Assembly: GCA_001897295.1 (NCBI GenBank)
Contig: MKSN01000001.1
Coordinates: 629,575-672,140 of the forward strand
DNA length: 42,566 bases
Direction of reading: 5' to 3'
From: Candidatus Saccharibacteria bacterium 49-20
GTDB lineage: Bacteria > Patescibacteriota > Saccharimonadia > Saccharimonadales > Saccharimonadaceae
Below, one piece after another: positions 1-42,566 of this stretch. The notes below the pieces were generated by a model that saw only the letters and a list, made by a program, of their open reading frames with translations, was not told where the DNA came from and searched no databases. Made by a program: the position numbers and the translations under genes. Numbering within the stretch: the first letter of the stretch is position 1; the number at the start of each line of letters is the position of its first letter.

Positions 1-508
<508 letters not shown>

Positions 509-555
509 ATGTGATTCTGCATCACTTGACTCTTAAACATAATTAACTGACGATG

Positions 556-577
556 ATAATTTTCAGCGGAAAATTAT
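556..577 (-). other. perfect 9-bp inverted repeat in 16S leader
   Basis: ATAATTTTC / GAAAATTAT separated by AGCG, downstream of both candidate rRNA promoters and about 50 bases before the 16S start. It could be a leader hairpin or processing element. There is no run of T after it in the 16S direction, so it does not look like a terminator. The rest of 505-880 shows no gene. Confidence 0.4.
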
Positions 578-613
578 ACAAAGGCGCGAAGCCCGTATAA
601 TTAAACCGTTGAA

Positions 614-642
614 AATATTCGTTTGCACTACTAAATTGTCAA
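614..642 (-). promoter_or_regulatory. candidate rRNA promoter P2
   Basis: Minus strand: perfect -35 TTGACA at 642-637, 17-base spacer, weaker -10 AATATT at 619-614. It is in tandem with P1 and nearer to the 16S gene, an arrangement common for rRNA operons. Confidence 0.5.
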
Positions 643-776
643 AGTTTCGGTTTTAGGCGCTACCGTTATTTTCGTAAGGGCGCCGGAACGTCTTTATTTC
701 AAACTCCACGTTTGAGTGCCGATTATTAGGTAAGTTACTTGGTGGTTTGGCTTACCTTGTCGACCAGACTTTTCCA

Positions 777-805
777 ACTATACTCCAAAAAACCGTCTTG
801 GTCAA
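777..805 (-). promoter_or_regulatory. candidate rRNA promoter P1
   Basis: Minus strand: -35 TTGACC at 805-800, a 17-base spacer, and -10 TATAGT at 782-777. It lies between the end of the PAP2-like gene and the 16S gene, pointing at 16S. Transcription from here would give a leader of about 260 bases. Confidence 0.65.
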
Positions 806-879
806 CACCTTAAAGGCAGTATTTTTATTTTCTTTTTACAACACCCTCTCGCCTATATATAAAATAGTCCGCAGCAATG

Positions 880-1314
880 CTACAGACTGTGTATATATAC
901 AACCAGAATACCGACGATTAGTCCCAGTAAGGATCCGACCGCGACCTCGAGTGGCGTGTGCCCCATTGCAACACGCGGTAGTTTCACCTTACTCTTTTGC
1001 TCAACAAGAAGTGCGAGGATTGCGACGCCCTGTTCACCCGATGAGCGACGCACCATCATTGCGTCGTACAGAACGACACAAGTAAATAAGAATGCGACTG
1101 CAAAGAGCCCAGATTGCACACCATCAAGGGCGGCAACCACGGTCAGCAGTGCGACAGTAGTTGCGCTGTGCGCACTTGGCATATGCCCAGAAAGGTACAG
1201 CTGGCGATACGACGCCGGCCTCCCGAGCTTAAAGCTCGCTACCACATACTTTGACAACTGTGCCGTAATCCAGCCGATACCGGCTGCGATGATATATGGT
1301 GAGACGAGCTCCAT
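880..1314 (-). CDS. divergent PAP2-family (DUF212-type) membrane protein
   Basis: This 144-residue protein has about four hydrophobic segments. It carries the pattern of the divergent PAP2/DUF212 family: SGHMPSAHSA near residue 42, RRSSGEQ near 89 and GHTPLEV near 117. Family members resemble acid phosphatase/vanadium-haloperoxidase enzymes and sit in the membrane; the true substrate is not established. The ATG lies 3 bases after the gyrA stop, so it is probably co-transcribed with gyrB and gyrA. The link to gyrase is positional only. Stop codon TAG. Confidence 0.85.
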   Translation of the reverse strand: MELVSPYIIAAGIGWITAQLSKYVVASFKLGRPASYRQLYLSGHMPSAHSATTVALLTVVAALDGVQSGLFAVAFLFTCVVLYDAMMVRRSSGEQGVAILALLVEQKSKVKLPRVAMGHTPLEVAVGSLLGLIVGILVVYIHSL

Positions 1315-1317
1315 ACC

Positions 1318-3858
1318 CTACCCCTCTTTCTTAGTTTCTTTTGAATCTGCCTCTTCGGCTACTTCTTCTGTTTGCTTTGGAACGAATCCGAATGACGATA
1401 CCTTGTCGGCTTCATTGGTGCGCATAATGCGCACACCCTGAGTGGTACGTCCAAGTGTTGGAATGTCCTTAAGACCGACGCGGATTGCCTGACCCTTGCT
1501 TGAGATAAGCAGGATCTCTTCAGTGTCTTCTTCAAGTGAGCGCACCGCCACGATTGGACCGGTCTTTGCCGTCACTACTGCCGCCTTGATACCCACGCCA
1601 CCACGCTTGTGTGATGGGAAGAGGCTCGCCTTGGTGATCTTACCGTAGCCGTTGTCACTAATCACAAAGAGCTGTCCGTCATCGTTGGTCACAATGTCCA
1701 TACCAACCACGCTATCGTTTGGACGAAGGCGCACGCCGCGTACACCGCGAGCCGCACGACCCATTGGACGCGCGTCGCTTTCGCCGAAGCGAATCGCTTG
1801 GCCGGCGCTGGTTGAGATGATGACATCATCCTTACCAGAAGTACGCTTAATCCAGCGAAGTTCATCACCGTCGTCGAGCTTAATCGCAATTAAGCCGTTT
1901 GTACGAATGTTGGCGTAGTCCTTCAGTGGAGTCTTCTTCACGGTACCCTTAATAGTTGCCATAAAGAGGTAGCCTTCTTCGCTCGCGTCTTTTTCGTGCT
2001 TAATGATCGAAGTAATCTTCTCTTCTGGTTGAAGTGCAAGCAGATTGACCGCCGCAACACCCTTCGCCGCAAGGCTGGCCGCAGGGACTTCGTACGCCTT
2101 AAGGCGGAATACGCGACCCTTATTAGTGAAGAAGAAGAGCCAGTCGTGCGTGTTTGCAGGAATCAGCTGGTCAATGACGTCCTCTTCCTTAGTGGTCATG
2201 CCTCGCTTGCCCTTACCGCCACGGTTTTGGCGGCGGTATTCAGTAATAAGCGTACGCTTGATGTAGTTTTCGGTAGTGAGCAGCACGACACTTTCCTCTT
2301 CAGGAATGAGCTCTTCGTCGCTAAACTTACCGAGTTCGTGGTTAATAATTTGAGACTTGCGAGGGTCGCCGTACTTCTCTTTCATTTCAAGAAGTTCAGT
2401 CTTAATAATCGCAAGGATTTCGTTTTCATCGGCCAGAATCTCTTCGTAGCGTGCAATCGCCTTGAGGAGTTCATTGAGCTCGTTTTCGATCGCTTCACGC
2501 TCGAGTCCTGTAAGGCGGCGGAGCTGCATCGCAAGGATTGCTTGTGCCTGAATCTCAGAAAGCTTAAATGACTTAATCAAGTTCTTTTGGGCTTCATCGG
2601 AGGTCTTACTTGCACGGATGATACGGATTACTTCGTCGATGTTATCAAGCGCAATCTTGTAACCTTCCAAGATGTGTGCGCGTTCACGAGCCTTACGAAG
2701 TTCGAACTCAGTACGACGGCGAACCACTTTTTGACGGTGCGTCACAAACTCTTGAAGCATTTCTTGAATGCCAAGAATCTTTGGTTGAATACCATCAATA
2801 AGCGCCAACATGTTGTAATTGAAACTACTTTGGAGTGCAGTCAGCTTGTAGAGTTGGTTGAGTACCTTCTTAGGGTAGCCGTCCTTCTTTACCTCAATAA
2901 CAATACGCACTTTACCGCGTGAACTTTCGTCGCGCAGGTCGCTAATACTAATCTTCTTGTCTTTGTAGAGCTCAGCGATCTTTTCAACAAGTGATGCTTT
3001 ATTTACACCATATGGGATCTCGGTCACGATAATTTGGTGACGGCCCTTTTTGGTCTCTTCGATGTTTGCAACCGCGCGCATCGTGACACTTCCACGACCG
3101 GTAAGGTACGCCTGCTTCATTGGCGCGCCGCCGTAGACCACTGCGCCCGTTGGGAAGTCTGGACCCTTTACGTGCTTCAAGATGTCATCGATTGTCGCAT
3201 GTTCGTTGTCGATCATTTCAATGGCTGCGTCAACCAATTCACCAAGGTTGTGTGGTGGAATGTTGGTCGCCATACCCACGGCAATACCGATCTGACCGTT
3301 CAGAAGGAGGTTTGGCACCTTCGCAGGAAGCACAACCGGCTCTTGCTCTGAACCATCGTAGTTATCGCGGAAGTCGACAGTTTGCTTTTCAATGTCAGCA
3401 AGCATTTCGTCAGAGAACTTCTGAAGACGGGCCTCGGTGTAACGACTTGCGGCTGCTGGGTCGCCGTCCATTGAGCCAAAGTTACCCTGTCCTTGGACGA
3501 GTGGGTAACGAAGTGACCAAGGTTGTGCCAAACGGACCATTGAGTCGTAAATTGCAGAGTCACCGTGCGGGTGGTACTTACCCATCACATCACCGACGAT
3601 ACGCGCACTCTTTACGAACTTCGCGTTGCTACGGTTACCGTTCACGTTCATTGAGTGAAGGATACGACGGTGCACCGGCTTAAGACCGTCACGGACGTCT
3701 GGAAGCGCACGGTCGATAATGACGCTCATTGAGTAACGGAAGAAGCTGTCTTCCATCACATTTTCAAGGCTGCGTCGTTCTACACCTGCAACTTCTGGTT
3801 GGAGGATTTCCCCTTCTTCAGGGATGTTTTCGTTTTGTGGTAGGTTGTCTTCGTTCAT
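1318..3858 (-). CDS. gyrA: DNA gyrase subunit A
   Basis: GyrA (846 residues) cuts and rejoins DNA in the GyrA2-GyrB2 gyrase, which introduces negative supercoils. The catalytic tyrosine is Y140 in [10 protein letters not shown]. The quinolone-resistance region [13 protein letters not shown] (94-106) has wild-type-like Ser101 and Asp105. The C-terminal half has the beta-pinwheel repeats. The GyrA box reads QNRGGKG instead of the usual QRRGGKG, a one-residue change in the motif needed for DNA wrapping. An AAGGA ribosome site precedes the ATG, 17 bases after gyrB. ParC is the alternative, but the GyrA box and gyrB linkage favour GyrA. Confidence 0.96.
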
Positions 3859-3875
3859 AACTGTTTCCTTATCCC

Positions 3876-5876
<2,001 letters not shown>

Positions 5877-5888
5877 TCATTCTTTAGC

Positions 5889-5910
5889 CCGGATTCGAAA
5901 GCGAATTCGG
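5889..5910 (-). promoter_or_regulatory. hairpin in gyrB leader
   Basis: A 9-bp stem (one G-U pair in RNA) with loop CTTT, inside the roughly 95-base untranslated leader between the gyrB promoter and its ATG. No T run follows, so it is not a standard terminator. A role in supercoiling-sensitive or post-transcriptional control of gyrase is possible but only inferred. Confidence 0.4.
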
Positions 5911-5951
5911 ACTGTCTTTCGCGGACGCCCACCGGCCGTTTATCTGCATCA

Positions 5952-5960
5952 AGTATACCA
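5952..5960 (-). promoter_or_regulatory. extended -10 promoter for gyrB operon
   Basis: Minus strand TGGTATACT, a TGn-extended -10. No good -35 is seen 17 bases upstream. It is the only convincing promoter before gyrB and gives a leader of about 95 bases. Confidence 0.55.
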
Positions 5961-6025
5961 CATTCGCTAAAGTGCAACTACACCTCTTGGTGAAACGAAT
6001 ATTGAACACAAAATTTCACTAAATT

Positions 6026-6054
6026 TTGCTTGCGTTGAACATATTTCTTATGCT
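6026..6054 (+). promoter_or_regulatory. candidate promoter for surface-protein operon
   Basis: -35 TTGCTT at 6026-6031, 17-base spacer, -10 TATGCT at 6049-6054. An overlapping reading TGCTAATCT is an extended -10 alternative. It is divergent from the gyrB promoter in the 250-base intergenic region. Confidence 0.45.
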
Positions 6055-6101
6055 AATCTTTTTAACAAGAGGTATTACTACTATAAAAACCAAAAATATA
6101 T

Positions 6102-7658
6102 ATGTTTAAGAAGATTGTATCCCAACTCTCCTTTAGCCCCGCCTTAGTCGGGCAGCTTGGCTTTTACGCAAAGCGTCTGCGAAAAGAACAGACGACTCGC
6201 CGCCTAGGCCTTATCTTTGTCGCGCTCGCACTCGTTGTGCAAAGCTTAGTAGTATTCCAAGCTCCAGAGCCAGCTAACGCCGCAAACCCAGGCGACATGA
6301 TCCCGGGTGGTCTTGGGCTCGGTTCAGCGCGAAGCTTCAATAACTTCCTTGGCCCTTACGACCGTAACGAACGCCACCTAAAGGACATTTATAACTACTT
6401 CGGCATTACCCGCGAGGAAATCACCGCAACGCAATTCGGTACATTCGTGACTGGCAACAAAATTGGTTGGGGCTTTGAAAACCGTAGCGGCGCAACCGCC
6501 GTTTCTATTACTGACGGAAACTACAAGCCCGTCACTACCCTATACGGACGTCCGCTTAATATTGCCAACGGCTCAAACGCAAAAATCTGGGCGTACATTG
6601 GCTACTCAAAGAAGGTTGGGTGGTTTGCAATCATGCAGTACTGCGGTAACCTGATTACCGACATCTACCCGAGCCCGCCGACTCCTCCACCAGCACCTGC
6701 AAATATTGTTGCGTCAAAAACAGCACTCAACACCACGCAAAATATCGACGCGTCGAAGAAAGCCGCGCAAGCAAATGACAAGATCACTTACACCATTACC
6801 GCCAAGAATACTGGCGGTACTGCGAAAGTTGTCGACTTCTCCGACAACCTACGTGAAGTCCTTGCCTACTCAAAGCTGACAAATAATGGCGGAGGTACGT
6901 TTAACACCTCGACCATGGCACTCAGTTGGCCGTCGGTGAGCATCGCACCGGGACAAACGGTTACCCATGCCTATACGGTGCAAATGAATAGTTCGCTTGT
7001 TTCAACCACCACGACCTGTTCGATGAAGAATGCCTTTACCAACCATGTCGTGACCGTGCCGGTCGGCTGTGTGACCCCACCTGCAAAGATTGAAACAAAT
7101 AAGACTGCCCTTAACATTACGCAGGGCAACGTCGACGCGACTAAAGTAACCGCGAAAGAAAACGATCGTATTACTTTTAACATCACCGTCCAAAACACCG
7201 GTGGTACTACAAAGAAGTTCACTTTTGAAGACAACATCGGCGACACCCTCGAGTACTCAAAGCTCGTTGATAACGGCGGCGGTATCTACAGCGAAGCGAC
7301 TCGCATGCTGAGCTGGCCAGAAATCGACCTCAAGGCTGGTGAAAAGCAAGTGCGTACCTTCACCGTGCAGATCCTTTCAACCATCCCCGCAACCCCACAG
7401 GGTATCAGTGATGCAAGTTCCTACGACTGTAAGATCGAGAATGCATTCTACACCTCATCAGTCATCATTCCTGTCACATGCCCAACACCTAAGGTTATTG
7501 AGCAAGTCGTGCCAGAGCTTCCAAAGACTGGCCCAACCGAAAACATGCTCTTTGCAGGTATTGTGCTCGCCGTCGTCAGCTTCTTCTACTTCCGCGCACG
7601 TCAACTTGGTACAGAAGTACGACTTATCCGTCGTGATGTGAATGGAGGAACAATTTAA
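6102..7658 (+). CDS. LPXTG-anchored surface protein with two DUF11-like repeats
   Basis: This 518-residue protein appears exported and cell-wall anchored. Residues 1-62 have a long basic start, a hydrophobic run (LGLIFVALALVVQSLVVF) and a likely signal-peptidase site after ANA. Residues about 63-200 form an N-terminal module I do not recognise. Two related repeats of about 125 residues follow (near 204-325 and 327-465), each with K-A-LN-TQ, a TYTI/TFNI-x-NTGGT strand, NNGGG/DNGGG and a C-x-x-x-N pair, resembling DUF11/CARDB bacterial Ig folds. The C terminus has LPKTG at 473-477, a hydrophobic stretch and a basic tail, the layout of a sortase signal. No sortase is in the window. Confidence 0.85.
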   Translation: MFKKIVSQLSFSPALVGQLGFYAKRLRKEQTTRRLGLIFVALALVVQSLVVFQAPEPANAANPGDMIPGGLGLGSARSFNNFLGPYDRNERHLKDIYNYFGITREEITATQFGTFVTGNKIGWGFENRSGATAVSITDGNYKPVTTLYGRPLNIANGSNAKIWAYIGYSKKVGWFAIMQYCGNLITDIYPSPPTPPPAPANIVASKTALNTTQNIDASKKAAQANDKITYTITAKNTGGTAKVVDFSDNLREVLAYSKLTNNGGGTFNTSTMALSWPSVSIAPGQTVTHAYTVQMNSSLVSTTTTCSMKNAFTNHVVTVPVGCVTPPAKIETNKTALNITQGNVDATKVTAKENDRITFNITVQNTGGTTKKFTFEDNIGDTLEYSKLVDNGGGIYSEATRMLSWPEIDLKAGEKQVRTFTVQILSTIPATPQGISDASSYDCKIENAFYTSSVIIPVTCPTPKVIEQVVPELPKTGPTENMLFAGIVLAVVSFFYFRARQLGTEVRLIRRDVNGGTI

Positions 7659-8254
7659 TGGGTGCGGAACAATTCCATGGAGACGCTCCTGAGACAAAGA
7701 GCCCTGAAAAAGAGCTCAGTCCAGAGCAGCTCGAAAGCTACCTCAAGGCCGAAGCGTCGGTTGAGCGAGCGCTTGAACAAAGTAACGTAGAAAACGGCGA
7801 GAAAGCCGAATCAGAAGCGCGCCACGAAGCCCTGAAAGAGGCTGTGAGCGTCGAAAAAGGCAGCGCGGAAAAGAAGCGCAAAGAATCTTCTGCATCCCCT
7901 GCCAAGCGTCGTCACGGCGTTGTCAGTAAGAAAGAGCGCAACGCAAGCTACAAACATCACATGAAGCAGCTTCAGAGCGAGCTTAGCCCTGCGCAGCGCA
8001 CATTTAGTAAGTTTATTCACAACCCTGTCGTCGAGAAGACAAGCGAAGCAGTCGGAAGCACCGTTGCGCGACCAAATGCAATCCTCGCAGGTGCAGTCGT
8101 CGCCTTCTTCCTTGTACTTGCCGTATATCTTGTATCAAAGTTCTACGGCTATACCCTCTCAGGCTTCGAAACCATCGGTGCCTTCATCGTTGGATGGATC
8201 TTGGGTATGCTCTATGACTTCTTTAAAGTCATGGTGACCGGCAAGAAAGCCTAA
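7658..8254 (+). CDS. unknown protein: charged N-terminal region plus two membrane segments
   Basis: I do not recognise this 198-residue protein. Residues 1-110 are rich in Glu, Lys, Ala and Ser and probably helical or disordered (KKRKESS, KRRHGVVSKKER). Two hydrophobic segments lie near 142-163 and 168-190. Its ATG overlaps the stop of the LPXTG gene (TAATG) and is preceded by GGAGG, so the two are translationally coupled. It may be a membrane partner of the surface protein; that is inferred only from coupling. Confidence 0.8.
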   Translation: MGAEQFHGDAPETKSPEKELSPEQLESYLKAEASVERALEQSNVENGEKAESEARHEALKEAVSVEKGSAEKKRKESSASPAKRRHGVVSKKERNASYKHHMKQLQSELSPAQRTFSKFIHNPVVEKTSEAVGSTVARPNAILAGAVVAFFLVLAVYLVSKFYGYTLSGFETIGAFIVGWILGMLYDFFKVMVTGKKA

Positions 8255-8273
8255 CCCATTGCGTAGTATATTC

Positions 8274-8300
8274 AAAAGCCCCTCGAGTGAGGGGCTTTTT
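8274..8300. terminator. bidirectional terminator
   Basis: AAAAGCCCCTC, a short loop and GAGGGGCTTTTT. A G+C-rich stem flanked by A and T runs serves the rightward surface-protein operon and the convergent ATPase gene. Confidence 0.9.
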
Positions 8301-8318
8301 AGTGGTGTTGCGTAGGTT

Positions 8319-11264
8319 TTATCGCAGCTTCACCGATACGCCGTCGTCAGACGCATTCGCCGAGGTGTCGCGAATATGAAGCTTCTCTGGCTCTATAGGA
8401 GCAACAGGCTGCACCGGTGCAGGTGCTGGGGCTGGGGCTGACGTCGACAAGGCTGGCTTCGAAGGGCTATTCACTTTCGGAAGAGGCTTTGGTGCCTCAG
8501 GCTTCACTGGTTGTGGCGCAGCGACAACCGGCTGGGGTGCACTTGGGCTAAGTTGGGCGGTTGGACCAAAGGCCGGGTTTGGCGCCGGTGCTGCGGCAGC
8601 TGGTTTTTGCTGGCTCACGATTTGCTGACGCTTTGAAAGCCACTCATCGAGGAACGATGGCTGCTTAGGTGCTGATAGTCCCGCACCCTGCGGCACAACA
8701 GGAGCCTGTCCAGGTGCAACTGGCGTCGCCGATGAGTTTGGACCCACTCCAGCTGGACCACCCGCCCTAAAGGCCGCCATACGCTCTTCTTGCGCCTTCT
8801 TGAGGGCTGCCATCTTCTGCTTCTTTACTTCATCGCCAATGGCCATGCGCTTAAAGAACTCTTGCTCAACTTGTGCACGCGGCTTACCAAACTTAGTTGC
8901 AGAAAGCTTCTTAAGTGCATCTCGCAGTTGTGGGTTCGCCTGCCCAAGTGGTGGCAGTAGCGACATACTGAATGCCGCCGACGGAACATCCTGAATCATC
9001 ACCGATGCGACCGTCTGGAAGTTTGGCATACGGGTCAGGTCTTCGACATCAAAGGTTGGAGTGAATTTCTTAACCAAAATCTCGGCGTCGGTAATACCAA
9101 TACGTCCGCTAATGACCGTACCGATGTTACCAAGAATTGCTTCACGAATTTGATCGGTCAACTGGGTCATAAACTGGTTCGCCAAGATAAGGCTAAGGCG
9201 ATACTTACGAGCTTCCGACAGAATGGTCGCAAAGCTATCGGTCGCGAAGTTCTGGAACTCGTCCACGTAGAGGCTAAAGTCTTGGCGCTCTGATTCTGGC
9301 ATATCCGCACGACCCATGGCTGCGGCGTTGAACTTCATCACGAAGATCATGCCAAGGAGTTGCGAGTTCAACTCACCTACTCGGCCCTTTGAGAGGTTCA
9401 CGAGTAGGATCTTTTTGTTATCCATAATCTCGCGTAGATTAAAGCCACTCTTGGTTTGACCAATAATATTACGCATCATGTCGTTTGCCAGGAAGGCACC
9501 GAACTTACTCGCAAACCATCCGAGCATTTCACCCTTCGAGCTTTCAGTGGTTTGCGCCATTTCCTTATTCCAGAAGTCGAGCACGGTTTGGGTGGTGACG
9601 TGCTTAATCTTCTCGTCGGCAAAGGCCTGATCAATGAATACCTGCTGAACGTCGAGGAACGACGAACCGTTCGGGTCGGCCATCACGGTCAATGCGGCGT
9701 TACGGAACCACGACTCGAAGCGTGGACCAATGATACCGGTGTGTCCTGGGTCGTACAGCTTATAGAGCATGGCGATAGTTTCTTGAATAATAAAGTCGCG
9801 TTGGTCTTGGTTTTCGAACTCAAACAAGTTGAGGCCCACTGGCATCTCCATGTCACCCGGCGCAAAGTAAATCACGTCTTCAACACGTTCTTTTGGCACC
9901 ATGCCAAGAAGTTCTTCGGCCGAGTCACCGTGTGGGTCGATAAACGCGAAGCCACGACCGTCCATCATGTCTTGGTAGGCAAGGTTCTCAAGCAGCTTCG
10001 ACTTACCCGTACCGGTCTGTCCAATAATGTAGCTGTGGCGACGGCGATCTTTCGTACCAAGGCGAATCGGCTTTTTAGTGCCACGGAACTCGTTGTACCC
10101 AAGCAAGAACCCTTCTTCCATGATCTGCGTTGGGCCATCCACCTGCTTTGCAGACTGGCGCTGCACCTGCGAGGTTGGAATCGAGTTTTGGTTTGGCAGG
10201 TGGAAGATGGTCGCGAGCTCAACGGTGTTAAGGACGTTTTGATTCACCTCTTGTGGGAAAAACCTAAAGATATAGGCCGTCACGAATTCTTCGATATTCT
10301 TTGATACCGCAAACTTAAAACCGTTATTCTGAGTTGAATCAAACAGCGAAAACGCCGCAACGACGTTATTCATAAGTGCCTGCGAACGAGCTGACGTGTT
10401 TGATGACGCAACCACACGAATAAGGGTTTCGTACGCCGGGTATCTCGTCTTGTCATCAATTGCTTCAACGGTAGCTTGCTCGATAGAACTGAGCTGCTTA
10501 TCTTCAACCTTCACTTCGTGGGACTCAGGCGGCTTCCAGAGTGCTTCAAGAATTCCGGTCATGATGGTAGCGGTGCCACCCTTCTTGCCCTTATTCTTAC
10601 GAATATTCTCGGCGACTGACTGCCCTGCCTTAGCCCAACCCTCTTGTGCGGGGCGAATAAGGATTTGAATACCCACGCCGTCTTCACGCGTTGCGCCAGA
10701 AAGTGCATTAAGGAGTGCGCGTGAGGCATCGCGCTTTGACTCTTGGTAGGTTGCGATTGGATACGCAAAGTCTTTCTTTAATGTAAACTCACCACCTATT
10801 GTGCCGCTCATACGACCCGCGGGATTAAAGATGTTACGCTCACTCACCTCTTCAAGGCGTGCCGATGGATACGCCGCGGCGACAGCTTGTTGAATGACAT
10901 CAATAAGCGAAACAGGAACGACTGCATAATAATGTACCAGGCCTTCGTGGGCGACAATCTCGAATGAAATGTGGCGCTGTCCATAAATGCGGCTTTTGAA
11001 GCCCTTGGTCGCGGTGCTGGCAATAATGTTATACATCACCTGTGCTTGGCTCAGCACCTCTTCGGTCAGGTCGCGTTCGTCACGGCCATTGCCTTCGATG
11101 TCAGAACTAATAGGCGGAATATGAATATAAAGCGGGACCATTTTAAGGCCACGTTCATAGTTCTTCGCTTCGCGAACCACCTTACGGTACTGCATGAATA
11201 CAAAGCCACCCACGACTGCGATTGCAATCAGGACAATGGCTACCGTAATGATGACTCCCAACAC
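8319..11264 (-). CDS. VirD4/TraD-like membrane ATPase (type IV coupling-protein family)
   Basis: This 981-residue protein has one N-terminal membrane segment (about 3-25). A roughly 370-residue region of unknown fold follows, then a RecA-like ATPase core. Walker A is GQTGTGKS at 415-422, followed by FAFIDPHGDSAEE; Walker B is YVDEFQNF at 666-673; a sensor-like ANQFMTQL lies near 695. This is the pattern of type IV secretion coupling proteins and related FtsK/HerA DNA pumps. The tail from about 800 is rich in Pro and Ala and probably unstructured. No other conjugation gene is nearby, so DNA or protein transport in the cell envelope is inferred. AAGGGAG-like bases (from the reverse of CTCCCTC) lie before the ATG. 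Confidence 0.85.
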   Translation of the reverse strand: MLGVIITVAIVLIAIAVVGGFVFMQYRKVVREAKNYERGLKMVPLYIHIPPISSDIEGNGRDERDLTEEVLSQAQVMYNIIASTATKGFKSRIYGQRHISFEIVAHEGLVHYYAVVPVSLIDVIQQAVAAAYPSARLEEVSERNIFNPAGRMSGTIGGEFTLKKDFAYPIATYQESKRDASRALLNALSGATREDGVGIQILIRPAQEGWAKAGQSVAENIRKNKGKKGGTATIMTGILEALWKPPESHEVKVEDKQLSSIEQATVEAIDDKTRYPAYETLIRVVASSNTSARSQALMNNVVAAFSLFDSTQNNGFKFAVSKNIEEFVTAYIFRFFPQEVNQNVLNTVELATIFHLPNQNSIPTSQVQRQSAKQVDGPTQIMEEGFLLGYNEFRGTKKPIRLGTKDRRRHSYIIGQTGTGKSKLLENLAYQDMMDGRGFAFIDPHGDSAEELLGMVPKERVEDVIYFAPGDMEMPVGLNLFEFENQDQRDFIIQETIAMLYKLYDPGHTGIIGPRFESWFRNAALTVMADPNGSSFLDVQQVFIDQAFADEKIKHVTTQTVLDFWNKEMAQTTESSKGEMLGWFASKFGAFLANDMMRNIIGQTKSGFNLREIMDNKKILLVNLSKGRVGELNSQLLGMIFVMKFNAAAMGRADMPESERQDFSLYVDEFQNFATDSFATILSEARKYRLSLILANQFMTQLTDQIREAILGNIGTVISGRIGITDAEILVKKFTPTFDVEDLTRMPNFQTVASVMIQDVPSAAFSMSLLPPLGQANPQLRDALKKLSATKFGKPRAQVEQEFFKRMAIGDEVKKQKMAALKKAQEERMAAFRAGGPAGVGPNSSATPVAPGQAPVVPQGAGLSAPKQPSFLDEWLSKRQQIVSQQKPAAAAPAPNPAFGPTAQLSPSAPQPVVAAPQPVKPEAPKPLPKVNSPSKPALSTSAPAPAPAPVQPVAPIEPEKLHIRDTSANASDDGVSVKLR

Positions 11265-11293
11265 GCTCCCTCTTCTCTTTTAGTTATATCGGC

Positions 11294-11725
11294 CTATTCG
11301 CTGGCGCCGACGACCTTGCCGTATCGTTTCTGCAGATAATCTCGCTGTAGCTCGTTCACCTTCTGGGTTCTCGCATGCGGATCATCCCTTGTCTGCTCGA
11401 TAATCTCTTTTGCCTTATCGACCCATTCTTTTTCGATAAGGTCTTCGTCGGCGGCCACTAGTGGCGTAGCCATAGAAGGCGCCGAGGTGTCCTGCGGAGG
11501 CGCCTGCACTGGCGGCGCTACCGGCACAGGAGTCGCCATGGCTGCAGCAGCTGCGGCGTCACTTGCGCGCGCACCCGCTTCAGCTGCCTGTTCAAAGCGC
11601 TCCTGACCTCGTTCTAATCCAGTCTCGAGCGGCGGCAAAGACGGGACATTTTCGGGCCCAATTACCGGTGCGACGGACGCTTGTTCAACACCCGGTACAT
11701 TTACACGAGAATTCTCTGGTTGCAT
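11294..11725 (-). CDS. unknown Pro/Ala-rich small protein
   Basis: I do not recognise this 143-residue protein. Residues 1-80 are Pro/Ala-rich and likely disordered. The last 50 residues are charged and helical (EKEWVDKAKEIIEQTRDD, NELQRDYLQKRYGK). I chose the ATG at 11725 because an extended -10 (TGC TATACT) ends 7 bases before it, so the mRNA would be leaderless. A longer reading from a TTG at 11797 would put that promoter inside the gene. It lies 29 bases upstream of the VirD4-like gene on the same strand, which has a similar Pro/Ala-rich tail. Confidence 0.75.
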   Translation of the reverse strand: MQPENSRVNVPGVEQASVAPVIGPENVPSLPPLETGLERGQERFEQAAEAGARASDAAAAAAMATPVPVAPPVQAPPQDTSAPSMATPLVAADEDLIEKEWVDKAKEIIEQTRDDPHARTQKVNELQRDYLQKRYGKVVGASE

Positions 11726-11843
11726 ATCTGAAAGTATAGCACAAGAAGGTGAGTGAAAAACATAACACTTATGTTTTTCCGAAGCTTCGCAGTGCAATGT
11801 CGCGCCCTAGCGCGAGATAGCACAAATGAGCCACGCCGATCCC

Positions 11844-12230
11844 CTACTTCATCCGCTTACTAACGTACAAACAAGCCACAACTTCAAAAATAATCACAAG
11901 AATAAATTCATAAATACCGATCGATTGCACCGACTGGAGTCCAATCAGCATCACCGGTGCAGCCGCGAGCACCGTACTAAAGTAGTATGCACGCCGAAAT
12001 TCCATCTTAAGAAGCGGTTTGCGAAGCGTCATCCCCGAGGACACCATGACGATCAAGCGATTGATACCAAACAAAAAAAAGCTTATCACGCCCACAAAGG
12101 TCAGATAAGCTGTTACAAAAATCACGAGAAGACCGAAAGGCCCGGCTGTTGCTGGCGAGGTGAAAGTCAGCATAAGGCTTAGCACGACAAGGCTTGCTAA
12201 GGAAATTGTTGCGATTAAACGTGGTAACAT
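11844..12230 (-). CDS. small four-helix membrane protein, unknown function
   Basis: This 128-residue protein has four predicted membrane segments (about 5-25, 30-55, 78-98 and 103-122) with a short charged loop RKPLLKMEFRR. I see no family motif. The ATG at 12230 is chosen because TGC TATAGT ends 7 bases upstream, making a leaderless transcript. The -10 overlaps a second one on the plus strand that would drive the large structured RNA. A longer reading to 12287 is unlikely. Confidence 0.75.
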   Translation of the reverse strand: MLPRLIATISLASLVVLSLMLTFTSPATAGPFGLLVIFVTAYLTFVGVISFFLFGINRLIVMVSSGMTLRKPLLKMEFRRAYYFSTVLAAAPVMLIGLQSVQSIGIYEFILVIIFEVVACLYVSKRMK

Positions 12231-12233
12231 CCC

Positions 12234-12246
12234 TGTTACTATAGCA
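12234..12246. promoter_or_regulatory. overlapping divergent extended -10 elements
   Basis: Plus strand TGTTACTAT (12234-12242) and minus strand TGCTATAGT (12246-12238) overlap over five bases. The minus copy drives the leaderless membrane-protein gene. The plus copy would start the structured RNA near 12249. RNA polymerase could use only one direction at a time. Confidence 0.5.
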
Positions 12247-12248
12247 TA

Positions 12249-12793
12249 CCGCTTAAGATTTAAACGCCCCTTTCCAGCTGGGGGCAATAAGTTCTTTGGA
12301 GTCTAGGCGGTGACTCTATGCGATTCAGGTTACAGCAAACGCCGCTGGAATAATTAGGGCGTGTGAACCGGTGAATCAGAGTACCGCCGTAGACTATCTG
12401 ACCGCTCCGGGAAACCCGGGGCATCTATCGTTTGCTCATAGCCTATTTTCCCGTTCTCACGTCAAGTGTCATACCAACCTATCACTTCTGTTATCACTAT
12501 CCGAAAGAGGGATTCGTGCGGTGTAGATTTGGGATTTACTTGACGTGAGAAGGTACTCACAGGACAAACGCTTTATGTCGATCGCGGAGCATTGTCTGCG
12601 AACGCCTTTGGCGGAGCATCGGTGATGTCTTCTACTAATGAAAGTGCAAAAAGTGTAAACAAGGAGATGTTTGTTTTTGTGCTACTGGGCTGATCGAAAG
12701 GTGCGTTGCTCTTCAAGAGAGTAATATTGATCAGGCCCAAATTCGTTAGGAAACGTCACCGACTTTTCCGTCAAAAAAGTTGGTCTTTTTTCT
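12249..12793 (+). ncRNA. large structured RNA of unknown family (~545 nt)
   Basis: No ORF of useful length occupies this stretch, but strong nested pairing does. A short hairpin lies near 12266-12285. Arm 1: 12300-12311 pairs with 12383-12395 (AGTCTA, GGCGGT), continued by ACTCT/AGAGT and GATTCA/TGAATC, about 28 bp in all. Arm 2: GCTCCGGG/CCCGGGGC near 12403-12421. Arm 3: a perfect 14-bp stem TTCTCACGTCAAGT (12454-12467) with 12538-12551, enclosed by CGTTTG/CAAACG. A later arm near 12688-12737 pairs CTGATC with GATCAG. A strong terminator ends it. Strand is set by the terminator and the plus-strand extended -10. I do not recognise the family; tmRNA and RNase P lie elsewhere in the window. Confidence 0.7.
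12758..12793 (+). terminator. intrinsic terminator of the large structured RNA
   Basis: ACCGACTTTT pairs with AAAAAGTTGGT (one G-U), followed at once by CTTTTTT. The T run is on the plus strand, fixing the direction of the RNA. Confidence 0.85.
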
Positions 12794-13067
12794 ACTCGTA
12801 TTGAGTTACCAAATTGTTAAGGTGTTTTTGTGGTGGCTTTTTTGAATGTGTTTGTGTTTCTAAAAGCTTGTCCTAACTCTAGCATAAGCAGGACATTTGG
12901 TCAATACTCCCTGAATACATTTTTATTGTATTTCGTACAACTACAATCTACAACGAAGTTATTTTAAGGTGTTAATAGTATATTGTTGATTTATATACAT
13001 CATTGTAAATTTGTAGCCCTCTCGCCTCTCGCAGCGCCGCAATAAGCATGTAGCAAACCTTACAGCA
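12794..13067. other. AT-rich intergenic stretch
   Basis: No gene seen. It holds weak hairpins (GTCCT/AGGAC near 12870-12893; AATACA/TGTATT near 12914-12930) and several A+T-rich tracts, but no clear promoter-gene pair. Confidence 0.4.
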
Positions 13068-13092
13068 CACAAAAAACGCCCTTTCGGGCGCT
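13068..13092 (-). terminator. terminator after pilin gene
   Basis: Minus strand CGCCC-GAAA-GGGCG followed by TTTTTTGTG, 26 bases after the pilin stop. Confidence 0.85.
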
Positions 13093-13117
13093 TCATCTCA
13101 GGTTTCTGGCGCGCCAC

Positions 13118-13498
13118 CTAAGGACATACGCCTTCAGCCGCAGCAGTATTGCTGCTTGTGGCATATGCCAGGCTGCCGTTATTCTCGGTGCCGACGCAAA
13201 ATGTATCGTTCGCCGCATTTCTTGTGTAGGTAATTGTCGACCTAGTGGTAACTGTCATATAGTTGAGGCTCGAAAATGTTGCGCTTGTTGGATATGAGCC
13301 GTTTTCTGATTTGTACCTATGTAAACGAACTGCAATTGTTTGTGCGTCGGTTTTCGCCGTTTGTAGTTCAGAGTTTGTGCGCACAACGCCGTACGTCACG
13401 ACCGTGATAGACGCGAGGATCGCAACAACCGCAATAACGACCAGCATTTCAATGATCGTAAAGCCATTTTTCTCATCCCCATTACACGTACATGTCAT
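13118..13498 (-). CDS. type IV pilin-like protein (short)
   Basis: This 126-residue protein has the class III signal of type IV pilins: NGFTIIEMLVVIAVVAILASITVV, here residues 11-34, where prepilin peptidase would cut before Phe and the Glu at position 5 is kept. The rest is a small globular domain with two Cys near the end, possibly a disulfide loop. I chose the ATG at 13498 because TGC TACACT ends 7 bases upstream; the longer reading to 13615 would add a non-pilin leader. It is one of three dispersed pilin genes in the window. Confidence 0.85.
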   Translation of the reverse strand: MTCTCNGDEKNGFTIIEMLVVIAVVAILASITVVTYGVVRTNSELQTAKTDAQTIAVRLHRYKSENGSYPTSATFSSLNYMTVTTRSTITYTRNAANDTFCVGTENNGSLAYATSSNTAAAEGVCP

Positions 13499-13602
13499 TG
13501 CCAAAAGTGTAGCACAAGCACAATATATAGCGTTATATGTGTTCAGCAAAAACATAGGAAATTGCGTAGTATTTTTTACCAAAAGATTCTTACAAAAAAG
13601 TA

Positions 13603-13631
13603 TTGACGTAAGCACTATGCCGTCATATTAT
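13603..13631 (+). promoter_or_regulatory. promoter for plus-strand small transcript
   Basis: -35 TTGACG (13603-13608), 17-base spacer, -10 TATTAT (13626-13631). No annotated plus-strand gene follows before comM. Confidence 0.6.
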
Positions 13632-13698
13632 AGGGGTAGTTCCTGAGTAAAAAAATTATGCAGGGGCTCAAAAACAAAAATCACCGCAAAACTCCACG

Positions 13699-13735
13699 AA
13701 ATCGGCCATTCCTCGCAGGTGGCCGATTTATTTTG
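13699..13735 (+). terminator. terminator, first of two
   Basis: AAATCGGCCA pairs perfectly with TGGCCGATTT, followed by ATTTT. It could also work weakly leftward. Confidence 0.6.
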
Positions 13736-13744
13736 GCTTTATTT

Positions 13745-13767
13745 CCCGCTTTCTAAGCGGGTTTTTC
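13745..13767 (+). terminator. terminator, second of two
   Basis: CCCGCTT-TCT-AAGCGGG then TTTTTCT on the plus strand. The hairpin also covers the stop codon of the convergent gene. Confidence 0.65.
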
Positions 13768-14085
13768 TGTACTCAGGCGCATCGCATCGTAATGTGAGGC
13801 GTAGGTCCAGCGAAACACTTGCGCCATTGCCCCCTGCCCCATCAATCGATACACGATTTCATCATTTACCCGTGGCTCGCGCAGCACGAAGAGTCGATTA
13901 TCTTGAATGGTCTCATTACTTTCACTGAACGAAGGTTCGCCCCGTTCGTAGTGCGGCACTAAAAAGCGTCCGTCGCGATAAAAAAAAGGGAGTTGAAAAT
14001 TCGACTCCCCATCTCGTACAAATCCGGGATATGCAGGGGTGTCGTACTCCAGTACATATCCCCTCCCAAGGTGGTGCTCGGTCAT
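13753..14085 (-). CDS. unknown small protein downstream of tmRNA
   Basis: I do not recognise this 110-residue protein. It is rich in aromatic residues and Arg/Glu (QLPFFYRDGRFLVPHYERGE, FRWTYASHYDAMR) and has no membrane segment. The frame stays open to 14178, but that extension would overlap the tmRNA 3' end, so I start it at the ATG at 14085, preceded by AGAGAAAG. The gene starts about 30 bases after the tmRNA CCA end, so it may be transcribed by read-through from ssrA. Confidence 0.65.
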   Translation of the reverse strand: MTEHHLGRGYVLEYDTPAYPGFVRDGESNFQLPFFYRDGRFLVPHYERGEPSFSESNETIQDNRLFVLREPRVNDEIVYRLMGQGAMAQVFRWTYASHYDAMRLSTEKPA

Positions 14086-14115
14086 ATCTTTCTCTGTAAA
14101 TATAAATAATGTCTG

Positions 14116-14517
14116 TGGTGGAGCTGCCGGGTACTGCCCCCGGGTCCAAAAGGTAACCTGATATTCGTCTACAAGCATATCCTTACTTGGATAATTTAGG
14201 ACTCGTGCCGCCTAGAAGTAAGGCGAAAATAGCCGCGAAAGTCCCGCTGTAAAGTGTCCCGACCCCTCGCAGCTGCCCGCGGGATCAGTAAGACACGTAG
14301 TATATAACACCGTCTCCCCTACGTATCCTTGGGAAGATCGATGGCTACCAAATAATTAGGCAGCGAGCGCAAAGGCAGCTTGCTTAGGCGCGAATGCGCT
14401 AGCGAAGAATGCCTTTACTGATGCAAGTTTGTTTGCAATTAAATAAACACCTAACGGGTGTAAAACGACTTGCTGAATATCCTGTTAAAATCCTCTCGTC
14501 GAAGCTATATCAGCCCC
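14116..14517 (-). ncRNA. ssrA: transfer-messenger RNA (tmRNA)
   Basis: tmRNA frees stalled ribosomes and tags the unfinished protein for proteolysis. The 5' end GGGGCTGATATAGCTTCGACG pairs by its first 7 bases with CAGCTCC just before ACCA at 14119-14116, rebuilding the alanine acceptor stem. The tag frame runs from the resume codon GCA at 14436 to TAA at 14358-14356. It encodes 26 residues beginning ANKLASVKAF and ending QAAFALAA, with the usual ALAA degron. The T-arm has stem CCGGG/CCCGG but loop GGCAGTA, unlike the canonical TTCRANY. Length is 402 nt, at the long end of the usual range. Confidence 0.92.
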
Positions 14518-14531
14518 ACGCGACATCTGTT

Positions 14532-14540
14532 ATTTTACCA
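14532..14540 (-). promoter_or_regulatory. extended -10 promoter for ssrA
   Basis: Minus strand TGGTAAAAT ends 14 bases before the mature tmRNA 5' end. This leaves a short precursor for RNase P to remove. Confidence 0.5.
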
Positions 14541-14577
14541 CAAAAGTTCATAATTTTCTACTGCTTGAACGCCTATC

Positions 14578-16107
14578 ATGAAGTACATGGGCGGTGTATC
14601 ACGAAATAAGATTGCAAAAGTGCACGCAGGGGCACTGGTTGGCTACTTAGGCGAAGCTATAGAGGTCGAGACCGATATCAAGTCGGGCTTACCGAGTCTT
14701 CAAATTGTCGGCATGGGCAATAAAGCCATCGACGAAGCCCGCCAAAGGGTTCGAAGCGCCATTACCAACTCAATGCTCGAATTCCCTGCCCAAAAAATTA
14801 CCGTCAATCTTGCACCGGCCGAGCTCCCAAAAGACGGCACCCACCTCGACCTCCCTATTGCGCTAAGCATCCTGGTTGCGAGTGGCCAGCTGAAACATAC
14901 AGAGGTGAAAGATGCTCTTTTCGCAGGTGAACTCGCACTCGACGGGTCGCTTCGGCCGATTCGCGGCGCCATACTGCTCGCCGAACTTGCCAGATCCCTG
15001 GGGCTTAAGCGCCTCTTTCTGCCCGTTCAGAACGTAGCCCAAGCGTTATTGGTAGATGGAATAGATATCATTGGGGTAACAAACCTACAAGAACTCTACA
15101 TGGGCTTACGTGGGCTCGCGCCCTTCCCGGCGCGACCGCCCATAACGCCCGCCGTCATGCCACCCCCGTTACATGCAGCTTTTGATTCCATTGTCGGCCA
15201 CGAGCAAGCAAAGCGCGCCCTTGTCATCGCAGCTGCGGGTCGACACAACATCTTATTCTCGGGTTCGCCCGGTGCAGGTAAAACCCTTCTCGCGAAAAGT
15301 CTTCAAAGCATCCTTCCCCCGCTCTCACCAACGGAAACTCTTGAGGTAACAAAGCTTCACAGCCTCGCCACAGGAGATATAGAGGCCGTCCAGCGCACGC
15401 CACCCTTTCGCGCACCTCACCATAGCACTACCCTGTCGTCACTTATAGGGGGCGGCCTAAAGCCGCGACCCGGCGATATAAGCCTGGCACACAGGGGTGT
15501 GTTATTTCTTGATGAGCTTCCCGAATATCCCCGCACACTCCTTGAAGCGCTCCGCCAACCTCTTGAGGAGCGCACCATCCACCTATCTCGTCTTTACGGA
15601 CGCATCACCTGGCCTGCGGACATCCTGCTTATTGCAACTATGAACCCCTGCCCCTGCGGGTTTCTGGGCGATTCACATACGCATTGCACCTGCACACGCA
15701 CGCAAATTGATGCCTATAGCAAAAAACTTTCTGGCCCGCTGATGGACCGCATCGATTTGCGTCTCACAATTTCCAAGGTTGACCACGAACACTTTTTTGA
15801 TGCAAATACGTTGAATAATAGTCAACACTTTAAAGTGTTAAAGCTTATATCTACTGCTCGAGAGGCTCAGAAAAAACGATACAAACGTAGCGACATTTAC
15901 AATGCTTATGCTTCGATTGAGGACATAAAACACCTATTCAACGTGTCCGCTGAGGCCAAAAAATACGCCAGCCAGGCGAGCAAAAAATTATCACTCACTT
16001 CGCGCAGTTATATACGGATTCTGAGAGTCGCTCGCACAATCGCCGACCTAGAAGAAAGTAGCTTCATCGAGATTGCTCACATTTCAGAAGCGCTCCAGTT
16101 TCGTTAA
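14578..16107 (+). CDS. comM: YifB/ComM-family Mg-chelatase-like AAA+ ATPase
   Basis: This 509-residue protein matches ComM, a hexameric helicase that extends branch migration during natural transformation. It has the N-terminal LonC-like domain (residues 1-180, GLPSLQIVGMGNKAIDEARQRVRSAI), the Mg-chelatase AAA+ core with Walker A GSPGAGKT at 229-236 and Walker B-like VLFLDELPEY, a Cys cluster (NPCPCGFLGD ... HCTCT), and the C-terminal Mg-chelatase domain. The ATG at 14578 is used; an ATG three codons later (14587) sits 7 bases after TATCAT and could be a leaderless start. It overlaps the convergent acetyltransferase by 4 bases. Together with pilins it suggests DNA uptake. Confidence 0.93.
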   Translation: MKYMGGVSRNKIAKVHAGALVGYLGEAIEVETDIKSGLPSLQIVGMGNKAIDEARQRVRSAITNSMLEFPAQKITVNLAPAELPKDGTHLDLPIALSILVASGQLKHTEVKDALFAGELALDGSLRPIRGAILLAELARSLGLKRLFLPVQNVAQALLVDGIDIIGVTNLQELYMGLRGLAPFPARPPITPAVMPPPLHAAFDSIVGHEQAKRALVIAAAGRHNILFSGSPGAGKTLLAKSLQSILPPLSPTETLEVTKLHSLATGDIEAVQRTPPFRAPHHSTTLSSLIGGGLKPRPGDISLAHRGVLFLDELPEYPRTLLEALRQPLEERTIHLSRLYGRITWPADILLIATMNPCPCGFLGDSHTHCTCTRTQIDAYSKKLSGPLMDRIDLRLTISKVDHEHFFDANTLNNSQHFKVLKLISTAREAQKKRYKRSDIYNAYASIEDIKHLFNVSAEAKKYASQASKKLSLTSRSYIRILRVARTIADLEESSFIEIAHISEALQFR

Positions 16108-16553
16108 TCTTCTGGAGCAACGTGAAATACGGTCGTGTCGCGAACGCTCGCGCCGTGCTTTGCGTAAAATGCATGCGCCGCCTGTTTAGTGTCGCCAGAG
16201 GTAAACTCAAGCTCAACCCCGTGCTCGTGGCACCAATTCATCATCTCTTGCCATAGGGCATCTGCAACGCCTCTACCTTGGACCCCTGTATCCACTACAA
16301 AGTCCTGAAGGTATCCGAGCTTCTGCATGCCAGCACCCATCACAATGCTCATCGTCGCGGTACCAACAATACGTGCATCGAGCCGGGCAACCAATTGATC
16401 GTGATAGGATGATTCGATAATCGCCTCAAGAACCTCTTGAGGTATCGGCGCGCCGTCAAACCGCGCACCGAGCATCGACATGAGGCGGCCGATATCGCCG
16501 GCATCCCCATCGCTATACTCGGTTAAACGCTCTACGACAAGTTGCTCATTCAT
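16104..16553 (-). CDS. GNAT-family N-acetyltransferase
   Basis: This 149-residue protein has the GNAT fold: a central IVGTATMSIV strand, then the acetyl-CoA loop LQDFVVDTGVQGRGVADALWQEM (Q-x-x-G-R-G-x-A motif), and a C-terminal LEFTSGDTKQAAHAFYAKHGA stretch, where AHAFYxKHGF-like sequence is typical. The acceptor cannot be told. I chose the ATG at 16553 since TGG TATTAT ends 6 bases before it, another leaderless arrangement. The convergent stop codons of this gene and comM overlap. Confidence 0.88.
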   Translation of the reverse strand: MNEQLVVERLTEYSDGDAGDIGRLMSMLGARFDGAPIPQEVLEAIIESSYHDQLVARLDARIVGTATMSIVMGAGMQKLGYLQDFVVDTGVQGRGVADALWQEMMNWCHEHGVELEFTSGDTKQAAHAFYAKHGASVRDTTVFHVAPED

Positions 16554-16602
16554 GCTTCTATAATACCAAAGCCTCACTCCCGAAGCACCTCTCTTAAGCC
16601 CC

Positions 16603-16631
16603 TTGCCTTTCCCTGTTAAATTTGGTAAAAT
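16603..16631 (+). promoter_or_regulatory. promoter for infC-rpmI-rplT
   Basis: -35 TTGCCT (16603-16608), 17-base spacer, extended -10 TGG-TAAAAT (16623-16631). It gives a leader of about 135 bases before infC. The leader holds a GCCGAA/TTCGGC hairpin near 16657-16679 followed by TGATTTT. A leader of this kind could bind L20 for autoregulation, which is known for this operon in other bacteria but not shown here. Confidence 0.6.
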
Positions 16632-16771
16632 AACTCTTGAGTAAAAGCTCGAACCGGCCGAACTAAAGAAGATTCGGCTGATTTTAGGTAAAGGGCCCGT
16701 GCACTTCTCCCCTCTTCCACGGAAGAACAGGGAACAAAAAATGCGAGAATCGGGTCTAAAAAGGAGAGGTT

Positions 16772-17278
16772 ATTAACCAAAAAATTCGTATCAACGAGCA
16801 GATTCGTGCAAATGAACTACGCGTTATCGGAGAGTCAGGCGAGCAGCTCGGCATCATGAGTCGCCAAGAAGCACTCAAGGCCGCAGAAGAAGCCGAACTC
16901 GATTTGGTTGAAATCTCACCCAATGCCGACCCACCTGTTGTCAAAATCATCGACTGGGGTAAATACCAGTATCAGAAGGAAAAGGAAGCTCAGAAGAGCC
17001 GCCGCAACAGTAAGCAAAGCGAACTCAAGCAAATGCGTTTTGGGCTCAAGATCGGACAGGGCGACCTGGACATCAAGCTCCGCAAAGTACGCGAGTTCCT
17101 GAGCGAGGGACACAAAGTCCGTATCCAAATCTTCTACCGCGGTCGCGAGATGGCGCACAAAGAATTGGGTTACGACATGATTAACAAAATCGGAACACTA
17201 CTTGAAGAAGAAGCCGTGTTCGAGCACACGCCAACAATGGCGGGACGCAACCTAAGCGTTGTCGTTCGCAAGAAATAA
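16772..17278 (+). CDS. infC: translation initiation factor IF-3, AUU start codon
   Basis: IF-3 binds the 30S subunit, keeps 50S away and checks the initiator codon. The 168-residue product begins INQKIRINEQIRANELRVIG, has the family core LVEISPNADPPVVKIIDWGKYQYQKEKE, and ends with the KVRIQIFYRGREMAHKELG domain. I start it at ATT 16772: AAGGAGAGG lies 3 bases upstream, an in-frame TAA sits at 16757, and no ATG/GTG/TTG is available before 16856, which would remove the conserved N-terminal segment. An AUU start is the known basis of IF-3 autoregulation in E. coli. Confidence 0.93.
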   Translation: MNQKIRINEQIRANELRVIGESGEQLGIMSRQEALKAAEEAELDLVEISPNADPPVVKIIDWGKYQYQKEKEAQKSRRNSKQSELKQMRFGLKIGQGDLDIKLRKVREFLSEGHKVRIQIFYRGREMAHKELGYDMINKIGTLLEEEAVFEHTPTMAGRNLSVVVRKK

Positions 17279-17289
17279 GGAGAATACTA

Positions 17290-17484
17290 ATGCCAAAGCT
17301 CAAGACCCACAAGGGAACTGCGAAGCGCGTAAAGATTACCAAGACTGGTAAAGTTACACGCCAACGCGCCTTCGGTGCCCACCTTCTTGCTAAGAAAAGC
17401 AAGAGCCGCAAGCGCCGTATTAACACAACCGCTACCGTAACCGGTGGTACCGCTAAGAACATTAAGCGAGCTCTGGGCGTCTAA
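17290..17484 (+). CDS. rpmI: 50S ribosomal protein L35
   Basis: A 64-residue, very basic protein starting MPKLKTHKGTAKRVKITKTGK, the standard L35 opening, with the central AHLLAKKSKSRKRR block. It lies 11 bases after infC with GGAG before the ATG, in the universal infC-rpmI-rplT order. Confidence 0.97.
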   Translation: MPKLKTHKGTAKRVKITKTGKVTRQRAFGAHLLAKKSKSRKRRINTTATVTGGTAKNIKRALGV

Positions 17485-17528
17485 GAGGACTTTCGTCCCG
17501 CCTACGACTATAAGGAGAACATAAGACT

Positions 17529-17873
17529 ATGCGCGTAAAGAAAAGCGTCCAAGCACGCAACCGCCACAAAAAAATCTTGGCCCAAGCCAAGGGTATGCAA
17601 CACAACCGTACACGTAGCTTCCGCCTTGCTAAGCAAGCCGTAACTCGTGCACTCGAATACAGCTACCGCGACCGCCGCAACCGTAAGCGCGACCTGCGCG
17701 CCCTCTGGATCACTCGTATCAACGCGGCTGCACGCCAAGAAGGTACTACTTACGGTAAGCTTATTGCTGGCCTCAAGGCTGCAAACATCGAACTCGACCG
17801 CAAGGTCCTCGCTGATCTTGCAGTAAACGAGCCTGCAGCTTTTAAGGCAATCGTAGCAGCAGCTACTAAGTAA
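17529..17873 (+). CDS. rplT: 50S ribosomal protein L20
   Basis: A 114-residue basic protein with the L20 signature: [12 protein letters not shown] near 13, the [23 protein letters not shown] helix pair and [24 protein letters not shown]. It binds 23S rRNA early in 50S assembly, and in some bacteria represses its own operon. A GGAG site precedes the ATG. A terminator follows the stop within 20 bases. Confidence 0.97.
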
Positions 17874-17890
17874 TTCCTTCCTTATTTCTC

Positions 17891-17920
17891 AAAAACCACC
17901 TCTTTAAGGGGTGGTTTTTG
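17891..17920 (+). terminator. terminator of infC-rpmI-rplT operon
   Basis: AAAAACCACC...GGTGGTTTTT hairpin with a T run, 17 bases after the rplT stop. Confidence 0.93.
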
Positions 17921-17944
17921 TGATACCATAAATACATTCTTATT

Positions 17945-19333
17945 ATGCTTTTCTCGCTCACACCCCTCACCGCCACTATAGAAGTAGTCGCCCGCGCCGG
18001 CGGCGGTGGCTCTTCCAGTGGAGGGGGTGGAGGCGGTGAACTCTTCGCACTCCTTGGATACTTCCCTAGCTACTACTTAGGGAAGCTCGTGAAGAAGCTA
18101 CTCCCTAGACGCGCCGAACTCATCGTCAGCGCAACATTCGCTTCGATTGTCAGTATTATCCTCATTGTGCTTGCGAGCTTCATGGGGTTCATTGGGTTTT
18201 ATATAATGTCACTTATCATTATTGGTATTTGGGCGGGCTGGGCAGCCGCCTTCTTTGGTATATGGGATCGCCTGCATAAACGCTCTAAAAAGGCTAAAGA
18301 AATGATTGCCATCGCAGCCCAAAGTGACAGTAGTTGGAATGAACCAGCCCTTGTTGAGTACGCTAAGCAGTGCTTTATGCGTTATCAATACGACTGGTCG
18401 ACCTTTGATCTTACCAGTATTACCACCTACTCTACTCCCGAATATGCAAAACATAGTGCACTACTCCTCCAGGCGCTTCGCGAGCTCGGCCGCACGAACC
18501 GAATCAGTAATGTTGAAATAGAAGAGTGCCAAATTATAGATGTACGTGATGACATGTCCGCAAATAACAGCGACAATTTTACAATTGCATTCCAAGCCAA
18601 GGCGCTCGACGAGCTTATCGATGGTGACGGCACCACACTCTTTACCGACCGCCGCCCCTTCGTAGAAGAATGGACGTTCGTACGTAGCGGGGCGACATGG
18701 CTACTTCACGATATTCACCAAAATACCGCTTCAGCAATGTCACGCAGCCAGTCGCTCGTCAACCTCGCAAGCAGCAAGGGCATGTACTATTCACTCGATA
18801 TGGGCTGGCTCCTCATCCCCAACCGTGGTGTCGTAATGGCAAGCGGCACATTTGGTCAGAGTGATATTAATAACCATGTTATCGGCCTCTATAATGGCCT
18901 CCTCTTCCAGCTCTACACCTACACACCAGTCCCTCATGGACGCTACACGACAAGCATGCTCATCGTACAACTAACTCTTCCAAAATCATACCGTGGCATC
19001 CTTGTGCAACGTACCCCAAAATTCTTCAGCAACAGCGCCACTTTCACAAAACCTCCTAAAGAATACACAAAATATACCTATGAATGGCCTGAATTCAATC
19101 AACGCTACACAGTCCATGCTACCGATGCCGACCGCCTCGCCTCATTTGAGCTTATTAACCCAGGCTTTATGACATATCTTTATGACAATGACCCCGGTAT
19201 TGGCATTGAAGTAGTCGACTCAACCCTCTATCTTTTCAAATACATACCCCAACACGCGGGCAATATTCCTAGTCAATCTTATGAAGCGATGTTCGAGATA
19301 GCAATGAGAGCGTACAAAGAGCTCCGGCTCTAA
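17945..19333 (+). CDS. membrane protein with TIM44-like and DUF3137-like regions
   Basis: This 462-residue protein starts with a hydrophobic leader and a Gly/Ser-rich run (residues 18-31). Membrane segments follow near 33-50, 62-84 and 86-110. Residues about 120-275 resemble a TIM44-like lipoprotein-type domain (YAKQCFMRYQYDWSTFD, EEWTFVRSGATWLLHDI). The rest resembles DUF3137 (YTYEWPEFNQRYTVHATD, NPGFMTYLYD). Both assignments are by motif memory. An extended -10 TGATACCAT ends 15 bases before the ATG, so the leader is short. Function is unknown, probably envelope related. Confidence 0.75.
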   Translation: MLFSLTPLTATIEVVARAGGGGSSSGGGGGGELFALLGYFPSYYLGKLVKKLLPRRAELIVSATFASIVSIILIVLASFMGFIGFYIMSLIIIGIWAGWAAAFFGIWDRLHKRSKKAKEMIAIAAQSDSSWNEPALVEYAKQCFMRYQYDWSTFDLTSITTYSTPEYAKHSALLLQALRELGRTNRISNVEIEECQIIDVRDDMSANNSDNFTIAFQAKALDELIDGDGTTLFTDRRPFVEEWTFVRSGATWLLHDIHQNTASAMSRSQSLVNLASSKGMYYSLDMGWLLIPNRGVVMASGTFGQSDINNHVIGLYNGLLFQLYTYTPVPHGRYTTSMLIVQLTLPKSYRGILVQRTPKFFSNSATFTKPPKEYTKYTYEWPEFNQRYTVHATDADRLASFELINPGFMTYLYDNDPGIGIEVVDSTLYLFKYIPQHAGNIPSQSYEAMFEIAMRAYKELRL

Positions 19334-19340
19334 CAAAATA

Positions 19341-19369
19341 AAAAATCCCTCGTAATGAGGGGTTCTTTA
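19341..19369. terminator. bidirectional terminator (17945 gene and rnpB)
   Basis: CCCTC-GTAAT-GAGGG, with AAAAAA on one side giving a TTTTTT run for the minus-strand RNase P RNA, and TTCTTTAT for the plus strand. Confidence 0.85.
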
Positions 19370-19370
19370 T

Positions 19371-19743
19371 AGGCAGTCGACCTGTAAGCCGGGTTTTGTC
19401 GAGGACGACCATCTATCTAGCTATACCATTGCTGATACAATCAAGCGGGTATCGACCAGCGAGCGGATCACTCGTTATGCTGATCTCCTTGCAGCCGACA
19501 GGGTTTACCTTCTCCATATGTCACCATATGACGCTGTGAGCTCTTACCTCACTCTTTTCACCCTTACCTCTCTGTAACAACCGAGCCCGAAGACCAAATT
19601 GCACAGCATTCACGAGGCGGTACAGTTTCTGTGGCACTTTCCCTAGGGTTACCCCCGGTCGCCGTTAGCGACTGTCGTATCCTTTGCTGCCCGGACTTTC
19701 CTCTTGGTTTTAAGGCCAAGCGGTCGTCTAGTAGACTGCCTCT
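19371..19743 (-). ncRNA. rnpB: RNase P RNA (bacterial type)
   Basis: The catalytic RNA that trims tRNA and tmRNA 5' leaders. The minus strand has the P4 5' strand GAGGAAAGTCCGGGC, CAGAAAC/GTGAATGC blocks, GGTAAACCC and the 3' signature ACAAAACCCGGCTTACAGG. Ends GAGGCAGTC and GACTGCCT pair to close P1. Length about 373 nt. A promoter TGT-TAAAAT ends 7 bases before the 5' end. The RNA terminates in the bidirectional hairpin. Confidence 0.96.
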
Positions 19744-19796
19744 TTCAATTTTAACAAGAATAAGCAGGATTTTCTAGGAGTCGGACTCCAAGGTTA

Positions 19797-20711
19797 TTAC
19801 TTACTATCTGCAACAGAATCAATAATAGTGTGCTCTGTTGGGTGTGCCTTGTGCGCGTCGAGCGTCTTATTTACCATGCCGTCCGCAAGCTGATTGAACT
19901 GTCGGTTCACGTGCGTAAATGTCACCCTCTCAAAGTCGGTCATAAGCATACGGATACGTTCATTAATTGGCCACAGTTCCCTGTTTTTTATCTTGTAGTA
20001 GCCCTTCATTTGGTTGACGACAAGCATACTGTCGAGCTTAAAGTCCACCTTCTTGTAGCCTAGCTCTTTTGCCTTCTGAAGCCCAAGGCGAACCCCTTGA
20101 TATTCGGCCTGGTTATTGGTGGTAATCCCAAGGTACTCTCCCCCTTCGGCAATCACCTCTTGGCGGCTATCAAGAATGATATAGCCTGCCGCAGACGGTC
20201 CGGGATTACCTCGCGAACCTCCGTCAGAATAAATAACGATTGCGTCATCTGATGATTTATTGACATCATTCAGTTGCGTCTCCTCGACGCTCTTCTCTGT
20301 AAACTGCTCTTGCTGAACGATTCCTAGTAGAAGTTGCGTAAGGTCTGTGAGTTCAGACTGATGTATGTTCGACATCGAATGCCACTTGTACTTTGAATAA
20401 TTCCCACTCAGCTTCATTGGGTGCCTTTGCGGCGCCAGCGTCACAAGGTACACAATCACGCCATACTGAATCGCACGATCATCATAGTCGATATAAGTCA
20501 CTGCATCGTACAGCTGAGACGACTGGATATGAATACCCGCATCGTCGTGCAAGTACCGGCGCAGCGCGTCTTCAGGCTGCTCGCCGTAAGCTAGCTTACC
20601 ACCAGGCAGCTCAAACTTTCCCAAGATTGAAGGACGACCATTATTACGCTTCAAAAGAAGCGCTTTGCCGTCCTCGTTGATAATTGCCCTCACCGATAAC
20701 CGTTGTTTCAT
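19797..20711 (-). CDS. Nudix-like domain fused to ribonuclease HI
   Basis: This 304-residue protein joins two domains. Residues 1-130 are Nudix-like (VRAIINEDGKALLLKR, GKFELPGGKL). The box G38-x5-E44-x7-R52 is kept, but the following metal-binding E-x-x-EE is replaced by Y53, D56, D57, so hydrolase activity is doubtful. Residues about 155-290 are RNase HI with all four acidic residues: D163 (YSDGGSRGNPGP), E203 (NNQAEYQG), D227 (KLDSMLVV) and D277 (NQLADGMVN). The RNase H half should cut RNA in RNA-DNA hybrids. An extended -10 TGCTACACT lies about 35 bases upstream of the ATG. Confidence 0.88.
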   Translation of the reverse strand: MKQRLSVRAIINEDGKALLLKRNNGRPSILGKFELPGGKLAYGEQPEDALRRYLHDDAGIHIQSSQLYDAVTYIDYDDRAIQYGVIVYLVTLAPQRHPMKLSGNYSKYKWHSMSNIHQSELTDLTQLLLGIVQQEQFTEKSVEETQLNDVNKSSDDAIVIYSDGGSRGNPGPSAAGYIILDSRQEVIAEGGEYLGITTNNQAEYQGVRLGLQKAKELGYKKVDFKLDSMLVVNQMKGYYKIKNRELWPINERIRMLMTDFERVTFTHVNRQFNQLADGMVNKTLDAHKAHPTEHTIIDSVADSK

Positions 20712-20764
20712 TGTGTTTGTGTTATCCCGTTTATGCCTTTAGTGTAGCATAGTTGCTTGGGTAT

Positions 20765-20790
20765 AAAAAATCCCCTCAAGAGTGAGGGGT
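20765..20790 (-). terminator. terminator of 6S-like RNA
   Basis: Minus strand CCCCTC-ACTCTT-GAGGGG followed by ATTTTTTAT. Confidence 0.85.
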
Positions 20791-20954
20791 GAAGGTGCCA
20801 TAAAACCCAGAAAGCGTGATTCCTAGATGGTGATGATATTCCCCGCGTATATGCAAGGTGGATGACCGCAAAGTAACTCCACGGAGTTAAATAATTAGGC
20901 CTTCCTCATCTATGATATCGGAAAATCATGTGCACCTAGGATGCTTCCTGGGTA
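20765..20954 (-). ncRNA. candidate 6S-like regulatory RNA
   Basis: This independent minus-strand transcript of about 190 nt lies between the site-2 protease and Nudix-RNase H genes. It has a promoter and a terminator. The 5' ACCCAGGAAGC pairs over 11 bp with GCTTTCTGGGT. The rod continues with CCTAG/CTAGG, GGTG/CACC, ATGAT/ATCAT and TTCC/GGAA. It then opens into a central region and ends in an AACTC-CGTG-GAGTT hairpin. A long rod with a central bubble, about 190 nt, is the general plan of 6S RNA, which mimics an open promoter and binds RNA polymerase. No SRP RNA loop motif is present. The family assignment is an inference. Confidence 0.5.
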
Positions 20955-20960
20955 CTTATT

Positions 20961-20969
20961 ATTATAGCA
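20961..20969 (-). promoter_or_regulatory. extended -10 promoter of 6S-like RNA
   Basis: Minus strand TGCTATAAT, a perfect extended -10, ending 7 bases before the predicted RNA start. Confidence 0.7.
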
Positions 20970-21015
20970 TTGGCCATCTGAGCGAACACTGAATTTAGCA
21001 GATACTACAACGCTT

Positions 21016-21651
21016 TTATAGCCGGAAAACCGAACTAAAGATGTCGATACAGAAGTTAATGGCGGTCGTCATATAACTACCGAGTAGTGGACCCGCCAAA
21101 AGGACTAATGCGAAGACTAGGATAAGCCCGTACTGCTCGATAAAACGCATTCCTGTTCGCACGAATTCTGGTGCCAGCGCATATAACACACGAGAACCAT
21201 CGAGCGGAGGGATCGGAATGATATTAAACAAGAAGAACCCAAGGTTCACCGTTACCATCGTAGAAAGAATAAGGCCACCCACTCCAGTAATCGGTGCGCC
21301 GACAACCACCCAAATGCCAAACGAAATAAAGGCAATCAGCAGGTTTGTTAGTGGACCACCAAGCGCAACCAATGCCGCGCCCCAGTCGCCACCCTTCACC
21401 ATGTCGGGGCGGAACGGTACCGGCTTTGCCCCACCAAAAATAGGCGCACCCACAAGCGCCAAGCCTAGCGGGAGAATAATCGTCAGAAACGGATCGATGT
21501 GCTTAATTGGGTTAAGCGTCAGGCGGCCCTCGCGCTGCGCAGTGTCATCGCCAAGCCAGAACGCCACGAAGGCGTGCATCGCCTCGTGTAGTGTCATCGA
21601 AATAAGGATCACTCCAAATACGACGACCAGTTGAAGGATATCAATTTCCAT
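21016..21651 (-). CDS. site-2 protease family (M50) membrane metalloprotease
   Basis: A 211-residue multi-pass protein. The zinc site HEAMH lies in segment 1 (near residue 26) and the third-ligand motif PPLDGSRVL near 155, as in compact S2P enzymes such as YwhC-type. Such proteases cut membrane-embedded substrates. A PDZ domain is absent. I start it at ATG 21651: TGC TATACT ends 7 bases before it, so the mRNA would be leaderless, and the hairpin ending the helicase gene lies directly upstream. The longer reading to 21690 would run through that hairpin. Confidence 0.9.
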   Translation of the reverse strand: MEIDILQLVVVFGVILISMTLHEAMHAFVAFWLGDDTAQREGRLTLNPIKHIDPFLTIILPLGLALVGAPIFGGAKPVPFRPDMVKGGDWGAALVALGGPLTNLLIAFISFGIWVVVGAPITGVGGLILSTMVTVNLGFFLFNIIPIPPLDGSRVLYALAPEFVRTGMRFIEQYGLILVFALVLLAGPLLGSYMTTAINFCIDIFSSVFRL

Positions 21652-21669
21652 TCCTACTAGTATAGCAAA

Positions 21670-21691
21670 GATGCACCCCTTAGGGTGCATC
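21670..21691 (-). terminator. terminator of helicase gene, abutting next promoter
   Basis: Minus strand GATGCACCC-TAAG-GGGTGCATC followed by TTTGC. The T run is short. The -10 of the site-2 protease gene starts within a few bases, so the two units are separated with almost no spare DNA. Confidence 0.6.
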
Positions 21692-21693
21692 TA

Positions 21694-24027
21694 CTACCAG
21701 TTGTCTCGCCTGTGTTTTGGTTTCGTCTTTCGCTTATGGCGTGGCTCCCACCCCTTGTCGCGCTTCTGTCCAAGCTTAGGCTGTCGTCGCGGCTTTCCAA
21801 GCTTATGTACGAATTCGTCGCCAAAGTAGGTTTCGAGCTTTGTAAGGTCGATCACTCGCCTCTTGTCTTCCGATGACAACTGGTCGAGTGATACGATCCC
21901 ACTCGCCCTGTTGCGTAGCTCATCGGCGACCCGCTGCGGGGTAACTGATGGAACGCGCTTGTGGAACCGCTCCAGATTGCGTCGCTGTCGTTCGAGTTGC
22001 TCATATGCCCAGCGGGTATATTCAAGCGCGAAGAGCTTGCGGTTCTCTTGGGTATCTTCAAGTCGAGGCGTACCAAGGCCTTCGAGTGTTCGTTTGCCGA
22101 AGCGGAGCTGCTGACGGTCGACCAAACAGCCTAGACGCGGGTCATAGACGGTCCGACCGCGTTTTTTCTGGAAAGCCTGTGGTGATAATTCCAACAGTAC
22201 GTCCACATCAACCATCGTGACCCCTGTAACAAGGTGAAGGGTCTCAAGACCTCCACTGCGCAGCGGGACCTGCAAATCAAACGGAGTACCCGTCACAAGT
22301 GTAGGATTCCTTACAACAGAGCTACTTGAGAGCTCGCGTTGCTGGCCACTTTGGACATGCTCGAGGATGCCATTGTCATCCACTTTGAACCAAAGTTGGT
22401 CAATCTCGCCAGCCGTAATTGCACGAAGCAACGGACCCTCTTCTTCGGGAGTTACTGGCGCCAAAGCCGCCGCTTCAAGGTTCAAGCCTAAGTCATGGTG
22501 GAGTCGTTCAACCACCTCTCGTGCCTTCTCGACATTCTTCCCTACAATACCAATCTCTTCGTAGCTATCCTCTGGAATCGATGGCGTTGCAAGATATACA
22601 TCATACTCTGCCAAGAGGTCAGATTTATGTTGCGTGGTATACGCACGCCATCCAGTAAAGCGTGTGCCGCCCTTCACAATGCCACCAACTTCTTGAATCG
22701 CGATAATAGCTGCGAGTTTCGCCTGTGTCTCCTTGGGATACTCGAGGGCCTCAACCAACATACGTGCATAGTTCGACTCGACCGGGAACTGCTCCATGAG
22801 GCGTCCTATAGGGGTGACTTGGCCTGTTGTCATTAACGCACCAAGTGCCATGAGGGTCTTTTTGGCGCGCTTAATCGCACCCTTACTTGGGTCGTGGTAG
22901 AACTCAAGCAGCTCAATGTCGATGCCGACATTCGCGAGTCGCAAGGTTAGGCGGTCGATATGTTTTCGAAGAATCTCAGGGATCGCGTACGCGGGCCTAT
23001 CTTCAAACTTCGCGCATGGCATCATGTCGTACTGGGCTAGCACATACTCACCGGGCTTCGTGCGTCCCGCCCTACCCGCCCGCTGTAAACTGTCGGCTTG
23101 GGAAATCTGGGCGATAAACAGCCCTTCCACACCGTTACGAACCTCACTTTGGCGCTCAAGTCCACTGTCGATAACCATATCGATATCATCAATCGTCACA
23201 CTCGTCTGTGCGATATTAGTTGCAAGAATAATCTTTCCATAGGGGTAGCTGGCAAATGCCTTCTGTTGTTCATCGGCATCCAGCTGGCTATGCAGTGGGA
23301 TGATGGGCACCTTGGCTTTTGCGGCTTTTGAGGCAAGCGCCTCTGTTACCGCCTGGATTTCGGCCTTTCCTGGAAGAAAAGTAAGAATGTTGCGTCCACG
23401 TGCGTCGAGCTGGTCAAAAAGCTCACTGAGGACGTCTGAACCACGTCGTTTTTTGACCTCGAAATGGCGGCCCGGGATATTAAGCACCGCAGTTGTCCCA
23501 AAATAGCTCGCCAAAAGATCAGCTTCAATAGTGGCACTCATAATCACCACCTTAAAGCGCGGCTCTTCTTCGCAACGTTTCTTTGCCCAAGCGACCAGTA
23601 CCTCCATGTTCTCGTTCCACTCGTGGACCTCATCGAGCACAAGGACTTGCCGCTCGCTAATGCCCGCACCTGTAATCTCGCGCACAAGCTGGAGGCCATC
23701 GGTACAATAAAGAATTTTAGTATCACCACTGTCGTCGCGCTCATGGGCTGTTCGGTAGCCGATTACCTCATCGGCATCTTCAGCGTGGCGCTCGGCCCAC
23801 TCTTCCCTGACCCGATGGGTCAGGTTTCGAGCTGCCAAGATGCGCGGTTGCGTCACAATAATACGATCGTATCCAGCCTCGGCTAAATACTGAGGGATCT
23901 GTGTACTCTTACCTGCGCCCGTTTCGGCAGTCACAATCACTACCTGATTAGTATCAACCGCTTCTATGATCGCGTCGTGGAAGGCGCGAACTGGCAACTC
24001 ATGAAACGTGTTTGTATTTGTAATCAT
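21694..24027 (-). CDS. DEAH-box ATP-dependent helicase (HrpA-like)
   Basis: This 777-residue SF2 helicase has Walker A GETGAGKST near residue 33, the QPRILAARN motif, a DEVH box (LDEVHEW) as a DEAH variant, SAT (IMSATIEA), and motif VI QRAGRAGR. The C-terminal third has the winged-helix/ratchet arrangement of DEAH proteins. A strongly basic tail follows (RRQPKLGQKRDKGWE and Lys/Arg-rich end), probably an RNA-binding extension. It likely remodels RNA or RNP. ATG 24027 is chosen because TGG TAGAAT ends 7 bases upstream, giving a leaderless mRNA. It is shorter than E. coli HrpA (about 1300). Confidence 0.92.
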   Translation of the reverse strand: MITNTNTFHELPVRAFHDAIIEAVDTNQVVIVTAETGAGKSTQIPQYLAEAGYDRIIVTQPRILAARNLTHRVREEWAERHAEDADEVIGYRTAHERDDSGDTKILYCTDGLQLVREITGAGISERQVLVLDEVHEWNENMEVLVAWAKKRCEEEPRFKVVIMSATIEADLLASYFGTTAVLNIPGRHFEVKKRRGSDVLSELFDQLDARGRNILTFLPGKAEIQAVTEALASKAAKAKVPIIPLHSQLDADEQQKAFASYPYGKIILATNIAQTSVTIDDIDMVIDSGLERQSEVRNGVEGLFIAQISQADSLQRAGRAGRTKPGEYVLAQYDMMPCAKFEDRPAYAIPEILRKHIDRLTLRLANVGIDIELLEFYHDPSKGAIKRAKKTLMALGALMTTGQVTPIGRLMEQFPVESNYARMLVEALEYPKETQAKLAAIIAIQEVGGIVKGGTRFTGWRAYTTQHKSDLLAEYDVYLATPSIPEDSYEEIGIVGKNVEKAREVVERLHHDLGLNLEAAALAPVTPEEEGPLLRAITAGEIDQLWFKVDDNGILEHVQSGQQRELSSSSVVRNPTLVTGTPFDLQVPLRSGGLETLHLVTGVTMVDVDVLLELSPQAFQKKRGRTVYDPRLGCLVDRQQLRFGKRTLEGLGTPRLEDTQENRKLFALEYTRWAYEQLERQRRNLERFHKRVPSVTPQRVADELRNRASGIVSLDQLSSEDKRRVIDLTKLETYFGDEFVHKLGKPRRQPKLGQKRDKGWEPRHKRKTKPKHRRDNW

Positions 24028-24068
24028 TTTCTCTATTCTACCACGGGTCATACACACGCCCTATCCTG

Positions 24069-24097
24069 TTGTGATATCGTCACCCTTTCGCTACAAT
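24069..24097 (+). promoter_or_regulatory. promoter for pilin 24134
   Basis: -35 TTGTGA (24069-24074), 17-base spacer, -10 TACAAT (24092-24097); about 30-base leader. Confidence 0.55.
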
Positions 24098-24133
24098 AAG
24101 CAATAATTAAGCATAAGGGGATTATTAACAAAC

Positions 24134-25093
24134 GTGAAACATCAAGGACCACATGGATTTACCATCGTCGAGCTGTTGATTGTCGTGGTGGTCATTGCAG
24201 TGCTGGCGGCTATTACGATCGTTGCCTACACCGGTATCCAGCAGCGCGCCTATACGTCATCAATGCTCAGTGACCTCTCAACAAACTCCAAAAAGCTCGA
24301 GCTATTTCAGGTAGACAACGCTCACTACCCCGACACGGTAGCGGATGCGGCATGGATCAGCGCCAATCTCGCAGGAGCCTCGGGTACCGCAAGTAACGGT
24401 GCGAGCTATAGTTATGTCCCGTCAGCGGATCTCAGCTCATACACACAGTCAATTTCACGTAATAATATTATCTATGTAAACTCCAGCAGTAGCACGACGC
24501 CCGTTGACCAAAGCATAGGTGTCGCAACCGCACCGGGTGCGCCAACTGCAAGTTCAATTACCGCGACCTCATTCAACCTGTCATGGAGCGCATTATCTGG
24601 TGTATCTGGATATGATGTTACCTGCGCTCGTAACAATACACTCACCACCACTCCAGTTACGACAGGATCGACAGCAATCCCAAGCTTCTCGCGTACCGGC
24701 ATGAACGCAGGCACAAGTTATTACTGCGGCTATACGCCAAACTATGGAGCGGTTGCGGGTACAGCGTCGGTGGTTTCGGCTGTGATCAACACGCCAACGC
24801 CAGCCGTGCCGACAGGTTTAAATGCTAACACCATCGCTTCGACAAGCTTTAAGATTAACTGGTCAAACGTCACCGGTGCATATCGATACAACCTCCAGTG
24901 TACCCTCAGTACCGACACGGCGTATGCCTCGCCAGTCTACACTCACACGGGCACCAGCTTAAGCTCAGGTACTACCGGGGTAACGATTAACACCGGTATC
25001 ACGGCAACTACAAGCTACATCTGTCGAGTAGCCGCCAAGGGCTACAACACGACCAGCTCGTACTCTGCTAACATCACCTTCTCAACAATATAG
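24134..25093 (+). CDS. type IV pilin-like protein with two fibronectin-III-like repeats
   Basis: A 319-residue protein with a GTG start. The class III signal [20 protein letters not shown] at residues 8-27 predicts cleavage before Phe9. Residues about 28-130 are a pilin globular domain. Two tandem Ser/Thr-rich repeats follow (about 132-222 and 224-318). Each has an opening P-x-x-P-T, S-F-x-L/I-x-W ([36 protein letters not shown]) and a Y-x-C-x-V/Y strand, typical of FN3 modules. It could be a tip or minor pilin for adhesion. It stands alone, with its own promoter. Confidence 0.85.
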
Positions 25094-25110
25094 ACATCAC
25101 GCCACCCCTA

Positions 25111-25139
25111 TTGACTCTTGAGGTCAAAAAAGGTAAAAT
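25111..25139 (+). promoter_or_regulatory. promoter for rpmB
   Basis: -35 TTGACT (25111-25116), 17-base spacer, -10 TAAAAT (25134-25139). The leader of about 45 bases holds a TCCCG/CGGGA hairpin before the gene. Confidence 0.7.
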
Positions 25140-25191
25140 AGGTTCTAGTGTCCCGAGAATTTTAGATAAAACGGGAAAAGAGAGATATATT

Positions 25192-25386
25192 ATGGCAGCA
25201 CGATGCGAACTCACCGGTAAAGGAAAGCAATTTGGCAACAACGTTAGCTTCTCTTTGCGTCGCACCAACCGCGTTTTCAAGCCTAACCTCCAAAAGAAAA
25301 CTTTTGTAGTAGACGGCCAAAAGGTTACTATGACTCTTAGTACCAGCGCGATCCGCACGCTTAAGAAGAAGGGCATCCTCGCCTAA
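25192..25386 (+). CDS. rpmB: 50S ribosomal protein L28
   Basis: A 64-residue basic protein starting [19 protein letters not shown], matching L28's CxxTGKxxxxGNNVSH opening. It then has the [10 protein letters not shown] block and a C-terminal [12 protein letters not shown]. The start at 25192 is chosen by homology and a purine-rich site upstream; an earlier in-frame TTG at 25111 is within the promoter. It is a single-gene unit with its own promoter and terminator. Confidence 0.95.
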
Positions 25387-25401
25387 GCTTCCGGTACCAA
25401 T

Positions 25402-25432
25402 AAAAAATCCGCCCTTACCGGCGGATTTTTTA
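25402..25432. terminator. bidirectional terminator between rpmB and dut
   Basis: AAAAAATCCGCC-CTTACC-GGCGGATTTTTTA; works for both convergent genes. Confidence 0.93.
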
Positions 25433-25437
25433 TTGTC

Positions 25438-25875
25438 TTAGTTCGTGCCGCTACTTCCATAGCCACCCGCACCGCGATCGGTCTCATCAAGCTCGGTGAC
25501 GATATTCCAGCTGGCAACCTCATACCTTGCGACTACCATTTGTGCAATGCGCATGCCAGGCTCAATCGTAAACGGCTCTTGGCTAAGATTAATCGCCAGC
25601 ACCCCCACTTCACCCCTGTAATCAGCATCAATCGTTCCGATACCGTTCACCATAGTAATGCCGTGCTTAATACTCATGCCGCTTCGCGCACGAATCTGTA
25701 CCTCATAGCCTTCAGGAATCGACATTGCGAGGCCTGTTGGGATCATACGACGCTCGAGTGGCTGCAGGACAATCGGCTCATCGATACACGCATGAAGGTC
25801 AGCACCCGCCGCACCAGCAGTTTGGTATTCTGGCAGAATCGCGTCTTCTCGTAGTTTTACGACATCTAATTTCAT
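25438..25875 (-). CDS. dut: dUTP diphosphatase (trimeric dUTPase)
   Basis: This 145-residue enzyme turns dUTP into dUMP and pyrophosphate, keeping uracil out of DNA. All five motifs are present: AGAAGADLHAC (1), RARSGMSIKHG (2), NGIGTIDADYRGEVGV (3, catalytic Asp), GMRIAQMVVAR (4) and RGAGGYGSSG (5). The ATG at 25875 has GGGGAG upstream; the longer reading to 25929 is not conserved. It is the third gene after the wHTH regulator and MBL protein on this strand. Confidence 0.96.
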   Translation of the reverse strand: MKLDVVKLREDAILPEYQTAGAAGADLHACIDEPIVLQPLERRMIPTGLAMSIPEGYEVQIRARSGMSIKHGITMVNGIGTIDADYRGEVGVLAINLSQEPFTIEPGMRIAQMVVARYEVASWNIVTELDETDRGAGGYGSSGTN

Positions 25876-25915
25876 AGTAACTCCCCTGTTAAAAATAAGA
25901 GTATATACTAGGCGA

Positions 25916-26551
25916 CTAGCTACGCGCAAGCGTAAACACAGTCAATGACGCAGGAAGTGCACCGGCGTTCTTGAGCTTGAGCTTTGGTGCTTCTTCAACT
26001 GGTGCGCCGAGCTCGGAAATGAAAGTGCTCACATCAGATTGCGGAACTTCGTACTTAAGTGCGTCATCCGCATAGTGAACAGGAATCACAATCTTTGGGT
26101 CGATTTGGCGAGTAATTGCAGCGGCGCCAGTTGCGTCCAGCGTGTAGCCGCTTCCGCCAACTGGGATTACAAGTACATCCACGATGCCAAGCTCTTCAAG
26201 TTGGTCTTCATCGAGCTTTTCGTAGATGTTACCAATGACCGCAAGGCGGATGTCGCCGTTTTCAATGCGATACATAGTTGAGATTTTTGGGTCGTTTTCG
26301 GTATCAAGGTGACGCTGCGCGGCAACACCACGGATATCGAAGTCTGCGATGCCGTACTCACCCGGACCTTCAATCACAAGCTTTGCGTCTTCAGAATTCA
26401 CCGCAAAACGAGCTTCGGTGGCAAGCTCGATTGCATCCTTCACACTCAGGTCTTTAAGCCCTACCACTGAAAGCTTCGGGTCGATCACCACGCTCGCTTT
26501 TTTTGATGATACTACTACGGCATTTGCACCCTTATATTCAACTTCAAACAT
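25916..26551 (-). CDS. MBL-fold-like protein lacking the usual metal motif
   Basis: A 211-residue protein with the strand order of UlaG-like metallo-beta-lactamase-fold proteins (NAVVVSSKKASVVIDPKL, LVIEGPGEYGIADFDIRGV, VDVLVIPVGGSGYTL, IVIPVHYADDALKYEVP). The H-x-H-x-D-H signature is absent. Only the His in IPVHY looks like a leftover ligand, so hydrolase activity is doubtful. AAGGAG precedes the ATG. It sits between a wHTH regulator and dut with 29- and 40-base gaps. Confidence 0.7.
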   Translation of the reverse strand: MFEVEYKGANAVVVSSKKASVVIDPKLSVVGLKDLSVKDAIELATEARFAVNSEDAKLVIEGPGEYGIADFDIRGVAAQRHLDTENDPKISTMYRIENGDIRLAVIGNIYEKLDEDQLEELGIVDVLVIPVGGSGYTLDATGAAAITRQIDPKIVIPVHYADDALKYEVPQSDVSTFISELGAPVEEAPKLKLKNAGALPASLTVFTLARS

Positions 26552-26580
26552 TTTCTGTCTCCTTACTTACATCTACGCGG

Positions 26581-27189
26581 TTACTGCTGTTCACCAAGTA
26601 CATTATCTTTATCAACCGCCACCGTGTGCTTGCCCGCAAGCACTTCGGTGATGAATTTATCGCGCACACTAAGGCGGTAATAGAATTCATCGTATGGCAG
26701 TACTGTGTAATTGATCTCGCGGCCCTCGAGCTTTTCAATCATCGCCATGGCCGATTTCACCTTCGCAGGCGACACATTACCAACCAGCATAACGTCGACT
26801 GGTGCAGTTGAGCCCTTGACGAGCACGCCCGAAAGAATGGCCAAGCGGACCGACGGGATGTCGTTGACGATAGAAAGGTGCTGTTCGTGCACGCCGGCCG
26901 CGTTCGTGACGCCAACTTGTTCGGTCGTCACGGTTTCACCCGCGAAGATCGCGCGAAGTGCTGTGTAAAATTCGTAGCGTTGGTTTACTTGATAATACAA
27001 TTTGTTGTCACTCGTGTCGCTCGTGATTACGCCAACTTCAAGCATGTTTGAAAGTTCACGACGGACTGAGTTAATTTGCTCGTCGATAAGACGCGTGATC
27101 TCACGTACGTAAAAAGACTGCCCAGGATGGTTCATAAATAAGTGCAATAACTTTACTCGGGTCTTTGAACCAAATAGCTTGTCGATCAT
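26581..27189 (-). CDS. winged-helix transcriptional regulator with degenerate nucleotidyltransferase-like domain
   Basis: A 202-residue protein. Residues 1-70 form a winged helix: LFGSKTRVKLLHLFMNHPGQSFYVREITRLIDEQINSVRRELSNMLEVGVI. Residues about 110-190 look like a MNT-type fold (VRLAILSGVLVKGSTAPVDVMLVG) without a clear G-S-x10-D-x-D site. A promoter TGATACTAT lies at 27227-27235 with a leader of about 30 bases and AGAGGGA before the ATG. It may control the MBL-dut operon it heads; target unknown. Confidence 0.75.
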   Translation of the reverse strand: MIDKLFGSKTRVKLLHLFMNHPGQSFYVREITRLIDEQINSVRRELSNMLEVGVITSDTSDNKLYYQVNQRYEFYTALRAIFAGETVTTEQVGVTNAAGVHEQHLSIVNDIPSVRLAILSGVLVKGSTAPVDVMLVGNVSPAKVKSAMAMIEKLEGREINYTVLPYDEFYYRLSVRDKFITEVLAGKHTVAVDKDNVLGEQQ

Positions 27190-27226
27190 TATTCCCTCTT
27201 ATTCCCTGTTCACTTTTGTTGCTCTT

Positions 27227-27235
27227 ATAGTATCA
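27227..27235 (-). promoter_or_regulatory. extended -10 promoter of wHTH-MBL-dut unit
   Basis: Minus strand TGATACTAT; about 30-base leader to the ATG at 27189. Confidence 0.5.
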
Positions 27236-27252
27236 CAAATAGGGGTCGCCAA

Positions 27253-27375
27253 GCTAGAAAAGTGAGCAACTAATTTGTGAACGGCATCTGCAGCCTGAGC
27301 TGAAATGGGCGCAGAGGCCCCATTAAAACCCAGCGCGAAGCCGTCTGAACAAATTCAGTTGCTCGGTTTTCTAGC
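27253..27375 (-). repeat. long inverted repeat after miaA
   Basis: Left arm 27253-27285 and right arm 27340-27375 are near-perfect reverse complements (GCTAGAAAA, GAGCAACT, AATTTGT and ACGGC in order) with short indels. An inner ATGGG/CCCAT stem lies between. It would form a rod of about 120 nt. The right arm includes the miaA stop codon. A TTTTCT tract follows on both strands, so it may act as a large terminator or be a small mobile palindrome. Confidence 0.55.
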
Positions 27376-28270
27376 GGGCATTCAGCTGCTTTTTGATATA
27401 CATATATGCTTCATCGAGTGGCTCCCAATGAATAAATGGATTACGTTTCAGCCAAGTCATTTGCCTTTTTGCGAGTTGCCAATCGCTAATGACGAAGCGC
27501 ACCTTGAGCTCATTTTCGTCAAACTCCCCATCTAAATATCGCTTCGTAAGACGATAGATATTGCCCGTCATAGCTTCAGAATCCCAGCCATATTTTTCGC
27601 CCAATAAAGTTGCCTCTTCGACCATTCCACTTTCAAATAATTGTTCGCCCCGGGCGGCGATTCGTGCGCGCAGTTCGTCGCGTTCTGTTGCAATTCCTAC
27701 AATGATAGTATTGGCAACTGGTTCAGATAACCTTTTTCCGCTTACGTTTTTGCGTTCAATCTCGCGAATGACATATCGTCGGTTTTGATGATTTTCTGGC
27801 AACGTAATGTTGTTGATGACACAATATTCTTTTAGCTCTTCCGGCGATAGCGCTTCTAGCTTTTGGCGCAATTCCGGGTCGGAGTCTACAAATTCGTAGT
27901 CAAAAATAACGCCATCGACATACAGTCCAGTGCCACCCACGAGCATCGGAACGTGTCCGCGAGCTCGAATCTCTGCAATCTTCTGTTGTGCAAAATACTT
28001 GAAATCTGCCGCCGTAAACGTTTCGCCAGGCTCTACTAGGTCAAGCCCCCAGTGCGGAACGAGTGCCCTATCGGCCTCACTTGGCTTTGCCGTACCGACA
28101 TCCATTCCCTTATAGATAGTGCGTGAATCTGCACAAATAATTTCACCGTGAAACTCCTCGGCGATGCGCATTGCAGTAGCGGATTTGCCACTTGCCGTAG
28201 GCCCTACAATCACTATCAGGGGTAGTTCAGGGGTAGCCATATCTTGAATAACTTTTTTATTCATAGTCAT
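27371..28270 (-). CDS. miaA: tRNA dimethylallyltransferase
   Basis: MiaA puts a dimethylallyl group on A37 of tRNAs that read UNN codons. The 299-residue protein has the P-loop GPTASGKS (23-30), then EIICADSRTIYKGMDVGTAKP, the DLVEPGETFTAADF block and the GGTGLYVDG motif. Length is normal. The ATG follows the stop of the alkyltransferase-like gene after 1 base; ATGs at codons 3 and 11 are alternatives. Last gene of the thrS operon. Confidence 0.95.
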   Translation of the reverse strand: MTMNKKVIQDMATPELPLIVIVGPTASGKSATAMRIAEEFHGEIICADSRTIYKGMDVGTAKPSEADRALVPHWGLDLVEPGETFTAADFKYFAQQKIAEIRARGHVPMLVGGTGLYVDGVIFDYEFVDSDPELRQKLEALSPEELKEYCVINNITLPENHQNRRYVIREIERKNVSGKRLSEPVANTIIVGIATERDELRARIAARGEQLFESGMVEEATLLGEKYGWDSEAMTGNIYRLTKRYLDGEFDENELKVRFVISDWQLAKRQMTWLKRNPFIHWEPLDEAYMYIKKQLNAR

Positions 28271-28271
28271 A

Positions 28272-28595
28272 TTACAGGGGTCGCCATCTTAGTTCTTCGA
28301 AGTTATCGACGACATCATTTGTACAAGTAACCCCCTCTGCAGCGAGGTGCTCTGCCTGCGTACGACGCCCGCCATGGTATCCCGCAGCCAATCCACCAAA
28401 GCGATTTACAAGGCGATGCCATGGCAATTCAGAGTCGCCGTAGTGCGCCATACCGCCCACGATACGAGCCGCATACGGGTGTCCCGCAAGCGCCGCTAAA
28501 TCACCATATGTCGTCACACGACCCGCTGGAACTTGGGCCATAAATGACTCAACCTGCGCGCGAAAATCGTTGTTATTACGACTGTCTGACTTCAT
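28272..28595 (-). CDS. alkyltransferase-like protein (ATL), MGMT fold without catalytic Cys
   Basis: A 107-residue single-domain protein related to O6-alkylguanine-DNA alkyltransferase. It has VPAGRVTTYGDLAALAG and RIVGGMAHYGDSELPWHRLVN. In the active enzyme the last motif is PCHRV; here Trp replaces Cys, the mark of ATL proteins. Those bind O6-alkylguanine without repairing it and pass it to nucleotide excision repair. The ATG overlaps the upstream nucleotidase gene by 20 bases. Confidence 0.92.
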   Translation of the reverse strand: MKSDSRNNNDFRAQVESFMAQVPAGRVTTYGDLAALAGHPYAARIVGGMAHYGDSELPWHRLVNRFGGLAAGYHGGRRTQAEHLAAEGVTCTNDVVDNFEELRWRPL

Positions 28596-29193
28596 TCAGG
28601 AGGTACTCCCCTACGTCTTCCCATGTGAGGAATCGCCGCAAGCTGCTTGGCGCCTGCTCGTTCCATCCGTAAGAACCAAATAGCAGCGGCTCTACGCCAT
28701 ACTGTGCTGCGTTCTGGCAATTCCCTACATTGTCATCTACTAAATATTCCACACCAAGCTCGGCGCAAATTTCACCCTTGGAGCGGTGGTCAGCATTTGC
28801 CATTGGGTTATGCGACGTATACATAGGCACCTCAGGATCGATGCGCTCATCAAGCCATCGCCTCGTTGCGTCTTGCTGATACGCAGGGCGCGAAGTAATA
28901 AAGACGAGGTCATACTTTTGCTTCAGGGCGTGAATCGTCTCACGCGCACCCTCAACGAGCGCAATATGCGATTGGTCCTGCGCAAGGTCATCGAGGACCA
29001 TGCTGAAGTTCACCTGGTCAATCAGGCCGTGCCGCTCCCAGATCGTCTCGTAGTAGTGCCAGTAATCGTCGTCGGTCTTGTAATCATCTTCCGTAAGGCT
29101 CGCGCCCGTCTTTTCGTTCGCCCAAAGACGCACGGAATCGATGACGTTTGCGACCACGTCATCGATATCAATCCCTACAATTGGCTTACTCAT
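28576..29193 (-). CDS. HAD-family 5'(3')-deoxyribonucleotidase-like phosphatase
   Basis: A 205-residue HAD protein with motif I DIDDVV (residues 8-13), a cap segment (DDYKTDDDYWHYY), motif II FITSRPAY near 99, and motif IV YLVDDNVGNC near 151. The pattern fits the NT5C-type deoxyribonucleotidase group, which would dephosphorylate deoxynucleoside monophosphates, but other substrates are possible. It starts at the thrS stop (1-base spacing) and overlaps the next gene by 20 bases. Confidence 0.82.
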   Translation of the reverse strand: MSKPIVGIDIDDVVANVIDSVRLWANEKTGASLTEDDYKTDDDYWHYYETIWERHGLIDQVNFSMVLDDLAQDQSHIALVEGARETIHALKQKYDLVFITSRPAYQQDATRRWLDERIDPEVPMYTSHNPMANADHRSKGEICAELGVEYLVDDNVGNCQNAAQYGVEPLLFGSYGWNEQAPSSLRRFLTWEDVGEYLLNEVRQS

Positions 29194-31011
29194 TTAGAGA
29201 CCTTTCAGGTATTCAACAAGTGAATCGAAGGCAACCTTCTCTTCACCCTGCTGGGTACGCACGCTGACTTCGCGCGCTTCAAGGTCCTTGCCACCGATAA
29301 TCAACTGTACTGGAATTTTCGCGGTCGTTGCTTCACGAATCTTCTTACCAAGACTTTCGTTACGGTCATCCACAGTGAAGCGAAGCTCGTTATAGCGAAC
29401 CGGCGCCATGAGCACAGTCTCGCTAAGGACCGCCTTGATTTCATCAACGTAGCCAAGGACGGTGTCGTTGATCGTAAGGATACGAATCTGCTCTGGAGCC
29501 GCCCAGAATGGGAACCAGCCCGCAGTGTGCTCGATAAACACGCTCAGGAAGCGCTCAATCGATCCAAGGAGCGCACAGTGAATCATGACTGGCTGCGCAT
29601 TGTTACCTTCTGAATCGGTGTAGCTGAGGCCAAAGCGCTGCGGCTGCACGAAGTCGAGTTGCACAGTCGCCACTTGGTGCTCGCGACCAATCGCGTCGGT
29701 TGCCATGAAGTCAATCTTCGGACCGTAAAAGGCTGCTTCGCCTTCTTGTTCAAAGTATTCAAGCTCGTTGGCAATGACAGCCTGCTTGAGCTGCGCCTGG
29801 GCAGATTCCCAGAGCGCCAATTCACCTAAGTAGCCCTCGCCTTCGTCGCGGTACGAAAGGCGCACGCGAAGCTTCATGCCGATAGAACCGTACAGTTCGC
29901 GAGCGGCGGCAAGCAAATTATTAATTTCCTGTTCAATTTGATCAGGACGTGCGAAGACATGGCTGTCGTCTTGAGTAAGTGAACGCACGCGGTTAAGCCC
30001 ACCGAGCTCCCCCGTCTTCTCGTCGCGATAATCAGTCGTAGTCTCGAGGAAACGCACTGGCATATCCTTATAGCTACGTGGTGATGAGGCGTAAATTTGG
30101 GTGTGGTGCGGACAGTTCATTGGCTTCAAGGCAAACTCATCGCTTGTCTCTTGGCTGGTGACGAGGAACAACTCATCGCCAAACTTTGCCCAGTGTCCCG
30201 AAGCTTCATACAGATCCTTCTTAGTGATGTGTGGAGTCCAAACCTTTTGGAACCCAGCACGCTGACGAAGTTGGTTTGAGTACTGCGCCACGATGTCACG
30301 AAGCACGGTACCTCGAGGGGTAAACAAGGGAAGTCCCGCACCTACTAGTGGCGACACGGTGTAGAGATCGAGCTCCTTACCGAGTTTGCGGTGGTCGCGA
30401 AGCTTTGCCTGCTCGAGGCGCTCAAGGTACTGGTCAAGTTCTTCTTGGGTTTCAAATGCCACACCGTAAAGGCGCTGCATCTGTGCGTTCTTTTCGTTAC
30501 CACGCCAGTACGCGCCCGCAACGCGAAGCAGCTTAAAGGCACCTACCTCTTTGGTGTTGGCGACGTGAGGACCGCGACAAAGGTCCACAAACTCACCATT
30601 CTTGTAAAATGATACCTTCTCTACTGCCGCATCACCTTCGGCTGCGAGGCCAAGCTCGTCAGCGTCGAGGTCTTTTGCAATAGTAGTGCCTGAGCGCTTC
30701 AGGTCGTTCAGAAGCTCTTCCTTGTACGGCTGGCCGTTCACCTTCGCCCATTCAATCGCCTCATCAACTGGCATTTCAAAGCGGTCGAAATCTTGGCTTT
30801 GATTAATAATGGCGCGCATTTCTTTTTCAATCTTCTTGAAATCAGATTCAGAAATCTTCTGCTCACCAAGGTCGATGTCGTAGTAGAATCCATTCTCTAC
30901 TACTGGCCCCACACCAAACTTAGCCGCTGGCCACAGTTTTTTTACTGCACCCGCAGTAATGTGGGCGAGGCTGTGCCTCATTGCGTGAAGGTGTTCGTTG
31001 TTGTCGCTCAT
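29194..31011 (-). CDS. thrS: threonyl-tRNA synthetase without TGS domain
   Basis: ThrRS loads tRNA-Thr. The 605-residue protein begins directly with the editing domain: zinc-like HSLAH at 13-17 and CRGPH at 145-149, which would hydrolyse Ser-tRNA-Thr. The class II core follows, with motif 2 RYDE-like TDYRDEKTGELGGLNRVRSLTQDDSHVF and zinc ligands in NCPHH, and then motif 3 GSIERFLSVFIEH and the anticodon domain. The N-terminal TGS domain of about 60 residues in E. coli ThrRS is missing. AAGGAA precedes the ATG. Upstream is a T-box leader. Confidence 0.96.
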   Translation of the reverse strand: MSDNNEHLHAMRHSLAHITAGAVKKLWPAAKFGVGPVVENGFYYDIDLGEQKISESDFKKIEKEMRAIINQSQDFDRFEMPVDEAIEWAKVNGQPYKEELLNDLKRSGTTIAKDLDADELGLAAEGDAAVEKVSFYKNGEFVDLCRGPHVANTKEVGAFKLLRVAGAYWRGNEKNAQMQRLYGVAFETQEELDQYLERLEQAKLRDHRKLGKELDLYTVSPLVGAGLPLFTPRGTVLRDIVAQYSNQLRQRAGFQKVWTPHITKKDLYEASGHWAKFGDELFLVTSQETSDEFALKPMNCPHHTQIYASSPRSYKDMPVRFLETTTDYRDEKTGELGGLNRVRSLTQDDSHVFARPDQIEQEINNLLAAARELYGSIGMKLRVRLSYRDEGEGYLGELALWESAQAQLKQAVIANELEYFEQEGEAAFYGPKIDFMATDAIGREHQVATVQLDFVQPQRFGLSYTDSEGNNAQPVMIHCALLGSIERFLSVFIEHTAGWFPFWAAPEQIRILTINDTVLGYVDEIKAVLSETVLMAPVRYNELRFTVDDRNESLGKKIREATTAKIPVQLIIGGKDLEAREVSVRTQQGEEKVAFDSLVEYLKGL

Positions 31012-31048
31012 TGAATTTCCTTTTCTGTGGGCTAGGCCACACTCTTAA

Positions 31049-31212
31049 ATTAAAAGAAACATGCAATGTCAGGTTTAAATGATTAAATCCATTCATTGCA
31101 TGTCTCGGGTCTAGTTGCCTAGACGGTTCCACCGGACGTTTTACTTGTGAATCCCGTTATCGCACAGGAAGCCTCCACGAAGCTCGGCGGATGGTTAGGC
31201 CGCGTCATTGCT
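31049..31212 (-). promoter_or_regulatory. T-box leader controlling thrS
   Basis: The roughly 200-base leader of thrS has a T-box antiterminator plan. Helix A1 is GTC-CGG / CCG-A-GAC. The seven-base bulge is TGGAACC (31131-31125), the conserved UGGNACC. Helix A2 is GTCTAG/CTAGAC with a GCAA loop. The competing terminator uses GAGACATGCAATG with CATTGCATGTTTC (31106-31094 and 31068-31056), 13 bp with one G-U pair, then TTTTAATTT. Its 5' strand shares GAGAC with A1, so the two folds exclude each other. TGGA can pair with the UCCA end of tRNA-Thr at 34829-34904. The specifier loop could not be placed with certainty: ACC and ACG candidates exist near 31188 and 31156. Confidence 0.8.
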
Positions 31213-31219
31213 TAAAGTC

Positions 31220-31228
31220 ATTATACCA
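31220..31228 (-). promoter_or_regulatory. promoter of thrS operon
   Basis: Minus strand extended -10 TGG-TATAAT at 31228-31220, with -35 TTGGAA 17 bases upstream inside the end of the pilin gene. Start near 31212. Confidence 0.7.
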
Positions 31229-31235
31229 CTGTAGT

Positions 31236-32117
31236 TTACTGCTTCCAAACCTTTAGGGCCGTCTGGTACCAGGGCGCTGCTGCAGTTGTACCCGAGGTGC
31301 CATCGTTTTGCGTCCACACGGTTGCGCGTATAATACCCGCAGGCACTGTCAAACAGTTGCTCATTTTCTGCCAACCACTCACATTTGGGTAGACCCTTCC
31401 CGCAGCAGTCCAACTACTGGCCGTGCCGTTATAATACTGAAACCCAAGAGCATGGCTCACGGTTGAACTCGTTGTCGCCGCCCAGCCATCAAAACAATAT
31501 ACTTCTCCGGGGCTCACAGTCAACTGTGCACCAATCAAGTTGTCCCTTGAGGTCTGCCTCCCCACATACGCACCCGGCGCGTCCGTGGGCACTTCTGCAT
31601 CAGAGGCATTAAGCCGCACAAGACCGCTTCCTGCGCTGTTGAGTGTCGCATTAGACCCTATCGTGCCGTCGCAGTAAAACCCATTGATCGGCGTCAGCGC
31701 ATTCACGGGGCACCAGTTTGGACCGCCGCTATGGCCACTACAAGGACCTTCGACCATTGCCTCTGATCCATTTTTACTCTTAGGATACTCTGACCCGCCA
31801 TACACCGCAGTCACGCAGTAGCTTTTTGTATCGGCCGAGCGCGTGTACTGCAATGCTACCTTATTGTCCGAACCACTAAAGCCCGCTGCCGAAAGCGAAT
31901 CAGGATACACCCCTGCATTTAGCACTGCCGAAGACTCAATTTTCGTTGCCACTTGCTTCAGAGTCGTATCGACTGCGGCTGATTTTGTCCTATTTTGTAT
32001 TCCTGTGTACGCAACAATAGTAATTGCCGCAAGAATCGCAATCACCACAACCACAATAAGCAACTCGACGATTGTAAAACCTGTTTGTTTTGCCACCCTT
32101 ATTTTCATTACCACCAT
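31236..32117 (-). CDS. type IV pilin-like protein with C-terminal beta domain
   Basis: A 293-residue protein with the prepilin signal [22 protein letters not shown] (residues 11-32; cleavage before Phe14). A short pilin domain runs to about 120. A Cys-containing linker (GPCSGHSGGPNWC, FYCDGTIG) leads to a C-terminal domain (about 155-293) with a carbohydrate-binding-module-like look (LVRLNASDAEVPTDAPGAYVGRQ, VYPNVSGWQKMSNCL). That domain call is a guess. ATG 32117 or 32108 may be used; the latter has GGTGG close upstream. Probably a minor or tip pilin. Confidence 0.85.
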   Translation of the reverse strand: MVVMKIRVAKQTGFTIVELLIVVVVIAILAAITIVAYTGIQNRTKSAAVDTTLKQVATKIESSAVLNAGVYPDSLSAAGFSGSDNKVALQYTRSADTKSYCVTAVYGGSEYPKSKNGSEAMVEGPCSGHSGGPNWCPVNALTPINGFYCDGTIGSNATLNSAGSGLVRLNASDAEVPTDAPGAYVGRQTSRDNLIGAQLTVSPGEVYCFDGWAATTSSTVSHALGFQYYNGTASSWTAAGRVYPNVSGWQKMSNCLTVPAGIIRATVWTQNDGTSGTTAAAPWYQTALKVWKQ

Positions 32118-32171
32118 TTAACCATAGCCTCAGGAGCGGCTCAACCATCGCTTGCTTCCCCACCCCTATTC

Positions 32172-32180
32172 TGCTACCAT
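32172..32180 (+). promoter_or_regulatory. extended -10 for tRNA-Val
   Basis: TGCTACCAT, about 35 bases before the mature tRNA, on the plus strand. Confidence 0.5.
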
Positions 32181-32215
32181 AAATAAAGTCTTCGCACACG
32201 CTGCGAAACCCAGCC

Positions 32216-32292
32216 GGGTCCTTAGCTCATTTGGCTAGAGCGCCACATTGACGTTGTGGAGGTGAGAGGTTCGAGCCCTCTAGGACCCACCA
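32216..32292 (+). tRNA. tRNA-Val (anticodon GAC)
   Basis: Acceptor GGGTCCT pairs with AGGACCC. The D-arm, anticodon stem CCACA/TGTGG with loop TTGACGT (anticodon GAC) and T-arm with TTCGAGC are all present. The CCA end is encoded. A terminator follows. Confidence 0.97.
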
Positions 32293-32305
32293 AATTGCCT
32301 ATTCA

Positions 32306-32336
32306 GAACCCCTATTCGTAGGGGTTCTTTTCTTTT
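32306..32336 (+). terminator. terminator after tRNA-Val
   Basis: GAACCCCTA-TTCG-TAGGGGTTC then TTTTCTTTT. Confidence 0.93.
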
Positions 32337-32441
32337 ACCCACATACCCACAGCACTTATCCACTGGGTATTTCCCGCACCGAAACACTAGAGAAAAAATA
32401 TCGTATACCACGCATGATATATACCCCCACAGTCTGTTCGC

Positions 32442-32470
32442 TTGACAATATATACTGTTTATGCTAATAT
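32442..32470 (+). promoter_or_regulatory. strong promoter of 48-residue protein gene
   Basis: Perfect -35 TTGACA (32442-32447), 17-base spacer and extended -10 TGC-TAATAT (32462-32470). The -10 ends 6 bases before the ATG. Confidence 0.8.
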
Positions 32471-32476
32471 GAATGC

Positions 32477-32623
32477 ATGAGTAACACTCAACAGATTAAA
32501 ACCAACAATACTAACGTAACCGCACCCCAGAAAACATCTTCATTGGATAGGTTTAGCCTCGGGTTCGAATACAATAAGACGCTTCAAGAAATTAAACGAG
32601 AAGTAAGGATGAGGACAATTTAA
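32477..32623 (+). CDS. 48-residue protein of unknown function, leaderless
   Basis: An ATG at 32477 opens 48 codons to TAA. The product starts MSNTQQIKTNNTN and ends with a charged helix (YNKTLQEIKREVRMRTI); the first 22 residues are polar and probably flexible. I do not recognise it. Its promoter is among the best in the window, placed so the mRNA starts at or next to the ATG, and a strong terminator follows 43 bases later. It is therefore a complete single-gene unit. No Shine-Dalgarno site is present. Confidence 0.7.
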   Translation: MSNTQQIKTNNTNVTAPQKTSSLDRFSLGFEYNKTLQEIKREVRMRTI

Positions 32624-32665
32624 TCCCTCACCCATCCCCTACGTAGGTCCTTAGTCTGGACAAAA

Positions 32666-32696
32666 AGAAAACCCCCTCATTGCTGGGGGTTTTCTT
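32666..32696. terminator. bidirectional terminator
   Basis: AAAACCCCC-TCATTGCT-GGGGGTTTTCTT, between the 48-residue protein gene and the convergent glycosyltransferase. Confidence 0.93.
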
Positions 32697-32714
32697 ATAT
32701 GTAGCCCTACTTAA

Positions 32715-34427
32715 TTATGGTCGTTCGATATCAAGATCGCTGACGCGCGTTGGCTCATCTTTAGCCGCCGAGTGCTTCAGTGCCTCACGGGATGCAACCG
32801 TTGCCTTGTTCGTCACATCAAACTTAGTCAGGTACTTTCCAAAGAACAGGCGTGCCTGGGCGTTAAGCGCCGCAAACGACAGGAATCCAATCGCGGTAAG
32901 GGGCATCAGTACCCACTGCGCGAGCATCCAGAAGTTGCGAGACCGCTTGTACCTCTCTGGGCGAGGCGGCAAGAGCTTAAATGACAGATAGACCATGACG
33001 ATAATACCGATGAGCGCAATGCGCTGAAACAGCGCAATCGTATCTGGCAGCTGATGCGCCACTACATCACGGTAAGCTTCGCTATTGATAAGCAGTGGGA
33101 TCCAGCCACCAACTGCAACAATAATTGATACACTCGCCGCAGTCACGTAGCCATCAAGGGCGCGGACAAACCAGACGAAGCCTGGCCAAAATGGCACGGT
33201 ACGCTTCTTGGTAAAGATACGCTCTGCCACATACGGCACGTCCGAGGCGCCGTACATCCAACGACGAAGTTGAATAAACTGTGCCTTGAAGGTCTTTGGG
33301 TAGGTATCATCAAGCACGGCGTCTTGATAGATTGGAATGTACAAAGGGTGCACCGAGTACTTACCGTTAAAGTAGAAGTAGCTACGCCAGAACTGGTGGC
33401 CGTCCTCTACCACCGTACGCTTGCTCCAAAAGTTCATTTCTACCAGCGCATCCATTGGTTGCGAGTGCGAGGCGAAGTTACGCATAATGTGTGGGCGCAT
33501 TGAACTAATAATGTTCCAGAAAGTGTTACCGGTTGCCATCACACGCATTGGCGCAGGCACGTCCCAAATATTGTTCAAAAAGAGCGCGATTGGCTGGTAC
33601 GCGAGACGTTTACGGTCTTCGTTCACGATATACTCGTAGGTTGCATAATCAAAGTATGCATGGTGAGGGCGGTTATCTGAGTCGAGGGTCGTCATGAGTA
33701 CATTTTTGTATTCAATCCCCTTTTCGTCGAGCCACCCCTGTACAAACTGCGCTGCATAGGTAATGTTACCGCCCTTACCGACAACCTCATCAGGCAGGTC
33801 GCGTGGGTGCTTCACGATTTCGAAGGTCATGAAACTATCTTTGTACTCTTTTTGCAGACGGATCGCGGTCTTCTCAATCTCTTCCCCACCACGCTCTTCA
33901 TAGGCAAGTACCACAATGAGTTTCTTGTGATCATACGTAGTGCGAGTGAGTGAACGCACCGTTGGTTCAATCACGTCGTAAGCTTCATTATAAGCCGCAA
34001 TAATAACCGCGTTGTACATGTCGGACGGTTTTGGGTACTCACCAGAGGTGTCAGCACCAATAAGGCGCAGGTTTTCGATGTGCTGCACCATGCCGAACCC
34101 GGTTGGCTTTGCACCCTTGATGTGACGCTCGTAAGCGTCACTCGGAGTTTCGAGCTCGGCAAGACGGTGCGCCCAGTTTACCCGCTGCGCTTTCACCAAA
34201 CGGTTGTGGCCTGCGAGGGTGTGATACACAATCCCCACTGCACGCACAAGCAGCGCGATAATAATAAGCATCAGATAAATCGCCGCGAGCAGTGGCGAAA
34301 TCAGCGACAGGACGATAAGCAAAATAAATGCCCCGTAGCTAATAATCGCCGGGACCATCTCAAAGAAACGATAAAATTTAGTGCGCTTACCAAGAGGTAT
34401 CTCAATATCGTCGATGTACTTTGGCAT
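32715..34427 (-). CDS. membrane-bound family 2 glycosyltransferase
   Basis: A 570-residue protein. Two N-terminal membrane segments (about 27-68) precede a GT-A domain with VIIAAYNEAYDVIEPTV near 138, the DxD-type LDSDNRP near 250, the acceptor-site EDGHQFW near 345 and QLRRWMYGA near 388, corresponding to the processive QxxRW motif. Four or so membrane segments follow. It probably adds sugars from nucleotide-sugars to an envelope polymer or glycolipid. It is 11 bases after a small membrane protein gene, likely a pair. Confidence 0.9.
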   Translation of the reverse strand: MPKYIDDIEIPLGKRTKFYRFFEMVPAIISYGAFILLIVLSLISPLLAAIYLMLIIIALLVRAVGIVYHTLAGHNRLVKAQRVNWAHRLAELETPSDAYERHIKGAKPTGFGMVQHIENLRLIGADTSGEYPKPSDMYNAVIIAAYNEAYDVIEPTVRSLTRTTYDHKKLIVVLAYEERGGEEIEKTAIRLQKEYKDSFMTFEIVKHPRDLPDEVVGKGGNITYAAQFVQGWLDEKGIEYKNVLMTTLDSDNRPHHAYFDYATYEYIVNEDRKRLAYQPIALFLNNIWDVPAPMRVMATGNTFWNIISSMRPHIMRNFASHSQPMDALVEMNFWSKRTVVEDGHQFWRSYFYFNGKYSVHPLYIPIYQDAVLDDTYPKTFKAQFIQLRRWMYGASDVPYVAERIFTKKRTVPFWPGFVWFVRALDGYVTAASVSIIVAVGGWIPLLINSEAYRDVVAHQLPDTIALFQRIALIGIIVMVYLSFKLLPPRPERYKRSRNFWMLAQWVLMPLTAIGFLSFAALNAQARLFFGKYLTKFDVTNKATVASREALKHSAAKDEPTRVSDLDIERP

Positions 34428-34438
34428 ATCCTACCCCT

Positions 34439-34819
34439 CTATACTGGTGACCATACGTTGATGATTGAAATTGCCGTTACCCATGCAAACACAATCACGC
34501 CAATCCCAAACCATGCGAACATAATTGCAAGTGGGTGCCCCTTTGTAATGTAGAGCTTGATCGCGATTGCCACGTGCATAAATGCCACAAGCACCGCAAA
34601 CCCAACAAAACTCAAAAGGTAAAACCACTGATCGCGATACAGGTGCGTCACGCCAAATGCAGTATAGTGCGTCACAAGTTGAAGATCGCTAGGGCGAACA
34701 GTTAACAAGATGTAAATAATGAAAGCGGCCGACAAAAGAACAAGAATTATACTCAACGTCGTAAGATACCTGTTTGTCAGGAGTTCTTTGATAGATTGTA
34801 CAAAATTAGTCTTTAGCAT
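34439..34819 (-). CDS. small three-segment membrane protein
   Basis: A 126-residue protein with membrane segments near 19-41, 66-88 and 98-120. No motif recognised. It precedes the glycosyltransferase on the same strand with an 11-base gap, so it may work with it. The start is 10 bases after the tRNA-Thr end, and the mRNA may be cut from the same transcript as the tRNA. Confidence 0.75.
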   Translation of the reverse strand: MLKTNFVQSIKELLTNRYLTTLSIILVLLSAAFIIYILLTVRPSDLQLVTHYTAFGVTHLYRDQWFYLLSFVGFAVLVAFMHVAIAIKLYITKGHPLAIMFAWFGIGVIVFAWVTAISIINVWSPV

Positions 34820-34828
34820 ATAGATATG

Positions 34829-34904
34829 TGGAGCCGTTATCCGGGATTGAACCGGAGACCTACGCGTTACGAGTGCGTTGCTCTACCAGCTGAGCTATAA
34901 CGGC
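34829..34904 (-). tRNA. tRNA-Thr (anticodon CGT)
   Basis: Minus strand: acceptor GCCGTTA with TAACGGC, discriminator T, encoded CCA. The anticodon loop CTCGTAA gives anticodon CGT; the stem has one A-C mismatch next to the loop. T-loop TTCAATC. The UCCA 3' end matches the thrS T-box bulge TGGA. Confidence 0.95.
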
Positions 34905-34930
34905 GTATGCGCCCCTTCTTTACCCTGCCA

Positions 34931-34939
34931 ATTATACCA
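34931..34939 (-). promoter_or_regulatory. extended -10 promoter for tRNA-Thr
   Basis: Minus strand TGG-TATAAT, about 26 bases before the mature tRNA. Confidence 0.65.
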
Positions 34940-34950
34940 CGAGTAAGCAA

Positions 34951-35037
34951 GGAAAGGGATGCTTGCATCCCTTTGTGAGTGCTGAGTCGGTATATTGCGA
35001 TATACCACGATAGCCTGAGAGAAAAGAATACCCCCTA
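34951..35037. other. cluster of small hairpins between tRNA-Thr and tRNA-Asp
   Basis: AAAGGGATG-CTTG-CATCCCTTT, GGTATAT-TGCG-ATATACC (both perfect) and a minus-strand terminator-like AACCCC-TGTTA-GGGG with TTCTTTT downstream. No gene seen in 34940-35119. A near-palindrome CTTATAGGCCATAAG lies near 35083-35097. Confidence 0.4.
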
Positions 35038-35119
35038 ACAGGGGTTGAACGAAACTCGTAAAGATGCTATTATCATTTGAGCTTATAGGCCATAAGCCAT
35101 CGCCTAAAAACGATTACAC

Positions 35120-35197
35120 GGGCTCGTAGTGAAGCTGGCCTATCACGCCTCCCTGTCACGGAGGAGATCGCCGGTTCGAATCCGGTCGGGCCCGCCA
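35120..35197 (+). tRNA. tRNA-Asp (anticodon GTC)
   Basis: GGGCTCG pairs with CGGGCCC (wobble allowed). Anticodon stem CCTCC/GGAGG with loop CTGTCAC gives GTC. T-loop TTCGAAT. CCA is encoded. The GC-rich island begins just after its terminator. Confidence 0.97.
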
Positions 35198-35203
35198 CGA
35201 ATG

Positions 35204-35230
35204 AAGTTCACCTTTCGGTGGACTTTTTTC
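35204..35230 (+). terminator. terminator after tRNA-Asp
   Basis: AAGTTCACC-TTTC-GGTGGACTT followed by TTTTT. Confidence 0.9.
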
Positions 35231-35243
35231 GTGGGAAAAAGTA

Positions 35244-35272
35244 TTTACACCCCATATCCAGAATGGTATTAT
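35244..35272 (+). promoter_or_regulatory. promoter of first island gene
   Basis: -35 TTTACA (35244-35249), 17-base spacer, extended -10 TGG-TATTAT (to 35272). The leader of about 85 bases holds a perfect 9-bp stem AACGCCAGC/GCTGGCGTT near 35285-35315. Confidence 0.65.
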
Positions 35273-35364
35273 TTGATACGTTACAACGCCAGCTTCCCCG
35301 CGGACGCTGGCGTTTGACGTTGTTGTACATCCACATCTACTACGAGACTCACCAAGGGAGACTC

Positions 35365-35763
35365 ATGTCCATCATCGAAACCGCCACCGGCGCCCCGGCA
35401 CTGCTGTCGAGCGAGATCAACCGCTGCGGTACCGTCATCGTGTTCGGCCGGCCGGCTTACGTCAGCCTGTGCAGCATCCCTCAGCTCATCGAGGAGTACT
35501 GCATCGACGACGACGAGGTCGCGAACGAGATCGCCAAGGCGCTCACCCACGTGGTCATGAACCGCACCGGTGGCAACTACATCGTGCGGCCGGCCCACCC
35601 GGCCCTCGTGCACAACCCCGACGCCAAGACCCTGTACTTCGTGCGTTGCCCCGTCGGTAGCGGCGAGACCGACATGGTCACCGAGCGCCACGCCGCCATG
35701 ATGCTGTTTGGACTCACGTTCACGCCCGACGGCTTCAACTACGGCGTGCCCTGGGCCGCCTGA
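35365..35763 (+). CDS. unknown protein, GC-rich island gene 1
   Basis: I do not recognise this 132-residue protein. It is compact and soluble, with GTVIVFGRPAYVSL, an acidic DDDEVANEIAKALTHVVMNR helix and a hydrophobic end (AAMMLFGLTFTPDGFNYGVPW). The ATG at 35365 has AAGGGAG 5 bases upstream, whereas many native genes here are leaderless. It ends in TGA. Codons favour G/C endings. It is followed by a terminator. Confidence 0.75.
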   Translation: MSIIETATGAPALLSSEINRCGTVIVFGRPAYVSLCSIPQLIEEYCIDDDEVANEIAKALTHVVMNRTGGNYIVRPAHPALVHNPDAKTLYFVRCPVGSGETDMVTERHAAMMLFGLTFTPDGFNYGVPWAA

Positions 35764-35861
35764 CGTAATACCCCGTAGTACCTGCGTACGCCCCGCTCGC
35801 CATCCCGCGAGCATCTACGCCTCTTTTCGAAGAGACGCCCTCCCCTTTACGGGATGTTGGG

Positions 35862-35887
35862 CGCCCCTCGCAAAGGGGCGTTCTTCA
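35862..35887 (+). terminator. terminator of island gene 1
   Basis: CGCCCCT-CGCAA-AGGGGCG then TTCTTC. A second small hairpin (CTCTT/AAGAG) lies just upstream near 35820-35835. Confidence 0.8.
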
Positions 35888-35922
35888 TATCTCGCCGTCA
35901 GCGCACCCCTTTCCACTCACGT

Positions 35923-35951
35923 TTTACAGATAGTACCCCGTGTGGTATCTT
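35923..35951 (+). promoter_or_regulatory. promoter of second island gene
   Basis: -35 TTTACA (35923-35928), 17-base spacer, extended -10 TGG-TATCTT (35946-35951). Same layout as the first island promoter. The -10 ends 8 bases before the ATG. Confidence 0.65.
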
Positions 35952-35959
35952 TTTAGCGT

Positions 35960-36928
35960 ATGGTGGAAGTGAATCACACCCATACTCACTTCCCTGTTGA
36001 ACATCCAAGAACGGAGCATCTATTGTCCACATCGCGGGGCGAAAGGTCGCCCTCACCAAGAAGAATCCAGCCTGACGAACTGTCTCGAAAGCTGGCGCGT
36101 AAGCTCCAAAGCGTCGACGCCAAGCTCTGCGAGATGATCGTCAGCACGGAGCCGACGCGACCCATCGCACCGCTCGCCGAACTGGCGCTTCACAGCCTGA
36201 AGTCCAGCCTCGGCCGCTACAAGGGATACAACCCCGAGGAGCGCGAACAGCTCATGCGGCAGGTCGTCGCTTGCATCCGAAGTGGTGAGTTCCAGGTGCG
36301 GCCCAGCCAGGCGCCCAAGTCGCCCGAAGAGCCGACCACACCCAAGGAACTCACCGCGAGGCAGCTCGAGCAACAGTCGGCGGACCGGGAGCGATCCCAG
36401 ACGCCGAAGCCCGAGGACATGCCGAAGAACCGCGGCGGCCGGCCGAAGGCGGTTCCGCGCAGTGTCGACGAGCACGACCTTCGCCTCACAAAGGAAAAGG
36501 TGCTCGAGCTGATGCGTACCCACCCCGGGTTCAAAGATGCCTGTGCAACAATGGGCACCCCCTGGAGTGACGACCCGGACCTCAAGGAGCTGATGCGCGC
36601 GCTACGAGGACAGCTCAACCAGCCTCGACAGATCAAGCGCTACATCACCTTGGCGGTCAAGGCCTTGGTGGTTGGCTACGACGAAGCGGCCGACGCACCG
36701 GAAGGTTCGGTGGACGCAGCACCGCCTCGAGACAGGCCGAGCGCCAAGCGTGTCGAGGCAGTCCGCTCAGTCCTGACTGCTCAGCCCGCAGTGAAGCCGC
36801 CCACTGCTGAAGAGAAAGCGGCGGCTCGGCGCGAAGGCATGGGCGAAGACATGTGGGCGAAGTTCGAGGCGGCATCCGCCAACATGAAGCAGCCCTTCGT
36901 GTCGAAGCCCGTCCACACCGATGAATAG
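35960..36928 (+). CDS. unknown basic protein, GC-rich island gene 2
   Basis: I do not recognise this 322-residue protein. It is hydrophilic, rich in Arg, Pro and Glu, with helical blocks (about 38-115 and 175-240). A basic RGGRPK sequence near residue 160, between Pro-rich linkers, resembles an AT-hook, so DNA binding is possible. It has no membrane segment. Codons are strongly G/C-ending. The start is leaderless: -10 TATCTT ends 8 bases before the ATG. The stop is TAG. Confidence 0.7.
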   Translation: MVEVNHTHTHFPVEHPRTEHLLSTSRGERSPSPRRIQPDELSRKLARKLQSVDAKLCEMIVSTEPTRPIAPLAELALHSLKSSLGRYKGYNPEEREQLMRQVVACIRSGEFQVRPSQAPKSPEEPTTPKELTARQLEQQSADRERSQTPKPEDMPKNRGGRPKAVPRSVDEHDLRLTKEKVLELMRTHPGFKDACATMGTPWSDDPDLKELMRALRGQLNQPRQIKRYITLAVKALVVGYDEAADAPEGSVDAAPPRDRPSAKRVEAVRSVLTAQPAVKPPTAEEKAAARREGMGEDMWAKFEAASANMKQPFVSKPVHTDE

Positions 36929-37033
36929 GAGGATCTCCCATACACCAGGCCCCTCGGGTGCCCTCAACTCTTTGAAGAGAGATGTTGAAGGCGCTCGCAG
37001 GGGCCTTTCAACTGTCCAAAATTCCTCGCAAAC

Positions 37034-37066
37034 AAAAAAAGTAGCCCCTTATGAGAGGCTATTTTT
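37034..37066. terminator. terminator overlapping sodA stop
   Basis: TAGCC and GGCTA stem with a T run on each side; the minus-strand side has seven T. The stem includes the last codons of sodA. Between 36929 and 37030 are two further small hairpins (CTCTT/AAGAG, AAGGC/GCCTT) that may end the island transcript. Confidence 0.8.
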
Positions 37067-37651
37067 ATACCGAGCTTCGGCAGTGTTCCAATTCACTACC
37101 TTCCACCACGCTTTAATATATTCATCGCGATGGTTCGTGTAGTCGAGGTAATACGCATGCTCCCAGACATCGAGTCCCAAAATTGGCTCATCATCGCCCT
37201 TACTAAGCAGTGAATCCTGATTTGGTGTCGAGACAATGTCCATGTTTGGCTGCAGCCATACCCAACCGCTTCCGAAAAGACCGAGCGCCTTTGCATTGAA
37301 TTCTTCAATAAATGCTTCGAAACTACCGTAGCGGCCAACAATCGCGTCGTACAACGCGCCTTCGGGCTGTCCGCCACCATCTGGTGAAAGCCATAGCCAA
37401 AACAGGCAGTGATTATAGTGACCACCCCCATTATTTCGCACCGCAGTTCGAATATCTTCAGGGATCGTATCTAACCCACGAAGGAGCTCTTCGACACTCT
37501 TGCTCTGAAGTTCGGGGTACTTTTCAAGTGCCGCGTTTAATTTATCGACGTATGCCTGGTGATGCTTATCATGGTGGAGTTCCATGATCTTTGCGCTAAT
37601 CACCCCTTCGAGTGCATCGTAATCATATTGGAGCGCTGGAACGCTAAACAT
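37049..37651 (-). CDS. sodA: superoxide dismutase, Mn/Fe family (Mn-type signature)
   Basis: SOD turns superoxide into oxygen and peroxide. The 200-residue protein has His26 (MELHHDKHHQAYV), the NNGGGHYNHCLFW block, and DVWEHAYYLDYTNHRDEY with the last Asp and His ligands. GGGHYNH and NQDS are more like Mn than Fe enzymes. SD AGGGAG precedes the ATG, 11 bases after the SurA/PrsA-like gene, so they are probably one operon. Metal choice needs proof. Confidence 0.95.
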   Translation of the reverse strand: MFSVPALQYDYDALEGVISAKIMELHHDKHHQAYVDKLNAALEKYPELQSKSVEELLRGLDTIPEDIRTAVRNNGGGHYNHCLFWLWLSPDGGGQPEGALYDAIVGRYGSFEAFIEEFNAKALGLFGSGWVWLQPNMDIVSTPNQDSLLSKGDDEPILGLDVWEHAYYLDYTNHRDEYIKAWWKVVNWNTAEARYKNSLS

Positions 37652-37662
37652 AAGGGGCCTCC

Positions 37663-38724
37663 CTACTGCTGATCGTCTTGAGTGGTCGCAGTATCTTCAA
37701 TCTTAATGAACTGTGTCAGTTTCTTGTCCTTTTCTACTTGGGTAAGCTTGGCGTCAAACTCTTTAAGTGGCACGTGAATGTACTCGTACTGTACTTGTGA
37801 GTCATTACTATCAACAAGCTTCACGTAGTAATAGCCATTACCAGAGGTTGCTTTAATCGCCGTCGATACCTGACCCTTTGAAAGCTTCGCAGCCGCTTGC
37901 GCGAGACCACCATCTTGGTTGTTTTTTGGCACCCATGCTGCAGCCATATAGGTCACGGCGTCTTCTTCGGCCGCGTTCAGTTCGGTAGCAATAGCCTTAA
38001 GGTCGGCGCTGCCTGCCTTCACCTTCTCTTCGATATCCTTTGAGACGTCTTCAGCATGCGCATCAACCGCGTAGGCGACCTTCTGGCGAAGAAGCTTGCT
38101 CTTCATAGCCTCACGGTATTCTTGAGGTGACCAGCCGTAGTAATCACGAATCACTGCATTGTAAGTCGCTTCAGTCACTTCCCCGTCGCTTGATTGACGT
38201 TGCTGCTTCAAGAATGCTTCAAGGTCGGCATCGGTCACAGTGACATCGAGCTCACGCGCAAGCTTCGAAGCGTAGGCATCCGCAATTGCATCGTCCATCG
38301 CCTGACTCTTTACGTAGCTCAGTTGACTCTTACCATCGGCACTATTAGCGTCAATTTGCTCTTTTTCAATCAAGTAATGCGCAGCGCTACGGTATTTCAT
38401 AAGGTAATCGCTATACTGCACAGGTTCGCCATCGACTACCGCAACTGGCGCAGGAATAACTTTGGTGACACGGTACATAAAGTCGCTCGTGTTCTTCGTG
38501 ACATACAAAAGATACCACACCATCGCAATTGCGAGCAGAAGTGCGGCAATACCAATAATCAGTGCGTTAATCACCAGCTTGTGACGCTGGTACTGCACTG
38601 GGTACTTAAATTTTCGTCCACCAGCAAGCACCTTTTCACGGTGTTCGGCAAGCGTATCGGTTGTAATACGTCCGGCTGGTTCTTCGGGCTGCTTTTTACG
38701 CAGTTTAAATACTAGTTTCTTCAT
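37663..38724 (-). CDS. membrane-anchored SurA/PrsA-like foldase
   Basis: This 353-residue protein has a basic cytoplasmic start, one membrane segment (about 47-73), then an extracytoplasmic SurA_N-like helical domain (VVDGEPVQYSDYLMKYRSA, QAMDDAIADAYASKLARELDVTVTDADLEAFL). The last third resembles a PPIC rotamase (NQDGGLAQAAAKLSKGQVSTAIKATSGNGYYYVKLVD), partly degenerate. It should help fold exported proteins. The ATG at 38724, with AAGGGG upstream, is preferred over 38742; it overlaps the end of the PH-domain gene by 20 bases. Confidence 0.85.
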   Translation of the reverse strand: MKKLVFKLRKKQPEEPAGRITTDTLAEHREKVLAGGRKFKYPVQYQRHKLVINALIIGIAALLLAIAMVWYLLYVTKNTSDFMYRVTKVIPAPVAVVDGEPVQYSDYLMKYRSAAHYLIEKEQIDANSADGKSQLSYVKSQAMDDAIADAYASKLARELDVTVTDADLEAFLKQQRQSSDGEVTEATYNAVIRDYYGWSPQEYREAMKSKLLRQKVAYAVDAHAEDVSKDIEEKVKAGSADLKAIATELNAAEEDAVTYMAAAWVPKNNQDGGLAQAAAKLSKGQVSTAIKATSGNGYYYVKLVDSNDSQVQYEYIHVPLKEFDAKLTQVEKDKKLTQFIKIEDTATTQDDQQ

Positions 38725-39238
38725 GGTCCCCTTGTGTTTCAACTGCGTCGCTTACGGCGTCTTGCAGCTTATTGTAGGTCTTGTCGGGATGTTCAACATA
38801 CCGAATGACAAGATCACCGACGAAGGTCTGAATCACCATGGTGCCAAACCCAAAAATTTCGCCGCTGAATCCTGGTATATTATAGCTTATGTTCTGAATT
38901 TTCGATAGACGGAGCTCGACCACATCCTTGCCGAAGAACCCCTTTTGTGTCACCTGTCTAAGGCGCTGATTCGTCACGATATACACCGTGAAGTACCACA
39001 TCATCCAGTGATAAAAGAACAGGATGAGCCCAAGTGAGAACCCAATTAGCGGACTAATTAGGAGCGCTATATTATCTTGCCATATAAGTACTGGTAAGGC
39101 GCTTAAAGCGAACGGTATTAAAAGAAGATAAAAGCCTTTACGCATCGCAATGATGTGGCGGCGAAATACGAAGAGCAACTCCTCACCAGGGCGCTGTCCT
39201 TCAAAATCGAGTTGTGCTTCTTCTTTATGTTTCGACAT
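38705..39238 (-). CDS. PH-domain (YdbS-like) membrane protein
   Basis: A 177-residue protein with two close membrane segments (about 34-78) followed by a bacterial PH-like domain (FTVYIVTNQRLRQVTQKGFFGKDVVELRLSKIQNISYNIPGFSGEIFGFGTMVIQTF), typical of the YdbS/bPH2 group. Role unknown. An extended -10 TGCTATACT lies about 19 bases upstream, with AAGGA between, so the leader is only about 12 bases. It heads the PH-SurA/PrsA-sodA unit. Confidence 0.85.
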   Translation of the reverse strand: MSKHKEEAQLDFEGQRPGEELLFVFRRHIIAMRKGFYLLLIPFALSALPVLIWQDNIALLISPLIGFSLGLILFFYHWMMWYFTVYIVTNQRLRQVTQKGFFGKDVVELRLSKIQNISYNIPGFSGEIFGFGTMVIQTFVGDLVIRYVEHPDKTYNKLQDAVSDAVETQGDHEETSI

Positions 39239-39266
39239 AGGGATTCCTTGTCTGAAAGTATAGCAA

Positions 39267-39932
39267 CTATTCGTTGTTGTCGTCGAGGTTTACCTTAAGG
39301 GTGACCGATGATGGACCGGCGTTTTTATCCATCGCATAGACAGACTCTGGAACTTCTTGCTTCATTGAAGTCGCGTTTGACCATGCGTCATTGTACGGCT
39401 TACTGCTGACCGTGAGGCGAACGTACTCACCCTTTGCAGATTTATAGTGGTACTGAATCGCAACGCTTCCCGGGTATGGTTCGTCGAATTTTTCAAAGCC
39501 AGCGGCTTTAATCTTCTGGTCGAGGTCTGCAACAGTGTTGCTTACCGTGTCACCATGCGTGTAGTAGATAGCCGAAGAGTACGTACGACCCTTGCCGGCG
39601 TCACCACCCCAGTCATAAGGGCGCTTATCGCCAAATACATTCACCATAGTTGGGATGTAGCTATCGCCTACGTTGATGGTCGCGTAAATATCGTTGATGC
39701 GGTCAAGCCGCGCCTTAGTGCTGTTTTTTGCAATCACACTTGAGGTAAAGAGCGCGATCACCACGACCGTCGCCACTGCTACTAAGAAAATACCGATTGT
39801 CACCACATAAAAACGCCAGGTTTGAGGCCGCGCTTTTACCGCCTTTGAACCCTTCTTTGACGACACGCTTTTGCTTGGTGTCTTTTTAGCTGTCGTTTTC
39901 TTTGTGGTGTGTGTTTTCTTAGTAGTAGCCAT
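39267..39932 (-). CDS. unknown membrane-anchored protein with Lys/Thr-rich head
   Basis: A 221-residue protein. Residues 1-37 are Lys/Thr/Ser-rich (KKTHTTKKTTAKKTPSK), a membrane segment follows (about 41-66), and an extracytoplasmic domain with many Tyr (TYSSAIYYTHGD, IQYHYKSAKGEYVRL) fills the rest. No family recognised. The mRNA should be leaderless: TGC TAAGAT ends 6 bases before the ATG. Confidence 0.8.
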   Translation of the reverse strand: MATTKKTHTTKKTTAKKTPSKSVSSKKGSKAVKARPQTWRFYVVTIGIFLVAVATVVVIALFTSSVIAKNSTKARLDRINDIYATINVGDSYIPTMVNVFGDKRPYDWGGDAGKGRTYSSAIYYTHGDTVSNTVADLDQKIKAAGFEKFDEPYPGSVAIQYHYKSAKGEYVRLTVSSKPYNDAWSNATSMKQEVPESVYAMDKNAGPSSVTLKVNLDDNNE

Positions 39933-39977
39933 GCAGTTATCTTAGCATAAGCGGTATGGAAATACAGCTAATCCCTC

Positions 39978-41048
39978 CTAATACCCGACTTGCAGTTCAT
40001 CAACACTTACTTTACGCATACCGTTATAAACTTTCAGCATCTCGTTCTTAAAATCTTCTCCGTAGCGTGGTTTTGGTAGGGTGTCATGTTGAGCAACAAT
40101 AATCGTACCGTCTAACTCCATATAATAAAACTCGAACTGGCTCTTGCCCGCCTCGATATATATCGGTACTCCCCCTTCGGTAGTGCCAAGCACCTGACAC
40201 ACAGAAAGATTATTCAAACTACGTTCAACTCTCGACTGACTTACCTCATCTTTGGTGCGCATCTCAAACCAAATTGAACTCACGTCACAGTTATTGGTTT
40301 TATTGAAAAGCGAATCCTGGTTCTTAAGCTTCTCACTCACCATAAACTCAACCTTGCCCACCTTATAGGTAACGCGCTTATGGTCATACGCAGTACTGTG
40401 ATAGCCCTCAAGTTTTGCGGGTGTCGCCTCCAGTCCGCTTGGTATGTATGTAGGGTGATAAGGCGTAAACACGATGTCCGACACTGCGCGCTCAAGCTCG
40501 CTGGCCTGCTTAGCCTCGGAGATTGGTCGACTCAACGCATGAAGTGCCGGTTGCAGGGCAAACACATTCAGCGCAACGAGCCCGCCCACAATAAGCACGC
40601 CAAGCAGCGGCTTTTTGACATACTTCACAATCCCCAGTGCCGCAAATGCCGCCCCGACAATCACCGCAAACTGCACTACAAAGCGCATCACATCGCTTAA
40701 TGTATAGATGCTCACTATAGGTGTTATAAACGCAGCGATTAGTGTCGCCATAAAGCCTACCCTAAATGCATACTGCCGCTTACATACCGCCAGCACAAAC
40801 CCGACAATCACCCCTGGTATTAATATTGCGAGCACTTGCATGGCAACCGATACCACCGCAGATGCCGCATTAGCTCCCGAAGAGGCAAAGCCCGCAGTCA
40901 ACCCGCTCACCGCCATCCATAAAAACATCACGATATGCTGAGTAAATCCAAGGTAGGTGCCTACGAGATACGTACCGACAATAATTCCAGCAGTAATAAG
41001 TGTTGATTTTGAGATTTTACTCTTAGTCTTTTGGGATTTAACCGCCAT
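39978..41048 (-). CDS. unknown multi-pass membrane protein with extracytoplasmic domain
   Basis: A 356-residue protein with about five to six membrane segments in residues 18-175, then a soluble domain. The soluble part (FTPYHPTYIPSGLEATPAKL, CQVLGTTEGGVPIYIEAG, YYMELDGTIIVAQHD) resembles in layout the end of the protein encoded just upstream (TPV/Y-A-P-V-A-D-G, DGTGIILSSDDD). The two may share a domain. The ATG overlaps the upstream stop by 1 base. Function unknown. Confidence 0.8.
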   Translation of the reverse strand: MAVKSQKTKSKISKSTLITAGIIVGTYLVGTYLGFTQHIVMFLWMAVSGLTAGFASSGANAASAVVSVAMQVLAILIPGVIVGFVLAVCKRQYAFRVGFMATLIAAFITPIVSIYTLSDVMRFVVQFAVIVGAAFAALGIVKYVKKPLLGVLIVGGLVALNVFALQPALHALSRPISEAKQASELERAVSDIVFTPYHPTYIPSGLEATPAKLEGYHSTAYDHKRVTYKVGKVEFMVSEKLKNQDSLFNKTNNCDVSSIWFEMRTKDEVSQSRVERSLNNLSVCQVLGTTEGGVPIYIEAGKSQFEFYYMELDGTIIVAQHDTLPKPRYGEDFKNEMLKVYNGMRKVSVDELQVGY

Positions 41049-41836
41049 TAATTACCCCCTCCAACATACGGCTCGAGCGACCCTAGAATAAGTAGCGCTT
41101 CCGTATCATCATCACTCGATAATATGATCCCCGTGCCGTCTATGTTGATTCCCACGGTACGCGAACTCCACCCCTTCACGCCTTTATGGTAGCTCCTTTT
41201 TATTTCACGCCCCGATGTATCATGTCCAATAACTTCGCAATAGTCTTTTGCGGGGTTGTCCGACGGGCTACAAATATTATAGGGATCATCCACAGGCAAC
41301 TCCCTCACAGAACCTACTACAGTGCCGTTCTTTTTAATCTTAAAGAACGTATGAATTGACGATATTTGACTAAGGTAGATATCGGAGACCTCGTACCCAT
41401 CAGCGACTGGCGCATACACAGTGTAGTCAATCTTCTCAGGAGAGAAGCGCTTTGCCTCTTCGCGGGCAAGCCTCTTCGCTTCGAGCTCTTGCTTCTGAGC
41501 CTCGCTCAATACAACCGGACCAAATCCCGCAGCTTGTGCCTGCTCGCGTGTACAATACTGGTACGTCGCAAACGGGCTTAGCCCATAGCCCTCATCACCT
41601 GGCATTTTTAGTGTCTTTGAAAGAAATGAAATACTTTCTACGGGCAGTCCGCCACAACGAACTACACCTGCGGCAAACTTAAAACCACCCGAACCGATAC
41701 CGATAGCGATCAAAAGGGCTGCCCCAAGCGTCAGCAGTCCAAATCGACGCAGCACGCTCTTGGTTACACGCGTCTGTCGCGTACGTGTCCATTTGACTGT
41801 AAATAGCGCCTTTTCTTTTTGTTTTCTTGTTGTCAT
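41048..41836 (-). CDS. unknown single-pass membrane protein
   Basis: A 262-residue protein: basic start, one membrane segment (about 31-57), four Cys in the outer part (VVRCGG, YQYCTREQ, YNICSP, DYCEVIG; two likely disulfides), then a beta-rich C-terminal domain ending GINIDGTGIILSSDDDTEALLILGSLEPY. It is 17 bases after the next gene upstream and overlaps the downstream gene by 1 base: a three-gene operon. Function unknown. Confidence 0.8.
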   Translation of the reverse strand: MTTRKQKEKALFTVKWTRTRQTRVTKSVLRRFGLLTLGAALLIAIGIGSGGFKFAAGVVRCGGLPVESISFLSKTLKMPGDEGYGLSPFATYQYCTREQAQAAGFGPVVLSEAQKQELEAKRLAREEAKRFSPEKIDYTVYAPVADGYEVSDIYLSQISSIHTFFKIKKNGTVVGSVRELPVDDPYNICSPSDNPAKDYCEVIGHDTSGREIKRSYHKGVKGWSSRTVGINIDGTGIILSSDDDTEALLILGSLEPYVGGGN

Positions 41837-41853
41837 ATCTTTTTACAATCTTT

Positions 41854-42566
41854 CTAACCCTTAAGGGCCCGGCGCATCAATAATAGGTATGAAAGCCAGA
41901 CACCGATCACTATCACGCAGACACATAAGAAGATAAAGTCCTGCATCCACCCAATATACGCAGCAAATTGGGTAACAATGGTGAGTGCGATGACCGCAAA
42001 ACCAACCGCAATAAGGCTCCTGACAACTCGCTCCCATGCATTGCCACCCTTCTTCCCAAGAACCCAGTACCCCACGAGTGTTGCGACGAGTGTAAATAAC
42101 GACGGCACAATGATGTACGTCAACGCAAGCGTCATGAATTCACCGCCAGTCTGCGCGCTAAGTGCACCTGCTGCACCAGTAACAAGCACCGAAAGAATTG
42201 CGACTGAAATAAGGAGTACTTGATACGGCTTATAGTCGATCAATGCGATCTGGTGTTTCGTGTGGCGTGCATAAAATACGCCCAGTGCAATCGTCACTAA
42301 CGCGGCAATTGATGCAGGCGCAAGATTAAGAAGTACCTGCTCGAAATTGTTATGAGCCGAAAGCCACTGCTGAGCATAGCCCACGAGCATGGTCGCCAAA
42401 AACCAGAGCCACACACCAAGCACACCAAATAGCACACCATTGAAGTGATGAACAATTTTCGACTTTGTGCGCGTCGCGCTATCCCCTGCCAAGTACCCGA
42501 TAAGGGGCGGCGCAAGTGCAGTAAACGCAAACGATACTAGTAGCATTACAACACTGAAGTCGCTCA
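41854..42566 (-). CDS. unknown six-segment membrane protein, 5' end cut by window
   Basis: At least 237 residues with about six membrane segments, and no recognised motif. An ATG lies at 42546, but the frame is open to the edge: the last two bases of the window read TG in frame, followed by AGC GAC, so a start (A/G/T)TG just outside, giving MSDFSVVMLL, is likely. The gene appears to be missing only one base. First of the three-gene membrane-protein operon. Confidence 0.75.
   Translation of the reverse strand, partial: SDFSVVMLLVSFAFTALAPPLIGYLAGDSATRTKSKIVHHFNGVLFGVLGVWLWFLATMLVGYAQQWLSAHNNFEQVLLNLAPASIAALVTIALGVFYARHTKHQIALIDYKPYQVLLISVAILSVLVTGAAGALSAQTGGEFMTLALTYIIVPSLFTLVATLVGYWVLGKKGGNAWERVVRSLIAVGFAVIALTIVTQFAAYIGWMQDFIFLCVCVIVIGVWLSYLLLMRRALKG

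Follow-up and report, generated by a model that had tools for sequence, protein, structure and literature searches.

An uncatalogued large structured RNA predicted from conservation and covariation in Saccharibacteria

Comparison with described RNA families

GOLLD, ROOL and raiA are large noncoding RNAs that are specific to certain bacterial lineages. OLE RNA comprises ~600 nt, and the gene that usually lies immediately 3′ of it encodes a small membrane protein, predicted to have four helices (PMC12265935). The protein OapA carries a DxxxD motif and is CNNM-like (PMC11332333). Our analysis of a 42,566-nucleotide stretch of Candidatus Saccharibacteria bacterium 49-20 (contig MKSN01000001.1, positions 629,575 to 672,140), which will be referred to as the window, indicates that a real, uncatalogued structured RNA is encoded on the minus strand, running from a predicted start at ~12869 leftwards to a conserved 3′ boundary at ~12298 and comprising ~570 nt. 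For positions 12249-12793 of the window, an earlier note had proposed a plus-strand RNA of unknown family with its own promoter and terminator. The absence of a known family was borne out, as cmscan of the region against Rfam yielded no match even at the permissive threshold of E = 10, and ~50 homologous loci produced only chance-level matches to Rfam, OLE included, up to E-values of 1-5.

With OLE RNA the locus shares the character of a large structured noncoding RNA (~600 nt long here as in OLE), a 3′ neighbour encoding a small membrane protein with four predicted helices, and shorter variant RNAs in some clades. It differs in its host, which belongs to the Saccharibacteria and not to the Bacillota, and in shrinking to ~140-250 nt in other families. 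The neighbouring protein differs as well: in the window it contains no aspartate and thus lacks the DxxxD motif of OapA, and CNNM was found neither among the Pfam matches listed for 31 members nor among the Foldseek matches shown. Moreover, the wider synteny described below weakens the argument that can be drawn from the pairing of RNA and neighbour. Membership in the OLE family (RF01071) was rejected, there being no model match and a neighbour with neither the OapA motif nor similarity to CNNM; the working likeness to OLE/OapA is an analogy that may serve as a lead. GOLLD, ROOL and raiA (PMC12286853) are comparable in being lineage-specific, large, structured and conserved, but they occur in other hosts beside other neighbours, and no sequence-structure match to them was obtained in the window (to E 10) or in the homologs. 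In the open-access literature on noncoding RNAs, transcriptomes and transposon screens of Saccharibacteria, nothing on this RNA was found.

As a single-copy structured RNA gene, the locus also resembles the genes of tmRNA, RNase P RNA, SRP RNA and 6S RNA, and it might encode a divergent or relic housekeeping RNA of this kind. Its strong promoter and its location among the tmRNA and RNase P RNA genes fit this explanation, as does the failure to detect SRP RNA or 6S RNA anywhere else in the genome. However, neither in the window, scanned to E 10, nor in the ~50 homologous loci did the scans mentioned above give even a weak Rfam match, and RNase P RNA and tmRNA are encoded nearby on the same strand by separate, recognisable genes of their own, the respective models matching elsewhere in the window and not on this RNA. 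Neither the small nor the large bacterial SRP RNA model matched the RNA, its homologs or any other part of the genome, and the RNA-binding domain of the SRP protein was missing from the profile matches of all eight genomes searched, which would leave an SRP RNA without an obvious partner. The 6S model (RF00013) gave no match on the RNA, the structure of which also lacks a bubble closed by a stem between the 5′ and 3′ ends. By model scans, structure and missing partner domain, an SRP or 6S RNA in disguise was ruled out; the housekeeping explanation is largely refuted and must be regarded as highly improbable. That standard large RNAs are encoded elsewhere in the window, as had been stated, was correct for RNase P RNA and tmRNA. 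The 6S-like RNA claimed elsewhere in the window has no Rfam support, and the exclusion of 6S as first worded was for this reason invalid; 6S is excluded instead by the direct scans of the RNA itself.

Several observations concern the housekeeping RNAs as such. RF00169 was not matched in genome G000, nor above cut-off in 60 relatives, RF01854 was not matched in seven genomes, and the RNA-binding domain of Ffh (PF02978) was detected in none of eight Saccharibacteria genomes versus 14 of 14 control genomes. As far as such profile searches can indicate, Saccharibacteria appear to live without a signal recognition particle. A sub-threshold 6S match (31.8 bits, E = 4e-5) is located in a relative (G068:C1:821085-821237, minus strand) ~5.6 kb from the copy of the RNA in that genome, and 6S RNA may be divergent in this order. 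At 14040-14148 (minus strand) of the window, the permuted-tmRNA family is matched weakly, at 32.4 bits and thus below its gathering threshold of 47, in a segment overlapping the ordinary tmRNA match (14116-14517) at its end; this tmRNA is not called by ARAGORN.

Strand, extent and covarying structure

Positions 12249-12793 are noncoding, as first described, and fold strongly on the plus strand (z = −7.05, 0 of 100 shuffles as good). The arms that had been named exist as well, i.e. the stem at 12300-12395, the GC hairpin at 12404-12422, the 14-bp stem within 12451-12553 and the GATCAG/CTGATC arm at 12685-12740. On its own strand the RNA contains no open reading frame of at least 80 amino acids, and the minus strand from 12869 to 12298 folds with z = −5.18, again with 0 of 100 shuffles as good. 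Taken singly, the plus-strand sequence thus has a slight advantage in folding, and some conserved positions are G-U on plus where they are A-C on minus. Both points favour a plus-strand RNA as originally proposed, with the minus-strand promoter belonging to another transcript. The homologs argue for the opposite strand. In a 19-homolog alignment the RNAalifold consensus reached −160 kcal/mol on minus versus −146 kcal/mol on plus, with 114 G-U and 23 A-C cells on minus versus 90 and 49 on plus. The 3′ domain of 71 distinct homologs, read as minus, contained 210 G-U versus 25 A-C cells, and when pairs were picked by Watson-Crick cells alone, a strand-neutral choice, the ratio was 164 to 21. Two conserved positions, located in helix P2 and in the hairpin that precedes the core, are A-C on minus; some homologs have A-U or G-C in place of these wobbles, which are in this respect compatible with a minus-strand RNA.

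BLASTN detected the region in almost every genome of the genus as several conserved blocks with variable blocks in between. In the 19-homolog alignment the conservation ran ~100 nt past the right-hand edge first given, up to 12904, and on the minus strand this additional part reads TTGACC-17-TG-C-TAGAGT followed by an A-rich leader. The promoter scan and the homologs identify it as a promoter of the RNA (12904-12876, minus strand) consisting of a −35 box TTGACC (12904-12899), a 17-nt spacer and an extended −10 TG-C-TAGAGT with its hexamer at 12881-12876. Of 60 homologs, 51 had a fixed TTGACN-TGNTA pattern on the minus strand upstream of the core, the 17-nt spacing proved almost invariant in a scored search of the homologs, and a like promoter occurred in 19 of 19 loci from other families. 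This promoter and the 5′ hairpin with its A-rich loop are conserved in every family examined. On the plus strand the scan found no promoter in front of 12249; the ACTATA near 12240 is complementary to a TGCTATAGT that is conserved on the minus strand ahead of the next gene. The plus-strand terminator did not hold up either, since one terminator-like site was found versus 1.8 expected by chance and the sequence of that site, ACCGACTTTTCCGTCAAAA, is complementary to the 5′ strands of P2 and P3, which are conserved in the minus-strand RNA. Because of the wobble asymmetry and the conserved minus-strand promoter, we assign the RNA to the minus strand, from ~12869 to 12298, and consider transcription of a plus-strand RNA from this locus extremely unlikely. 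The structured region as initially delimited was confirmed, whereas its right edge was not, the RNA reaching ~75 nt further.

Upstream of this promoter, positions 12890-13020 and their counterparts in homologs form an AT-rich noncoding stretch with short TACAACGTTGTA-like dyads in several homologs, possibly a regulator or origin-type site.

In 5′ to 3′ direction on the minus strand, the predicted RNA is composed of a hairpin with an A-rich loop, a leader element, helices P2 and P3 around variable arms, a long stem, a hairpin, the GGAGCGGUCAG core and a 3′ arm. The 5′ hairpin (GCUUUU/AAAAGC, 12836-12867) is derived from folding and from the leaders of other families, in which the stem is swapped wholesale (GUAAGU/ACUUAC) and the loop remains ACAAAAACAAA-like. 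It is followed by a conserved, single-stranded leader element recognised by sequence (UUAACAAUU, 12812-12820), a TTRACAA/TTAAAAA-type element being present in 50 of 63 leaders. The 5′ strand of P2 (UUUUUGACGGA, 12767-12777), which includes one of the conserved A-C positions, is partnered by 12605-12615, and that of P3 (starting with UCGGUGACG, 12750-12763) by 12618-12632; the 3′ strands of both helices (12605-12632) carry the motif CACCGAUGCUCCGCC and are defined by conservation and covariation. The GATCAG/CTGATC arm falls within a segment that is variable between homologs. In the long stem-loop at 12451-12553 the 14-bp stem is kept and the apical part varies among homologs. The homolog alignment then shows a hairpin and the near-invariant core (12408-12398), together occupying 12398-12422, and the 3′ arm at 12300-12395, an interrupted stem of ~28 bp, exhibits the strongest covariation.

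A universal closing helix between leader and core (CUGACCG/CGGUCAG) was considered; it is attractive in many homologs and absent in this genome and others, and was rejected. The conserved ACAAAAACAAA A-rich 5′ loop (12842-12861) and the U-rich apical loop of the 3′ arm, of the AAUAGUNUAUUUUU type, might base-pair with each other or build a triple helix; as neither loop varies much, covariation is uninformative on their pairing.

Covariation was most pronounced in the 3′ domain. Among the 71 distinct homologs 94.7% of the cells were paired, two-sided changes occurred at 27 of 31 pairs, and 365 two-sided cells were counted versus 89 in shuffled alignments. The covariation score was 0.557 compared to 0.230 after shuffling and 0.05-0.10 when the register was slid, by which the paired share dropped to 31-52%; none of 500 shuffles reached any of the five measures. 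The 71-homolog alignment was fitted to the model, so that these counts lean towards it, and an unfitted alignment of 18 sequences already showed two-sided changes at 17 of the 31 pairs. For P2 and P3, 53 two-sided cells were obtained versus 16 shuffled (43 sequences). Covarying stems and a conserved position in other Saccharibacteria, by which the earlier note had proposed to check its candidate, were thus both found.

Conceivably, the locus represents a DNA-level or other element, e.g. a structured processing site within a longer transcript, and gives rise to no discrete RNA product. The 3′ end of the RNA in this genome would agree with that, as it has no clear terminator: the GC hairpin past the RNA (GCCCC...GGGGC, GUUUAAAU, 12265-12286, minus strand), predicted by folding, is a weak candidate below the criteria of the terminator scan. 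Nevertheless, in several families terminators lie close behind the RNA, and the two-sided covariation and the wobble asymmetry show selection acting on an RNA. We therefore think it very doubtful that an element of this type accounts for the locus.

Distribution, synteny and promoters of the neighbouring gene

The covariance model R1 matched 129 of 295 genomes of the own family, with one copy each, and model R2 also reached other families. Model R3, built from the shorter form of other families, matched 134 of 245 genomes of the order, nearly all of them outside the own family. The RNA measures ~570 nt here and ~300-680 nt across the own family, and the order's other families have a form of ~140-250 nt that keeps the 5′ A-loop hairpin, the GAGCGGUCAGU core and the 3′ arm. 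The two forms are linked by one genome (G093) that was strongly matched by both the long-form model R2 (5.7e-11) and the short-form model R3 (3.1e-11). In 40 genomes with the neighbouring protein and no genome-wide R2 match, applying R2 to the upstream kilobase yielded matches in 30, all on the strand of the protein, and the core motif occurred in 22 versus 0 on the opposite strand. When 333 genomes sampled from the whole phylum were searched with R3, two weak matches lay outside the order, one within the same class (G528, 6e-5) and one in G719 (0.0018). Named relatives belong to Candidatus Saccharibacteria, including Candidatus Microsaccharimonas. Judging from these searches, nearly all Saccharibacteria examined appear to keep the RNA as a single copy.

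Immediately after the RNA, in the same orientation (11844-12230, minus), comes the gene of a 128-amino-acid protein with four predicted membrane helices, referred to below as the 4-TM gene. RNA and protein were located by independent genome-wide searches. In each of the 107 genomes that yielded both, the gene came 3′ of the RNA in the same orientation, with a median gap of 64 nt; at all but a few loci of the own family it is recognisable by sequence. The AlphaFold2 model of the protein is helical with a mean pLDDT of 84.7. Pfam, NCBIfam, PDB-sequence and fold searches gave no meaningful match, and none of the Foldseek matches shown reached E ≤ 0.001.

This adjacency has to be seen against a conserved block of ~12 kb with the order rplT, infC, comM-like gene, [tmRNA], RNA, 4-TM gene, small gene and TraG-like ATPase gene, which together with two further genes is kept across the order in almost all of 16 genomes, for each of which 15-16 kb were read. 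The RNase P RNA and, in the own family, the tmRNA are encoded on the same strand as the RNA. Since the block is conserved as a whole, the adjacency of RNA and 4-TM gene is weak evidence of a partnership; the universal pairing, at first a candidate for strong proof, was downgraded by this synteny control, and the partnership of RNA and membrane protein is put forward as a hypothesis.

In the window the block spans 8319-17873 (TraG/HerA-like ATPase, small gene, 4-TM gene, RNA, (tmRNA), comM-like, infC and rplT), and the TraG-like ATPase, retained throughout this epibiotic order, is of interest by itself. Between tmRNA and RNA, a pilin-like gene with an N-terminal methylation motif (13118-13495, minus strand) is present here and in genome G008; in most relatives checked it was not recognised at that place.

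A cis-acting leader, controlling the downstream cluster of 4-TM protein, small protein and TraG-like ATPase by attenuation, ligand binding or processive antitermination, would likewise be expected to lie immediately before the same gene in the same orientation, as the RNA does in all 107 genomes. In other families the layout is indeed the usual one for a leader, with strong terminators often located between RNA and gene and no separate promoter evident, which makes this a serious rival. A −10 element of the 4-TM gene was found there in 5 of 15 cases versus 26% by chance, none standing out, so that the claim of an always independent unit had to be lowered and RNA and gene may be co-transcribed in these families. 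In the own family, however, the 4-TM gene has a promoter of its own. Its −10, conserved in homologs and represented in the window by the extended −10 TGCTATAGT at 12238-12246 (minus strand), is mostly situated 6-11 nt before the start codon, and a −10 score of at least 6 was reached in 47 of 69 loci compared to 4% in shuffles. An intrinsic terminator separates RNA and gene in some homologs, namely L017 and several other families. Terminator/antiterminator switching was rejected, as a simple test gave no consistent sign of it, the 5′ arm of the terminator pairing nominally with the upstream RNA in 2 of 10 terminators, and within the own family the RNA grows to 400-600 nt without a terminator layout. 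Taken together, we consider a leader function less probable than action in trans. The separate −10 of the own-family gene and the terminator between RNA and gene in some homologs support the RNA as an independent unit.

Proposed function and significance

We suggest that the locus probably encodes an independently transcribed noncoding RNA acting in trans as a ribonucleoprotein. A strong sigma70-type promoter of its own (12904-12876) would drive minus-strand transcription of the single-copy gene, whose product would serve as a ribonucleoprotein scaffold and be neither message nor leader. The fixed parts, i.e. the 5′ hairpin with the A-rich loop, the GGAGCGGUCAG core and the 3′ arm, might provide the binding surface, and the variable arms might be lineage-specific extensions. 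By analogy, the neighbouring 4-TM protein could anchor the RNA at the membrane, as OapA does for OLE RNA; this most testable version of the proposal is a speculative one. Similarly tentative is a Saccharibacteria-wide RNA-protein pair with an origin independent of OLE/OapA, in which the RNA would be held at the membrane by a dedicated four-helix protein and work with the adjacent TraG/VirD4-like ATPase.

With no Rfam family and no paper found that describes it, the RNA is best regarded as a new family among the large structured bacterial noncoding RNAs, a known kind; a new mechanism is not claimed. Very few noncoding RNAs specific to the Candidate Phyla Radiation have been described, and none of this kind was found in our searches of the Saccharibacteria literature. 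Regardless of mechanism, the family is ready for annotation libraries. As cultured and genetically tractable Saccharibacteria exist (PMC10633639), the function of the RNA is directly testable. If the reading as a membrane ribonucleoprotein is true, the RNA would offer an independent comparison for OLE RNA, the biochemical function of which is still open, and would represent a second class of membrane ribonucleoproteins in bacteria, found in small-genome, host-attached cells. Apparently kept by nearly all members of an order with reduced genomes and a host-dependent life, the RNA is probably important to those cells.

Follow-up and report, generated by a model that had tools for sequence, protein, structure and literature searches.

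T-boxes are grouped into four classes, in which either or both of two elements strengthen tRNA binding: a double T-loop motif in the distal part of Stem I, which binds the tRNA elbow, and an S-turn in Stem II (PMC10482949, in part). Class III T-boxes, such as that of Nocardia farcinica ileS, have a short Stem I without the elbow motif, an apical specifier loop of 5-6 nt, a kink-turn, a Stem IIA/B pseudoknot and a UGGN bulge; they respond to Ile, require an S-turn Stem II and are mostly translational, usually through SD control, and a Kd of 24 nM is quoted for this class (PMC10482949, in part). Class II T-boxes, such as that of B. subtilis glyQS, act by transcription termination and have no S-turn Stem II, and they combine a long Stem I bearing the elbow motif with an internal-loop specifier, glycine specificity and a single-stranded linker (PMC10482949, in part). 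Class I contains a long Stem I with a distal double T-loop, an internal-loop specifier and an S-turn Stem II; in class IV, Stem I is of intermediate length and carries the specifier in a side bulge flanked by two helices. For T-boxes that act on transcription, a long Stem I bearing the elbow-binding motif is generally needed (PMC7583486, section 16, in part), and a 2008 survey placed T-boxes in only a few phyla (PMC2494555, in part).

The window analyzed here is a 42,566-nt stretch of the genome of Candidatus Saccharibacteria bacterium 49-20, which is a single contig of 904,897 bases. It contains a thrS gene preceded by a 200-nt leader, in which a sequence-only reading had seen a T-box attenuator in a CPR-type genome. 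The genome type was borne out: the window ThrS shared 94% identity with its counterpart in 'Candidatus Saccharibacteria bacterium 47-87', and the best 80 named ThrS relatives were mostly labelled Saccharibacteria, Saccharimonadia or Patescibacteria. On the minus strand, the order of elements was promoter, Stem I, pseudoknot, linker, antiterminator, terminator, AGGAAA and the ATG of thrS, with the following features in window coordinates:

31248-31243 and 31225-31220, minus strand: -35 and -10 boxes of the promoter TTGGAA-17-TATAAT (10/12 consensus match, TG before the -10)
31213-31180, minus strand: ultrashort Stem I (pairing and covariation in thrS leaders)
31195-31193, minus strand: specifier ACC, a Thr codon, in the apical loop 31199-31191 (conserved AC(C/G/U) in leaders)
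31179-31152, minus strand: H-type pseudoknot in the place of Stem IIA/B (covariation, pairing table)
31137-31102, minus strand: antiterminator (conserved bulge, covariation)
31106-31044, minus strand: intrinsic terminator, stem 31106-31094/31068-31056, U-rich tract from 31055 (fold energies, conservation)
29194-31011, minus strand: thrS, threonyl-tRNA synthetase of 605 aa (tRNA-synt_2b, tRNA_SAD and HGTP_anticodon domain matches)
34904-34829, minus strand: tRNA-Thr(CGT) in the window, whose 3' end TCCA is complementary to UGGA

The sequence of Stem I reads AAGC-AAT-GA-C-GCGG-CCTAACCAT-CCGC-C-GA-GCTT. It consists of a base helix (AAGC/GCTT), an AAT-GA ... GA element, an inner helix (GCGG/CCGC) and a 9-nt apical loop. 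By its resemblance to the kink-turn consensus, we take the AAT-GA ... GA element to be kink-turn-like, and the same GAUGA...GAGC occurs in the RF00230 consensus. The impression of the sequence-only reading that Stem I is short was correct but incomplete, as this stem is also whole at 34 nt; since the -10 box ends just upstream (6 nt in the window), there is no longer stem of which it could be a remnant. The promoter search found one promoter in the window leader against a mean of 0.3 in shuffles. A -10 hexamer lay at most 22 nt 5' of Stem I in 58 of 64 thrS leaders, the window included, and in 47 of those 58 it ended 6-7 nt before Stem I, compared with 14% in shuffles.

The specifier was sought in the leaders by fold only, using pairing and the two GA steps and leaving the loop unconstrained; four leaders whose upstream sequence was too short (L053, L072, L099, L108) were omitted. 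In all 63 thrS leaders, loop positions 5-7 were ACC (52), ACG (6) or ACU (5), and the next base was a purine in every case. Among the best folds of shuffled controls, AC occupied positions 5-6 in 82 of 1260 (6.5%). As judged from these loops, the triplet is invariant at its first two positions and wobbles at the third, which suits a Thr codon, and a tRNA-Thr(GGT), the reader of ACC, is present in the source genome. The sequence-only reading had held that the lack of any possible specifier stem would speak against a T-box; such a stem exists, with ACC in the loop that caps Stem I. Both the specifier and the pseudoknot are additional to the elements that it had named.

The distance from Stem I to helix A1 was 42 nt, occupied by the pseudoknot and a linker. 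In the pseudoknot, CGT (31179-31177) pairs with GCG (31163-31161) and TCCTGT (31169-31164) with ACGGGA (31157-31152). In the covariation alignment described below, the CGU/RCG helix was paired in 95.1% of cells and the second helix in 83.9%. Counted per leader, the triplets were CGU/ACG in 24, CGU/GCG in 14, CGC/GCG in 8, CGC/ACG in one and another combination in one (p 0.008, with at least one row, L071, misread); of the two counts, we rely on that from the alignment. We recognized no Stem II S-turn in the window leader, as judged by sequence and pairing. Separately, three genomes of family f64 (L222, L231, L247) had only a hairpin of ~24 nt between Stem I and the bulge of the thrS leader; with the pseudoknot gone and ~85-100 nt left, these are perhaps the smallest working T-boxes.

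The antiterminator described by the sequence-only reading, together with a 13-bp terminator that has GAGAC in common with helix A1, was located in full on the minus strand. In helix A1, GTCCGG (31137-31132) pairs with CCGaGAC (31108-31102); the bulge TGGAACC occupies 31131-31125; and in helix A2, GTCTAG (31124-31119) pairs with CTAGAC (31114-31109) across a GCAA loop. Conservation of the bulge in relatives, the absence of which had been named as a counter-argument, was evident from 77 of the 80 named thrS loci (L042, L097 and L107 were left out because thrS was cut or too close to the contig end): TGGA was present in 66 of the 77, plus the window, with C or A as the final bulge base. The T-box motif was absent at the other 11 of these 77 loci. 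In five leaders (L068, L093, L098, L102, L112), UGGAACA replaced UGGAACC and A2 began GCC...GGC. At two loci of family f25 (L240, L246), ACGGAAU(C) took the place of UGGAACC 5' of thrS, so that pairing with the final base of CCA would be altered.

The bulge had been matched to the UCCA end of tRNA-Thr, and this match extended beyond the window, as the window tRNA-Thr and the two others found in the source genome all carry U73 and end in TCCA. Among the tRNAs of this genome whose ends were examined, U73 was limited to Thr, Lys and Cys; the ends were ACCA for Ile and Val and GCCA for Asp and Trp. Although U73 is usual in bacterial tRNA-Gly, both tRNA-Gly examined in the source genome (L180 and L186) end in ACCA (A73), and no Gly T-box was found in this genome.

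The terminator strands were GAGACATGCAATG and CATTGCATGTTTC, forming 13 pairs including one G-U and followed by TTTTAATTT; GAGAC at 31106-31102 belongs to both the 5' strand and helix A1. By the rule that we used, a terminator was found in 65 of 67 thrS leaders (66 named plus the window), with none in L089 and L105, and its 5' strand overlapped A1 in 62 of the 67; L083, L109 and L111 had a terminator with no A1 overlap. The window leader was more stable than 200 of 200 shuffles (z -4.55). Its terminator fold (-55.6 kcal/mol) was more stable than the forced antiterminator (-46.3 kcal/mol), and therefore OFF would be the default state, as in known T-boxes.

Covariation was examined in an alignment of 34 thrS leaders of at most 92 nt from Stem I to bulge, with the CCAA type left out and other types uncounted. 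The 27-pair structure was paired in 92.8% of 893 cells, and both sides changed in 20 of the 27 pairs. When the partner was slid by 1-3 columns, pairing dropped to 27.5-41.3%, a control that mildly favors the structure, as this was drawn partly from the aligned sequences themselves. None of 500 covariation shuffles reached any of the five measures. The two helices of Stem I were paired in 99.3% of cells, and all eight of their pairs changed on both sides. As evident from these comparisons, the helices, codon, bulge, terminator overlap and tRNA-end match can be regarded as established by sequence comparison.

From this alignment, we built a covariance model (R1). In the source genome, R1 gave one match, the window leader, which was in the training set. 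Across 379 genomes of the phylum, it found 62 sites in 61 genomes. In the same class as the source genome there were 18 sites, 17 of them adjoining thrS (the 18th, in G388, fell outside that check). Outside the class, R1 found 44 sites, all of them absent from the training set, and 43 of these preceded aminoacyl-tRNA synthetase genes: 33 thrS, five glyS, two aspS (both annotated as aspartate--tRNA(Asn) ligase), two valS and one trpS. The remaining site, L263, had no synthetase gene downstream. These thrS calls were made by tblastn and the valS call at L261 by sequence reading rather than by NCBIfam, and at four of the 33 thrS sites (L221, L232, L242, L259) the match begins 0.5-1.3 kb downstream and is not adjacent. 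R1 recovers leaders that Rfam missed, and at least seven of its sites were in common with RF00230 matches.

The loop codon changed with the gene. Outside the class, a clean AC(C/U/G) codon was present at 29 of the 33 thrS sites, the exceptions in the R1 model alignment being L250, L251, L256 and L259; the codon was GGC or GGA in five of five glyS leaders, GAC in both aspS leaders and GUC in one of two valS leaders (at L261 and L262, R1 matched the 3' part only). The register of the codon was constant across genes to ~1 nucleotide. Thr and Gly leaders had a UGGA bulge, Ile and Val leaders had UGGU, and the Trp leader had UGGC; before aspS the bulge was UGGC in one leader and UGGU in the other (L249). 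A sequence-pattern search for tRNA-Gly in five genomes gave no tRNA; in one of the five, the glyS-leader genome G255, RF00005 yielded a tRNA-Gly(CCC), which carries U73, matching the UGGA of that genome.

A second T-box of the source genome, before ileS, offered a comparison within the same organism. Its features, in coordinates of the locus L002, are as follows:

~10250-10060, minus strand: ileS T-box (RF00230, 36.4 bits)
9605-10054, minus strand: small NUDIX-like gene (by sequence motif), 3' of the T-box
6657-9608, minus strand: ileS, after the NUDIX-like gene

Like the window leader, this T-box has an ultrashort Stem I (GTGG[CTATCAC]CCAC) with its codon, AUC, in an apical loop, here of 7 nt, and a UGGU bulge facing the ACCA end of tRNA-Ile. 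An IleS match was present in 59 genomes, of which 30 were used as loci; upstream of 22 of these 30 lay a stem of at least four pairs with the loop (C/T)TATCNN. The ileS leaders, that of the source genome included, end in U-rich terminators by eye. Unlike the window leader, they have retained a longer stretch in the middle, which in most relatives contains strands resembling AGUAGA/GAAGAA (S-turn-like on visual inspection), and the own-genome ileS T-box scores with RF00230. Genes upstream of the two leaders also looked alike at the N-terminus: the window gene at 31236-32117 (minus strand) has an N-terminal methylation motif and is pilin-like, and the gene preceding the ileS T-box (L002 10292-11275) has a similar N-terminus by eye.

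The general features of a T-box were present in the window leader, namely a Thr codon in Stem I, a 7-nt UGGN bulge and an alternative terminator. B. subtilis thrS carries a T-box, and the window leader shares with it and with the RF00230 T-box the GAUGA...GAGC kink-turn-like base, the bulge, A1/A2, the overlapping terminator and the target gene, whereas its Stem I is cut off at the specifier loop. The likeness to class III covers the short Stem I without elbow motif, the apical specifier, the kink-turn, the pseudoknot and the UGGN bulge; the differences are the Thr codon, a 9-nt loop (7 nt in ileS leaders), the terminator and the lack of any S-turn Stem II that we could find. With class II, the leader has termination and the missing S-turn Stem II in common, but its Stem I has 34 nt, carries a Thr codon and is followed by a pseudoknot. 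Class I differs by its long Stem I, in contrast to a 34-nt stem capped by the specifier, and class IV by its side-bulge specifier, in contrast to an apical one. The window leader thus appears to fit none of the four classes, with the absence of the S-turn judged by sequence and pairing.

The RF00230 search, proposed by the sequence-only reading as a check, went against it: no match to the leader was obtained even at E<=5, so that the outcome it had named as contrary, no T-box model hit, did occur as worded. The leader lies below the RF00230 cut-off of 93 bits, which is a detection threshold and not a defining property, and it was missed because the model expects a long Stem I. Ten related thrS loci likewise gave no match at E<=1; the model did match the own-genome ileS leader and some divergent thrS leaders. 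An Enterococcus sRNA model was rejected as the identity of the leader (17.6 bits, E 1.1). In the phylum, RF00230 matched in 95 of 286 genomes at E<=0.01, with nine above the cut-off, and we therefore consider T-boxes, both ordinary and short, to be widespread in it. Genes 3' of RF00230 sites included tyrS, proS, ileS, hisS, trpE, trpB, argG and sulfate adenylyltransferase (20 scanned from 30 loci, several without a family). A PMC search, with subscription journals and preprints outside its scope, returned no paper on T-boxes in CPR, Saccharibacteria, Patescibacteria or Parcubacteria, and the consulted parts of TBDB (PMC7778990), PMC12452182, PMC2494555 and PMC1262725 do not mention T-boxes in CPR; CPR sequences may already be included in the tables of Rfam or TBDB.

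We read the window leader as a tRNA-Thr-sensing T-box attenuator of thrS, with a probability of about 0.92 on the sequence evidence. The attenuator proposed at the outset is upheld by the conserved bulge, the specifier changing with the gene, the base-pair covariation and the conserved overlapping terminator. We infer that the leader would bind tRNA, sense its charging and permit read-through. Transcription would start at or just before Stem I, and the apical ACC would pair with tRNA-Thr through its anticodon GGU. The free UCCA end of an uncharged tRNA would pair with the UGGA of the bulge and stabilize A1/A2; GAGAC would then be kept from the 13-bp terminator, and polymerase would continue into thrS. 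With charged tRNA-Thr, the terminator, the more stable fold, would form and thrS would be off.

Three other explanations were weighed against this attenuator. The E. coli thrS operator is bound by ThrRS at a tRNA-like leader hairpin, and a hairpin with a conserved loop does precede thrS here; enzyme feedback of this type is nevertheless very improbable, as the E. coli-type loop is anticodon-like, whereas the window loop bears the codon ACN, none of the anticodons GGU/CGU/UGU. Where this architecture precedes ileS, glyS, aspS and valS, it carries the codons of those genes, and feedback would leave both the UGGN bulge and the overlapping terminator unexplained. A translational T-box like the actinobacterial ileS T-boxes, with an incidental U-tract, is somewhat less far-fetched but still unlikely. 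An ultrashort Stem I with an apical specifier has been described mostly in translational T-boxes (PMC7583486 and PMC10482949, both in part), but the U-rich terminator and its overlap with A1 recur in nearly all leaders, and the SD-like AGGAAA (31021-31016, minus strand) lies 35 nt beyond the terminator stem, outside both folds.

Strong hairpins alone are common and RF00230 is silent on the leader, which would suit an ordinary intergenic terminator or chance helices. This explanation has almost nothing left to it, being already contradicted by the covariation and the structure-only specifier search; the codon following the gene, the conserved bulge and the promoter 6-7 nt before Stem I also stand against it. 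The attenuator reading is thus preferred, and its unusual point is architectural, a terminator combined with an ultrashort Stem I, going beyond the taxonomic novelty that the sequence-only reading had stressed.

It is fairly probable that these leaders form a fifth class of T-box architecture and that this class is widespread in CPR. In it, Stem I would be pared down to a kink-turn plus a hairpin whose apical loop of 7-9 nt holds the codon, the elbow motif and the S-turn would both be missing in the thrS form, termination control would be kept, and in one family (L222, L231, L247) the pseudoknot would be gone as well. The window leader would break the rule that transcriptional T-boxes generally need a long, elbow-gripping Stem I (PMC7583486, in part). 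This suggests that the codon and the CCA end may suffice where transcription is the decision step, and it makes the thrS leader a minimal T-box for probing how little RNA reads a tRNA. The short CPR T-boxes also bear on T-box origins. CPR bacteria are host-dependent and draw on an external amino acid supply, and the leaders point to a layer of regulation in such bacteria.

Some thrS loci departed from this arrangement. Six thrS genes without a T-box (L047, L050, L059, L060, L061, L066) had a -10-like hexamer ~6-9 nt before the ATG, which should leave their mRNA almost without a leader; apparently, the switch was lost together with the entire leader. Additionally, in Saccharibacteria TM7i, a region 5' of thrS (L035 1524-1650) matched the Rfam LOOT RNA above its cut-off (52.2 bits).
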